The notes under the pieces are model-generated. The model was not told the DNA's origin. It saw only the letters and a program-made list of their open reading frames with translations, and did no database searches. This document shows, in pieces, positions 1-64,000 of a stretch of 64,000 nt of DNA. Origin of the DNA: Hemileia vastatrix. Taxonomy: Eukaryota > Basidiomycota > Pucciniomycetes > Pucciniales > Zaghouaniaceae. The translations under genes and the position numbers were made by a program. Positions within the stretch are counted from its first letter, which is position 1. Every line of letters begins with the position of its first letter. The stretch spans positions 17,006,212 to 17,070,211 of the forward strand of contig JASXTE010000008.1 of assembly GCA_030280995.1 (NCBI GenBank), written 5' to 3'.

Positions 1-245
1 AAACCATACCATTCTAATGATACTGCTCTATTTCCAAGAAGATCAGGAAGGCATAAACAGCAACCTAAAGAAATATTTGAAAAGGCATAAATTGAAAAGA
101 TACTTAAAAAGAGACACCTTACTAAAGAAAAGGGAGTTGATTATCTATTAAGATTAAAAAAAATTCAAGTGAATATGACCAGTGGATTCCAGAAAATGAA
201 ATCTCTGATCTTAAAAATCTCTTGAAAAAATTTAAATCAAAATAA
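1..245 (+). pseudogene. Ty3/Gypsy pol 3' end with chromodomain (partial, copy 3)
   Basis: The window opens inside the C-terminal tail of a Ty3/Gypsy integrase. Reading through one stop and one frameshift, the translation gives IEKILKKRHLTKEKGVDYL, then EYDQWIPENEISDLKNLL, ending at TAA 243-245. This has the layout of a chromodomain (EVEKIL, GTEYLVKWKG, TWEPEENL) and closely matches the tail of the second Gypsy copy (about 33.34-33.63 kb, - strand). Chromodomains tether integrase to modified chromatin. A purine-rich tract and an LTR follow directly, as expected for the 3' end of such an element. It is broken and cut by the window edge. Confidence 0.7.
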
Positions 246-358
246 TACTGTTTATTCAGTATATGTATTATAGAAAATTTAAAAATTTTTCTATTCACTC
301 CTTACTTTTAATTAAAATGTCTTAACATTTTTTCTATTGTTTTTTTTGGATGAGGGAG

Positions 359-1534
359 TGTCAGCCTAGATATCCCTAGGACTGAGTATTTCTTATACTT
401 AAAATAAGATAACCTTAAGTACATTAAGCTTATATCTTAAAAATAAAGTCAAAACAATAATATATATGATTATATTACATATATATATAATTATTACTCT
501 ATTATATAAATTATAGTAGTTTCAATAGCTTATTCATAGACTAATAATACTTATTAAGGTTTTAATGGAGTCATAATATACTAATCTTAATTGATTATAT
601 GTAATTATTGACATACATAAGCTTATATGTATACATAGATCTCATATTCAGTGAAATATGCAGTATATTATGTATATTTAGGTATATAAGTGGGTTTTAG
701 CCTCTTAATAGCCTATAAACTTTGTTTTTCTACTTATTTTAGGTCTTATGAACGTATCCAGTGGACTTACAATGCCTACAGAAGCATAAACATCTATTTC
801 AGGCGCATACACTCAGTTTGGACAACTTAATCTGCTTCCTTGGATGGATATTCACGGATTTATGGGTTTGGAGGTCATTTCTGGGTTAATATGGATGCTT
901 GGGGATGTTATTGGGGGCTTGGACATTTCATTTGCTTCCTTTATATACTTTGGGTTTCATTATATTCTCCTTGGATGAGTTATTTTACCTGTTTCTTTAT
1001 GGTATCCACTTTTATCTGTATTTTCTATTTATGGTATGGGTCTGTGTTATCATTAATTGTGATGGAGGGTCCTTACTGGAGGTCTGAGTGTTGAATCTGC
1101 TTAAAGTGGACTCCATGGGGAGGTGATGGGCCCTCACATCTCTGTAATTTCAGGGGATAGCAGTGACATCATCTGGATTGAGGGTCTGTGCACTCCAGTG
1201 GATTTTGGTATAAGTAAGGGAGGATTTTGACGGTTATTAGACATCACTTACTTACTAAAATTCAAATCAACATTATAAAACAATTAGTATCATTTAGAAA
1301 TATATTATAAAGCCTTTATAAATTGATATTATCTTTATATAAGCTATAAATATATTATATTCATCTATTTTCCACCACTAGCACAAATTTAACTCCAAGT
1401 ATTGTGAGTTTTATTTGAGTATAACTATTTTATTAGTCTTCCCCTGAGTTTTAATCACTAAATCATTTATTAATAAGTAGTAGGACCATTGATAAATACT
1501 ATTAAATCATACTTATATACTAAATACACTGACA
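359..1534 (+). repeat. Ty3/Gypsy long terminal repeat (copy 3, 3' LTR)
   Basis: It starts TGTCAGCCTAGATATC and ends CACTGACA, so both ends match the LTR ends of the other two Gypsy copies (sense start TGTCAGCCTGGATATC, sense end CAGCCTGACA). The polypurine-like tract before it (TTTTTTGGATGAGGGAG) also resembles the one inside copy 2. Similarity to the other LTRs can be followed by eye at the start (ACTGAGTA), at a TATA-like GTATAAGTAAGGGAGG near 1208, and in the 3' third (TATAAAG, CATCTATTTT). It is shorter (about 1.18 kb against 1.49 kb), so it is a diverged subfamily. ORFs inside it are spurious. Confidence 0.6.
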
Positions 1535-2339
1535 GTTGTTGTCATACTACTATGAGCATTTGTTGCACCACTACAAGTATTTGTTGCACCAATGCAGGCA
1601 CATGTCACTTCAATGTTGCAAATTTTGATTTAGTGTTGCAATCAATGCTCACCTGATGTTACTCAAGTTTTCCAGCTGTGTCAGTTAGTTAGAGCACAAA
1701 ACTATTACTTCTGGGGGCATCTTGAAACTATCTAACTTCAAGGTTCAGATGGTTGTAGGGCAAATAGTGTACACATTGTGGGTTTTATTCCCATAATGAC
1801 CACATTTCATTTATTTGAATTGGCTTTTTATCTTAAATACAATCACATGGGTAACACCTCTACTATCAGGATGGCTAGAGTCCCTGCAGGCAAAACTGTT
1901 TCATTTTTACATTTTGAGTGGAAATTTCCCATAATGAAGAATGACACAGTGAGGTAGCCCATGTCATGCGTAAATTATGTGACATGAAATCCTGCAACTA
2001 TCTTGAATTACACTCATCACACACACCACACAACTCAATTAGGCCCCCCTTCAATCTGTAGAGAATGATACCTTTCAGAAACAGAAAAAGGTCTCTGATA
2101 CACTCAGTGGCTACACTATATACTGATGTGAGACTAGCTAAGGGAATCTACCTTGATGTTGGTAGAAAATAAGTATATAATTGTATGTTAAATGGGTCAT
2201 TTCATAATTAATTTCCATATTCAACCACACTATGAAGTATCTTTTACTATTAACCACATTTATTTAATATTAAACCCTGGGAATTTGGCAGTCATTAGGC
2301 AAACCTCAAGTGCTAATTTTCTTGCATGTCATTCAATAT
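1535..2339. other. Non-coding stretch between LTR and LINE
   Basis: No coding signal. There is a short local duplication of TTTGTTGCACCA around 1560-1595 with further TTGCA words up to about 1650. Nothing else is recognisable. The end of this stretch may be the 5' UTR of the LINE that follows. Confidence 0.4.
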
Positions 2340-2347
2340 GATTAATT

Positions 2348-4221
2348 ATGGATCCTGACCAGAGCCATAACATAATGCTTATTAATGTGCCTGATGTGCC
2401 TTATGCGCCACTTCCTAATTTGCCTCCTCAACCTCTGCCTGACTCACCTCCACCCCTAGTCAATGAATCCTCTACCTCACAGTATTCCACCTCTAATCCT
2501 CACATCTCTCAATATGGAGTCCAAGAAGTCACTCAAAATGCTACTATGCTTGCCCCTTTTGCATCTCCTCTCTCACAGGACTCTTATCTTTCCCCCCCTA
2601 CTCTTTCTCTCCTTGTAATCCTCCCCCCTCCCATATTTAATCTAGACCCCACTACAACTCCCCCTCTAACCCTGCCCTCCCCTCAAAGACAAAACCCTTA
2701 CCCAGCCACCAAAAAGTGATGATACTCCTCAACCTCAATGAGATGCCCAAAAGACCCAACTAGTTATTTGGAGGAAGCCAGAAATGAAAATCTAGAGTTG
2801 TTCTTCTTCAAAGATGCTCCAATGTCTTATGGTAGAATCACTCTTACACCTTCCCCAAGAATCCTACCTATCCCCCTTCCCTTGAGAGCCACCACATCCT
2901 CAGAGAATAACTCATTGGAGGCTTCAATCCACAATCCCAACAACTCCTTTTCCAGATTTGGTATGACCAAGGCCCCTCACATTCCCTTCTCTATATCAGT
3001 TGACCCCAACACCCCTGCTTCCTGCATTTTCATACTAGTAGGACTGGAACATGCAAACAATGCATTGGTTTTGGTCTCCTTCCTGAGAAACTTAATAGGC
3101 ACCATCTGTGATCCACCTATGAAAGGGATGTGTATCAACATCCACACAACTAAAATTTCTGACATTAAAGCCCTAGCTCCTGCCCTCTCCACACTTACTT
3201 TCCAATCAGCCTTTTACTCTCCTTCACCTTCTGCCACCCCAGAATTCATGAAGGCAGTGGAAAATAAACTTAATAAAATCTTGTCTTGACTCCCCACTAC
3301 TTCAAGCCTTCCACAAGGCCCCACAGGCTCAACTAACCCTTAACCTCAGTGTCCCACTTTTTCTCAAGCTTATTCCTCTGGAATCCACTCACAGAATCAG
3401 CTCTCTTCAGAACACAAGTCATGCCCAGGCCCTCTTAAATTCACAATAAAGAGGTAAAATCTAGTGATGCCAGTCTTGAAAGACCTGCCCAACCCAAAGC
3501 TCCTCTCATTTTTCAACAACCATATTTCCACCAAAAAATTAATAAGTCCTTCCAATAACTCAGCTATATGCTCCAAGGGAGTTATGCACCACAAGTAAAA
3601 TAATTTGAAAATTATCATGTACTTGGTTCATGAGATGTCCATCCTCACCAGCTCATGGAAAAAGTGGATCTCTCAAGGAATGATCTTCAAAATACCAATA
3701 TACCCAGTAATAGCTCACAGTTTTCTACTTACTTTGACCTCAATGATCAAAATTGTATTAGCTATATCATTGAAGAAAACCTCAACTCATTAAAGTCACT
3801 ATACATAATATCAGGGCTTAGACAACCAGAAGCAAGGGCTGGAATGAACCGCTCCTCAGTATCTCTTCACCTTCACAATAAACTAGATTCTGACTCACTT
3901 GTTTTTTCTTTCCCCTCCTCTCTGCTCATCAACAAAGGACATATTAAATGCACTGAAGCAGTGAACCATGAATGGAGCACTTGTTTTCAGTTTTGGGCAA
4001 TGGGTGCTTGTCAATACACTGTTCAAACTTCTTGGGTCATCACAGAACCAAATTGTGAAAGGCACCAAAATTTTCTTCATCAGTTTTTTTATGCTGATTT
4101 GATGCTCTTTGCCATGAGAATCCTCTCAAAAACTCACTTAAAAACCTTCCTACACTACTTGCTAACCCTCTTACCTCCCCCCAATCTTTCACCTACCCCA
4201 CTTTCCATCCTTCCCTCATAG
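2348..4221 (+). pseudogene. LINE ORF1 (nucleic-acid-binding, CCHC-type), broken
   Basis: Three segments in different frames (2348-2719, 2738-3289, 3655-4221) cover the ORF1 position. The first is proline-rich. The second holds a more globular part (for example NSFSRFGMTKAPHIPFSISV). The third ends with CFQFWAMGACQYTVQTSW and NCERHQNFLH, which looks like an eroded CCHC tandem (CxxCWxxGHxQxxC, then CxNCGxxH) with several Cys and His lost. In active elements this protein coats the LINE RNA. ORF2 begins immediately downstream. Confidence 0.6.
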
Positions 4222-4227
4222 AAAATA

Positions 4228-7200
4228 ATGAAGAGTAAAACTCTAAAAAAATCTGCCCATTTCCCCATTTTTCAACTGAACTTTCATAGATCTTTCTATG
4301 TGTTTCATTCTTTATTTAATGACCCAATACTGGAAACTTTGACATCCTTGTGTTACATGAGCCATTCTTCTCCCCTTAAAATTTCTCTCCTTCCCTGGCC
4401 AGGGGTTGGAGCCTGATATCTTCTCTCCACTCACCCTCTCCTTCTCATTCTACCCCTATTTGCTGTTGTTTTTATGTTAACAAAAAACTACCTATTCATC
4501 TCTTCACTGCAATATCAAGCCTGTCTCTTGATTTTAACCTTCCCCCTCTTTTTTTGATATGTGCTAACCTATATAATCCTCCTTTATCCTTCTCAAGCTC
4601 CCAATTTATAACCCTATCTTATCACAACTTTTTTAATATCCTCACCTTCCTCTTTTCAGACTCCAATTTGCATCATGACTTATGGGCCAGTCAAACCAAA
4701 CACCACTTTAATCATACCAAGTCCTTATTCTTCATAAACTCCCTCTCTGATCTGAACATTTCTATAGTCTCTCAAGCAGGCATTCTGACCTTTTTCAACA
4801 CCCAGAATTTTACCTCAGTGATTGACCTGATGTTTACAAACCATAAAGCCACTGTAAAGCTGTTTAGTTACATTAAAGAACAAGATGGTCCCTCTCTCAC
4901 CTATCTAACCACACAGCAATCACCATTCAAATCCTCCCTCTCCCTCTCCCCACTCTCCAAAGAAACTCATTCAGAAATTAGCAAAAGCTTGATGAGTCTT
5001 ATATCCATTCTTCTATCTCCTCTCTCCCCCATTTCCCCATCTTCTTCCCCCTCTTCTATTGAATTGGCTTCTAAAAAAGTCAACTCTCATCTTATTTAAA
5101 TAATTGAAAACTTTTTCCTTCTGCAGAAGCCCAGATTTTTGTGTCATGCATGGTGGAATTGCAGTATCTTGGATCCCCTCAAGAAGAACTTCTACCAAGC
5201 CCAGTGCCACATGAGGCTCTCCCCTGCACCACACCTCAAGGCTGAGCTCCTGTCAGTGAGAAAGTTTTTCAGTGCTAATATAAAATATCTTTGTAAACTT
5301 AATTAGAAAGAATATCTCTCTTCACTCAAGCCCTATACCCTCTTCAAACCAGCTAACTACAACTCTCATTTTTCTAACTCTTGGGTCAACCCTTCTCTGT
5401 TGAATCAAGATGAATTACTTATAATTGAAAATTTACTGAAGGCCTGTCTTCTCATTGAGGGAACTTCAGTAGCATCTATTTCTTGTGAACTATTAGATAC
5501 CAAAACTCCTCCCCCTCCTTCACTTGTCCCACCTTCTCCCCCCTTTGTGGTACAGGAGATCACTGGAGTTCTTTTCAACAAAAATAAAGGCAGGGCTCCT
5601 GGCCCAGACAGGATCCCCAACTCCCTCCTTCACTGCAACCCAAAAGCTGTGGCATACATTCTACTCCCTCTCTTCCATAAATTTCTTGAAATTGGACATT
5701 ATACTAACATCTGGAAGACTGTGAGAACAGTCATCATCCCTAAGCAAAATCTCCCAGACTATTCAGTCTCAGGCGCCTACTGTCTCATAGCCCTCCTCAA
5801 TACTATGGGGAGCTACTAGAGGCTTTAATAACCAAACACCTCTCCCATTAGATAGAAATAAAGCACTTGCTCCCTGAAACTCACTATGGAGGCTCTCCAT
5901 TCAGAAGCACATCAAACACTCTTCTTCACCTGACTACCTTGTCTTAAGACCAGTGGAGGAGAGGTAAAGTTGTTGGAGCCCTGTCTCTAGATGTAAAGGG
6001 AGAATTTCCATCAGTTAACAAAACTAGAATGTCCCATATTCTACCATCTCTACTTCTCCCCCATAAACTGGTCTCCCTAGTTGATAATTTTATGGTAGGC
6101 AGGAGAACTAGCATAGCTTTCACTACCTACAAATACCCAGTTTCTTTCTCTCCCAAGGGACTCCCACAAGGATCCCACTTTCTCAACACTTATATGTTAT
6201 CTATAATTATAAGCTCCTAACTCTCCCTTCCCTCTCTCATTCCTCACTTGCACTGGGTTACCTTGATGATGTGGTATACTTATAAAATAGCAAGGATACT
6301 TAGGTGGTGTTAGATGTACTCTTAAAGTTGGGAACAGAAGCAACTACATGGGGAACTAGACATGCTGCATTTTTGACTTTTCCAAGACTAAATTGATACT
6401 TTTAACCAAGAAAAAAAACATTCTAGCTTCACCTACTCCTCTCAAATTTGATGGATTTTTCCATAGCCCTTCTCCTACCCTGAAGTGGCTTGGAGTCCTC
6501 CTTGACGCCCTATTTTAACAAGTTAATAGAAGAAGGTCACCAAGCTTCTGCATCTATCCATTGTTTAGCTTCATCAGGCTGAGGAATTACTCTGAGAAAA
6601 TATAGCATGTTGATAAAATCTTTGGTAAATTCTAGAAAGGATTATGAATCTATCATCTGGCACAATACTAAGAGGAATTTGAGAACTACCCAACTTTTAC
6701 AGGTGGTGGGAAAAAAGCCCTAATAAGAGCCTTAGGCTACTTTCAATCCACACAGGTAAGGCTCCTCTTACATGGCTCACATTCCCTCCCCTTAAATAAG
6801 TGGTTAGACCTTACAATGAACAAAGCATGGGCAATACTCTTCAACATTCCATCCACAAACCCCATGGCCCAACTGGCTAAATCCCTCCCCAAATCACACC
6901 AGCATTAAATACACATATTTTCAAAAACAAATATATCCCCCCACCTTTCCTCCCCTGACTGACTTAGACTCCCTCCATCACTCCCCACTCCCACCTTGTC
7001 TTCACCCTTTTCCTATCTAACTTTGAAAGCTCAAAGGATTTGGCATGTTTCAGGATAAAAAAATTAATCTCATCCAAGCCTTCCTCTTCATAAATGATTT
7101 AAACCAACAGCTCCAAATCACAGTCAGGAAAATTTTCAGATGCTTTTTACCCTGGAAAAAGAATCCCATTTGTGGCTTGACTAGGTGACCAAAAACTCTA

Positions 7201-8022
7201 CTCAGTATTTGAGATGAATATTTTCTGAATATACCTAGGTTTATGCCTCTTTCTCACTAACTTGTTCCAGTTTCTCAAAAACTCATTAGCTCTTTCACTG
7301 ACAACCAAGAAGTTATCAAAAGCTTATCCTCATCATCCCCTTACACCCATAACTATTTTTTCCTCAACTTGACTTCCATTTCTGTTGTTGCAATAAAGAA
7401 ATAAAACCCAGATATAAGTCTCAACCTACAATGGTGCCCAGGACATGTTGAGATCAATGGAAATTAAATGGCCAATCACCTATCTAATGGGTCCCACCCA
7501 ATGGCTTCTATATCTGATTCGCTCTTATCATATCCATCCCCTCCTCCCTGCATTTCAGCCCTAAAATCACAAATTAAGAATTACTCAAAAACATTGCTCC
7601 ACTCTCCCTCTAACAGTGAAACACTGAAAAATCACCAGGTACAATTTAATCCTTCCCAGTATTTCCAGCTATTTTCAAGACTCGCCACAGACCATGGTAC
7701 TGCATTTGTGCAGTTCCATTCATGTTATTCTTCACTGAAACACTACATCATTAGATTTAATGCGGTCTCCTTTCCTCTTTTCATTCTCTGTAACCTTTGT
7801 GCTTCAGAAGCTCCAGAGCACATATTACTATTTTTCCCAGCACATATAGTTGCATACAAAGCCTTGTTTGAATTATCCAAAAAACATAAACTTAATTTCT
7901 CTACCTCAGCAATTTTATCCCCCTCAACAATGACATACTTCTTTTTTTCCTTTCTTATTAACACTAACATATTTCCAAACAATGCTCCTCTCCCAAATGT
8001 TTTTGTAATTTTTTTCCTCTAA
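4228..8022 (+). pseudogene. LINE ORF2 (endonuclease-RT-RNase H), broken
   Basis: The order of domains is clear despite stops and frameshifts. The endonuclease lies at about 4228-5100 (LNFHRSFYVFHSLFND; DSNLHHDLW; SVIDLMFTN). The RT lies at about 5400-6500, with KGRAPGPDRIPNSLL, then LSLDVKGEFPSVN (motif A), KGLPQGS and GYLDDVVYL; the catalytic YLDD at 6259-6270 is still intact. The RNase H end lies at about 7425-7480 (LQWCPGHVEINGN, a stop, MANHL). A C-terminal CNLC...EHILLFF follows at about 7790-7835, resembling the CxxC...H...C motif of this group with the last Cys lost. The protein makes and inserts cDNA by target-primed reverse transcription. At least five interruptions make this copy dead. 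Confidence 0.8.
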
Positions 8023-8171
8023 ACTCCCTGTGTTTCTTTCATTATTTAATATCTACTATGCTTGTAACTATACTGATTTGTCACTACCTTCATGCCCCAA
8101 GTCAAGTGATATTGTAAGAAATAAATAAAAAAACATTCTAAATGAATAACTTGCTACAGAAGAGTATATTA

Positions 8172-8281
8172 CACAGTTGGAAAAAATGGAAACCTGAAAT
8201 TGGGTTCAGTTCACATACTGAATTGATTCAATTCATTATTTGAACTGAACCCAGTGTCTGGTTGCTAATTTTCCCCCTGTG
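8172..8281. mobile_element. 110-bp hairpin MITE with TTA target duplication
   Basis: Ends are CACAGTTGGAAAA and, at the other side, TTTTCCCCCTGTG. Internally TGGGTTCAGTTCA (8201-8213) is the perfect reverse complement of TGAACTGAACCCA (8241-8253), so the element folds into a long hairpin. It is flanked by TTA at 8169-8171 and TTA at 8282-8284. A TTA duplication with short TIRs is typical of PIF/Harbinger MITEs. It lies just beyond the LINE tail. Confidence 0.65.
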
Positions 8282-10062
8282 TTAATTCCTCTCAAAGTAT
8301 CACACATGTATTATAATAGATGTTTAATATATATATCATTCTAGGGAAGTTATCTGGAAACAACCTAGATTTCTAATTATAGAAATTCCATAAAAATTAT
8401 ACAACCTTTGGGCATGCACAACCTACTATGTATTTAGAAATGCATAGAATACAACCTACAACATTAGCAGTATCTTTCCCTCCAATTAGTTAGAAGTATC
8501 ATTCCCTCAATAAATTTAGAAGTATCACTTGCTCAGTCTCATTATTCCTCAAAGTTGGTGTTAGAATACCATTATTTTCACTGTAAACATTAGTGTTAGT
8601 GTTATGTTTAGGGTTAGTGCACAAAGATGATTTAATATGGCACAATTTATGTAATACAGTTTGTTATTGAATAAAATATGTATTTTATTTATGTCTAATA
8701 CATTGTTAACAGGCCATAATATGCAAGTATTTACTATAATTAAAAGTTTAGGTTGACACCAGGTAACAATATTGAGGTAATTTCTATAATTAGAAGTTTA
8801 GGTTGCTGCTGGTTAACTTCCCTTATTCTATTCTATTATCAAATTACATAATAGAACTTCTATTATGCATAATAGACTATTATTCTATTTTCAGAGAAAA
8901 TAGATAATAGCTATTCTATTATCTATAATTTTATTAAGCATAATAGATAATAGCTATCTATTGTATATATTTCTATTATTCATATGAAAACAAGATGGAA
9001 TATTCATTTTCAAGCAACACATTGAATGGAAAAGAGCTGAAACAATATTATCTATTGGCTTGTGTTTAATTTGAATATAGGTCTTTGAATAGTAGATAGT
9101 GCAAATAAAAGCCAATTTTTAATAACTGTAATTCAGCTCAGTGTATGTAACAAGTGTAAGATACAGAACTGCTAGAAATTATTTTCTGTTGGTAGCCCTG
9201 TAGTGAAATTCTTTGCCAATAATATTAATATAAGGTAGGTCTTATAAGAATTACATTTTTCTTGGCTCTTAATTACACCTTTTCTTCTGCTTCCTAGATG
9301 ACCTTTTCTTTTTAGCCTCAGTCAGTCATTTGCATCTTAACCAGCTTTCAGAAAAATAATGTGGCCTTCAAGTATTACAAACAGTAATAGTAGGATAATT
9401 CTAACATCTTAAAAACTTCCAATTTTAGCTTTGTATGTACACAATAGCTCATAATAGAATAGCTATTCTATTATAAAATTTGAAAAATAATAGAAAGATT
9501 CATTATGAATAATAAAATAATGTATCTATAATAGATTTGAGATTCTCTCATTCTTCCGTATGTTAAGAGAGCAATTTCTTGTGTGGTTGCTTGGCATATT
9601 TTAGTAATTGAGGTTTGGAATAGGCAGCCATTAGTTTAAAACAATGAAAATGGATAAAGTTTGGTGATGAGTGGTGAGTAAAATAGCTGGAATAAAAATT
9701 GAAAAATGAGGAACTGGGAAGGAGGCAAGTAAGCAATCAGCAAGTGGGATGCAAATTCAAAAAAATGGCAGGTAGGGGGATTACTTAATGACACCAAGTT
9801 AGTCTCTGTAAGTAAAAATACTTATGTATACCCAAAATTTACAGAATTAAATATTTAATGAAGGGTGATAATGCAAAATTGAATGAGTATGTCCTCATTT
9901 TTTGGTAAAGTATGCATACCGACCCAGCTTACAAACATGGTGGTAGATGCTTTAGCTGCACATTATGGTAATACCATAACATCCCCCCACTTTTCTAGAC
10001 AAAAATCACTCTATAATAATAACAAAAAATTTTAACAAGTGAAAAAGAAAGGGAAAATTAAA
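8282..10062. other. AT-rich non-coding stretch with AATAG/CTATT hairpins
   Basis: No gene seen. A local duplication of TATAATTARAAGTTTAGGTTG occurs at about 8735-8756 and 8783-8805. From about 8826 to 8975, and again at about 9445-9535, the sequence is built from self-complementary words such as AATAGCTATT, CTATTAT and ATAATAG, giving clustered small hairpins. The rest shows no pattern I recognise. Confidence 0.45.
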
Positions 10063-10240
10063 CACCATGCAATATGTGGTGCAGACTTGCTAGCAAGTCT
10101 GTAACCTTGATCCCCAACTCATGTTAAGTTGAGCACACATTGAGTTAGTGATGAAACATATGCAAATAAAGGATGAAACTTCCTTGAATCCCTCTAGAAA
10201 AAAATTGAATCTCAATTCATGATGATTTGACTCCACTTGG
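10063..10240. mobile_element. Orphan end of a CACTA-like element
   Basis: Starts CACCATGCAATATGTGG, then the palindrome CAGACTTGCTAGCAAGTCTG, then a subterminal stretch (AACCTTGATCC, GAGCACACATTGAG) shared with the ends at 10740 and 39814. No matching opposite end with the same flank was found, so it is probably a truncated element or one broken by the insertion at 10740. Confidence 0.55.
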
Positions 10241-11599
10241 AAAGATTTTTAAATATTACTGGAGGTATTATTTTTAGTCAGTATTAATATTACTGAAGCA
10301 GAAACTTCAAATGCAAGATATTTTCTATGTGTAAAGATGTGTGATTTATTTTTCTGGATCATTATCAACATTTCTTCTTGAATTTTATTAAATCAGATAA
10401 AAAGAATTACTTTTAAATACATGTATCTTTTATTTATATATATACATATATACAAGTTGAAAAATATTGAAAGAAATAGTTAAAAACTAAACATGAAGTA
10501 AATTAAAAATATTAAAAAATGTATCCCAGTCAAATTATTGAAAACTGGATGTTTTATGGTAATAAAAATTGACTATTTTAAATATAAATAATGGTGATAT
10601 TATCTTAAACATTAAAAAAAGTATAAAAGGGATTAAATGGAATGTTACAATTCATATAATACAAAAAGTTAATAAATTTCTCATTTTCTCTTTCAAAAAT
10701 ATAAAACTTATTATTTTAAACTGATTTATGAATTATTCACACTATGCAATATGGGGGGCAGACTTTCTAGAAAGTCTGAAACCTTGAAACCCTAATTTAT
10801 ATCTAATTGAGCACACATTGAGGCAATGATGAAACAATCATGAAGAAATATTGAATTTACCTTGAAAATACCTTAAAACTAATTTGGATCTTCATTGAAC
10901 CACAGTTGACTAATAGTTCAAAAAATATTTATACTTGAATTAGAGGATTTGTTGAAGGGATAAAAAAATAAATGAGCCCCACTATCAATCTAATCTTGTG
11001 GCATCATAAGATTTTGAAAAATAATAAATCATTTTCATTTTTTGAATCTAATGAAACTCTAAGATACTTTGAATTATAAGAGATTTCACATACATTTATA
11101 GGGTATTCACCCTATGAATATATAGATAAAACATCCAATATTCTAAGAAACTATTCATTAAGAAATATTTATTGAATTTCTATATTTAATTATATTTTTA
11201 TCAGTAAAAAATTGAGAAATAGATGCCTTTTCTCATTATATCAATCAATATTATTATTTATTTATCCCTTTTCAAAACATTTGTGGAAGTTGAAACACTC
11301 TTTAAAATAATTTAACATTAAATTTAGTCAATGGAACAATTTTTAAGATTGATTTAAATTCCATATTAATATAAGTTAAAACAGGAAATGTGCCAAGTTC
11401 TATTAAAAATATAACTTATCATGATCATCATTATATCAAAAGAATAAAATATCAAGTTTTTATGAGAATAAAATCTATGGTTAATAAATATTGAAAAATA
11501 TTTTTGAGTTTTTTTTGGGATGTTTCATGCCATTATGATTTCAAAGTCTCAAAATATGTTATATAATTTTTGTGCTTACATTGTTTCAAAATGTTCCTT

Positions 11600-12360
11600 A
11601 CAAGTACTTTCCTCCCTGAAACTTCAAATCTCATTCTTCTCCCATCTAAAATTTTCTCCCTCTTACATTTTATTTAAGTCTACCAAGAACTGTCCTATCC
11701 CAAACCCTTATTCCCCCTTCTGCATCCCTAACCATCCCATTACACCCCTCTTCACTTATTTTGCTCCCCTTAACACCCTATTTATTCCCCTTTTCACTAC
11801 TTTCCACCCCAAATTTCTTAATATCACTCCTTTTGCTCCCCTTCTAACCCCTTTTACTCTATATGCAGAAAAGGGGGTGTCTTGGAAAGCCATAGGGGTT
11901 GGATGAGAATTGAAAGGGTGGATTTGGGTGGGGTGGGGAATTTCTGAGGTGAAGAGTGAAAAAATGGGGGTTGAAAGCAAAAGCATTTTAATTAGCTATA
12001 AAAGTAGTGGGGTGGAGTTGAGGCAAAAATAGATAGAGTAAGGTTGAAAGGGGTGGGGTAGGGTAGGGAGAGGCAAGAAAGGAGTGGTGAGGGATAAGTA
12101 TGGTAGCAAAAGGGGTGGAATTGTGTTAAAAGTGAAAATGGAGTTGAGGGGAATGGCAAGGAGGGCTTAAATTTGGATTTTTAAGCTTAGAGGTTGTAGC
12201 AAATGTATTAGGAGGGAAATAAAAGAGTGGGGGGTGGTAATAGAATTAACAGAAATGACAAGGTAGAAAAAGTTGTTTGGAGAGATTGAGAGGTTGTCAA
12301 TTGAGGTAGCAAAAAATGGAGAGTGTACTCTATGCTTTGAACATACATCAGAGTCCACAC
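11600..12360. repeat. Pyrimidine-rich to purine-rich fold-back inside element A
   Basis: About 11620-11870 is C/T-rich with many CCCC runs. About 11870-12345 switches to G/A-rich with GGGG runs (GGGGTGGGGTAGGGTAGGG near 12050). The two halves can pair imperfectly around an axis near 11870. The outer edge (12290-12360) contains GAGAGTGTACTCT and AGAGTCCAC, which align in reverse complement with the start of the fold-back at 45001. The ORFs called across it come from composition. Confidence 0.6.
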
Positions 12361-13633
12361 CCTCAATCTACAGCTCTATTCTTCCAATATGAAAAATGAT
12401 TTACAATTATCTTTTATTGATATTTTTGAGCTTAAAGCTATAGTTTTTACATCTTTATTTAATATTTTTTATTTAAAATGCACTTTAAGACTAAAAAAGT
12501 AATATAATAAAATAATTGGTAACAAAATACTATTTTGCTTTTTTACACAAGAATTGACAGTATGCTTTTGATAAGTATACATGATATAAATATATAATAT
12601 AATAGGAAAATTGTAGCAAAAAGTTGAAAACTAAAACAAAACATTTAAAGAAATTTTAAACAATTGAACTTATGTATTTTATAAGTTTATTGTATTTATT
12701 TTTGAATGTAATAGTAAAATATGTTGGTTAGATTAAAAATATCTTTGAATTAAATTAAATAATTCAAGTAAAGTTTGAAGAAGAGATCTATCTACATATA
12801 TAACCATTTAGCTTCATTTTTTATTTTATGATTACTATATATAACTGGATAATTGACTTTAATAACTGAAAATTTAAGAAAATTTAATAATTTACCTGCT
12901 TCAATATATTTACGATAATCTATTCAGTAACAGAAAAAAATTTCTGAGTCCTTTCTTTTACTAGTTTTATTCATTGCAATGACTATATACATTTCCAAAA
13001 AATATTTTTATCATGTGTTTGGTGGAACTTAGATTGAACTCTCAATGCAATCCTGTTTCCAAGTGTGGTTCAAGCTAATTTAAGCCATGAAAAAATTTAT
13101 ACTTTTTCTGAATTTTTATTAAGTATTTTTAAATATAAACATAATTATATTTTTATATCAAAATATTTTTATTAAATACTTTGAAGTTGTGAAAATAAGT
13201 ACAAATTAAGAATAATTTTGATAAAATATCATATTAAAAATAGTTTTAAGTTGATTATATATTATTATGATGTAATTTCTGTCCATATGGAAGATTAAGA
13301 AAATAAATTAAAATTATTTTTATACAACTATATTATATAAAAAAAGGTATCAGTTCTTTTGCTTAGATTTGAAGTACTTCAAAAAAATTTTTTTTGCTTT
13401 AGGTACACAACATATAGAGTCTTCAGAGAATCATATTAATTTTTTAGACTTATACTTCTAAGTTTTAGGGAAGCCTCACAGGATAAAATTGGTGATTTTG
13501 TATAAAAAATAAGTAAATATCTTTTAAATCAATATATATTTCTATAAAAAGTCAAATTTTAATATTTATTTTATGTTTTAAATATGTAATGAAGATTTGA
13601 AATAATGATATTTAAATTAATTTTTATAACAAT

Positions 13634-13894
13634 CACTATGCAATATAGGGGTTCAACTTGCTAGCAAGTCCTCAACCTGAACTGAGATGGAACTCTGATG
13701 GAACTCTGACTGAACTCATACTGAACCCAAACTGAACTCTACTTGAACACCCACCTAAAACTGTTCTTCTGAGTGGTGTTCATTCCTGATTGTATGGTTC
13801 CTTTATCAATATCTCAATGTGTGTTCAATCTGTGGTGAGTTTGGGTCCAAGGTTGCGGACTCGCTAGAAAATCCGCCCCCCATATTGTGTGGTG
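13634..13894. mobile_element. 261-bp CACTA-like MITE nested in element A
   Basis: Left end CACTATGCAATATAGGGG followed by ACTTGCTAGCAAGT. Right end GACTCGCTAGAAAATC then CCCCCCATATTGTGTGGTG. AAT lies at 13631-13633 and again at 13895-13897. Near the left end is an array of about 11-bp units (GGAACTCTGAT, TGAACTCATAC). The whole unit is the reverse-complement relative of the MITE at 39814-40074 and has the same length. Confidence 0.75.
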
Positions 13895-15636
13895 AATATA
13901 CTCATTCCAGTATTGCTTTGTGATAAGGCCAATTTCAAGAAGATTCATAAACTATTCTGTTTAAATAAAATATTAAAGGGATTGTTTTTCATACACCTAG
14001 AAATTGAATATAAAAATCATATAAGATCTACCAATCAGCATAAATATCATTATTCTAATAAATCATTGATAGATCCTGAACCCATATATTTAATTTTAGA
14101 ATTGTGTGTAAGTGTTCAGTTGTGAATTACTCCTATCAAAATTTTTATTCTAAAGACTAAAAAGTGTACCTTAAAAATTTCACTTAATTTATTTTTCAGC
14201 ACCATAGAATTGAAATATTTTTTCTATTCATTTCAAATATGGAATAATATGGTTTTTAATCAAAATATGATTGCCTTCAAAGCTGCTTTTCTACATGGGC
14301 ATATTCTAAAGTACATATTGTGTCTTTTTTACAAAAATGAATATCATAAATAGTTTTTCAATTTGAAACTGATAGAATTATGAAGAAGTACCACTTCTAC
14401 CTATTTAACTCAGTTCTTGAACAATAATACAATCAAAATATTCATCTGAAGCACATTTTTTAAGATGATAAAATTTTGCTAAATATATGTTGCTTATTCT
14501 CAAGTTGACACTAAAATTATCCCACAATAAAGCATTGAAGCAAAATCAAGCACTAAAATTAAAGTTTAAATAAATTCATACTACTTTGTTTATATTATCT
14601 TTAAAGTTTTACATATAGCTTGAATTTCAGTTTTTCATATGAAAACTTTATTGAGTAGTGATTTATTATTTCAACTCATGAGATTACTCTACCAAATCAC
14701 CATATTTGCATGAAATTTTGATAAAATAAATCATGAAAAGTTCCAGAATATCATATGTGTATTACATTGAATAAATGTATATTGTGAAAGTTCTTAGTAG
14801 TTGAATATTCAATAGAACAAAAAAAATAGCAAAAATATATTTTCTTTTAATTTTAATCATCTTCTTGCATATAAAAATGCAAAAAAATTGATTAAAATCT
14901 ACTGGTATAAAAATTATACTTATTTCTAAACTTATAATAAAACAATTCATTAAATATTAGTGCTTAGTGTAAAGAAGCTATGAGAGGACTTCATTGAAAC
15001 AAAAATTAGGAAAACATATTTCTATCTTTTATTTTTTTAATTATGAGTCTTTTCACAGTATTATAGAGTAAAATACTTGAAAATTTTGATGGTTCAATAT
15101 GTTTGTTAAATAAATCCATTGAACTGAAAATATTTATATTACATAATCAGAAATAATAAAAATACAAAAAAAATCAGGTAATATGGTTTAAATTAAAGAA
15201 TGAAAGCTTCAAATTCTTGGTTAAAATGAGTTATCAACAAAAAGAACCACTGATCTTATTATATATTTTTTCAAAAATAAAACTAATAAAATCATTAGAG
15301 AGGTTAAAAGTGATGCTTTTCAAATAAATAGTATAATTTTCAGTCTTTTTAATGATCAAGTGAAATTCAAAATGAAAATTAAATTGTGTTTTATGAAAAA
15401 AATCTGTTAATGGATCAGATTCTTAATCTGCCCTTGTCATTATTTCCATAAATTATTCATTGAAATTTCACTATTATTCCAGCACAGACTCATCCATTAT
15501 TGGTTAAGAGCTCAATATGAGTTCAAATTAAAGTTCAGTATCAGTTCATTATAAGTTCAGTTTGAGTTCCATATGAGTTCCATCTAAGTTCAAGTTGAGG
15601 ACTTACTAGCAAGTCCCCCCAAAATATTGCATGGTG

Positions 15637-16456
15637 TCAATAATCTTTGAGTAGAAAGAATGCAACTAGTGAAAAGTATTTTTTTATACATAAAAAGGTG
15701 AAAAGAATTGTAAAAAAGTTGATTAAGCTTTGGTTCTATTAAATGAGATAGTGTTGTTTGAATAGAATAAAATTAAATTTATGTTGAGGGCTAATTTATT
15801 TTAAATAAGAGAAAAATAATTTATGTAATGTTTATATAAAAACATTTAAAAAGAAATTTTGTACTTATACTAATGGTGATAGTTTTTTATTGAATTTCCA
15901 CAAAATACAATGATATATTGTGAGTTAAAAATTTCAAAACACTCCTTAACAAAAAAAACTACCTTCAATGATGTAGTATATCTCTTTAAAAATGTACTCA
16001 CAAAAAATAATAATTTCTCAATAATTTCAATTTATATGCATCTCAGCCAATAATGGATAGCGTTTTATTAGAAATCTAATATAAGTAATACCTAAATGAT
16101 TAATTCTGAATTTCATTAACAAAAAAAGAAATACATTCATGAAATAATATACCAAAAAAATAAAATTTGAAAAAAAATATTGATATATAAAGAGAATTGA
16201 ATAAAGTCACAATTTTAGCCTCTTCTTAATCTAAAAAGAAGCTAATTTTATTAATATCAATATAATCAAAAAATAATAATTAAATTATCTTTATAAACTT
16301 TTAAACTTGAAATTTTGAATAATTTATTCTAACAACAACTCATTCTATTTACCACCAAAATTAAAGGGAGAATTTATAGTGATTAAAAATTCCAATGAAA
16401 TTTTTAGTAGTGTTGCTTAAAAAAAGTCCTTCTTTTATATTTTATTTTGGCTTATT
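15637..16456. other. AT-rich stretch without recognised features
   Basis: Between the TCA duplication of element A and the left end of the first Harbinger-like element. Nothing but AT-rich sequence and short A-runs is seen. Confidence 0.4.
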
Positions 16457-16921
16457 AGGGGGTCTCAAAAATACCATATGCACCTGGCAGACTTCAGTCT
16501 TAAAATCCCATTCCAAGATGCCATCATAAATGGATTGATTGGGGTTAGAAATGTCAAACATTAGGTAAAATACTTCATCAAATACTTCCTATTCTTGCAC
16601 CATTTTTGAAACCACAATTCAGCACACCAATACACTCATACCTTAAACCCACTGAAAATTAGATCCAGTTTCCCCCAACCCCACATTATCCTGTTTCTTT
16701 TTTTCTTCATCTAGATTTCCTGCTCAAATTTATATATTTGTCATCACTTTAAGTTTTTCATTTCCATCTCTTTCATCATCACCTTATCAAGCCCATGTTT
16801 AATTTTTCCTTCTATTTTATTCTGTCTTATCTCACCAAATATTTGTTAGGATTTCACTTTTTATCCATTAAATTTTATCATCCACTAATATTTCTGTTTT
16901 CTCCCTAGTTTTAACTCTCTT

Positions 16922-18180
16922 ATGCCTCACCCAAAAACCAGCACTCAAATTTATATCCAACTTACCAATGATGAACTTCATATTTTGGTCAATTGGTTTC
17001 AAACAAAATCAAAATACAATGGCTGTTTTGGCTGTGAAAGGTCTACACATGTGGGATTACCTCCTTAAAAATCAGTGGTTATTAAAAAGAGGTGATTGAA
17101 ATAAAAAATAAAACAAAAGGTTAAATGGACTTGAAAAGCAAGAAAATGAGGGAGAGATTCAAAAATTATCAAGAAAAATAAAAGAAGACAAAAATGGATT
17201 CCACTTCTTCTGGCTTTGGAGGATCAGAAGAAGATCTACAAGATGAAATCACCTCATTTTATGAAAAAATAAATTCAATGTGCCCACTCTATCAACAGAT
17301 GGAGGATCTCTTTGTGAAAAGATCCAAAATAGATCATCTACACATTGAGGACTCTCAACTATTGGGTTCTGCAGTTAACTACAATTTAGACAAGTCAATT
17401 AATCCAGTACTCAATACACCAGTTTTAAATGATGCTTCCAAACATTCAGATCCTGAGAAAGATGATTCTGTATTCGTAAGTTTGAATCAATTGTCTTAAA
17501 AATTTACTTTCACATTTCACTATAATTTTTTGTTTTTACATGTAATAACTTCTATACCAATCATAAACCAGACTCAAGGTGGAACCATTCAAGATACTTT
17601 TAACAAAGATTTTTATGTGGACAGATTTTTAGAAGATTAGCTCACAAAAACACTAAACAGACTTAAAATAAGATCTTCAGAATCTTTTACAAGCCATCAA
17701 TACAGTTCAAAATGTGTCATATCTACTTATGGAGAAATTGTGGACAAATTTGAAGAAAGTAAGGCTTTTTAATTTTTTTAATCTCTATATGATTGTTTTT
17801 TAAATTTTCCTTTATTTTTAAGTAACTCTTGTTGAAAAAAAAGAACAAGCACAGATATAAATTATGAAAATGGAGTCTCAAGAGAAGTCTGAAAACTGAG
17901 GTTGTGAGCTTGATGAAAATAATTCTTTCACTTACTCAAAAAAGATGAAAATTCTTTGTAAATTGAGAGATATTGTTTAAAGAAGGAGATGGAGAATTAA
18001 GAGTTTCAAAGGTAAAAAGATCATTTTTTCAGAAGTCAATAGCTTCAATTTGAAAAAGACAAATTGCAGCTCCAACATGACAAATTGAATCAAAAAAAAG
18101 TGAAGAGAACACTGGCCAGAAAAACTTGATGTTAGCATGTCTGAATGTGGAAAAATCAACAAAGAAATTAAACAGTTGCT
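16922..18180 (+). pseudogene. Accessory DNA-binding/coiled-coil gene of Harbinger-like copy 1
   Basis: Starts ATG at 16922 (MPHPKTSTQIY). The translation LTNDELHILVNWFQTKSKYNG, MRERFKNYQEK and KINSMCPLYQQMEDLF aligns by eye with copy 2 (DYHLILINWLKT, MSERFKHYQAKYK, KLDSLCPYFKEMDSIF). The longest intact piece is 17194-17499. It continues across a short intron into a lysine/glutamate-rich tail at 17820-18180, matching the coiled-coil exon of copy 2. The N-terminal helical block resembles the Myb/SANT-like DNA-binding partner proteins that accompany Harbinger transposases; this is an inference from position and helix pattern, not a firm family match. Several stops (for example near 17068 and 17637) make it non-functional. 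Confidence 0.6.
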
Positions 18181-18589
18181 TTAATTATTGGATTAATTTA
18201 ATTAAATTTATTTTTGGTGATAATTTCTTATAAGCTGAATTAGCAAAGGTATTGAATTGAATAAGAAATTCTTTTGGTCAAAAATTTGAAAAACTCTTAC
18301 ATAAAACCTTTCTTGAAAAAGGTGTTAAATTATTCAATCTTTTTATCTTTTATATTCTTTTTTCTTTAATGCTGAATATTCAATTTATATGTATCCAAGT
18401 TTCTTAGTGGTAAAATGCCTTACCTAATTCCCTTGAAACATGTCCATATCACATTTCATATTGAATTTCTAAGAATATTTGGTAACACATTTCAGAATTC
18501 ATTTCATAACACATTTCATAACACATCATAAAAATTTCATAATGAAATTATCCTTCCAAATTTTTTCAACTATCTTTCCCTTTACTTAT

Positions 18590-19650
18590 TTTACTTCCAT
18601 TTAATGAATGTGAGTTTCTTTTTCTTACTTTTTTTCTTTTATCATTCTTCTCAACATTTATTTCTTTGACCCCCAATGTTTATTCTTTTTTTCTTTCTCT
18701 TCTCTCTTTTTATTTTTTACCCTTGCTAAATTATTTCTTTTTGTTTGTTTCTTATTTTTCTTCATTAATTTTAAGGCCCTCTTACCCTTAACCCAAGAAT
18801 ATACTTACTAATATTCCTTTTTTTACACAATTTTATTTAACATTTTCTCCTTTCTTTCTTTTTTAATATTTTTGCTTTGGACACAGCTCCAAGATGTTTC
18901 CTTCCTGTTTCTGAGATTTTTACATGAGTTTTTGTATTTTTTTTGTCTTGGAAATACTTTGTTAATTTTTCCAAGATTTTTACAAGGCTTTTTCTGATTC
19001 TCTTTTTATTTTTTTTCTTTGGAAACAGTGCAAGGATGTTTCCTGTCTGTCTCTGAGTGTTTTAAGTGAATTTTTAAAATCTTTTTTAATTATTTCTTTT
19101 TCAGAAATAGTTCTCGGATGTTTCCTGTATTTTTCCAAGCATTCAAGGTGAATTTATTTTTATTTTTTTCCTTGGAAACATTTACAAGATTTTTCTGAAG
19201 CTTTTTCTAATTTTTTTTTGTTTTTTTATCATTTTTCTTTGGAAACAGTTCCAGAACATTTCCTGCCTATTTTCAAGCATTTTAGATGAGTTTTTTTAAT
19301 TGTTTTGTCTTAGAACCACTTTGGAAATGTTTCTGAGAGGTTTCCAAGGCTTTTTCTGACATTTTTATTTTTTTTAATTATTTTTTATTTGGAAATAGTT
19401 CCAGGATGTTTCCTGCCTCTTTCCAAGTGTTTTAGGTGAGTTTTATTTTATTTTTGTTTGTTTCTTTTTTTTTATTCTTTGATTTTAAGGACCTCTTACC
19501 TGTATCCCAGGTAAGTAGTTACTAATATTCCTTTTTCTTTCACTCACTTTTACTTCCTTGTTTTTCTTGTTTTTTTTCTTTTTTTTTCTTTTTTTCTTTT
19601 ATTTATTTTTTTCTCTTTCTTTTGTTTTTTGATAGTTTTGCTTCAGAAAT
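18590..19650. repeat. T-rich satellite array, left part
   Basis: Short modules recur: GTTCCAGGATGTTTCCTG, then GTTTTAGGTGAGTTTTT, then CTTGGAAATACTTTGG, then CAAGGCTTTTTCTGA, spaced roughly 120-190 bp between about 18880 and 19450. A longer unit marked by TTTTAAGG.CCTCTTACC and ACTAATATTCCTTTTT occurs at about 18770 and 19490, and a third time at about 26150 beyond the Gypsy insertion. Before the insertion this was one array inside the Harbinger-like element. Confidence 0.7.
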
Positions 19651-20062
19651 TTTCAGGCTTAGTTTGAGTACACAGATGTGACTAGCTTGATTATTCAGTT
19701 GTCTAGAAGACTTTAATGGTCCAACATGAATAGTGTTGTCCAAATCCAATTAAGTAATAAAATTTAATTCAATGTAATGGTCTCAGTTATTTAATCTCAC
19801 TTATGATAAATGGTAAAGAGTTTAAAGTTAGTAGAAAAATAGAAATAATGATATCAAAATAGTATTTAAAATAATTTAGCAGTACTAATGAATATGTATT
19901 GTAATGGTTTAGCTAAATATTTTTAAGGTGATGTAAAAGAATGTATAATTAAAGCCCAAAAACCTCCTCCTTTTATACCAATTAATTTCCCAATGTTCTC
20001 CCTTAAATGAACAATCCTTTACATGAAAAATGACACCCCATTCTAGCAGTTACACATACCCA
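19651..20062 (-). repeat. Truncated 3' LTR of Gypsy copy 1
   Basis: It matches the first 410 bp (+ strand direction) of the LTR at 24558: TCAGGCTTAG, GTGTTGTCCAAATCCAATTA, AATGTAATGGTCTCAG and AAAGCCCAAAAACCTC. It then breaks off and the sequence continues with AGTACTTAACCCTGTAAAGC, which in copy 2 (about 35384) lies in the RNase H part of pol. This marks an internal deletion of several kb. Confidence 0.75.
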
Positions 20063-21780
20063 AAAGCAGTACTTAACCCTGTAAAGCTTGCATCATTATA
20101 CAAGTTAAAAGAAAGATTAAATTTTTGCATTCCTTATATTTGAGCTGACATTAAAACTTTCCTTTTATTTATCAAAGGTATGTTGTCTTTCATTATTCTA
20201 AATGAAAGACTCACTTTTCCTGATTAATGTTGTTAAAGGGGCTGCAATGGATTGATACTTCTTTATATACTGCCTATAATAACCACACAAACCTAGAAAG
20301 CTTTGAACATCTTTCAAATTTTTAAGTATATCAATATTTTTTATTGATGCCACTTTATTCTGGTCAACACAAACTTGTAAGCCAGATACAACATGTCCAA
20401 GTACTTTCAAGTATTTAAACCCAAACTCACATTTTTTCAATGCTATTGTCATCTTGATTTCATTCATTTTTTGAAATACTCTTCTCAGGTAATTTAAATT
20501 TTCATCATATGTTTGGAAAGCACTATAATGTCATTAATATATACTAAGAGCTATCCTTCAACCATTTCATGATGAAAAAAACTATCCATCAGTTTTTGGA
20601 AGACTGAAGGGGAATTCATTGGGACAAAAAGCATTCTCACACATTTATTTATTCTCATGTGTATGGTTATGAGTAAGTGATTCTGAGAATTAATTTCCAC
20701 AGGAGTCTGAAGGTAAAATTTTTCTCCATCTAGAAAGAAAATATATTTTGCTCCTTGTAATGTAGCATGGATAGAAGCTATCCTTTGGAGATGGTAAATA
20801 TCATCCACAGTGAATGTATTTAGATCCCTATAAACTACAAATAATCTTGCCATATCTTTTTCATAAGAGACTAAAGCTGGAGATATGGCACAATATTTAG
20901 GAGTTGTGTCTAATTTTTTTACAATAACCATTTCTAACATTTTTATATTATCTTCAATGTCTTTCCTTTTTGCAGGGGAAGCTAGGTGAGGATTCTTTTT
21001 TAAGCTACCAAGAATATCATCCAAGTCACAACTTAAGGATATTCTCATCTCATGGTCTTTGACCAATACTAGCTCATATGAACCATGAGCAAATACCATA
21101 GGATAAGAATTTATAAATCTCATAATATTGTATTCTTCAATTTTAGAGAGTTGAGGGCTGAAAGAAGCTTTTTGGATTTCATTTTCCAATTCTACCACTT
21201 CAGAGGTGGATCTTCCACCTTGGAATTGTTTTTCTTTCAGAGGAATTGAATTAATAGAATTTTCAGAAAAAATCTTGAATTTTCTTTTCCCATTTACTCC
21301 AATTTTGAAGCAAGTATTTTCAGGATCTAGTTTAATACCAAACTTGGTCAACAAATTTTTGCAAATAACATACCAATCACTACAATTATTATTATCAATT
21401 ACTACAAATTCTCATACTGATCTTACATATCCATTATTATATTTAAGGAATACAAAAGTATTGTATTTTCCAATTGGAAATAATACTGAACCAAAACCTC
21501 TCCAGTTTTTTGTCTGTACAGGTTCCAATTTTTATTTATACTTACTATCAAGTTTCATTAATGTGTTAAAAGAAAATAAACTACCTGAAGCCCTAGTTTC
21601 AGGAATTGCATTTAATTCTTCTCCATATATTATAACAGGTGCTCTCTTTGGTTTGATTTTGTAAGTATTATGATTAACAGCTTTTATTATTTCAGTTTCC
21701 TCAATGGAAGCTAAATATGCTTCTGTGGGAGTTATTGCATCATTTGGAAACATAATATCCTGTTCTAATACAAGTACCTA
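20063..21780 (-). pseudogene. Ty3/Gypsy protease-reverse transcriptase fragment (copy 1)
   Basis: On the - strand, 21753-21532 carries the protease region with NAIPETRASGS, where the family normally has DTGA.GS. 21354-20551 runs from the linker into RT (DLNTFTVDDIYHL; FLDGEKFYLQTPVE; NSPSVFQKLMDSFF). The catalytic motif reads VYINDIIVLS just after a stop, so the first Asp of YxDD is Asn. 20467-20198 is the RT/RNase H junction (LKKCEFGFKYLKVLGHVVS; QSFLGLCGYYRQYIKKYQSIAAPL), matching the GYYRRFI...A.PL segment. Several stops and lost catalytic residues make it dead. Confidence 0.8.
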
Positions 21781-21790
21781 ATTTTCATCA

Positions 21791-23950
21791 TCACTTTAAG
21801 ATTCCATCTTCATAATTAATGGATTTAAAATCTTGTGAGTTTTCAATAACATTTATTCTCTTCTTAAAAGTATGAACTTTTACACAAGGTTCATTACATT
21901 TATGGCAAGTGTGAATTTCTTTTTTCTTAGGGACAATAGGAGCAGTAGGTTTTTTCTTCTCCACTGGTAACCTATTTGTAGCAGGTTTTACTACCTCAAC
22001 ATTTTTCTTATATTGATTATACCTTGTCACGTATTTGTGGTTCAATAATATATTATTGCATATATTAATAAATCCATAATTATCTCTGATGGTTTCAGTT
22101 CTAGCTATGATAATGTCTCTGACTGATATAGGCAATTTATTTATTATTTTTTCTTTTCAATCATCATAATACATTTTTTGATCCATGGATTACATGATTT
22201 TTATTAAACTAATTAAAAATATCATTGGTTTTTCCCTAGTACTTGGGTTATATCTGGTTCTTTCATAAAATCTTTGTTGAGTGATTCTAAATTTTGGGCC
22301 ACCAAATTGTCTTTCAATTAGTGCCTACCATTCAACTCAGGAGTAGTTAACTCCCTCACTCAGAACAGATTCAAGCCATAATAAGGCTACATCTTTAAAT
22401 AAAGATATTAAGTTTGATGTAACTTCTTCATCAGGTAATTTGTATTAAAATTATAAGTAATGAATTCTTTTGATGAATTGTTGCTAATCAGATTTTGAGT
22501 CCCCTTCAAAAGAAGGGTACTGATCTAACTTAGGCCAGCTATTTTTTTTAGTTATGACTTCCTTAACCTGAGGAATATTTAGTAATTCACTTACTTTGAA
22601 TAGATTTTCATGTATTTAATCTTTTACAAATTTTTTACTCTAAGAGTCCATGACACTATTTTCTATTTCAATCATTGGTTTTTAATATGAATGTTTCATA
22701 TGAATTGATATATTCTCCACATAATAGGTGTTTTCATTAATTTTGTCAGTATTTTTCAAAATATTAGCTACTTCTATTTCTAGTCTCTATAAGCTATCTT
22801 TTATTACAGGTACATGTGATAAATTATCATTTACATTTGAAAAAGAAAATTTTACCTATCCATCAATTTCAGCCATTTTATTCTGAGAATGTTCTAATTT
22901 ACTGTAAAAATTCATAATCTCAGAGTTTATTTTTTTATTTACATTCGTTAACTCATTATTTGAATTCTCAATGACCTTTAGTTTATTGGAAGTAGTAATA
23001 AATTATTTGGTAAGATTTAATAACACATTTTCTGTATTATTGTTGGACTCTCTTGAGAATTCTTCCAATCTTTCAATTCTTAATAATAATTTACTTATGA
23101 TTTTTGATTCCATTGTATTTTCTTTCATGAAATATTCAATCTTATCAGTTTGTAACTCAGAAGTTTTATCATTATTTTTGGACTCAAAATCAATTCATTT
23201 TGCTCAATTTTGTTTTTTTTAGTATTAATCTTGTTTCCAATAAACCTATGTACAATGTTATCATGTAAAGACAAATCCAAAATAATATGTTCAAATGAAT
23301 AATCCTTAAGATCCTTATTAATTATATTCAATAAATGCTTATTAAACCCATTACCTATAAGTAATTCATTATTAATATTATATAATTGATTATTAGTAGA
23401 TTGATGACTCACCATGGTTTTATTCCACTCCCCTTCCTCTTTTTCCCTTTCCTCTGTAAGGATGACTGCTGGAGCTGTGATGAGGAGGATGACTATAGTT
23501 CTGTGAGTACCAGTCCTATTTCCATTTTCTGACTGTAATTTTTTTTTTCCTCTTCTTGAGCTGGAGCTGGAGCTACTCCTGGTAGATTTGTTGTGGGATT
23601 TTTGGCTACAGAAGTAGGTTGAGCCTTGAGGCTTACAGAGCTTGATTTACTTCTATAAATATCTGAGCTTCCCTCTTTTCCAGGTTGTTCATTTGGTCCA
23701 CCATATTTTTGACCTTTAATTTTAACATACTTATAAGTTGTGAGAGGGAATGAAATTTCTCTTGCAGCATATTTTTTGATTTGATTATTAATATTTTTTT
23801 AATATTTTTTCTTTTTCCTCTATTTTCATGTTAGGAGTGTTGCTACTGTTTTATTGGGTTGGAGATCCTTGATCCTCCATTTGAATGTTCTGTAACAGGT
23901 ATATCAGCTCTGGGTCTTAAATTGTAAGGTTTAACCTCCTTACTCACATT
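21791..23950 (-). pseudogene. Ty3/Gypsy gag (copy 1), broken
   Basis: Broken - strand frames match gag of copy 2. They include the opening PYNLRPRADIPVT near 23915, the capsid-like stretch near 22320-22200 corresponding to FGGPKFRITQQRLYEKARYN in copy 2, and a zinc-knuckle region CHKCNEPCVKVHT (about 21905-21867) of the CxxCxxxWxxxHxC type with Trp and last Cys lost. Gag assembles the virus-like particle. The start codon is not preserved. Confidence 0.65.
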
Positions 23951-24557
23951 TTCAACATTTTAAAGCACCTTGAAAGTTGCTAATGAATCAACAAATAAAG
24001 TTATAAGTATTTAAAACTTCAAGAAGGAGTTTTATCAGTAGAAAATAACACTAATTGAGTCAATAATCTGAATTCAGGTTTATACAGTGAATTTATAAGT
24101 TTCAAAATTCAAATATTCTTTTATGTGTTCACTTAATGAAATGGGTCTGCAAATGTAGCCATTTTTTATATTTAAAAAAGAATTTTTTCAGTAAATTTCT
24201 TTTTAAATTTTAAATATTTTGGAAAAACTAAGAAAAAAGGATTAAAAGTCCTGATAAAAAGAATCAATTAATCAGTTTTTTTTTTTGGTTTATTATCTGC
24301 AAGGATTACAAATTTAATTGGTCTGTTGACAGATCTTTACTAAGAACAATTAATGTTCAATTAGTATTAAAATTGTTGATTCTGATATCACAATTTTTAT
24401 ATAACTGGGCTTCTTTTTCTGATATCACAATATGTAGTGAAACAACCCTTTGTAATTAATCCAAATATTTTTATAGGGATTTTATTCAATGTAGTCTTTT
24501 TCAAATTTTGCTTACTGGAAGACAAAACAGCAAAATTCTTGAGGAAAGGCCCCCAAT

Positions 24558-26048
24558 TGTCAGGCTTAGTTAAAGTACAGAGACATGAATAGATTCATTA
24601 GTCAGTGTTCTATAAATATCAAATGGTTCAGTATAAATAGTGTTGTCCAAATCCAATTAAGTAATAAAATATAATTCAATGTAATGGTCTCAGGAATTTA
24701 ATCTCACTTATTATAAATGGTATACAGCTTACAGTTGGTAGAAAAATAGAGCTAATTATTTAAAATACTTTAAAAAAAATTCAAAAGTACCAATGAATAT
24801 GTATTGTAATGTTTTGTTTATATACTTGTAAAGTGATGTAAAAGAATGTAGAATAAAAGCCCAAAAACCTCGGCCTTTTATACTCATTAATTTCCCAATG
24901 TTCTCCCTTGAATAACTGATCCTTTACACAGCCAATGACACCCCAATCTAGCATTTACACATGCCAATCAACCCAAGGATCATCCAATAACAAAAGAAGA
25001 ATCGTATGACATTCCAAAATACAAGAATAACATTGGATAATCCATCAAAATAAGGTAATAAACCCAAAAGAGAGTATACGCATGGAATTATTAAAATAAA
25101 AGACTAATTAAGGAAAGAAAGGATCTAAAAATAATATCTAACTAAGGGGAATAAACAGTAGAAATTAAAACATAAATTATAAAAAATTTATTTGTGAAAT
25201 ACCCATTTGAAAATGAATAATATAGCCTGAGAAACCATTGAGAAACCCAAAATAAGACATGACATGTGGGGTGACTGAATGCAGACTGTTAACAGGAGCT
25301 TTCATGGGTACATCCTTGATAAGATAGGCAACCTTAAGTGTGGTAGTAATATCTGGGAACCAATCTTGGGGTTATTAATGAAATTAGTGCATAGAATGAG
25401 ATCAATGCACTAATAATGAAATCAGGACACTAAAATAGCACCTCTTGCTTATTTTAGCGTGTTTACACATATGGAGCATAAACTGTGGTATAATTTTAGT
25501 GTGAAAATACTAAAATTGCTAATAATGAAGCTATGCATGTGGCATAAATGCAGGCAGCATAAGGCCAGTACACAGAAGTCATTTCTAGCATAAAAACATC
25601 AATTTTTAGAAGTGTTGTTTTTATACATTTAAGTAACCAAATCAATATTCCTAGCTAAAGCAAATTGATCCGTCAAAGTAAAATTTTAATATTATTAAAT
25701 TTATAATGCATACATTCAACTTTAAGTGATTTAAAGCACATTTATTCATTATTTCACTATAATAGTAAAAAAAAGCTTTAGGACCACTTAAAATATATGA
25801 AACCTTATTTCTAAGCTTCTTAATATTACCCTAAAATATTCAAACATAATATTAAGTACATAAGACTTATAAAAGGTGGATATATGTGTGTATTTAAAGT
25901 ATTATAATGGCATATATTGTATTAAATGACTTATTTTACTTATTTATACATGTTGTATACCTTCACTTATTGTCCCCATGTGTAATACATGTGTTTATAA
26001 TATTTTAAATGCTTATTTTACATAGTCCTGTGAATATCCAGGCTGAAA
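24558..26048 (-). repeat. Complete 5' LTR of Gypsy copy 1
   Basis: Begins TGTCAGGCTTAG and ends GAATATCCAGGCTGAAA on the + strand, 1491 bp, the same length as the 3' LTR of copy 2. The position beside the sense-strand start of gag makes it the promoter LTR. Just inside it (sense strand) is ATTGGGGGCCTTTCC, the expected place of the primer-binding site. I could not match it to a tRNA. Confidence 0.8.
24875..24882 (-). promoter_or_regulatory. TATA box in the 5' LTR of Gypsy copy 1
   Basis: TATAAAAG on the - strand followed by a G-rich GCCGAGG stretch. The same TATAAAAG with G-run occurs at the matching place in both LTRs of copy 2 (32076-32083 and 41517-41524), so it is conserved between copies. 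Confidence 0.6.
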
Positions 26049-26053
26049 GAAAT

Positions 26054-26700
26054 ATTTCCAGGATGATTCCTGTCTGTCTCTAAGTGTTTTCTGTAAGTTT
26101 CTTTTTAATTTATTATTTTTGTTTGTTTGTTTATTTTTCTTCTTCTTTGATTTTAAGGCCCTCCTAACCTAATACAAGGTAAGTACTTAATAATGTTCCT
26201 TTTTCTTTAACTCAATTTTACTTTCTTTTTTTTCTTTTTTTTAAAAGTTTTGCTTTGGAAAAAGTTCCAGGATGCTTCCTACCTGTTTCTGTGTGTTTTA
26301 GGGGAGTTTTTTTATTTATTTTGCCTCACAAATACTTTGGAATCATTTCTGAGACCTTTCTAAGGCTTTTTATAAGTTTTTTCTTTTTTTTAATTGTTTT
26401 TCTTTGGAAAAAGTTCCAGGAAATCTCCAGCCTGTTTCTGAGAATTTTAGGCAACTTTTTTTTGCCTTAGAAATGCCTCAGAAACATTTCCAAGACATTT
26501 CTGAGGCTTTTTTTGACTTTTATTTTTCAATTTTTTTAATTCAGAAACAGTATCTTAATGTTTCCTATCTGCTTTAAAGTGTTTTAGGTTAGTTTTTTTT
26601 TGGTGATGCTTCCAAGTCATTTACTAAAAATTGTATTATTTTCTTTCATTTTAATTTTTTATTTTTTTTCCAAATAATTTCAGAAACAGTTTCCCATGTC
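26054..26700. repeat. T-rich satellite array, right part
   Basis: Continues the array interrupted at 19650: CCAGGATGATTCCTGTCTGTC, GATTTTAAGGCCCTCCTAACC with TAATGTTCCTTTTTC, GTTCCAGGATGCTTCC, and GAAACATTTCCAAGACATTTCTGAGGC. It ends close to the start of the oxygenase gene. Confidence 0.7.
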
Positions 26701-26787
26701 CTTTTCATCTCTCTCATATATAACTTCCCTTTCCTCAATCATATCTTTAAAAAAATTTCCTCTTCTTCAATTTTGTCACTTTCTGTA

Positions 26788-27835
26788 ATGAAATCTTCAA
26801 ATGAATCAAAGATAACTATTTCTCAGGTAAAGAGAATTTCATATCAAAAACATAAATCAATTTGAATGAATAAATGGTGCCAAACATACTTTTGCCATTT
26901 AAGAAATATGAAATTTTATAAAACTACAATATGTAAGAAAAAAATGTATTTAAAATTATTACCTGAAAAAATCAAATACTTAACCAGTAGTGGAAAGGAT
27001 ATTTTTGTTGCTGTTTGAGTAATGTTAAAAACCTAAATTTAATTTAGAGGTCCATTCATTTGATGGAGTTGAAGATGAAGATTTTGAGAAATTATTAGAT
27101 AATATATCAACTTTATATCAGACAGCTTCAGTTGAACAACCCCTAAATAATAAAAGTACACTAGAAGGTATTGTGATTGGACTTGGATGGAGACCTGATT
27201 TTGAAAAGGGAAAATCTCTTTGTAAAAGTTTATCATGATTTACTTTGATGAAATATTTTTTCTTAAAACAATACTAGGTATATATTCATTACTTAGAAAT
27301 TTATGCTCTAGTGAAATGAAGAATTATTTAGAAAGATGGAAAAGCTTAGGATCATTCAATAAATTTTTGTGTAATCAATTATAAAATTATGTATTTGTGC
27401 TTGTGAATCTAATCATGAACTAGCTATGAAAGCAGGACTACCAAATTGGACAGATATGGAATTGGTTGAACTAGAAGATGAACACATCTTTTATTCTAAC
27501 ATTATCATTAATTTTTGCGGATTTTAAAACAAATTTCATGTTGACAAAAAAAGTTTTAATTTTCTTACATTTGGTCTTTTCTATTATATAAATCCTATAA
27601 ATTGTCAGCCTATTCCTTCACCTGCTTTAGTCAAATAACATGTACTATACTTTCTGGATCATAAATTTATTATAGACTTTGGATTGGGGAATAGACTTGT
27701 GGAAGTGATTTGGAATTCTTCTTGAGATAATCATTAAAAAAATAAGCACCAACGGGATCAGAGTCTTGTAAAAAGTTTACACATTTTGGGTGCTCTTTAC
27801 AGATCAACTAAAGTTTGATAACTAAGATAAGTAAA
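26788..27835 (+). pseudogene. TET/JBP-like 2OG-Fe(II) dioxygenase, copy 1 (decayed)
   Basis: A probable first exon (MKSSNESKITISQ, ATG at 26788) is followed by an intron and the conserved part. This reads VHSFDGVEDEDFEKLLDNIS, GIVIGLGWRPDFEKGKSL, GIYSLLRNL, YLERWKSLGSFN, FYSNIIINFCGF, a stop, NKFHVDKKSFNFLTFGLFYY, HVLYFLDHKFIIDFG, LVEVIWNSS and FTHFGCSLQIN. The sequence aligns along its length with copy 2 (51497-52851, - strand), including an intron at the same place before GIYS. The HxD iron motif (HVD) survives. Several stops and frameshifts break it. Enzymes of this fold oxidise methylated bases in TET/JBP; the substrate here is unknown. Confidence 0.75.
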
Positions 27836-28950
27836 GTTAGGTGTGAAGTATTAATGAAAAGTAAATCATTGGGGAGGGAGGCTAAGTATGGTAAATAAAG
27901 GATTTCAAAAGATTCATTTTTATTTTTTAAATTTATAATTAATTAGTTATTAAAGATAATTATAAGCTTTAAGTAGTGGGTCATTGGGCTTCGCTGCTGT
28001 ATATAGGTAATCATTCAAACAATTAATTGATTAAATGAGTTCAAAATACAATTCCATATCAAATTTATACTTTGACTTTTGTTACATCATAACTCATGGG
28101 CAGGTAGTATTCTAAATGAAATTAATTTTAGTTTTTTTATTATCTTTTTTTACTGGTTTACTTATTAATTTAAGAAGTAAATAATACACCTTGTTAATCT
28201 TGAGCCCTCCCATAGAAAATTTCAAGGGACGGTATCACCATTTTTTTATTTTGTGATTTGTTTGGAAAATATTTTTAAAGGCATATATATACTAAAAAAA
28301 TGTCAAAAATTAAAAGATGAACAATTTAAAATAAATTACTTTATTAAAGCCTTACTTTTAATATTAAAGATACATGTTTTATACATATACTTGCATGTTG
28401 AAAAGACTTAAATTTTAAAATTTAATTTCTGTTCAAAAAAGATAGTACAAAGGAATAAAAAGCTCTAAACACTATAAGTTTAAAATACAAAAAACATCAA
28501 AATAAAGAGGTCTTGATCCATAAGATGGTACAAACAAGTACAATTGTGGAGTATAAAAAAGGTAGTTCTTTCCCTCAGAAAAAAACCTTACTTCTTTCTA
28601 CTAAAATCCCTAAATTTCACATAGCCCTTTATAGTTTCACTGGATGATATCTCTACCAACAGAATCATCTACTCAGGGAGAGTACAGCACAGAAGACTAT
28701 AAGCTCACAAGAATATAATGCATACCTTGGACTGAGTGTGAAAGATCCAATTACTATTGGGTTAAAAACACAGGAGAAAAAGTATTCAGTTCAACATGTG
28801 CATGTTTTTTATGGCATCATATACATGTGATGCCCTTAATCTCAATCTGGATACTCAATGCCAAATTACATCTACTTGATACTAAACTAATGAGACAGAA
28901 GGAGAGACTATGTAAGATAACTCCATTATCTATCTTTGATATCTTTTTAT
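27836..28950. other. Non-coding DNA between oxygenase and transposase, copy 1
   Basis: AT-rich, no ORF or repeat recognised. It is longer than a normal intergenic spacer in a small element and may hold eroded sequence. Confidence 0.35.
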
Positions 28951-29535
28951 TTGAGATGTATCAATTCTTTTAGCTCATTAGATAAAACTAATTGTACTGA
29001 ACAAGTTGTCAATAAAGAAGCTTCAACAGAAGAAAATATTCCCAGAAAAAGGATAAAGATAATTATTCCAAGTGAGTTTTATGTATTTATTTGAAAAAGA
29101 AAATATATGACTAAAATTTAGAATTTTAATAGTTAGATAACAATCACAACATAATAGTATAGATTCAGAGGATGAAGATAGTCTTTGAAATTGGAGATTG
29201 GAATATGATGATACTAAGTAGGAAGAATCTATCATTGAGGCTAATGATAAGCAGGCTTAAGTGTTGAAAGAAGGAGTAGGAAAAATTTTATTAGAAATCA
29301 GTAGGTTAGTGAGTAACAAAAATATAGAAAGGTTTAATGATGTATGAAAGAATATAAGAGACATTTTCAAAGACTTTTATAAGGATATATAAGAAGAAAT
29401 AAAGAAATAATTTTAGTAATAGTAGATAATAAAGCTGAGTCTTTAAAATAAGAAAGTGATAGAAAGGATTTTAGCATGCATTCCACCAGGTTAAGATGAA
29501 GAAATGGAGGATGATTCAATAGTTGGGGATGGTTC
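28950..29535 (+). pseudogene. Possible decayed coiled-coil gene, unrecognised
   Basis: The + strand has a coding-like texture with few stops for such AT-rich DNA. It reads EENIPRKRIKIIIP, a possible GT-AG intron, DSEDEDSL, NWRLEYDDTK, EESIIEANDKQA, VLKEGVGKILLEISRLVSNK, NIRDIFKDFYKDI. It is acidic then helical, with leucine/isoleucine at heptad-like spacing, and every break is a single stop codon. No family is recognised. It could be a fourth cargo gene or a displaced exon of a neighbour; copy 2 has no obvious counterpart at this position. Confidence 0.3.
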
Positions 29536-29712
29536 ATGAATTTCATCATTATAAATATTAATCCTTTAATCCTTTAATTTTGCAAGGAGATAATGAGTTA
29601 CCAAGCATGAAATGTTAATTATAATTTCTTTCTTGTTTCATAAAGGACTTCTCATTTCCCTTAGTGAAGCAAGTTGACCTTCCAAAATTCCAATTTCATG
29701 CTCAATCCTTAC

Positions 29713-30681
29713 TCAATACTTCAAAAGATGAGTGCTGAACTTGTATTTTTCAGTATTTTCATCACCAGCCCCAGAAAATTCTGGGATCACATATGTACTA
29801 CTAGTGTAAGAAGAGTTAGAAAGAAGATATTTATTTTCATCATAGTAATTATCTGTTTGATGAGAAATAATCATTTGTTGAAAAACTGAAGAGTCATGGC
29901 AAGCACCAGGAAAGCCAGAATAAAAAGCAATAAAATTTTTATTAATATCACAAACCAATTGGAGAGAAATAGAATACCTAAACATTGTAAAAGTAAGATA
30001 AGATTAGTAAAAGATGTCAAAATAAGTTAGATATAGGTAGGAAGTGGCTTTTTTTTACAATCAAAGTAATTATTTCCATCTTTTTCAGTCTTTTGGCTCA
30101 AGGGGATGATTGTTCAATCAAAAAAGCCAATACAACCAGGGAATCCTTTATTTTGCATCACCTGAGAACTTTTCAGTCTAACCTCCTTAGTAGGCCATGT
30201 CACTAATTGAGATTGAAGAGAAAGGATGGCTTTTATTTTTTTGTTTAGTGTAAAGATCAAAATCTCCCTGTCTTAGACTGGAGAGGTTCTTGAGACAATT
30301 TATTGAAGCACCATTCACATTTGAGCCAAATCAGAAAAGCACAACAGATATTTGTATTGCTTGATCCTTCTCTGGGAAATAAGAGTTTTTGTGTAAAATT
30401 AAATTGTCATGTATCAGATCATGTAGGTATTTAAAACCTTGATGTGTATTGTGGAACATTTTTTGAAAGCTAGTCTCAGGAATTTTAAGAAGTATTTGGA
30501 GTAGATATTGTGGTTGATGTTGAATTGAAAGTGTTCAGGAAGTAAGGTAGCTGTTCTCCAACAGGTGGCTCATGTAAAATAAATATAATTTAGCATCAGA
30601 ATCAGTATCAGACTCAACTATAAGATAAAGGGCCAGAGAGTTTTTAGTTTCTTTAAGCTTTTTATGAATTGAAGGACTCAT
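29713..30681 (-). pseudogene. PIF/Harbinger-type DDE transposase, copy 1 (decayed)
   Basis: The start MSPSIHKKLKETKNSLALYL (ATG 30681) continues with VESDTDSDAKLYLFYM, matching YYKSDSDLEDALAYF of copy 2. The central and C-terminal part, 29985-29713, reads YSISLQLVCDINKNFIAFYS, GACHDSSVFQQMIIS, KYLLSNSSYTSSTYVIPEF, matching copy 2 residue for residue in the conserved blocks. The second catalytic Asp (LLADPAY in copy 2) is Asn here (LLSNSSY), and the third domain with the Glu is missing. An intron precedes YSIS as in copy 2 (acceptor GTTTAG). Inactive. Confidence 0.75.
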
Positions 30682-31758
30682 GATAGTGAGTGAGGGAAAA
30701 AATAAGGGCAGGAGTATTCAAGGATTGAAGGAATTAAGGGTTGAATTTTGATGTTAAGTGGACCTTAAGACTTAATTAAAAGTGCACTGTGTGTGTATAA
30801 ATAAGCCCCTAAAATTAGGTGAAGAAAATTTTAATGGATGAATGTGTGTGTAACTAATGTTGACTAATTAATTTAAAGGGAAGGAGTGCTTGAAAGGCTT
30901 GGATTTACACAAACTAAAGTTACCTACATGGTACCGCTCTTGGGGTGTGCTTGAATGACATATATGCTAATGATTGACACACCCTATTAGAAGTTGGATC
31001 TTAAAATATTTTTTCAAGTTTTAGCCATGATTACCAAAGATCTTGAGAGAATGATACACCACACAATATTTGGGAGGACTTTCTAGAAAGTCCTCAACTT
31101 GAATTCAGATTGAAATAAGATGGAACTCAGACTGAAGTAATACTAAAATTTCACTTGAAGTAAGCTTTAGCCCTCACACAAACAATGATGGATATATATT
31201 GAAAACATAGTGAAAGTGTGAGGATAATTGAAAGGAATTCAGAAAAAATAATTCCATGAATCTACTCAATGCACAGTATTTTTTGATGCAACTTAATTAA
31301 ATAATACTTTATTAATTTAAGTTGATCAATTAAAATATATTACTATAATCACAATTATTAAATACAATAATGTTATCAAAACTATCAGATGACATATAAA
31401 AACAATCAGTGAATTTTTTTATTACTTAAACTATTTTTACAGAATTGAAAAACGTTAATTTTATTATCAACACAATATAAAATAAGTTTTTCCTTGACAT
31501 ATTTCTTTAATGTCAATATTTAGCAATGGTATACTGCAATATATTGAATTTTCTTTAAAAAATAGAATAAAAAGAAAACTTGAATTATTTATTATAGATT
31601 ACAATTAAAAAGATTGAAAACTAAAATATAAAGTATGGTAATTATTTTTAAAGATTTTTGACCGAATAAAGCACTTTAACAACTTTTTTACACTAATTAC
31701 TTGTAAATTAAAAATAGTTGATTATGTATCTTACAATTGGAATGTATCTTTAGGATTT

Positions 31759-33249
31759 TGTCAGGATGAGATCAAGTACAGAGATGTGAAATAACTTGAA
31801 TAGTCAGTTTTCTAAAAGCTTTTAATGGTCCTATATGAATACTGTAGTACAAATCCAATAAGTATTAAAATATAATTCAATATAAGTGTCTCAGAAATTT
31901 AAATCTCACTACTTATATATGGCCTATAATCTTATAGTTGGTAGAAAAATAGATGTAATAATTCAGATGCTATTCAAAGACTATATAAGTACTATTTATA
32001 TGTATGGTAATTGTATTGGTTATATATTTTATTGTAATGATAAATAATGTAGAAAACAAGACCAAAAACCCCCTTCTTTTATACCCAATAATTCCACCAA
32101 TGAACCCCTTGATTTACCAGCTCTATACACAGATAATGATGCCTCATTCCAACTAATAAACCTTTCCAACAAAATAAAGAGTGACCAGTAACATAATTAT
32201 AATGATATCACCCACCAAAATCCTGTAGTAATAGGGATAATCAATCAAAAATAAAGAATAAGCAAAAAAGAGAGTGTATGCATGTAATACCTTAAAATAA
32301 AATACTAAATAGAGAAATAAAAATACTAAATTTACACAATATTAAGGGAGATTAACAGTAGAAATGATGGGGCTAACTATGACAATAAACTACATGAAAT
32401 CCTGATTCAAAAATAACCAATATTGACTGAGAAACCACTTAAAAACCCAAAAAAGGGCATGAGATGTGGAGTAATTACATGCAGTCTTTGGAAGGCGTTT
32501 GCACAGGTAAATCCTTGACTAATTTTGCTGAACTTAAGTGTTCTAGTGAATCAAAGGCCTCAAGCTTGAGGTTATTATTGAAATTAGTGCATATAATAAG
32601 GTCAATGCACCTATAATTAAATTAGGACACTAAATAAGATCCTGTCACCTATTTTATCATGTTTCCCCAAAGTGGGTGTAGAATGTGGGGTAATTTTGTG
32701 TGAAAAAGCTAAATTTGCTAAAAATGAAGCTATTCACACAGTAAAAATGCAGGCAGTATGTGGCCAGTACACAGAAGCCATTTCTGGCATAAAAACACAA
32801 AATTTGAAAAATGTTATTTTTATGCATTTGAGTAGCCAAATAAATAGTCCCAATAAAGAAAAATTGATCTGTAAAAGCGCATTTTTAATATTATTAAATT
32901 TATACCGCATATAGTCAACGTTTAAGTGATTTAAAACACATTTCTTGTTTTTCACATAAAACAATGAAAAAAACAGCTTCAAGTCTACTTAAAAATTATG
33001 TGGCCTTATATTTAAGGCTCTTAAGATTACCCAAACATATTAAAACTTAATATTAAGTACATAAGACTTATAAAAGGTGGATATATGCATGTATATAAGG
33101 TGTTATAATGGCATATATTGTATTTTATCATATTTTTTACTTATGTATACAACTTGTGTAATTTTATTTATTGTTCCCATGAATAGTCCATGTTTTTAAC
33201 ATACTTTATAAGTACTTTGTACTCAGTCCTGGGGAAATCCAGGCTGACC
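31759..33249 (-). repeat. 3' LTR of Gypsy copy 2
   Basis: From TGTCAGGATGAGATCAAG to ATCCAGGCTGACC on the + strand. It matches the LTR at 41210-42690 almost throughout, including CCCCTTGATTTACCAGCT, CAATGCACCTATAATTAAAT and GGTGGATATATGCATGTAT. A G-rich sense-strand tract (TTTTTTTGGGTGGGCCAGGG) adjoins it at 33250-33275 and is the likely polypurine tract. ORFs inside it are spurious. Confidence 0.85.
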
Positions 33250-33339
33250 CTGGCCCACCCAAAAAAACAATAAAAAATGATAAGTTATACATTTTTTTTT
33301 ATTTCTCAGGTATTCAGAAAATTCTGTAGCATTAAAGAT

Positions 33340-35407
33340 TAATTCCTTAAAGAAATAAAACATAATAAAATATTATGAAAACTGGTTTTTAACCCCTCAG
33401 CTGGTTGAACAGAATTTTGTTTCTGTTTAAATTTTTTAAGAAGGGAGGATAGATCTGAAATTTTGTTTTCAGGTATCCATTTATCAAATTCATTTGATTT
33501 TCCCTTAAATATTAATAAATACTCAGTTCCTTTCTCTTTGGTAAGGATTATTGTCTTGAGTCAATTTTCAATCTCTTCTTTTTTCACAATTTCTTTAGTT
33601 TGCTTTTTAGGCCATCCTTTTCTTTTTGGAAATATGTCAGGATCATTTGCATGGTAAGGTTATAATAATGAGATAGGGAAAATGGATGTTTCCTATCATA
33701 TGAGACATATAATATAACTTGCACAGCATTACTTCCTACCATTTTGATGACTAAATAAGGTCCTACAAAGGGATCCTTTAACTTAAAATTACCTTGTAAG
33801 TTAAAATGTAGTGTTGAAATTAGGACTTCATCTCCTTTTTTGAATTTAAATTCTTTATGAGATTTATCCCACCTTTTCTTTTCATATTCAAATTCTCTTT
33901 GGATGCATTCTTCTGAATGCTTTTTACACATTTGTTGCATATGAATAAAGGATTTAGTACCAGGGTGTATATCTAAACTTGGTAATTTATTTAAATGATT
34001 TAATTGGGTATTTGGTACATATCCCAGCCACAGTTCAAATGGTTTTTTCTCTGTTACAGAATGAGTTGTGCTTTTATAAGCAAATTTAAGGTCAGGAATT
34101 AATTTTACCCAGTCATGTGTGAATTTCTCATTGTCTTTGTATTCTAATCCTAAGGCACAATATCTTCTGATCATGTCTTCCAGAGTCTGTATCTTTCTCT
34201 CAGCCAGCCCATCAGTTTGTGGATGGTGTGATGTAGACAGTTTCAGTTGACAACCTGATACTTCCATCAAAGATTTCCAGAACTCTGAAGTAAATTTAGG
34301 GTCTCTTTCAGAGATTATGGCCTTGGTGAACCCAGAATTATTCATTATTTGAGTTCACCATAGTAATTCCAAGTCTTTGGCAGATACCTCTTTATGGGTA
34401 GGGATAAATTTATACATTTTTGTTAGTCTATCCACAATTACCCAGAAAGAATTGAAACTTTCTTTTCCTACTAATGGAAAGCCAGTGACAAAGTCTATTT
34501 TTTTAATTTCCCATGGAGCTTTTGGCTGCTCTATTTGTTGTAACAACCCAGCTCTCTTCCCAGTCAATCTTTGTGATTTCTGACAAGAGTCACATGTGTC
34601 TATGTATTTTTGTACATCTTTCTTCATGTTTATCCACCAGGCTGTATTCCTAACTCTAGTCAATGTTTTGTTAAAATAAAAATGACTTGCTAAGATGTCA
34701 TCATGACAAGTACTTTACATTAACTCTTTTATAGAAGATGGTACAACTATTACATTACTTAGCTTTTTTCTGTAATATATGTATCCATTTTCAATTGACA
34801 GTTTACCTTTTTCCAATGCATTTTTATACTTTGGAGGTAAGTTTTTAATTAATGCACTCATAGAGGCATTTTTTGGATCATTTAAAATGGTAGATAATTT
34901 AGACAAATCTTTATTAGATGAATAATTTTCTAATATAGTTTGCATAAATTCTTCCTTTAAATCCACTATATAAATCCCAAATATATGTATTAACTCATTT
35001 TCAGGTACATAAGGTTGGTTTTTTAGTATCATTTGGAAAAGGGCTTCTGGAAAATAAATCCACATTAGAATGCAATGTTCCTGCTCTATGAGTGATTTTA
35101 ATTCTTCCTCTGTTCTTTTGTAAAGTTAGTTGCCATCTAAACATGTGCCTATTAGGTGTTTTCATTTTTAGTAATTATTTTACATAACTTCAATCTATTA
35201 TTAAGAAAACATCTGGTCTTACAGATAGTAATAAAGTTTTTCCAGGGCCCACACAATGGCTAAACATTCCAGCTGGTGGCACCATACCTTAATTCTGTCT
35301 ATATTAAGGTTGTGGATATATAACAGATAACTACTTCAGATGATTTACCATTTTTTATCTGTTTTTTCTGTAAAGAAGCACCTAGCCCTGTAAAGCTTGC
35401 ATACGTT
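33340..35407 (-). pseudogene. Ty3/Gypsy RNase H end, integrase and chromodomain (copy 2)
   Basis: Reading from 35065 down: a linker with SALIKNLPPKYKNALEKG, then the zinc-binding HHCC region with CDSCQKSQ near 34583. The integrase core follows with IDFVTGFP (first Asp), ISERDPKFTSEFW (second Asp) and HHPQTDGLAERKIQTLEDMI (Glu), so the D,D,E triad is still present. After it come the FKKGDEVLIST, FVGPYLVIK module and, across a stop, the chromodomain (EIEN, GTEYLLIFKGKS, DKWIPENKISDL) near 33.57-33.38 kb. One frame is open for 253 residues (34345-33584). The upstream start is interrupted by the Copia-like insertion, which separates it from RT. Confidence 0.85.
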
Positions 35408-36330
35408 GTAGTCTTCCAACATTGGAAGAGGCCTTTTTTGGTCTGCTTGGTGCTGTTTTTGTATGTCTTAATTGACATTGGCTGAAGAATTAGGTGTTAT
35501 TTTGCTTTTTATTCAGTGAATATTTGGACTATGGTTATGTGAATACCACCATTGGATAGCCCCGGTTTTCCTCTATATTTGATGTCTTGATGATGTTTTT
35601 CATATTCCAAGTTTTAAGGGGCCATTTACTCACTTTTCATTTCTAAAAGATAGCTGCTTAATTTTTTCCCGTTTTACAGGCTAAACTTAAGTCTTGGGGT
35701 TAAGTTCTTAACACTATTAAGTAGAGCTAATTTGGATCTATATTTTATGTCACAATGTTGTCATAGCTTAATTTTGTGTTTTAAGGGTTTTAGTGGTCAT
35801 GGTGGATTTTTCTAAGTATTTTGGGCTTTATTGGAGGTTTTTTGGTGGTTTTCCGGCTTCAGGGAGGTCCATCCACCTTGGTTATAGAAGGCTGGGGAAC
35901 ATTTATAGAGGTTTTTTATTCAATTTGGCTGTCAAAAGTGCCAAATTAGTTGCTGTGCATGGATTTTTAGATGGTGGTCTGTGTGTACATACTGAATAAG
36001 ACAGTTTGAGGCAACCTTAATTATCATTCAACCATCTGGTAAATATATCATTGTTTTTCACTCAGTTTTAACTGTTTTTTGGCCACAATTGGCTCTGCTT
36101 GTTGCAAGGTTAGTTCTCCATTTAACTCAACTTTGGAAACTGGTTTCTCTGGTGTAGTTTTGCAACCTGCATCAAGTATTATTGCTGTTTTCTGTGCAAC
36201 AAGTGCACAGTGTTTTTTTTATGGTGTGTATCTTTCTGCATTTAAGGTTCTCTTTGGTCTGTGGTCAATCCAGGCTACTTTCTTGACTTGTTAAGAAGTC
36301 AAGAAGTGTGTTGGAAGGGGTATTGTAACA
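35408..36330 (+). repeat. Copia-like solo LTR inserted in Gypsy copy 2
   Basis: Starts TGTAGTCTTCCAACATTGG and ends GTGTTGGAAGGGGTATTGTAACA; these ends form the inverted TG...CA termini usual for LTRs. The same sequence occurs in reverse at about 54040-54772 inside the second Harbinger-like element (shared blocks GGTTTTTTGGTGG, CTAAGTATTTTGGGCTTTA, TAAAAGATAGCTG, GCATTGG), so it is a dispersed repeat. It interrupts pol between RNase H and RT. No exact 5-bp duplication is visible. A non-LTR repeat is possible. Open frames within it are not conserved between the two copies. Confidence 0.5.
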
Positions 36331-38160
36331 GTCTCTAATTTGCTGTAGCTAATAAATCTCACCTGGTATTTCTCAAAGTGACAGGGGTTTTTCTCTCCAG
36401 TTTTACTCCAACTCCCTTGGTCAAGGCCTATAGCTAGTATTATAGGATTGTCTAAAATGTATACAAAATAAAAGGGAGATTAAAATCTGGCAGTCCCAAT
36501 ATTGGAGCTAACATTAAACATTCCTTTAATTTATCAAATGCATGTTGTCTTTCATTATTCCAAATGAAAGCCTCATTTTTCCTGGTTAATGTTGTTAAAG
36601 GAGCTGCAATGGATATGTATTTTTTATATACTACCTATAATATCCACACATACCTAGAAAACTTTAAAAATCTTTTACATTTTTAGATATACTAATGTTT
36701 TTTATTGCTGCCACTTTATTCTGGTCAACACAAATTTGAAATCCAGATGCAACATGTCCAAGTACTTTCAAGGATTGAAACCCAAACTTACATTTCTTTA
36801 ATGCAATTGTCATATTAATTATATCCATCTTTTTAAATACTCTTTTCAGGTGATTTAAATTTTCATCATATGTTTTTGAAAACACTATGATGTCATAAAT
36901 ATAAGCTAAAAGCCATCCTTCAACCATTTCCTGATTAAAAACACTATCCATCAATTCTTGGAAGACTGAAGGGGCATTCTTTGGGCCAAAAGGAATTCTC
37001 ACATATTTATATATCCCCATGTGTGTGGTAATGAGTAAGAAATTCTGATAATTCTTTTCCACAGGAATCTGGTGGTAAACTTTGTTTCCATCCAGACAGG
37101 AAATATATTTTTCACCTTGTAAAGTAGCATGGATAGCGCTATCCTTGGGAGAGGGTAAATATCATCTACATTGAATGTATTCAGAGCTCTGTAATCACCA
37201 CATAATCTTGCCTTATTTTTTCATAAGAGATTAAAACTGGTGAAGTAACAAAATAATTAGTTGTTGTGTCTAATTTTCAATGATACCCATTTCTACAAAC
37301 ATTTTAATGTTGTCTTCAATGTTTTTCTTTTTTGCAGGAGAAGCTGTGTAAGGTTACTTTTTCAATCTTCCAGGAATATTATCCAAATCACAACTTTAAC
37401 AGATTTTTATCTCATGGTCTTTGATCAATCCTAGTTCATTTGAACCATGAGCAAATGCCATAGGATAAGATTTTATAAATCTCAAAATATTTTTTTCTTC
37501 AATTTTTTAGATTTGAGGACTGAAAGAGGCTTTTTGGCTTTCATTTTCCAATTCTACCACTTCAGAAGTGGTTCTTCCACCTTGGAGTTGTTCTTCTTTA
37601 GTAGCAATGGAATAAACTGAATTTTCAGAGTAAATCTTGAATTTTCTTTTCCCGTTCAGGCCTATAGTGAAGCAACTACTTGCGGGATCTAGTTTGATGC
37701 CAAATTTTGTCAATAAGTCATTGCCAATAATAAACCAATCACTACAATTATTTTTATCCATTACTAAAAATTCACATACTTCTCTTACATATCCATTATT
37801 ATATTTATAGAATACAGCAGTCTTGTATTTTCCAATTGGATGTTATACTGAGCGAAAACCACTCCAGTTCTTTGTCTGTGCAGGTTCCAGTTTTTCCTTA
37901 TACTTACTATCAAATTTCATTAATTTATTAATAAAAACTACACTACCTGCAGCCCCAGTTTCAAGAATGGCATTCATTTCTTTTCTACATATAATAAAAG
38001 GTGCTCTAATAGGTGTGATTTTGTAATTATCATGAGTTACATCTTTAATTATTTCAGCTTCCTCAATGGAAGTTAAAGATGTATCTGCATTAGGTATTGC
38101 ATCATTCTGGAACATAATATCCTGTTCTAAAACATATATCTAATTTTCATTATCACCTTA
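36331..38160 (-). pseudogene. Ty3/Gypsy protease-reverse transcriptase (copy 2)
   Basis: Protease region at 38115-37843 contains NAILETGAAGSVVFINKLM, where the catalytic DTG reads ETG. 37761-37507 is the spacer with WFIIGNDLLTKFGIKLD. RT runs from about 37480 to 36664 with NFLLITTHMGIYKYVRIPFG, NAPSVFQELMDSVF, AYIYDIIVFS and MTIALKKCKFGFQSLKVLGH. The YxDD motif reads YIYD, so the first catalytic Asp is lost. RNase H follows in fragments up to the Copia-like insertion. Frameshifts occur near 37140 and 37260. Confidence 0.85.
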
Positions 38161-38179
38161 AGAAATGTTTCTTTCACAA

Positions 38180-40600
38180 TCATCACTATACTCCTCCTTT
38201 TCATCTTCATGATTACTTGGGTCAGAATCTTGTGAGTTTTCAATAACATTTATTCTTTTTTTACAAGTATGAACTTTAGCCCAAGGTTCATTACATTTGT
38301 AGCAAGTGTTAATTTTGTTTCTTTTAGGGACAAGGGGAGATGAAGGTTTTTCTTCTCCACTGGTAACTTATTTTCTGTAGGTTTTACTTCCTCAACATTT
38401 TGCTTGTAATTATTATACCTGGTTTCATATTTTTGGTTCAATAATATTTTATTTCATATATTAATAAACCCAGAAGTATCTCTTATGGTTTCAGTTCTAG
38501 CTACAATAATCTCTCTGACTGATATAGGCAATTTACATATTATAATTTTCTTTCCACTCATCATAATCCATTTTTGGATCCATGGCTTTCATTATTTTTA
38601 TTAAATTCATTAAAAATACCATTGTTTTATCCCCAGCATATGGATTATATCTGGCTTTCTCATACAATCTTTGTTGAGTGATTCTAAATTTTGGGCCACC
38701 AAATTGCCTTTCAATTAGTGCCTTCCATTCATTCCAGGAGTAGTTAATTACCTCACTTAATACAGATCCAAACCGTAATAAGGCCACATTTTTAAATAAA
38801 GATTTCAATTTTGATGTAATTTCTTCATCAGGTAATTTGTATGAAAATTTTAAGTTATCAATTCTCTGAATGAATTGTTGCCAATCAGACTTTGAATTCC
38901 CATCAAAAGAAGGGTACTTATCTAACTTAGGCTAGTTCTTTTGGTTAGTTTTTGCTTTGCTAACCTGAGTAATATTGAGTAATTTACTTAATTTGGAAAG
39001 ATGATCATTTATTTCATCTTTTACTGATTTTATATTCTCAGATTCCATGACACTATTTTCATGTTCAATCATTGGTTTATCATCTGAATGTTTCATATAT
39101 ACTGGTATTCTTTCCACATAGGATGTCTTCTCCTTTAATTTATCAGTATTTTTCAAAATGTTAGCTACATCAATTTCCACTCTTTGTAACCTATCCTTTA
39201 TTACAGGCACATGGGTTAAAGTATCATTCACATTTGAAAAAGACAATTTTACACATCTCTCTATGGTAGCCATAATATTCTGAGAATGCTCTAATTTACC
39301 TTGTAAATTCTTAATCTCAGAGGTTTATATTTTATTTTCATTTATTAATTAATAATTTTAACTTTAAATGATTTTTAATCTATTGGCTGTAGTACTCAAT
39401 GATTGTTTAAGATTTAATAATACAATTTTCTGCATTATTGTTTGACTCTTTAGAGAATTCCTCCAGTTTTTCAATCCTTAATAACAATTTACTAATGATT
39501 TTTGATTCCATTGGATTTTCTTTCAAAAAATATTCAATTTTTTCTGTGTCCAGCTCAGAAGACTCATCATCAGGCTCAAGATTTACTTCATTTGGTTCTA
39601 TTTTAATATGACTAGTATTATCCTGGTGATCAATAAAACTATGTACATTGTCATCATGTAAAGACAAATTTAAAATGTTATTTTCAAATGATTAATTTTT
39701 TAAATCTTTATCAATTATATCCAATAACTCTTCATCAATCTCATTACCTATGAGTATTTCATTGGTAGTGTCATATAATTGATCATGAGAAGATGGATGA
39801 CTTACCAAGGTCTCACCACACAATATGGGGGACAGACTTGCTAGAGAGTCTGCAACCTTGGACCCAAACTCACCACAGATTGAACACACATTGAGCTATT
39901 GATAAAGGTACCATACAGTCAGGGATGAACACCACTCAGCAGAACATTTTTAGGTGGGTGTTCAAGTAGAGTTCAGTATGGGTTCAGTATGAGTTCAGTC
40001 TGAGTTCCATCTGAGTTCCATCTGAGTTTAGGTTGAGGACTTGCTAGCAAGTCCACCCCCTATATTGTGTAGTGTTTTATTCCATTTCCCTGCCTCTCTT
40101 TGCTTTCCCCTGTAAGTTTGACTGCTGGATCCCTGCTGTGGAGGGTTGTTGTAATTTTGGGTATACCAGTCTCAATTCCATTTTCTGACTGTGATCTTTT
40201 GATCCTCTTCTTTTGCTGGAGGTGCTGCTGTTTCCACTGTGAAATTTTTTTGATATAACAGTTGTTGGTTGAGCCTTTAGTCCCAATAGAGCTTGGTTGA
40301 CTTCTGGCTCTTTTCTCCAGATTGTTCATCTGGTCTACTATATTGTTGACTCTTATTGTTAGAGTGCTTAGAATATTGGATAGGGAGTGAATTTGTTCTT
40401 TCAAATTATTTTGTGTTTTCTTTATTGATACTTTTTTTAAAAGTCTTTCCCTTTCCTCCAAAGACATCTGTGGAGTGTTTCTGTTGGTGGGAGAATCTTG
40501 GCCCTGCATTTGAACATCCTGTAACAGGTGATTCAGCTCTAGGTCTTAAGTTATAAGGTCTTGCCTTATTACTCACAATTTCATTTCTGTTGTCACACAT
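38180..40600 (-). pseudogene. Ty3/Gypsy gag (copy 2), broken and split by a MITE
   Basis: Starts MCDNRNEIVSNKARPYNLRP (ATG 40600). After a frameshift comes a helical region (LEERERLLKKV; LKEQIHSLSNILSTL). The MITE at 39814-40074 interrupts the frame. Further pieces are 39667-39407, 39273-38932 (DTLTHVPVIKDRLQRVEIDV) and the capsid-like 38808-38533 (WNEWKALIERQFGGPKFRIT, TMVFLMNLIKIMKAMDP). The zinc knuckle near 38310-38265 reads CYKCNEPWAKVHTC, the CxxCxxxWxxxHxC form known from Gypsy gags. Gag forms the particle shell and binds the element RNA. Confidence 0.8.
39814..40074. mobile_element. 261-bp CACTA-like MITE inside Gypsy copy 2 gag
   Basis: Left end CACCACACAATATGGGGG with GACTTGCTAGAGAGTC; right end GACTTGCTAGCAAGTC with CCCCCTATATTGTGTAGTG. 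Internally, an about 11-bp repeat array (GAGTTCAGTAT, GAGTTCCATCT) lies next to the right end. The paralogous Gypsy copy 1 keeps the empty site (ACCATGGTTTTATTCC near 23411-23426). Here the host reads ACCAAGGTCT, MITE, TTTTATTCC, so the insertion duplicated TTT and the left copy has since changed to TCT. Confidence 0.85.
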
Positions 40601-41209
40601 TTTTACGTGGAATTTAAATCAAAAAATTGAAATATGAGATGTTAAAACTGAAAAAAAGGAGTTTTATCAGTGTGATTTAACACTACTTTAAGTCAATCAA
40701 TTGCTTACTAGTAGGCTTAAGTGAATTAATAAGTTCCAAAAAGTCAATTATGCTTTTATCTGTTCACTTGATTTAACAGGTCTACAATATGTAGCTGTGT
40801 TTTTATATTTAAAAAAGTAAATTTTTCAGTAATATTTTTTCTAAATATTAATTGAGTTTTACAAAAAAAAAATGGGATTAAAATTCCTACTCAAAAGAAG
40901 CAATTAATCAGTATTTATTATCTGGTTTATTACCTGCAAAGATCACAAAATTGATTAGTCTATCGACAGACTCCCACAAAGAACAATTTTTTTGTTAAAT
41001 TGTTGGTAAAATTGTTGATTAAATATCACAATTTTATTATATAACAGGGCTTCTTTTTTTGAAATCACTATATAAGTGGCCCCAACCTGTTTTAATTATC
41101 CAAATATTTCCATAGGGATTTTATTTACTTGTAGCTTCTTTGTGAATATTTAACTTACTGAAAGATAAACAACAGAATTCTTGAGGAGAGGTCCCCAATC
41201 TTCAGGCTG

Positions 41210-42690
41210 AGATCAAGTACAGAGATGTAAAATAGCTTGAATAGTCAGTTTTCTAGAAGATTTGAATGGTCCTATATGAATACTGTAGTAAAAATCCAAT
41301 AATTATGAAAATATAATTCAATATAAGGGTCTCAGAAATTTAAACCTCACTACTTATATATGGCTTACAATCTTATAGTTGGTATAAAAATAGATGTAAT
41401 AATTCAGATAATATTCAAAGACTTTATAAGTACTATTGATATGTATTGTAATTCTATTGGCTATATATTTTATTGCAATGATAAAGAATGTAGAAAACAA
41501 GACCAAAAACCCCCTCCTTTTATACCCAATAATTCCACCAATGAACCCCTTGATTTACCAGCTATATATACAGCTACTGATGCCTCATTCCAGCTAGTAA
41601 GCCTGTCCAACAACATTAAGAGTGACCAGTAACATAATTAGAATGATATCACCCACCAAAATCCTGTAGTAAGAGGGATAATCAGTCAAAAATAAAGAAT
41701 AAGCAAAAAAGAGAGTGTATGCATGTAATACCTTAAAATAGAAGACTAAATAGGGAAATAAAAATACTAAACTTACACAATATTAAGGGGGATTAAAATT
41801 AGAAATGATGGGGCTAACTTTGACAATAAACTACATGAAATCCCCATTCAAAAATAACCAATATTGACTGAGAAACCACTTAAAAACCCAAAAAAGGGCA
41901 TGAGATGTGGAGTAATTACATGCAGTCTTTGGAAGGCGTTTGCACAGGTAAATCCTTGACTAATTTTTCTGAACTTAAGTGTTCTAGTGAATCAAAGGCC
42001 TCAAGCTTGAGGTTATTATTGAAATTAGTGCATATAATAAGGTCAATGCACCTATAATTAAATTAGGACACTAAATAAGATCCTGTCACCTATTTTATCA
42101 TGTTTCCCCAAAGTGGGTGTAGAATGTGGGGTAATTTTGTGTGAAAAAGCTAAATTTTCTAAAAATGAAGCTATTCACACAGTAAAAATGCAGGCAGTAT
42201 GTGGGCAGTACACAGAAGCCATTTCTGGCGTAAAAAACACAAAATTTGAAAAGTGTTATTTTTATGCATTTGATTAGCCAAATCAATATCCCAATTGAGA
42301 CAAATTTATCTTTCAAAGCGCATTTTTAATATTATTAAATATATGGCACATATAGTCAACTTCTAAGTGATTTAAAGCACATATCTTGTTTTTCACATAA
42401 AACAATGAAAAAAACAGCTTTAAGTCTACTTAAAAATTATGTAGCCTTATATTTAAGGTTCTTAAGATTACCCAAACATATTTAAACTTAGTATTAAGTA
42501 CATAAGGCTTTTAAAAGGTGGATATATGCATGTATATAAGGTGTTATAATGGCATATATTGTATTTTATCATAATTTTTACTTATGTATACAATATTTGT
42601 ACTTCTATTTATTCTTCCCATGTATAGTCCATTTGTTTAAAATAATTTAAAAGTAATTTTTACTCAGTCCTGTTGATATCCAGGCTGAAA
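41210..42690 (-). repeat. 5' LTR of Gypsy copy 2
   Basis: Partner of the LTR at 31759; the outer end reads GATATCCAGGCTGAAA and the inner end CTTCAGGCTGAG, where TGTCAGG has changed. Differences from its partner are scattered substitutions and small indels. The adjacent sense-strand sequence ATTGGGGACCTCTCC corresponds to the primer-binding site region of copy 1. Confidence 0.85.
41517..41524 (-). promoter_or_regulatory. TATA box in the 5' LTR of Gypsy copy 2
   Basis: TATAAAAG followed by GAGGGGGTTTTTGG on the - strand. The position is conserved in all complete LTRs of the family here. Confidence 0.6.
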
Positions 42691-42695
42691 GCTTT

Positions 42696-44940
42696 AGACT
42701 TAAATGTATTTTAGGGGCATAGAAAATGCAAGAAAAGGAAAAAAATCAAAGAAATATTTTGCTCTTTTTAAAATTCTACCATTTTTTTCAGATACTAAGA
42801 CAATATATATATTATATCATGAGTAAATGAAATATATTTCTAGATTGTAGAATATCTTTTTTATTGATTGCATAAATTTTTTTTGGAATATTTTCAATTG
42901 TTGAAGTGATCTAGAGAGCTCAAAAAAACACCACTCAATGAATTCCTTTCATATAAAATACAGATAAATTGTGCCTTAATTTATGAAAATAATTTTTAAT
43001 CAAGTAAAGGAATATTTTTTAAAAATTTAAGCTGAATAGTATAGTGTGCTTTAATTCTGATGTTTGAGATAAAAATACTGTTCATCTGGAGATTCACCTC
43101 AAAAACTTTTTATGGTGTTTCCATGTAAGAAGAGGTGCACAAGATCAAATTTTGGGCTTTTTCAAAATTCAAATACTCTACAAAAGATGTAGAACTGATA
43201 TTATTCATCATTCTATCATTTAATTTATAGAAATACTTCTATATATCATTTTTTGCAAGAAAGATACAATAGATAATTTGAACCATGACAATATAAATTG
43301 TTATCATTATAATAATTAAGCCATTATAATTATAAATTTTTAAAAATACTTTAAAATACATGTAAAAATAAAACAGATTTTTTAATCAAATTTTATTAAT
43401 TAAAATTTTAGAGGATCATACTCTTGGTTTGTGATATAAATAAATTTACAAGATAATTTTACAGCTCCAAAATTGCACATTCTCCTCATATTCGAAATAT
43501 AGGTTAATTGTTTTTCAATTCTTTATTTGGAATAAGATAATAAAACCTATGGGTAAAAATAAATGAGTTAATATATTTGATACTTTCTAGAAAAAAATAC
43601 TATATAAATCCTCTTAAATATTTTAATTATCAAAATTCAATACATGAAAAATTAATTTTTTACTTTAATTAATTTCAACTGAGAGTATTATGGATTTCCA
43701 GTGAAGATTAAAGCAGAAAAATTCGTTCATAAGTTAACTTTGGTTTAAATTTAAATTTTTGAAAAAAAATTTATTTTTATATTTTAAAAATTTCTATTTT
43801 TATGCATTTGAATTTATTTAAACTTAATCATATAGATCTATATAAAAGAATGTGTTACTAAGAAGGACCTGCAATATTTTTATCTAAGAGAAATTTTTTC
43901 CTTCATTAAAGTATATTGAGTATCAATAGTAACTCTGAAAACTATTTATAGATATTATAGGAATATAAACATAGCTGTAGAGATTTTTTTAGTCTATCAT
44001 TTTAAAGTAAAATCATTCTATAATAATTGAAGATAAAATGGCAGCTATTTGAAACAATGTTTTTAAAAAAAATGAATTTTTTTTATTTATTCCCATAAAA
44101 TCACATCATGTAGAAAAAATATTTTTGATAAAAAATTATACTTGATCTTACATTATAATAACTTTTTTTTAATTTTAAGAAAATAAAATAACTTCTCACA
44201 GTTTAACTAAGGTTGAACCACATTAATGCATAGGTGGTCATTGAGAGTTCAATCTAAGTTCTATCAAAGCTAAGATATTTAATTTTAACAAATTGTATGT
44301 ATTTATTGTGATAAAATATTTTTAGAAATTAAGAGATCTCAGAGAGTTGTTTCTTTTACTGATTAAATAATAATAGATACATTCAGATATTTTATACTTT
44401 TTCTTTCCCTCAGTGTTTAGTAATTACATTTATTTATTAAGGTACATATAGTAATCATAAATTAGGAAATTAAGAAAAAATATTAATTTTATCAATATAT
44501 CTTGTGGTAAATCTTTATTTGAAGCCCATGATTCATATAGAAGATTTTTTCACCTCACCAGAAGCACTCACATGTACATTCCAAAATATGTAAGCCCACC
44601 TGATGAGGCCTATGAGAATGGTTTAAAATTTAATCAAATGTTTTATGTTAAAATTATTTTCTAAAATACATATTTTTTTAATCATATATATAATTATCAA
44701 CCACATTACACAAAAAATTTTGAAAGAGAAATTATACTAATATTATATGGGTATTTTTTATATCATAGTAACTTTCATTATTTATATTTCAATGTATATA
44801 AATAATGATTAATACATCTGTATGTTGAGTTAGTGAACAGGTATACAAATCCATACACCATAATTCAAAAATAATTTACATGATGAAGTAACTATACAGC
44901 TATAGTATCCTCTTTAAAATGCTGATATATATCCAAAACT
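42696..44940. other. AT-rich interior of CACTA-like element B
   Basis: No ORF. 44206-44275 and 44325-44380 align in reverse complement with 13037-13085 and 12925-12960 of element A (AACTTAGATTGAACTCTCAA; CAGTAAAAGAAACAAC), showing shared non-coding interior sequence. Confidence 0.5.
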
Positions 44941-45000
44941 ACTTTGGGTTTAATTGTTTCACCTTATATATTTCATGTTTCAGCTAATATTTTAAGGAAG

Positions 45001-45034
45001 TGGACTCTGTTCTTTTCCCAAAGAACAGAGTCCA
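45001..45034. repeat. Perfect 15-bp hairpin at the edge of fold-back B
   Basis: TGGACTCTGTTCTTT, loop TCCC, AAAGAACAGAGTCCA. The matching place in element A (about 12310-12358) has an eroded version (TGGACTCTGATGTATG, AGAGTACACTC on the - strand). Confidence 0.85.
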
Positions 45035-45600
45035 TCCTCCTATTCTCACACTCAGATTGCACCAATCCCCATCCCTTTCAATTCTATCAACACATGCTTG
45101 TCTTCCCTCCCCACCCCTTTTGCTACCCTTCCAACCTCAATGTATGCCATCCTCTTTCAATACCCATTTCATCCCTCCCAACCCCTCCCCAACACTTTTC
45201 TTCTTTAAAAATGCCTTGGAAACCCTTTATCTTCCCTTCCAACTCTTTCAAAATCTTTTTGCTACCTTATATACCCTTTTTCACCCCTCTTGCTAGCCTC
45301 CTCAGCCCTTGTAGCCCCATTTCTCCCCTTTACCTTGCCTCCAAAATTTTTGAACCCTATTTTCCTTCCTTTAAAATCAGTCCCTATTTCTGTATATAAA
45401 GATAGAGTGTTAGGGAGGAATGGGGATGTAAGAAAACTGGAAGGAGAGGAGTTAAGAGGGGTGGAGAGTGAGAGGCAAATGTTGATAAGGGTTGAAAAGG
45501 ATGAAGAAGGGAGAAAGATGAGAGGCCAGGTAAAGGAATATTTCAAAGGGAGAAGACTGGGGTATTTTTGAGAGGGAGTAAAAAAAGACAATGAGAGAAT
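45035..45600. repeat. Pyrimidine-rich to purine-rich fold-back in element B
   Basis: C/T-rich from 45035 to about 45385 (CCCCACCCC, CCCCTTTACC), then G/A-rich from about 45405 to 45575 (GGAAGGAGAGGAG, GGGAGAAAGATG). The axis is near 45395. It is the reverse-orientation counterpart of 11600-12360. The open frames across it on both strands reflect base composition, not genes. Confidence 0.6.
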
Positions 45601-45640
45601 ATAGTAATACAAAATAAATATACAAAAAATATAAAATATA

Positions 45641-46510
45641 TAAAATATGTTACAAAGAGTGAGCACAGAAATTCTTTGAATCCTAAAAATCCACAAGCCA
45701 TAGACTGTTATTTTCTTCTTCTCAAACTCAAAGAAGTTTTATGAAACAACATTTGCTATCTCAGGCCACAAATAATGGGTACTGGCCATTTTGAAGCTTG
45801 AAAATTTCATGCTCTGTGCTGCAACATGCCTTAGTCTGTGTTTCAGGACAGTGTGTAAAAAAATTTTCTATTTAGTGTTATATATTTTAATTCATCATAG
45901 TCCAAATTTCTATTTTTCTTTAACCTAAACATATGATAGATCAGCAATATCTATGGACTCTGGAATCTCTCTGATTCTGCATCCACTTTCTCTAATTTTT
46001 GCTTTATATTCTATACTTCTGTATATTTCCATTTCTCTCTTTATTTTTCTTATCTATAAGTACTAGCTCTTGGCTGATTCATCTATCCACTTTCCTAGTC
46101 CACATTAATTTATAATTACCTGTAATATTATCTTGGCAGGTAATATTGGACATATTATCTGCTACTGCAACAAATCCACTTTCTTCAATTGCATACTTTA
46201 TATTCTCTATTTTTATTAGCATCCATTTCTATCTTTATTTTCCTTTTTCATAAGTCCTTGTCCACTTCCCTATTCCACTTTAAGTTCCTATTGCCTGTTG
46301 CCTCATCTTAACAGTAACAGCACTATAATACTAATCAATAATTAAATAATTAAATAATCATAAGAAGAATAATACCCATACCACAATTAACTTAGCTAAC
46401 TTATCACTTAAAAGCTTTTTATAAGCTACTTAACAAATTCCTGACTCTTCTTTCATACCACACTTTATGTTAACACCAAGCAATCCAACTTTCATAGCAT
46501 CAAATGTGAG
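45641..46510. other. Stretch without recognised features
   Basis: AT-rich, with loose repeats of TCTATTTTT and CCACTTTC around 45960-46260 (for example CATCCACTTTCTCTAATTTT and ATCCACTTTC). The missing end of element B was expected just beyond but was not seen. Confidence 0.35.
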
Positions 46511-46580
46511 TTATTCTTGATTCACAAATGGATTGAACTATTGGAAGCTGCTAGCAGGTGCCAGGTGTTTTTTGTGGTAA
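46511..46580 (+). repeat. Short dispersed repeat, copy without insertion
   Basis: TTATTCTTGATTCACAAATG, GATTGA and then GCTAGCAGGTGCCAGGTGTT are shared with 58154-58415, where the two blocks are separated by a 193-bp MITE. It is an approximate empty site for that MITE. Confidence 0.6.
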
Positions 46581-46998
46581 GGAAATTCTTAAGATTACCC
46601 AAAGTCTGGCTGAAAGTTTTGTGAATCACAAACATATAAGATATTTCCATTCCATATTTTTGAGAATGGCAGAGCAATTAAGAAGTTAATTAAGAATGTT
46701 GTAACTTTTTTTAGGTTCAGGAGACAGGAAGTTTCTGTTCTTTTAACTTGGTGACAGTTACTATGGGTACTGAGTAAGGTACCAGGGATTTGATAAGTGA
46801 GAATGGGAACATTTGGATTTTACATTGATGACTTGAAGAAAGTTTTTTTCAGTTATGTTTAAGAAAAGGTATAAATACTGGATAAGGGAAGGAGAAATAT
46901 ATGAATCCAGAAGAGATTACAAGTCAAACAAGATATAATATCAGTAGATCAACAAACTTTCAGAGAATTAGAAAATATTATCAGACTTACCAGTAGAA

Positions 46999-47195
46999 AT
47001 TTTGAGGGACTTGCTAGCAAGTCCCTCACTTATCATTTGTTAGAACACTGATTGATACCCTCATTTAACTCGGTTTGAGGTTTTTTTATCACAAAGACAC
47101 ACAAAGACAAAAATGATCTTCCAACCATGTCCAGGCTAGGTTCAAAAAAGCTTAACCAAGGAGACTTTCTAGCAAGTCTTTCCCATTTTTTCTCC
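46999..47195. repeat. Two GACTTGCTAGCAAGTC hairpins about 155 bp apart
   Basis: GAGGGACTTGCTAGCAAGTCCCTC at about 47006-47029 is a perfect 24-bp palindrome, and AGACTTTCTAGCAAGTCT lies at about 47162-47179. These are the terminal hairpins of the CACTA-like family, but the outer CACTATGCAATAT blocks are absent, so this is a diverged or end-eroded member. Confidence 0.5.
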
Positions 47196-47308
47196 TGGTG
47201 ACTGTTATTGGTCTTAATATTTTATTAACTAGTTTTTTTGAATTTTCATCTTTTAGATAATATTGAGCTTATAGTGGTTATTTTGGCATACTTTTTGGAA
47301 CAATTATT

Positions 47309-47603
47309 AGGGGGTGTCAAGTGAGAAAATAAGCACTTAATTTAAGTTCTGGTTTTAACCCAGACTAACCATTACCTGCCAACCTCTAGATTTTGAAATA
47401 AATGTGCTATTTTTAAAATAATGAAACCAAACTTTCTAGTGGAGAAGGAGTGATTTGAATACAAAGATCACATAATTTCCATTTTAAAAAACACAAGTGT
47501 TGATGCTTTTGTGGTTAATAAATGTAAAATTATTCAAGTGCTGATTTGATCAAAGCTAATTGTAGAGTTTTTAAGAGCTGGTTTTCTGACTTTGATACCC
47601 ACT
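47309..47603. mobile_element. MITE with Harbinger-like AGGGGGTGTCAA ends (weak)
   Basis: Left end AGGGGGTGTCAAGTGAGAAAA after ATT (47306-47308). The right end read inward is AGTGGGTATCAAAGTCAGAAAA. The ends match each other and the MITE at 61784 (AGGGGGTATCAAAGTTAGAAA) with several changes. The right flank is TTT, not ATT. Probably an old copy of the same TIR family, 295 bp. Confidence 0.5.
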
Positions 47604-48464
47604 TTTCTTGATCTGTCTTTGTACCTTTTTACTGTTAGTGATGAACTTTGGCTTGTGCTATCTTTGTGTCTTCTTGTATATGTCTGTGGAGCTTGGTATT
47701 ATTCTTGAGGTGGTTATTAGGGGGGGTTATTTTTGTAATATTGCCAATCTTTCTCTTTATATCACCAATTAGTTCTAACCTACTTGATTTGATCCTTAGA
47801 TTTTCCTTATCCTACTAGTCTGATCTTTATTTTTTATCTAATCCTCCACAATCTTTTAATCTTTATCAAGAGTTGTTTTTAGCTGCATTTCTCTTTAGCC
47901 AGTAATGAACCAATACACTTATATATTTTACTTTATAATGGACAAAGGTATAAGTTTCTCTGGTACTTCCCTTCCTTTTGCTTCTTCTTACAGTTTAGTA
48001 ATGTAAGAGTTGTTTCCTTACACCATCAATGGTTTAAATTATTTTTTATACAAGAGAGCCAAAAAAAATTGACATATTTGATTTGATCTATCAAGTAAAG
48101 ATATCTAAATCAATCCTACTGTATCATCTATTTTTCAACATTTATTGCCTGCCATTTGACTAATAAAAATAATAATTATTATTATTATTATCAATATTAT
48201 TTTGGAAGAGAGAGGAAGATTGGTTGTAAGAAAATGGATTTAAGGGATTAAAATTTTAAATGGAATGTTGTATGTTCAACATTGTCTTTACCAATCAATC
48301 TGAGAGAAAAAAATATTAAAATTGCTTTCTTAGCTAGGTATTAGAGATTTTATCTAAATCTTAGACATTAATACTATCTTTTGAATTATCTGAGCAGTTG
48401 GACATTACTAGTTATATCAAGGGGGCTACTAATTAACCCTCAGCATCTTAAAATTTGTCTTTTT
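47604..48464. other. Stretch without genes
   Basis: A lone ATTAGGGGGGGTTATTTTTG at about 47714-47733 resembles a single Harbinger-like end without partner. A short ATT microsatellite lies at about 48170-48192. Otherwise nothing seen. Confidence 0.35.
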
Positions 48465-48944
48465 ATTAGGGGGTATCAATGTTGACTGATCCGCAATTCA
48501 ATTAATTGCAGATAAAAATCCTTATACCCCAATTATCTTCCGCAAATATTTTTGCTAATAATTGGGTTATTAGACACTTTACATGTCAATGTTCACCTCT
48601 TATCCAACATTTTTCTACTCAATTTTTCATAACCACATCTTGGACAACTTTCTGTTATAACCACATGTTGCACAACTTTCTGCCATAACCACATCTTAGA
48701 CTACTCTCTGGATATGCCTTCTACCTTGCTGCGCACTCCCATTCTCATCCCATCCTGTTCATTCTATCTGCTCAGAATTTCTCCCCATTTCATCTTTTTG
48801 ATCCTGCTACTTTCCATCTCACTCTCTCATCTGCTTGTTTCTGCTCCTTGTCATCTCACTATCTCATCTGCTTGTTTCTTCTACTTTTCATCTTGCTATC
48901 TAATCTGCTTGTTTCTGCTCCTTTTCATATTTAATTATGTTAAC

Positions 48945-50334
48945 ATGCCTTGTCATCATAGATCTTCTCAAAGGCAGCCATCACCCAGTTTTTCTTCAAA
49001 TCCCACTACTCCCTCTTTCCCCCGCTCTGCTGAGAAATCCAAAATTGTTCAACTGAAGAAAGATTATCATCTCATTCTTATCAACTGGCTAAAAACTTAA
49101 TCTAACTATGATTCTTTTTTGGGTACTGAGTATGCGACTAAAGTAGGACGCCCCCCCCCGCATCAAAAGTTAATGGTTATCTTCTAAAGGCCAATGAATT
49201 ACGGAATAAGACTAAGGGAAGGATAGATCTTTTACCAAAACAGATGTCTGAACGCTTCAAGCATTATCAAGCCAAGTACAAGAAGGAAAAGACTCTTTCA
49301 TCTTCTACTAGTTTTGGTATTACTGACCTTGATATCAGTAAGGGCATCAAATCCATAGAGGATAAACTTGATTCTTTATGTCCTTACTTTAAAGAGATGG
49401 ATTCTATTTTTGGAGAGCAAGCTGATGTTAATCCTAAAAAAATGTTGGATGGTGAAGATACTATCTCCAAACATGATGTCAAAAGAAATCTTTTTCCTTC
49501 TTCTTCTACTCAAGCCTCCTTTCATTTAACTTCCACAAATCAAGATATCTTTTCAATAGATCCTTATTGCAATATAAACCAACCTGATGTAACTCAAGTA
49601 TGTTTTTTTTCTTTTATCTTACCAATTTTTTTTATTTACATTTTCTTATTTATAAATAGGCTGAAGAACTAACGCAGGAGCCACAATCAACTGAGTCAGA
49701 AGCTAGCAAAAATGAAGAGGAGGAAAATTTGACCTTGAACAAAAATTGAAGGGCTTCAAGTAGTCTGAATATCCACTCTCAAAGAAGAAGAAAATGTGAT
49801 ACTTCATCTCAAGCCCCTTTTTCTTCTATCAAAGAATTTTTGGAGAAATGTGATGCTTGTAAGTGATACCAAACCTCTTAATACTTTACTCTTCTTTTCT
49901 TCTACTTTTTTTTAATATTTCTTATCACTCTAGAACAAGTGGAAGTTGCTAAAGATACTCTAAAGTTTGAAAAGCAAAAATACAAGCTCTCTTTAAGGAG
50001 GGATGACAGGGTATATGATTTGGAAGAGAAGAAGTTCGAACTCTCTTCACAGAAGGATGATAGGACACAAATCTTGGAGAGGAAGTACAAACTTTCTTTA
50101 CAGAAGGATGATAGGGCACAAGATTTGGAGGAGAAGAAGTTTGAGTTATCTCTAAGTATTGAAAAATCAAAGAAAGAGAAGAAAACACTAGAGCATCAAA
50201 ACATCATGGAACAGATGAAACATAAGCTCAATTGTGAAGAAAATTCCAAAAAGAAAGAATTCTTGATAGAATGTGTTAAAGCTAATAAATTGGTTGTGGA
50301 AATTGAATGTTTAATGAAATTGTTTGATGACTAG
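48945..50334 (+). pseudogene. Accessory DNA-binding/coiled-coil gene of Harbinger-like copy 2
   Basis: ATG at 48945 (MPCHHRSSQRQ). A helical N-terminal block (KKDYHLILINWLKT, a TAA at 49098, YDSFLGTEYATKVGRPP) is followed after a frameshift in a C9 run (49150-49158) by LLKANELRNKTKGRIDLL and MSERFKHYQAKYKKEKT. A linker follows (IEDKLDSLCPYFKEMDSIFG). Introns are likely at 49601-49659 (GTATGT to AATAG) and 49861-49933 (GTAAGT to CTCTAG). The last exon is strongly coiled-coil, with repeats of DDRxxDLEEKKFELS-like units of about 19 residues. Another stop lies near 49748. The layout suggests a SANT/Myb-like DNA-binding partner of the transposase that oligomerises through the coil. The DNA-binding role is inferred. 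Confidence 0.6.
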
Positions 50335-50504
50335 TTTGTTTTATTTATCTCACACTTCAACTATTCATAATTTTTACATAAAATTTTATCTTAATTTCGT
50401 GTATTTTTTTACTCTATCCATCATTAGTTGAATTTTCATATTTTAATGTTATAAATTCTCTTTTAAATAAAATTTTTAAGAATTTTTAATGTTCAAATTT
50501 TTTT

Positions 50505-50960
50505 TTTAGTTTAAATTTTCAAGTCACATTTGAAAATTTCCCAATCCCACCCCTGAATTTGATTGAACTAATGGGTGGGTATCACCAAAATTCTTTCAAG
50601 TAAAGAATTTTGCAAGTCTTATATGAAATTTTGGCAATACTCTTCCCTACATTTTATTGAAGTAATGGATGGGTATCACCAAAATTTCAAGTTAAAATGT
50701 TTTTTAAGTCTGATATGAAAATTTGGCAATACCCCCCCCCTGTATTATATTGAATTAAGGAAAGGGCATCATCAAATTTTCAACTCAAATTTTTTTTTTA
50801 AAATCTGATATGAAAATTTGGCAATACCCCCCCCCTCCCCTGTATTTTATTGAATTAAGGAAAGGGTATCATCGAAATTTTCAAGTCAAATTTTTTTTAA
50901 GTCTGATATGAAAATTTGGCAATACCCCCCCTGCCCCCCCTGCAATTTATTGAATCAAAG
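50505..50960. repeat. Tandem array of about 90-105-bp units with TIR-like edges
   Basis: About five units repeat the order GGGTATCACCAAAATT, TTTTTAAGTCTGATATGAAA, ATTTGGCAATACCCCCC, TGTATTTTATTGAATTAAGG. Each unit starts with GGGTATCA, as in the element TIR, and ends with an inverted partner (GGCAATACCCCC), so each could fold alone. The C-runs grow in length along the array. Confidence 0.75.
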
Positions 50961-50965
50961 AAATC

Positions 50966-51330
50966 AAATGGAAAAAAAATTAAAATTGAAAATTTCTACA
51001 ACCAATTATTTTCACCAGTCCCAATCAAGTTTTCCTATTTATATAATAGCCATTGGAATGACCTAAGGCCAGATGCGCCATTATATAAAAACAGTAATCT
51101 ATCTTGATGTAACTTTAAAAAATAATTGGAAGAGACAAATCCAAAATTAAATGAAAAAATTAAAACTGAAAATTTCTACAACCAATTATTTTCACCAGTC
51201 CCAATCAAGTTTTCCTATTTTATATAATAGCCATTGGAATGACCTAAGTCCAGATGCACCATTATATAAAAAAGTAATCTATCTTGATGTAACTTTAAAA
51301 AATAATTGGAAGAGACAAATCCAAAATTAA
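50966..51330. repeat. Two tandem copies of a 180-bp unit
   Basis: ACTGAAAATTTCTACAACC, TTTTCACCAGTCCCAATCAA, ATAGCCATTGGAATGACC and ATCTATCTTGATGTAAC occur at about 50985-51110 and again at about 51165-51290 with few differences, so the duplication is recent. No gene is seen in it. Confidence 0.8.
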
Positions 51331-51496
51331 ATGAAAAAAATTTAAAAGGATAAATAAAATTGAAAAAGAGGAAAATAAAAAGGGATGTTTAAAAAAAATT
51401 AAAATAATTAATATAATTTAAAAAATTATTAAAAGAGAAAAAAAAAGGAAAAAAAATTTGGAAGAAAATATTTAATGATAGAAAAAATATAATATT
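51331..51496. other. A-rich spacer between tandem repeat and oxygenase gene
   Basis: Built of A-runs and TTAAAA words; probably the 3' flank of the oxygenase gene. Confidence 0.4.
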
Positions 51497-52851
51497 TTAT
51501 TTGCAATACTTGACAGATCTACTAAGAACAATTTTTTTATCTAATTTTTTTTGATCATTAATACGATTAATAAGACCTTCATTTATTTGGAATGAACAGC
51601 CAAAATGGGTAAATTCTTTACAAGAAACTAAAGTTTGAGGTGCTTTAGTTGTTTGATGCCGATGTTGAGAAGAATTCCATATAGCCTCACCTATTTCATT
51701 GGCACTACCAAAATCAATAATACATTTATGGTCAGGAAAATAAAGGACATGTCCCTCATCAGAAGAGAGTGATGGAGTAGGAACACCAGTCTCTGGATTA
51801 ATATAAGAGAAAATTCCAAATGTTAGAGAATTCTTATCATGTTTATCTAGATGAACATGATTATAAAATCCATTATAAGTGATGATAACATTTGAACAAA
51901 AAACATTATCATTTATTGCTTCTTCCCATTCAGGATCAGACCAATTTGGTAAATCATATTCTAAAGCAAGTTGATGGTTTTTTTTTGAAAATCTTGAAAA
52001 CATAATTTTTTGTAACAATTTTCCAAGAAAATATTAAATGATCCCAAGGAATTCCATTGTTTCAGATCTTCTTCCATTTGCTCCGGTTTCAAATTTTTCA
52101 AGAAAGAATAAATTCCTGAAATATATGACAAAATTAAAAATTACTTATAATAAAAAAATTTTTACATACCAAAAGAAACTCCTTGATCATATCCTGGTTG
52201 CCAACCAATACCTTTCATCACACCAGAAATCAGATTTTTATTTGATAAGGGTTTTCAAACCAAAGCCATTTGATAGAGAGTAGAAATTAAATCAGAAAGT
52301 TGGCAAAAAACTTCATCCTTTTTCCCATTAAATGAATGAACCACTAAGATGAATTGAGGTTTGTATCCATTATTGACAACTGCAACAATGAGATCTATAC
52401 CACCTTCTGTAAGGTTTTTGATGTTTTTGTAAAAAATAAAATTCTTAACATTTGATATTGAAATCTTATAAAATTTGAGATTGTCCAAATATCCAAAGAA
52501 TTTTTTGCAAAATATCTTCATCCTAATCAATTTTCTATTTTGATAAAATTTTGTCTTTGAATTGCTTGATTCTTTAGCTGGTTCCATGATTTTCTGCTTT
52601 TTATTTTCTGGTAAGGAAAGCTCATATTGATTGGAATAAGGAATAGAATTGAAGGACATTGAAGAGATAGAAAAAAGTAAAGATAAAGAAGAAGAATTTG
52701 AATATATTTGATAATTATTCTTGGAGCTTTCAAGATTTGAAGACAAGGAAGAAAGTGATGATAAAGATGATTCAGAAGATATTGATGATAATGAAGATGA
52801 GCGAGTTAAATTTTCCATAGTAACTTCCTGGAAAAAAAAATTATAAAACAA
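51497..52851 (-). pseudogene. TET/JBP-like 2OG-Fe(II) dioxygenase, copy 2 (one stop, one frameshift)
   Basis: Reading 5' to 3' on the - strand: a serine-rich low-complexity N-terminus (SSLSSISSESSLSSLSSL), the block GGIDLIVAVVNNGYKPQF, LSDLISTLYQMALV with a TGA at about 52250, VMKGIGWQPGYDQGVSFG, an intron (GTATGT to TTTCAG, about 52180 to 52120), GIYSFLKNLKPEQMEEDL, then a frameshift near 52050 into an open frame of 173 residues. That frame holds YNGFYNHVHLDKHDKNSLTF with the HxD iron ligands (His56, Asp58), GHVLYFPDHKCIIDFGSANE, WNSSQHRHQTT with the probable distal His, and FTHFGCSFQINEGLINRI. Order and spacing fit the fungal TET-like oxygenases, which are linked to transposons in mushrooms and rusts. 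It sits next to and in the same direction as the transposase. Confidence 0.75.
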
Positions 52852-53097
52852 AAAAATTAAAAATTAAAAAATTAAAAAATAAATATATTAAAAAAACCCC
52901 CAACAATAAAATATTATCAGTAAAATAATTGAAAAGAAAAAAAAAATTTGGTAAAAAAAAACAAAAAAAATCAGTAAAAATTTTTGAAAAAATAAAATTT
53001 CAAAATAAAAACCTGAATTATAATTAAAATACAAGGTAAAACAAAATCACCCAAAAAAAAACACACAAATAAAAAAAATTAAATAACCTTATTTATT

Positions 53098-53596
53098 TTG
53101 GAAACAGGGGGAAATGTCCAGAAACTAAGGGAAAGAAATAAAAATTCTGTAAAAAAAATTAAAAAGCAGAGATTAGTTTTTTTTTTCTTCAAAATGCCCT
53201 CCTTACCCACCTCAACCCCCCTCCCCCACTTTAAACCCTCCTTACCAGCCTCAAACCCCCCCTTTAGTCCCCCTTTACCCTCCCTTTACCCCCCCTTTAC
53301 CCCTTCTTTACCCTCTACTTAGCCACCTCAAACCCCCCTTTACCCTCCCTTTACCCCTTCTTTACCCCTTCTTTACCCCCCCTTTACCCCCTCCTTGGCC
53401 CCCTCAATCCCCCCCCTTACCCCTTCCTTGACCCCCTTAAGCCCACCCTTTACCCCCTCAGACCCACTTTACCCCCTCAGACCCACTTTAACCCCCCCCC
53501 CTCAGACCCACTTTAACCCCCCCCCCTCAGACCCACTTTAACCCCCCTCCCTTGAACCCCTCCAAACCCCCCCCCTACACCTAACTTATCAAATTG
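53098..53596. repeat. C-rich arm of a large fold-back (CCCTTTACCCC minisatellite)
   Basis: From about 53205, variants of CCCTTTACCCCCC, CCTCAAACCCCC and CAGACCCACTTTA repeat irregularly to the hairpin tip. It is all C-rich on this strand. ORFs through it are compositional. Confidence 0.8.
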
Positions 53597-53613
53597 TTAC
53601 CAATTTGATAAGT
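53584..53613. repeat. Tip hairpin of the fold-back
   Basis: ACTTATCAAATTG, loop TTAC, CAATTTGATAAGT: a perfect 13-bp stem with a 4-nt loop at the axis between C-rich and G-rich arms. Confidence 0.9.
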
Positions 53614-53865
53614 AGGTGGTGGGGGGGGTGGAGGGGTTTGAGGGGGCCAAGAAGGGGGTAAAGGGGGGGCTTGAGGGGGCCAAGGAGGCGTTAAAGGGGG
53701 AAAAGTGGGGGAGTTTGAGGCAGGCAAGGAGGGTGTAAAGGGGGGGTTGAGGTGGGCAAGGAGGGATTAAAGGGGGGAGTTGAGGTGGCCAAGAAGGGGA
53801 GAGAGAGGTGTATGGAGGAAAACAAGGAGGCAGGAAAGGGGAATGATGGAGGGTGAAAAAAAAGA
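53614..53865. repeat. G-rich arm of the fold-back
   Basis: Reverse-complement partner of the C-rich arm: GGGGGGTGGAGGGGTTTGAG, GGGCCAAGAAGGGGGTAAAG, GGGGTTGAGGTGGGCAAGG. Long G-runs in series could also form quadruplexes. Confidence 0.8.
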
Positions 53866-54039
53866 TAAAAATGGTAAAGATGATAAAACAAAAAAACAAA
53901 ATTAGTCTAACCTTGAAAAACAAAAAAAAAGCACTTACAGGACAAAAATAAAATAAAAAAAAGGACAAAAAAACAAAGGGAAAAAATAAATTATTAGCAA
54001 GTAAAAAAAACCAAAAATAAGAAAAAAAATGACTTACCT

Positions 54040-54772
54040 GGAGAGATGAGATGAGAAATAGAGGAATGAAATAGAGGAATTGAAAATATTTGACTGATGT
54101 TTGAGGAGAGGTTGAAAAGGATATGAGTAATGAATGAAAAAAAACACTGACAAAATATGTGATTTCAGAAAATATGCAATTTCATGTTGAGCTGGTGAAA
54201 GAAAACCAATGAGCCATCCAAAAAAAAGAGAAGCGCTTCCGAGCCTTCTAGCACCAAGGGGGGGGGGGTCTGCCTGACATTGGGAGGCCCTCCTGGAGGC
54301 GGCTGGAACACCCTGAAGCCAAAAAACCACCAAAAACCTCCAATAAAGCCCAAAATACTTAGAAAAATCCACTGCAACTATTAAAACCCTTAAAACACAA
54401 AGTTAAGCTATGACAACATTTTGACATAAAATATAGAGCCAAATTAGCTCTACTTAATGGTACTAAGCACTTAACCCTAAGACTAAAGTTTAGCCCTTAA
54501 AACACAAAAAACAAAAGTAAACAGCTATCTTTTAGAAATGAAAAATGAGTAAATGACCCCTTAAAACTTGGAATATGAAAAATATCATCAAGACATCAAA
54601 TATAGAGAAAAACAAGGGCTATCTAATGGTGGTCACCACATACCTGTAGTCCCAATATCTACTGAATAAAATCAGAAAAATACTCAATTATTCAACCAAT
54701 GCCAATTAAGGCATACCAAAACAACGCCAAACATAGCTAAAAAGGTGTCTGCCAATGTTGGAAGATCACACC
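54040..54772 (-). repeat. Copia-like LTR fragment inside Harbinger-like copy 2
   Basis: On the - strand it starts TGTGATCTTCCAACATTGG at 54772 and follows the repeat at 35408 through GTTTTAAGGGGTCATTTACTC, TAGAGCTAATTTGGCTC, AAGTATTTTGGGCTTTATTG and GAAGGCT. The far end of the LTR is not seen, so the left limit is approximate. It separates the fold-back from the transposase gene. Confidence 0.6.
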
Positions 54773-54870
54773 ATAAATTCAAAAAAAAAATGAATTTAAT
54801 CAAACAAAAATACCAAAACAAGTGAATAAAGTACACAAAGTGGACATGTGGAGAGCACCAAAATAAAATT

Positions 54871-56095
54871 TTAAAAGTGTTGTGAAGTGAAATGTTGGAG
54901 AGTGATTGGCATTATAATGGATTGTATGCCGGTTAATTGAATGTTTTGTGATTCAAGGAAGGGGAGAGCTCGTGCTGTTTTAGGATCCTCTTCTTGATAA
55001 AGATCATTCCACTCATCCTTTAAATCAGCTAGGATATTGTGGTGTATAACGCAAGTCATGATCCAATGATTCGCAGTTTTGATCTCCAATTTTTTTTGAA
55101 ATTGGATTCTGAGCTCCCAAAGACTAGAAAATTGTCCCTTTAAAATACCTATAGCATGTTCAATCTGTACTCTTGATTGGGAAAGGTGATAATTAAAATT
55201 AGTTTTGGTATCATTTTTAAAGGTTGCACCACAGAAAGCAGGTATAATGTACTTCCCACTTGCATATGCTGGGTCTGCAAGGAGGTACTGAGATTTTTCA
55301 AAGTATGAGTCTGGGGTTTGAGAAATCCTCATTCTTTGGAAGATGGAAGAGTCATGAAATGATCCAGGGCAGCCACTGTGAAAAGCAATAAATTTTTTAT
55401 TGACATCACATATAAGTTGAACAGCAATAGAGTATCTAGAAGGAAGATAAAAAGTTAGTTCATGAATGATGAGAAATTGGAGAAGATTTTGAACAAACCT
55501 TTTTTTGCAATCAAAATAATGGTTCCCATCATGAGCAGGCTTTTGGCTCAAAGGTATAGTTGTGCCATCAACAAAACCAACACAGCCAGGGAAACCTTTG
55601 GCTTGCATTACTTGAGAGGATTCAAGTCATTGCTCTGGAGTTGGCCAAGCAAGTGTTTGAGACTTGTGGGAAAGGATAGCAATCATACAGTGCTTGGTGT
55701 ATAATATCACAGTACCATATCCTATGTTAAATAGATTATCCAAATGTCTTACAGCAGCACCATTTCCATTTGAGCCAAAGCGACATAGTGCAACAGCAAG
55801 TTGAATGGCAGGATTACGCTGTTTGTTATGGGAATTGTTATGAAAGATAGGATGTTCAGAGATGAGTTGATAAAGTTTGAAGAAATAATTGGGTGAAGTT
55901 CTAAATAGCTGAGTGAAGTTTAGTTGAGGAATGTTGAGAATGGAGTGGAGATCATATCGGGGATCATGATAAAGATTTGGCCCCCTGGAAATGAGGTAAC
56001 ACTTTTTTGGAAAGAAAACAAAAATAGGCTAAAGCATCTTCCAAATCAGAGTCAGATTTATAGTAGAGAACTAAAAGTAAAGTGATAGCATTCAT
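54871..56095 (-). pseudogene. PIF/Harbinger-type DDE transposase (HARBI1-like), copy 2
   Basis: ATG at 56095 (MNAITLLLVLYYKSDSDLED). A frameshift in an A-run near 56012 leads to YLISRGPNLYHDPRYDLHSI, FFKLYQLISEHPIFHNNS and LAVALCRFGSNGNGAAVRHL, the usual helix-turn-helix-like N-terminal part. A TGA lies near 55629. The catalytic domain from 55608 has GFVDGTTIPL (first Asp), an intron (GTTTGT to TTCTAG, about 55503 to 55439), YSIAVQLICDVNKKFIAFHS, GSFHDSSIFQRM, YLLADPAYASGKYIIPAF (second Asp) and RVQIEHAIGILKGQF (Glu). The DDE triad is intact, so only about two lesions disable it. It cuts and pastes elements with these TIRs, including the MITEs. Confidence 0.85.
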
Positions 56096-56414
56096 AGTGG
56101 AGTGAAGTAGCCGTCTAGTAGAGAGGTGCTTCATTCTTGTCGGTAGTATAGGTGTTGGTAGAAGGTTTAGGTGATGTGTGGGAAGTGGGAATTCACCGCC
56201 AAATGTGCATTTGGGGTGTGTAGATAAAAAAAAACTTAAGTGTTTGCCACCAAAATTAAGTAGCATAGAGTGAGGAGAGACTTAAGGGTGGAATCAGCAA
56301 TTATAAGTCATGTGACTTTCTTAAAAATCCATCATGGATGTGATGAGTTTGGGATCAGGAAGTAGGAATGGAAATTGGGGTATAAGAGGCAGGATAATGC
56401 ATTATCATGGATTC

Positions 56415-56446
56415 CTTATCCACTAGCCCCGGGGCTAGTGGATAAG
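56415..56446. repeat. Perfect 32-bp palindrome near the right TIR
   Basis: The arm CTTATCCACTAGCCCC is followed without a spacer by its exact reverse complement. It is about 83 bp inside the right end. The GC-rich centre (CCCCGGGG) contrasts with the AT-rich surroundings. No equivalent is seen near the left end. Confidence 0.9.
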
Positions 56447-56532
56447 AATCTTCCGCAATTAATAATGTCTGATCCCGGGAAAAAAAATTCTGATTTCTAA
56501 TTGCGGATCCCTGAACATTGATACCCCCTATT

Positions 56533-58153
56533 TAAATCATTATCTTATCATTGACGTTTTTTCCTTCTCTTTCACATTTTTCTTTTTTTATTTTTTATTT
56601 TTTTTACTTTTTTGTCTTTTATTTGTCACTCTCATTTCACACTCTGCTCGCTAACGTGGTCAGCTCGTTGTTACTTTTTGTGTTTGGTGTTTATAGGGTT
56701 AACTAATTCTTAGGTCCAGACTTTTACAAAAAAAAACATTAACTATCTCTGTCAGCCAGGCTGTCCCAGGAGCCAAGTAATAAACATACAATTTTATTGG
56801 AGTTAATAAATGACATAATAATTGCAGCTTATGTATATACATTAAATTTATATTACATAATAAATTATATTAAAATATTATTTTATAATTAAAATAAATT
56901 TTATACTAATTTTATTATCATATAAATTAAGTATACATTAAAATAATTATTATATTCCATATAAAGAGGTGTTATGTGTATTTAATGAATAATTAATTAA
57001 TTACATGTTGATAATATAATTATATCTTATTAATAATTATATTTTAATTACATTAATTTTTAAATTTAAATATATAATTGAACCCTTTTCATATTCAAAA
57101 TTATCCATAATTATTGACGTTGTTTTTGACCCTTATTTGTGATGAATATTAAATGCATTATAATAATTATTATAATAAATTGAAAATTCTAAATTTGGTT
57201 CAGTAGAAAAATTAATTACTTGTTTCAACTAGTTATTACATAGTCAAAACAATTTATTAATTTTCTACAGACTAACACTAAAATTGATTACAATATTTTG
57301 TTGCGTCAAAACATTCCATTTGCTTCACTTAAAAAATCTATAAAAAATATTGTTATACTTAATTTGATTACTTTTTCACATGGTTCTCATGTCTCAGAGT
57401 TTTTTAATTACTCACTATATTACTTAAATGATTTGGGAAATGGTGGTGTGAAAATTGTTTTCTTAATTGGGATTTTAATTACTTGTTTCATCTTTTTCTC
57501 TCCATTGTTATGTTTCAATTATTTTCTTTCATCTTTTTGTTTCATCCTATTATTACTTTGTATATACTCAGTGGTAGTGCCTCATTGGTCCCTTTGCCTA
57601 TAAAAGGCCTTGTGTTATTTCATTTATTATCATCACTTACTACTCAAACATATTTTTAATTACACTATAAAATTCATTTTATTTACACATATTTAAACTG
57701 CGCTTCCGCCTATTTAAGTAATAAAATAAAATATTAAAGGTTGTGATAAGAATATTTTAGTATTAATAGTTGATAATTGAACAGAGAGAATAAAACAGTA
57801 CTTACTTTATTAACCACATTGATCCCCGTCCATTTTTGTTAAAAGTCTTTAAATTTTTATTATTAAAATTATATATTTCTTATTTTTTATTTCATTTCCT
57901 TTTTATTTCCCCTTTTACCTTTTTTCCAATTACCTTTTCCACCTTTCTTCTAGACGACCGGCCGACAATCTCACTCTTCCACTCTCACTCTTTTCTTTGA
58001 CACACACACACACACCAGAAAAAAATTGTGAGCACCTGATAAAAGGTGCCGTTCCCTATCTCTAATTTGATTTAGTTTTAGCTCAGCTGTAATTCTTTTA
58101 AGAAGACCGCGCACTGAAAACTGAACATCCCAGTTCGCTTGGAATTAAATCTG
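56533..58153. other. AT-rich, gene-free flank with higher CpG toward its right end
   Basis: 56820-57250 is almost pure A/T with ATAATTA words. 57298-57603 is open for 101 codons on the + strand but is hydrophobic, low-complexity and without family match, so I do not call a gene. CG dinucleotides become more frequent from about 57950 (GACGACCGGCCGAC). Confidence 0.4.
57582..57605 (+). promoter_or_regulatory. Promoter-like CAAT/TATA arrangement
   Basis: CATTGGTCC (inverted CCAAT) lies 10 bp before TATAAAAGG. The pair resembles a pol II core promoter, possibly of an LTR. No coding region or second LTR is recognised downstream. Confidence 0.3.
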
Positions 58154-58181
58154 AATTATTCTTGAATCACAAATGGATTGA

Positions 58182-58374
58182 CACTACGACACATTTTTGT
58201 TTCGCCATGAGGCGCAACAATTACGCAACAGTTGTGCAGCAGTTGCGAAACAATTATTTTTGCACTTAAGACCCACTTAAGACCTTTAAGTGCTGAGAAA
58301 AACTGTTACATAACTGTTGCGTAATCGTTGCGCGATTGTTGCGCCCCAAGACGAAACGAATATTTGTTGCAGTG
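58182..58374. mobile_element. 193-bp CpG-rich MITE with CACTRC ends
   Basis: Left end CACTACGACACATTTTTG, right end read inward CACTGCAACAAATATTCG, both followed by TTTCG and GGCGCAACAAT or GGGGCGCAACAAT, so the TIRs run for over 50 bp. The middle contains ACTTAAGACCCACTTAAGAC. It separates two blocks that lie together at 46511-46580. The flanks are TTGA and AGAG, so a duplication is at best partial. CACT ends again suggest a CACTA-like relative, different from the 261-bp family. Confidence 0.7.
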
Positions 58375-58419
58375 AGAGGGATTGGCACTAGCTAGCAGGT
58401 GCCAGGTGTTTTTTCATGG

Positions 58420-59830
58420 TGACACACACACACACGCACACACACACACACTCTCTCTCTCTCTTTATATCAGTGTGTGTAATTTTATTAAGGCACATAA
58501 GATGATTATAAGATTAGATCAGACTGTGAATATGAAAGGAGTCACAAGCTACCAGCTTACGTTTTATGAAAAATAGCTTATAGTTTATAAAGTTTAGAAT
58601 ATCCCGGGATTCACAATTATTATTTTATACGATTTAAGTTTAAGTTTTAGATTACCGGGAAGTGGAGGAAGGCGGTAAAGGTCATAGGTGTTTCTGCGTA
58701 AATCTAATCCTTCTAAAACATGTTTACAATAATTCTTAAATGCTAATGCATGCTCTTTCCCTTTCTCTCTCTCTCTCTCTCTCTGCTTATATATATATAT
58801 ATATTTGTGTGTGTGTGTTGCTGAGATGAGGTGAACTACTACCCCGACAGATAGGGTATTTTGGTTGATCGTTCAAGGTTGAAGATCTTTTCGGTTATTT
58901 TCTTGTAATTTTTTTTTTTTGGGGGGGGGGTGAAGAAGGGGATATAAAGTAAGTATAAGTAAGATTCCAAATTCGGGGTGGGGGGGGGTTCACTTTTATC
59001 ATTCTAGTTCATCTATTTAAGTAGTCTCCTTTCGTTTTTGTTTTCTTTCTTTTCTTTTTTTTTCTTTTTCTGTGAACTGAGACAAACGCTCTGTGTATAT
59101 GTGAGTGATCGCCAATATATATACATAGATAGATAGATAGAGATATACTTCTCACAGATATTACACACTATTCGTTATTTAATATTCAGTATTCAGGAGC
59201 CAGAACAAAGAAGAAAAAAAAAAAAAAAAAAAAAAAAAAAACACCCGAGAGTAAAAAATAATTTCAATTAAATAAATAAATAAAATCAAATAAAGATACA
59301 TAAATAAAATAAAATAAAAAATGAATAAAAAATAAATAAAAAAAGTCAACATGATGAACCAACACGTTTCCCGACTGAGTGATGAAGTGATGTCAGCAAA
59401 AGAAAATTAAATAAAAGTATTAAAATAAAAATAAAAATAAAATAAGAAGATGGAGACTAAGAAAAATCAAGGGATGATGATGAGACAAGTTAATAAATGT
59501 AAACGGACGGTGATCAATCAAACCTCTTCGTTCCTTTCCACCCTACCTTTCTCCCTCCTGCATACCTACATTCATTTATACATACATACATATCTGCCTT
59601 TTTTTTCTTTTCTTTTCTTTTTTTTTCATTAATGAGATGTAATTTATCTCGAACCTGCTTTTTAATTTATTTTTTATTATTTTTAAATTTTCATGTTTCT
59701 GTTCATGATGAGAGAATAATTGGTTATGAAAGGGCTAAGTATGTAAGTAAGTAGAGACACAAATTTAAAAAAAAGTACAACTTCGAAAGACCACTTTTTT
59801 TTTTTTTTTTTTTCCTTCATACTTATCGTC
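58420..59830. repeat. Microsatellite-rich stretch
   Basis: (CA)n then (CT)n at about 58421-58464; (CT)n, (TA)n and (TG)n at about 58761-58819; T-run with G-run at about 58909-58931; a G-run at about 58977-58988; (AGAT)n near 59126-59142; an A-run at about 59213-59241; AATA repeats at 59265-59340; a T-run at about 59796-59813. No coding region found. Confidence 0.8.
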
Positions 59831-60419
59831 ATGTTTGGCATGTATATATCATCTTTAAAACCAAGCTACCAGATGCAATAACGCAAAGCAAATCTTCAAA
59901 GATGATAACTAAATAAAGTAATGGTAACCTAATGCTACTAGCCTTTATGAAATAAAACCAGGGACAAAAAAAATTTTATATATATATATACATATATAAC
60001 ATTAACATTTCCTGCAAGAAATTGTGTAAAGGTGATGTATAATACTATCATCACTAAGAAGAAAGTCAAGAGGAAAAGATACTGCTAACTTAAATAAGGG
60101 GAGAAATATTAAATATATATATCTATAAGGAAGGTGGGTAATTACGATGCAAGTCAAAAAGGTGGTCTCCCTTTAGTGCCTTTTCTTAAATAGATACTCT
60201 TCTCAATCAATCAATCAACTTTTTTTTCGTTGATTGAATTTAGAGAGTAGTAGTAGTTTTTTTTTTTTGTACAATCTCACCCAGAAAGGGGAATGAAGGA
60301 GACGCAAACCACTTAAGCAAGTAAGTACAGATTTGAGAGAGACAGGAATACTAAGGAGAAACAAATGGAAATTTAAAGGTAACACTTTGAGAAACACAAC
60401 TGAGATACGGGCAAGTTAT

Positions 60420-62730
60420 TAAGAAATTTACGAGTATTTACTAAATTTTTTTTCCACGGCAGCCATGACAGGAGAATTAGAAAGGAGCGCAGAAGTAGTG
60501 AAAGGGATTTTGTGTTTAGTAACTATTCTAATAAGAGTATGACGGATAACAGAATCAGCAGGGTAAAAAAGTAAAACATGTTACAGCATATCCTTTGCCC
60601 CCGAGGAGTAGAGGGTGAAAATTAGAGAGTCAGCTGCCTTGAAACAAAAGAGGTAGTTTTTTAGAGGGGAGTTGCTAGAACAACATTGGGAAAAAGCTGT
60701 GGCCAGTGGTCTTGAGAGAATTGAGAGTGATTTGAAAATTTGAGAGGGCTCATATTTTCCTCTGAGTTTCCTAAGAACATCTGGTGATGGAAGAGAGAAG
60801 ATCGATGTGATTTTAAGAAGGATTTTAAAGTGGTCACATAGGGGGGGGGGCAAAAGAAAAGAAAGACTCAGCAAAAGGGGCCAGAGAGTTGACCACCTCA
60901 TCGCCTGGGATGCTCACCTGGCCTGGGCACCATTGCAGTCTCACTTTCAGAGTGGGGTTATACTCAAGAATTTGGTGGACCACATGCTCTATAGCAATAA
61001 ACCCTGATGTGTTAGGAGAAGGTGAGGATAGGGAAGATAACTTCTTGATTACCACATGACTGTCTGAGAGAATTGTGACTGATGCAAGGATGCTATGGAA
61101 GGGATTAGTTAAAAAGAGCCAAAGCCCTAAAAGAACACCCACCAGCTCTACCTCATAGACTGAGTAGAGAAAAGCATCTCCTAGTCCAGTAACAAAGGAA
61201 AGAAGAAAGCCAGGATCAAAGGCAGCAGAAAAATCACCCTCCTTTGATCTTGAGCTGTCAGTGTAGATATAGTGTGAAGGTAAGACGTGAGATGAAAAAG
61301 AGTGGTAAACATTCTTGATGGCTATTTCCTTGGATGAGGCAATGACCTTCTCAAAAGGAGGAGGGGCCTATAGAGGGAAAGTTGCTCCTGTTTTCAAGTC
61401 CATGGAAGTGAGGTGAAAGAAGGAGGGGAAGAAATGGGGAGAGGATAGGAAGTGAAGAGGGTGAAGGTGTGATTTAGGCAAAGGGGAGTTGAGGACGGAT
61501 TTGGAAAGTCATGCCATAGGTTTGGAAGAGGGAATGGTGAGAAGTCTTGCCCAGGCTTTGCATACCACAATATCTAAGCATTGTTTACTTGGAAGAGAAG
61601 CTGAGTCATGGAGGAGGAAGCACACTAGTGTGGAACAGAAACAACCAAGTGCTCTTTGGGTGGCCCTATTGTCAACAACTTGCAACATCTGTGTAGTTCA
61701 TGATGTTTTCCTTGGGTTGTACCAAACAATAGCAGTATAGTCTATTCTAAAATGAATGAGAGAGGAAATGAGAAGCTTATATTAGGGGGTATCAAAGTTA
61801 GAAATTTGTAATTATTTAAAAGGCATTTCACAACACAAAAAGAAAGCCACAAACTTGACATTAACTCTCAATAAAAAGGTGTTTTGGGGGCACAATATGC
61901 CATATTTTAAAAAATTGTCATGGTTAATTTGGTGGAAAAAAGAGGTATTTTGAAATGGAAGATTTCTAACTTTGATACCCCCTATTGATGGAGTGGGATA
62001 CCCCAGCCAGATGATGCAAGTCAGTGGATGGTGGTGGCAGCTTGAAGGCCTTTGGTAACAAGCTTAGTGCTTTGGTGCTTAAAAGAGAGGGTAGAGTCAA
62101 GTCCCATTCCCAACCACTTGATTGAGAGGACAGACATAAATGTTTGACTGTTGAAAATAAGGGAGGGAGGAGACTTTAAGAGGGGAAGACATTTAGTTAG
62201 TAATAACCATTTGGTTTTAGGTACATCAAAAACAGCTGTGTGTGAACAACCCCAGGTGAGGGCCTCATCACCTAATTTTGACAGAGCATGGGTAACATTA
62301 TTTGGTTCTTTGTCAGCTGTAAGGAATATAACATCATAAATACATCCTATTGCTAAGCTGGACTGGGACAGAGAAAGGAGAGTGAGTAAAGTAGAATTGC
62401 AGATAATGTATAAAAGAGGAGATAAAGGGGAGCCTTGAGGGAGGCCCTTAAGGAAAAAGGCATGGGGAGACTCATATGTGGAGAAATAAATACTGGTGTT
62501 GCAACCCTCAAGGGAATTAGTGATAGGATCAATCAAGTCTTGAGGGAGCAGGAGTGAAAGGAGAGTTTTTCAAAGACATTGAATGTTCATTGACGGAAAA
62601 GTACCTTTGATGTCTAGAGAAAGAGTACCAACCACTTTAACTTTCTGACACTGGTCCTTTGTCCAGACAGTGAGGTGAAGTAAAGCATCAGAGAAAAGAT
62701 AAGACAACCTTTTGTACAGCCTTACATACA
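60420..62730 (-). pseudogene. LINE ORF2 fragment (RT and RNase H), broken
   Basis: RT motif A LSLDIKGTFPSMN is near 62625-62585, then KGLPQGSPLSPLLY (about 62460-62419) and GCIYDVIFLT, where the catalytic YxDD has lost its first Asp. Thumb-like KWLGMGLDSTLSFKHQ follows. After the MITE insertion comes RNase H with LSDSHVVIKKL and LQWCPGQVSIPGDEVVNSLA (61142-60834), then a C-terminal part rich in Phe/Leu with the Cys/His motif eroded (FCFKAADSLIFTLYSSG). It closely resembles the end of the first LINE. Stops and frameshifts make it inactive. Confidence 0.75.
61784..61983. mobile_element. 200-bp MITE of the Harbinger-like TIR family
   Basis: Left end AGGGGGTATCAAAGTTAGAAAT and right end read inward AGGGGGTATCAAAGTTAGAAAT are identical for 22 bp (first 20: AGGGGGTATCAAAGTTAGAA). 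Flanks are ATT at 61781-61783 and 61984-61986. The first 12 bases equal the TIR of the 8-kb element at 48468. It lies within the LINE fragment between RT and RNase H. Nearly identical ends point to a recent insertion. Confidence 0.85.
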
Positions 62731-63370
62731 CAAATAGTTTGGTATGAAAATATATATACAAAAAGAGAGAGAAAGAAAGAAAGATTACAGTACATTTCCC
62801 TAGAAAAAGTCTGTGAACACTCTTTTTTTGATGTCACTCACTCAATATTTCTCAGAAAAACTTCTAGTTTTGTATTATGGTTCAACAGCAAGTTTTCTAA
62901 TTAAGTTAATCATATATATATACAAAAAACCCTATGATAACATAAAATAAAATTGAAAAAATTGAAAAATTGAAATATAAAAGGCAAGTTTTTCAGCTAC
63001 CAGAAATGATTTTTTTCTAGCCAGATGAAATACATATCCTTATTAGATAGCTCAGATATTATAGAATTTCTCCTTAATAAATTCTTTTTCAAAAAATAAA
63101 TAAATAATAAAAAATAATTAAATAATTTTTTGTTGAAAAAAGGACAATAAGTCCCCCCCCCCACTGCCCCACCCCAACCCCCCTTTCCTCCACTCCTGTA
63201 AGTTCCATTTTTGAAATTTGCATATTTCCTGCACCAACTGTGCTCTCAAAGTCATTTCAACAATCACACAACACTCATAAACACTTTTTTATCTTAATAA
63301 CACTGCTAATGTATCCTATTTTTATTATTTTCCTCTTTTCCATTCTTATACATATTTTATTTTTCTTTAG
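62731..63370. other. Stretch without genes; C-rich run
   Basis: A (GA)n/(GAAA)n microsatellite at about 62764-62785 lies at the LINE truncation point. A C-rich run at about 63152-63195 precedes the Tc1 fragment. Nothing else is recognised. Confidence 0.4.
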
Positions 63371-64000
63371 ATGTCAAGAGTTTGTGAGAAAAAAACACTG
63401 AGCTTCCATCTGAGAAAAATTGGAAAATTGTTGTTTTATTCAAGGGAGATGTGTCAAATTGGAGAATGTGTGATTTTTTTTATTTGAGGCCTTCAATTGT
63501 ATCTAACCTTTTCAAACATTAGAAGGAATGAGGTACAGTTGAAATAGCTTCCCAGATCTGGATGTCCTTGAAAGCTTCAGAATTTCAACCTCTGTCAACT
63601 TGTAGATGTTATCTCAAGTGAACACAAACAAAAACTCTGAGAAACTACTGAATTACTAGCTACTCCTGCTTCTTCTAGCACTGTCCAAAGAGGAATTTAA
63701 TCACTTGGCTTTAATAAACATGTTTCAGTAAAGAAGCCTTTTATCAACAAGGCTCATAAAGCAAAATGATTGGAATTTGCACAAAAGATTATGATCACTG
63801 GACTGTTAAATATTGGAGAAAGATCATCTGTTAAGATGAATCTTTTTTTGAGATAGGGAAAAGTTCCTATTTTATTCTGGATTAGTGCATAAAAGAAGAA
63901 AAACACATTGATCAATGTCTTAAACCCACATTCAAGAGTAAACAAACATTAAAAATAGTTTGGGATGCATTTTTCAACAAAACACAACTTCTCCTCATCT
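63371..64000 (+). pseudogene. Tc1/mariner transposase, decayed, runs off the window
   Basis: ATG at 63371 (MSRVCEKKTLSFHLRKIGKL). The readable blocks are KKPFINKAHKAK (about 63733-63768), DHWTVKYWRKIIC with DES (about 63790-63840) and, after frameshifts, the region before VWDAFF (about 63960-63980). Together they give the Tc1 pattern of the bipartite HTH end, W..V.WSDES (first catalytic Asp) and VWG.F. Several frame changes and stops are needed to join them. The second half and the 3' TIR lie beyond the window. Confidence 0.6.

What the first reader, a model, noticed from the sequence alone, without database searches (positions are those of the whole stretch)
48468..56529. Harbinger-like transposon that carries a TET-like dioxygenase
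One element with clear TIRs and ATT flanks encloses a HARBI-type DDE transposase, an accessory coiled-coil protein and a TET/JBP-like 2OG-Fe(II) oxygenase. From known work, fungal TET-like genes are linked to Kyakuja/Dileera/Zisupton transposons; linkage to a HARBI-type transposase within one set of TIRs is, to my knowledge, unusual. If the oxygenase oxidises 5-methylcytosine, the element would carry its own counter-silencing enzyme.
Basis: partly seen in the sequence, partly recalled or inferred. Interest (0 to 1): 0.92.

Follow-up and report, generated by a model that had tools for sequence, protein, structure and literature searches.

The report
Transposon family carrying a TET-like oxygenase
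This is a worn copy of a very abundant fungal jumping gene that carries, next to its own transposase, a relative of the enzymes that erase DNA methylation; such elements were described in rust fungi in 2025, but this family duplicates a different target sequence and its oxygenase gene appears to have been swapped between copies.

Summary
Window 48468-56529 is one Harbinger-superfamily (PHIS) element with 16-bp inverted repeats and ATT flanks. It holds a DDE_Tnp_4 transposase, a Tet-like 2OG-Fe(II) oxygenase (Pfam PF20515, E 7e-25) and a coiled-coil accessory gene. All three are interrupted in this copy.

It belongs to a huge family: at least 3,613 transposase and 4,612 oxygenase motif copies in a 747.6-Mb genome. 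On one contig stretch, 5 of 9 full-size inverted-repeat pairs hold the oxygenase, 1 is a chance pair and 3 are unresolved.

Kojima (2025) reported TET-positive Harbinger elements ("PHISTA") in rust fungi. This family differs in two ways. Its target duplication is 3 bp, AWT (1,558 matched versus 14 in one of the two mismatched classes), not TA, which fits the Pangu group of Han et al. Its genes are mosaic: transposase, oxygenase and accessory gene give three different nearest-relative patterns (at least 996 of 1000 bootstraps each).

Counter-silencing is the likeliest role: copies show strong CpG-to-TpG decay, and oxygenase types diverged under constraint. Activity on 5-methylcytosine is untested. 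The host species was not identified.

The parts
48468..56529 (.). whole element, 8062 bp
   Evidence: exact terminal inverted repeats and matching ATT flanks
48465..48467 (+). left target-site duplication ATT
   Evidence: 3-bp duplication established genome-wide
56530..56532 (+). right target-site duplication ATT
48468..48483 (+). left terminal inverted repeat AGGGGGTATCAATGTT
56514..56529 (-). right terminal inverted repeat, same 16 bp
54871..56134 (-). transposase gene (DDE_Tnp_4), one in-frame stop at 55627-55629 and one frameshift between 55964 and 56028; uninterrupted in other copies (e.g. L052, 455-aa frame)
   Evidence: start position inferred from L052/L056
55159..55569 (-). catalytic D (55567-55569), D (55273-55275), E (55159-55161), assigned by eye within the DDE_Tnp_4 match
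   Evidence: assignment is inference
51497..52818 (-). Tet-like 2OG-Fe(II) oxygenase gene: exon 1 52170-52818, GT-AG intron 52116-52169 (54 bp, inferred), exon 2 51497-52115; in-frame stop at 52255-52257 and a frameshift near 51988
   Evidence: splice sites inferred from sequence
51656..51853 (-). Fe(II) facial triad: H (51851-51853) and D (51845-51847) of HxD, distal H (51656-51658), assigned by eye
   Evidence: HLD/HID and HQTT kept in window-type (A) and B-type copies, with losses in decayed copies
48945..50334 (+). accessory gene: N-terminal region with weak Myb/SANT-like match, charged coiled-coil-like C-terminus, about 3 exons (boundaries approximate); stop at 49098-49100 and frameshift before 49142
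54229..54769 (.). 540-bp segment between transposase and oxygenase in the window element and about a third of the fetched transposase loci; a 79% identical copy sits at another place inside element L074
61784..61983 (.). 200-bp non-autonomous element (MITE) with the same 12-bp ends and ATT flanks, one of 1,558 such copies

Best explanation
The window holds a decayed copy of a high-copy, three-gene DNA transposon of the Harbinger (PHIS) superfamily. Shown: the ends, the 3-bp AWT target duplication, the DDE_Tnp_4 transposase, the Tet-like oxygenase with its HxD...H iron site, the accessory gene, and their recurrence in the same order in other copies. Inferred, steps in order: (1) the transposase, probably helped by the Myb/SANT-like accessory protein, cuts and pastes the full element and also moves the 200-bp MITEs that share its ends; (2) the host methylates CpG in the copies and they decay by CpG-to-TpG change; (3) the element-encoded oxygenase oxidises 5-methylcytosine at or near element copies, delaying silencing or mutation so that the family keeps expressing its transposase; (4) the oxygenase gene is a module that has been exchanged between otherwise closely related elements, so that different oxygenase versions ride on nearly the same transposase. 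By target duplication and termini the chassis fits the Pangu group of Han et al. rather than the TA-duplicating PHISTA lineage of Kojima.
For: Profile matches PF20515 and PF13359; B-type oxygenase exon 2 of L073 E 9.1e-31. Same gene order in 4 of 5 fetched inverted-repeat pairs (L070, L071, L073, L074); the fifth, L072, is a chance pair with unlike ends and unlike flanks. Of 14 transposase/oxygenase hit pairs within 12 kb in the two top-150 lists, all 14 have the same order and strand, 13 at 3.1-5.5 kb and one at 11.5 kb; against a second transposase list (93 of 100 listed places) 7 of 8 pairs agree and one is reversed. Copy number: 3,613 transposase 28-mers and 4,612 oxygenase 34-mers with up to 3 mismatches, controls 0. 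Target duplication: MITEs with ATT/ATT or AAT/AAT flanks 804 + 754, with AAT/ATT 14 (ATT/AAT not counted); 28 of 30 transposase loci have a readable end, 15 AAT and 13 ATT. Long-term constraint on the oxygenase: A versus B median dN/dS 0.19 over 90 pairs. CpG decay: C-to-T at CpG 57/192 against 110/5351 elsewhere in 33 transposase copies. Module exchange: nearest pair W-B for the transposase (1000/1000), L074-B for the oxygenase (998/1000), W-L074 for the accessory N-terminus (996/1000).
Against: No enzyme activity, expression or methylation data were available. This copy is broken in all three genes. Within 30 window-type (A) oxygenase copies dN/dS is 0.85, against 0.41 among 30 transposase copies (435 pairs each; the transposase set mixes A and B types), so recent constraint on the A-type oxygenase is weak or masked by decay. 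Iron-site residues are lost in 3 of the 6 aligned A-type copies. The copies carrying the oxygenase did suffer strong CpG decay, so any protection is incomplete. The residue equivalent to CcTET Asp337, which one search's text calls essential for 5mC, appears to be Phe here (my own ungapped count). No solved TET chain is found by sequence. Pangu membership rests on termini and target duplication; no transposase tree could be made with published families. The accessory Myb/SANT match is below Pfam's cut-off and absent in 2 of 4 copies. 3 of 9 full-size repeat pairs were not resolved.
Confidence: 0.6

Rival explanations
1. It is simply another PHISTA family of Kojima 2025. The TA duplication given there and the AWT duplication here would be two readings of the same flanks (ATTA|GGGGG...CCCCC|TATT shows TA on both sides as well as ATT on both sides).
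For: Same gene content: transposase, TET/JBP-like gene, third protein; rust fungi are the only hosts named for this combination in the sections read, Austropuccinia psidii among them. Figure 1 of that paper shows one representative insertion per family (legend), and a single insertion of the kind seen here cannot tell TA from AWT.
Against: The published text says TA duplications and no Myb/SANT domain in the third protein, and places the lineage near or inside Nuwa. Here the duplication is AWT (1,558 versus 14) and the third protein has a weak Myb/SANT match. No PHISTA sequence could be compared.
Confidence: 0.35
2. The oxygenase is a passenger or acts on something other than 5-methylcytosine, and adds nothing to silencing escape.
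For: dN/dS near 0.85 among A-type copies; HxD or distal H changed in 3 of 6 aligned A-type copies (L026 and L033 HxE, L034 YxD, L033 also the distal H); elements decayed at CpG in spite of it; related CMD1 modifies 5mC differently according to Kojima's text.
Against: A versus B dN/dS 0.19 (90 pairs) and within B 0.24 (3 pairs); iron-site residues kept in both types; retained in thousands of copies.
Confidence: 0.25
3. The oxygenase belongs to a separate element nested inside the Harbinger-type element, so the linkage is accidental.
For: Pieces do move about here: the 540-bp segment sits at different places in the window element and in L074.
Against: Same order, strand and similar spacing in independent insertions; of 64 inverted-repeat pairs in 50300-54900, the 25 longest include none that brackets the oxygenase except AT-rich pairs of 73-77%; linkage conserved across A and B types whose oxygenases differ at dS about 1.4-1.8.
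Confidence: 0.03
4. The unequal divergence of the three genes reflects gene-specific rates or element-specific decay, not exchange.
For: L074's transposase is decayed (best stretches 61-68% identical), and oxygenase dS near 1.5 is close to saturation, with wide bootstrap ranges. Accessory C-terminal distances are mixed.
Against: The contrast is in synonymous distance and in which pair is nearest, which differs between genes with 996-1000 of 1000 bootstraps; whole-element decay would raise all genes of one copy alike.
Confidence: 0.1

Closest known systems
PHISTA, TET-positive Harbinger families of rust fungi (Kojima 2025, PMC12730594)
   Same: Harbinger-type DDE transposase, TET/JBP-like dioxygenase and a third protein in one transposon; proposed escape from methylation silencing
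   Different: published duplication is TA and the third protein lacks Myb/SANT; here AWT and a weak Myb/SANT-like match; copy number here in the thousands; oxygenase exchange seen here within one family. Sequence relation not testable here.
Pangu group of the PHIS superfamily (Han et al. 2015, PMC4482050), Harbinger2 in Repbase according to Kojima
   Same: ANT target duplication (here AWT only), inverted repeats beginning AG, 11-40 bp long, DDE transposase plus a second gene, present in basidiomycetes
   Different: no oxygenase mentioned in the Pangu section; published autonomous average about 3.5 kb against 7.0-8.2 kb here; transposase tree not made. The paper is not consistent about the second gene: no known motif in its section 6, Myb/SANT in its discussion.
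Kyakuja/Dileera/Zisupton TET-positive transposons
   Same: DNA transposon carrying a fungal TET/JBP-like gene
   Different: transposase here matches DDE_Tnp_4 and other DDE families only; 3-bp duplication, where the paper gives 8 bp for Zisupton-1_PGr
CcTET (Coprinopsis cinerea), AG type
   Same: HxD...H iron site of the TET/JBP group
   Different: positions three and nine after the HxD aspartate are Asp and Phe here, not the Gly/Ser and Asp described for CcTET and Kyakuja (text; my own ungapped count); no TET chain found among solved structures by sequence

Membership tests
PF20515 Tet-like 2OG-Fe(II) oxygenase | profile score above the curated cut-off | tested here: met
   88.7 bits against 27 for the window exon 2; 107.9 for L073
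PF20515 Tet-like 2OG-Fe(II) oxygenase | iron-binding HxD and distal H | tested here: met
   HLD/HID and HQTT in window, L016, L020, L070, L073; changed in L026 (HLE), L033 (HLE and RNQTT) and L034 (YLD)
TET enzyme acting on 5-methylcytosine | oxidation of 5mC in DNA | not testable with these tools
   no assay; related enzymes differ in activity
Kojima AG type | Gly/Ser and Asp at the positions three and nine after the HxD aspartate | tested here: not met
   Asp and Phe in window and B-type (own ungapped count)
Kojima PE type | HxE in place of HxD | tested here: not met
   HxD in the window, L016, L020 and B-type copies; the HxE of L026 and L033 stands among HxD relatives and is taken as decay
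Kojima PU type | PU-specific conserved residues (paper's Figure 7, not held as text) | not testable with these tools
   left by elimination only
PHISTA | TA target-site duplication | tested here: not met
   3-bp AWT: matched 1,558, mismatched 14 in the one class counted
PHISTA | third protein without Myb/SANT domain | tested here: inconclusive
   weak Myb_DNA-bind_4, E 0.0053 and 0.022 in 2 of 4 natural copies, below cut-off
PHISTA | transposase clusters with the PHISTA clade | not testable with these tools
   no published PHISTA sequence reachable; protein database search switched off
Pangu (PHIS group) | 5'-ANT-3' target-site duplication | tested here: met
   only AAT and ATT were counted or seen
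Pangu (PHIS group) | inverted repeats of 11-40 bp beginning AG or GG | tested here: met
   AGGGGGTATCAATGTT, 16 bp exact
Pangu (PHIS group) | transposase in the Pangu clade next to IS5 | not tested
   only a weak IS5-family NCBIfam match, E 5.8e-8, far below cut-off
Harbinger/PHIS superfamily | DDE_Tnp_4 transposase | tested here: met
   E 1.8e-22 (window), 1.4e-25 (L052)

The most novel reading that the evidence does not exclude
A separate, so far unreported capture: a TET-positive Pangu-type lineage (3-bp AWT duplication) that has grown to thousands of copies in one genome, in which the oxygenase is an exchangeable cassette passed among elements, so that new oxygenase versions are tried on the same transposase in a contest with CpG methylation.
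Probability: 0.4. Interest if true: 0.72.

Novelty: new variant of a known kind. Interest (0 to 1): 0.52.

Why it matters
If true, one genome holds thousands of naturally diverged copies of a methylation-eraser-like gene with their target sites, mutational decay record and non-autonomous relatives. That makes the question whether such genes really protect their transposons directly testable by comparing methylation and CpG decay around copies with A-type, B-type or no oxygenase. It also bears on a remark in Kojima 2025 that high copy number may be why retrotransposons lack such genes: here a DNA transposon with the gene is in the thousands.

Tried and rejected
A TA duplication, first read from the flanks, was rejected by the flank counts. 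A third oxygenase type suspected in L056, L053 and L068 (my notes) was withdrawn for L056, whose exon 2 is B-type at closer spacing; in L053 and L068 no oxygenase exon 2 was recognised within the 1.5 kb held. A structure model of the window's exon 2 alone was useless (mean pLDDT 36.8) and was not used or searched. The PDB sequence search with the oxygenase profile gave no TET chain. The exact-motif linkage test on C2 (8 of 23 transposase places with an exact oxygenase motif within 10 kb, each with one on the same strand 2.1-3.8 kb downstream; one of the 8 also has a motif 2.8 kb upstream) is weak as a rate, because both lists hold exact matches only. A splice model of L033 printed no long frame.

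Literature searches behind the novelty statements: (no paper); some searches sought the host. Of the titles and abstract beginnings listed, only Kojima 2025 joins TET/JBP genes to Harbinger elements; the other listed papers were not opened, except PMC9456177, PMC12774611 and PMC4482050, of which I saw passages (and section 6 of the last).
Full report
OBSERVATION. The element at 48468-56529 is real. Its two ends are identical for 16 bp and both flanks read ATT. The genome (G000, 747.6 Mb, 791 contigs) contains the 12-bp end 8396 + 8278 times, against 10 + 7 for the reversed pattern. On the minus strand lie a DDE_Tnp_4 transposase (E 1.8e-22) and, downstream of it, a Tet-like 2OG-Fe(II) oxygenase (PF20515, E 7.2e-25). 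On the plus strand lies an accessory gene with a charged, coiled-coil-like C-terminus. All three frames are interrupted in this copy. Uninterrupted frames exist elsewhere: the transposase in L052 (455 aa open frame) and both oxygenase exons in L073.

RECURRENCE. 150 of 150 scored oxygenase places match the window exon at E below 1e-79, out of 12,619 loose candidates of which only 150 were scored; likewise 150 of 150 for the transposase out of 15,257 loose candidates. Of 30 fetched oxygenase loci (one is the window itself), 28 also show exon 1 and 19 the accessory C-terminus; some of the others may not reach far enough. From the end pattern's first 100 places (C2:0-5.23 Mb) there are 9 adjacent +/- pairs 3-10 kb apart, in fact 5.5-8.2 kb; longer pairs were left out. 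I fetched 5 of these 9: L070, L071, L073 and L074 carry transposase, oxygenase and accessory gene in the window's order; L072 carries none at E 1e-4 and its ends and flanks do not match each other, so I take it as a chance pair. Of the 4 not fetched, one holds an exact oxygenase motif. So 5 of 9 hold the oxygenase, 1 is a chance pair and 3 are unresolved. Of 14 transposase/oxygenase hit pairs within 12 kb in the two top-150 lists, all have the same order and strand, 13 of them 3.1-5.5 kb apart and one 11.5 kb; with 93 exact transposase-motif places, 7 of 8 pairs agree (3.3-4.9 kb) and one is reversed. Motif counts with up to 3 mismatches: 3,613 transposase and 4,612 oxygenase, controls 0; decayed copies are missed, so both are lower bounds.

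TARGET DUPLICATION. The flanks ATTA|GGGGG...CCCCC|TATT could be read as TA or as ATT. In the 200-bp MITEs with the same ends, ATT/ATT and AAT/AAT flanks occur 804 + 754 times and AAT/ATT 14 times, controls 0 (the ATT/AAT class was not counted). With a TA duplication the middle base of the flanking triplet would vary independently on the two sides. The duplication is therefore 3 bp, AWT. The window element and L070, L071, L073, L074 agree, as do all 8 MITE-size pairs on C2:0-5.23 Mb. One MITE with an altered end, in L008, shows unlike flanks. In 30 transposase loci, 28 have a readable end: 15 AAT, 13 ATT.

MOSAIC. The window (A-type) and the B-type elements (L052/L069, L070, L071, L073) are 88-90% identical over the first 1.75 kb with the transposase, but only 66-68% identical in the oxygenase, and 76-89% identical towards the other end. 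Synonymous distances, window against L070 and L073: transposase 0.17 and 0.16, oxygenase exon 2 1.54 and 1.77. Over 30 A-type oxygenase copies against 3 B-type copies, mean dS is 1.76 and median dN/dS 0.19; the corresponding transposase comparison (30 copies of mixed type against L070 and L073) gives 0.15 and 0.39. Among W (window), B (L070, L073) and L074, the nearest pair is W-B for the transposase, L074-B for the oxygenase and W-L074 for the accessory N-terminus, in 1000, 998 and 996 of 1000 codon bootstraps. The accessory C-terminal distances are more mixed. I read this as exchange of modules, the oxygenase above all. Against function in the A type: within A, oxygenase dN/dS is 0.85 while 30 transposase copies of mixed type give 0.41 (435 pairs each).

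METHYLATION CONTEXT. Observed/expected CpG is 0.094 in the rest of the window and 0.16 in the element, 0.19-0.36 in the four B-type elements and 0.105 in L074. In 33 transposase copies, C-to-T at CpG is 57/192 against 110/5351 at other C; in 30 oxygenase copies 21/60 against 61/2481. This is the pattern expected of CpG methylation and deamination, so a substrate for a 5mC oxidase is likely to have existed. It also shows that the elements were not fully protected.

COMPARISON. Kojima 2025 (PMC12730594: outline, search passages, sections 10, 23, 34 and part 1 of 24 read; supplements and figures not seen) lists TET-positive Harbinger (PHISTA) families from six rusts, with TA duplications and a third protein without Myb/SANT, and proposes counter-silencing. 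Han et al. 2015 (PMC4482050: search passages and section 6 read) sort this superfamily by target duplication. Their Pangu group has ANT duplications and repeats of 11-40 bp starting AG or GG; Kojima's text equates Pangu with Harbinger2. Their section 6 reports no known motif in the second Pangu gene, their discussion says Myb/SANT. The element here meets the duplication and terminus criteria of Pangu and not the TA criterion of PHISTA. The accessory protein's Myb/SANT match (E 0.0053 and 0.022 in 2 of 4 natural copies, below cut-off) is suggestive only. A TET-positive Pangu family is not among the lineages named in Kojima's abstract and sections read, and no title or abstract beginning listed names one (one search found no paper). 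No transposase tree could be made, so the separate-lineage reading stays open.

HOST. The species was not identified. Large size, low GC (0.31 in the window), extreme CpG loss and the oxygenase type suggest a rust fungus (Pucciniales); this is inference. The A. psidii paper PMC12774611 (search passages only) describes CpG loss there too, but its haploid genome is about 1 Gb.

VERDICT. A real feature and a new variant of a published kind. The added points are the AWT duplication, the scale in one genome and the exchange of oxygenase modules.

Holding the draft against the calls changed these points: the transposase set mixes A and B types; the 14th pair is also in order but 11.5 kb apart; the oxygenase frameshift lies near 51988; a search for repeat ends around the oxygenase was added.

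Noticed in passing
window 61784-61983: 200-bp non-autonomous element with the same 12-bp ends and ATT flanks; 1,558 such MITEs with matched AWT flanks in the genome, many in two recognisable end types.
   Followed up: partly
window 47309-47320 and 16457-16468: ATT|AGGGGGTGTCAA and ATT|AGGGGGTCTCAA, variant ends that may mark further related families; a similar end lies in L046 at 3588.
   Followed up: no
window 54229-54769: 540-bp segment shared at 79% with a piece at another position inside L074; perhaps a small mobile element of its own, no clear repeat ends seen by eye.
   Followed up: partly
window 53190-53850: C-rich then G-rich CCCTTTACC-like tract inside the element between transposase and oxygenase, forming long imperfect inverted repeats (e.g. 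53223-53336 with 53633-53746, 76%); similar proline-rich low-complexity frames show in other copies.
   Followed up: partly
window 4380-5096, 36667-37161, 62024-62569: Fragments of reverse transcriptase or endonuclease-reverse transcriptase genes, degraded retroelements around the element (the last is just below Pfam's cut-off).
   Followed up: no
L057 3157-3161: Two elements back to back with exactly ATT between their ends, as if one inserted next to the other's target duplication.
   Followed up: no
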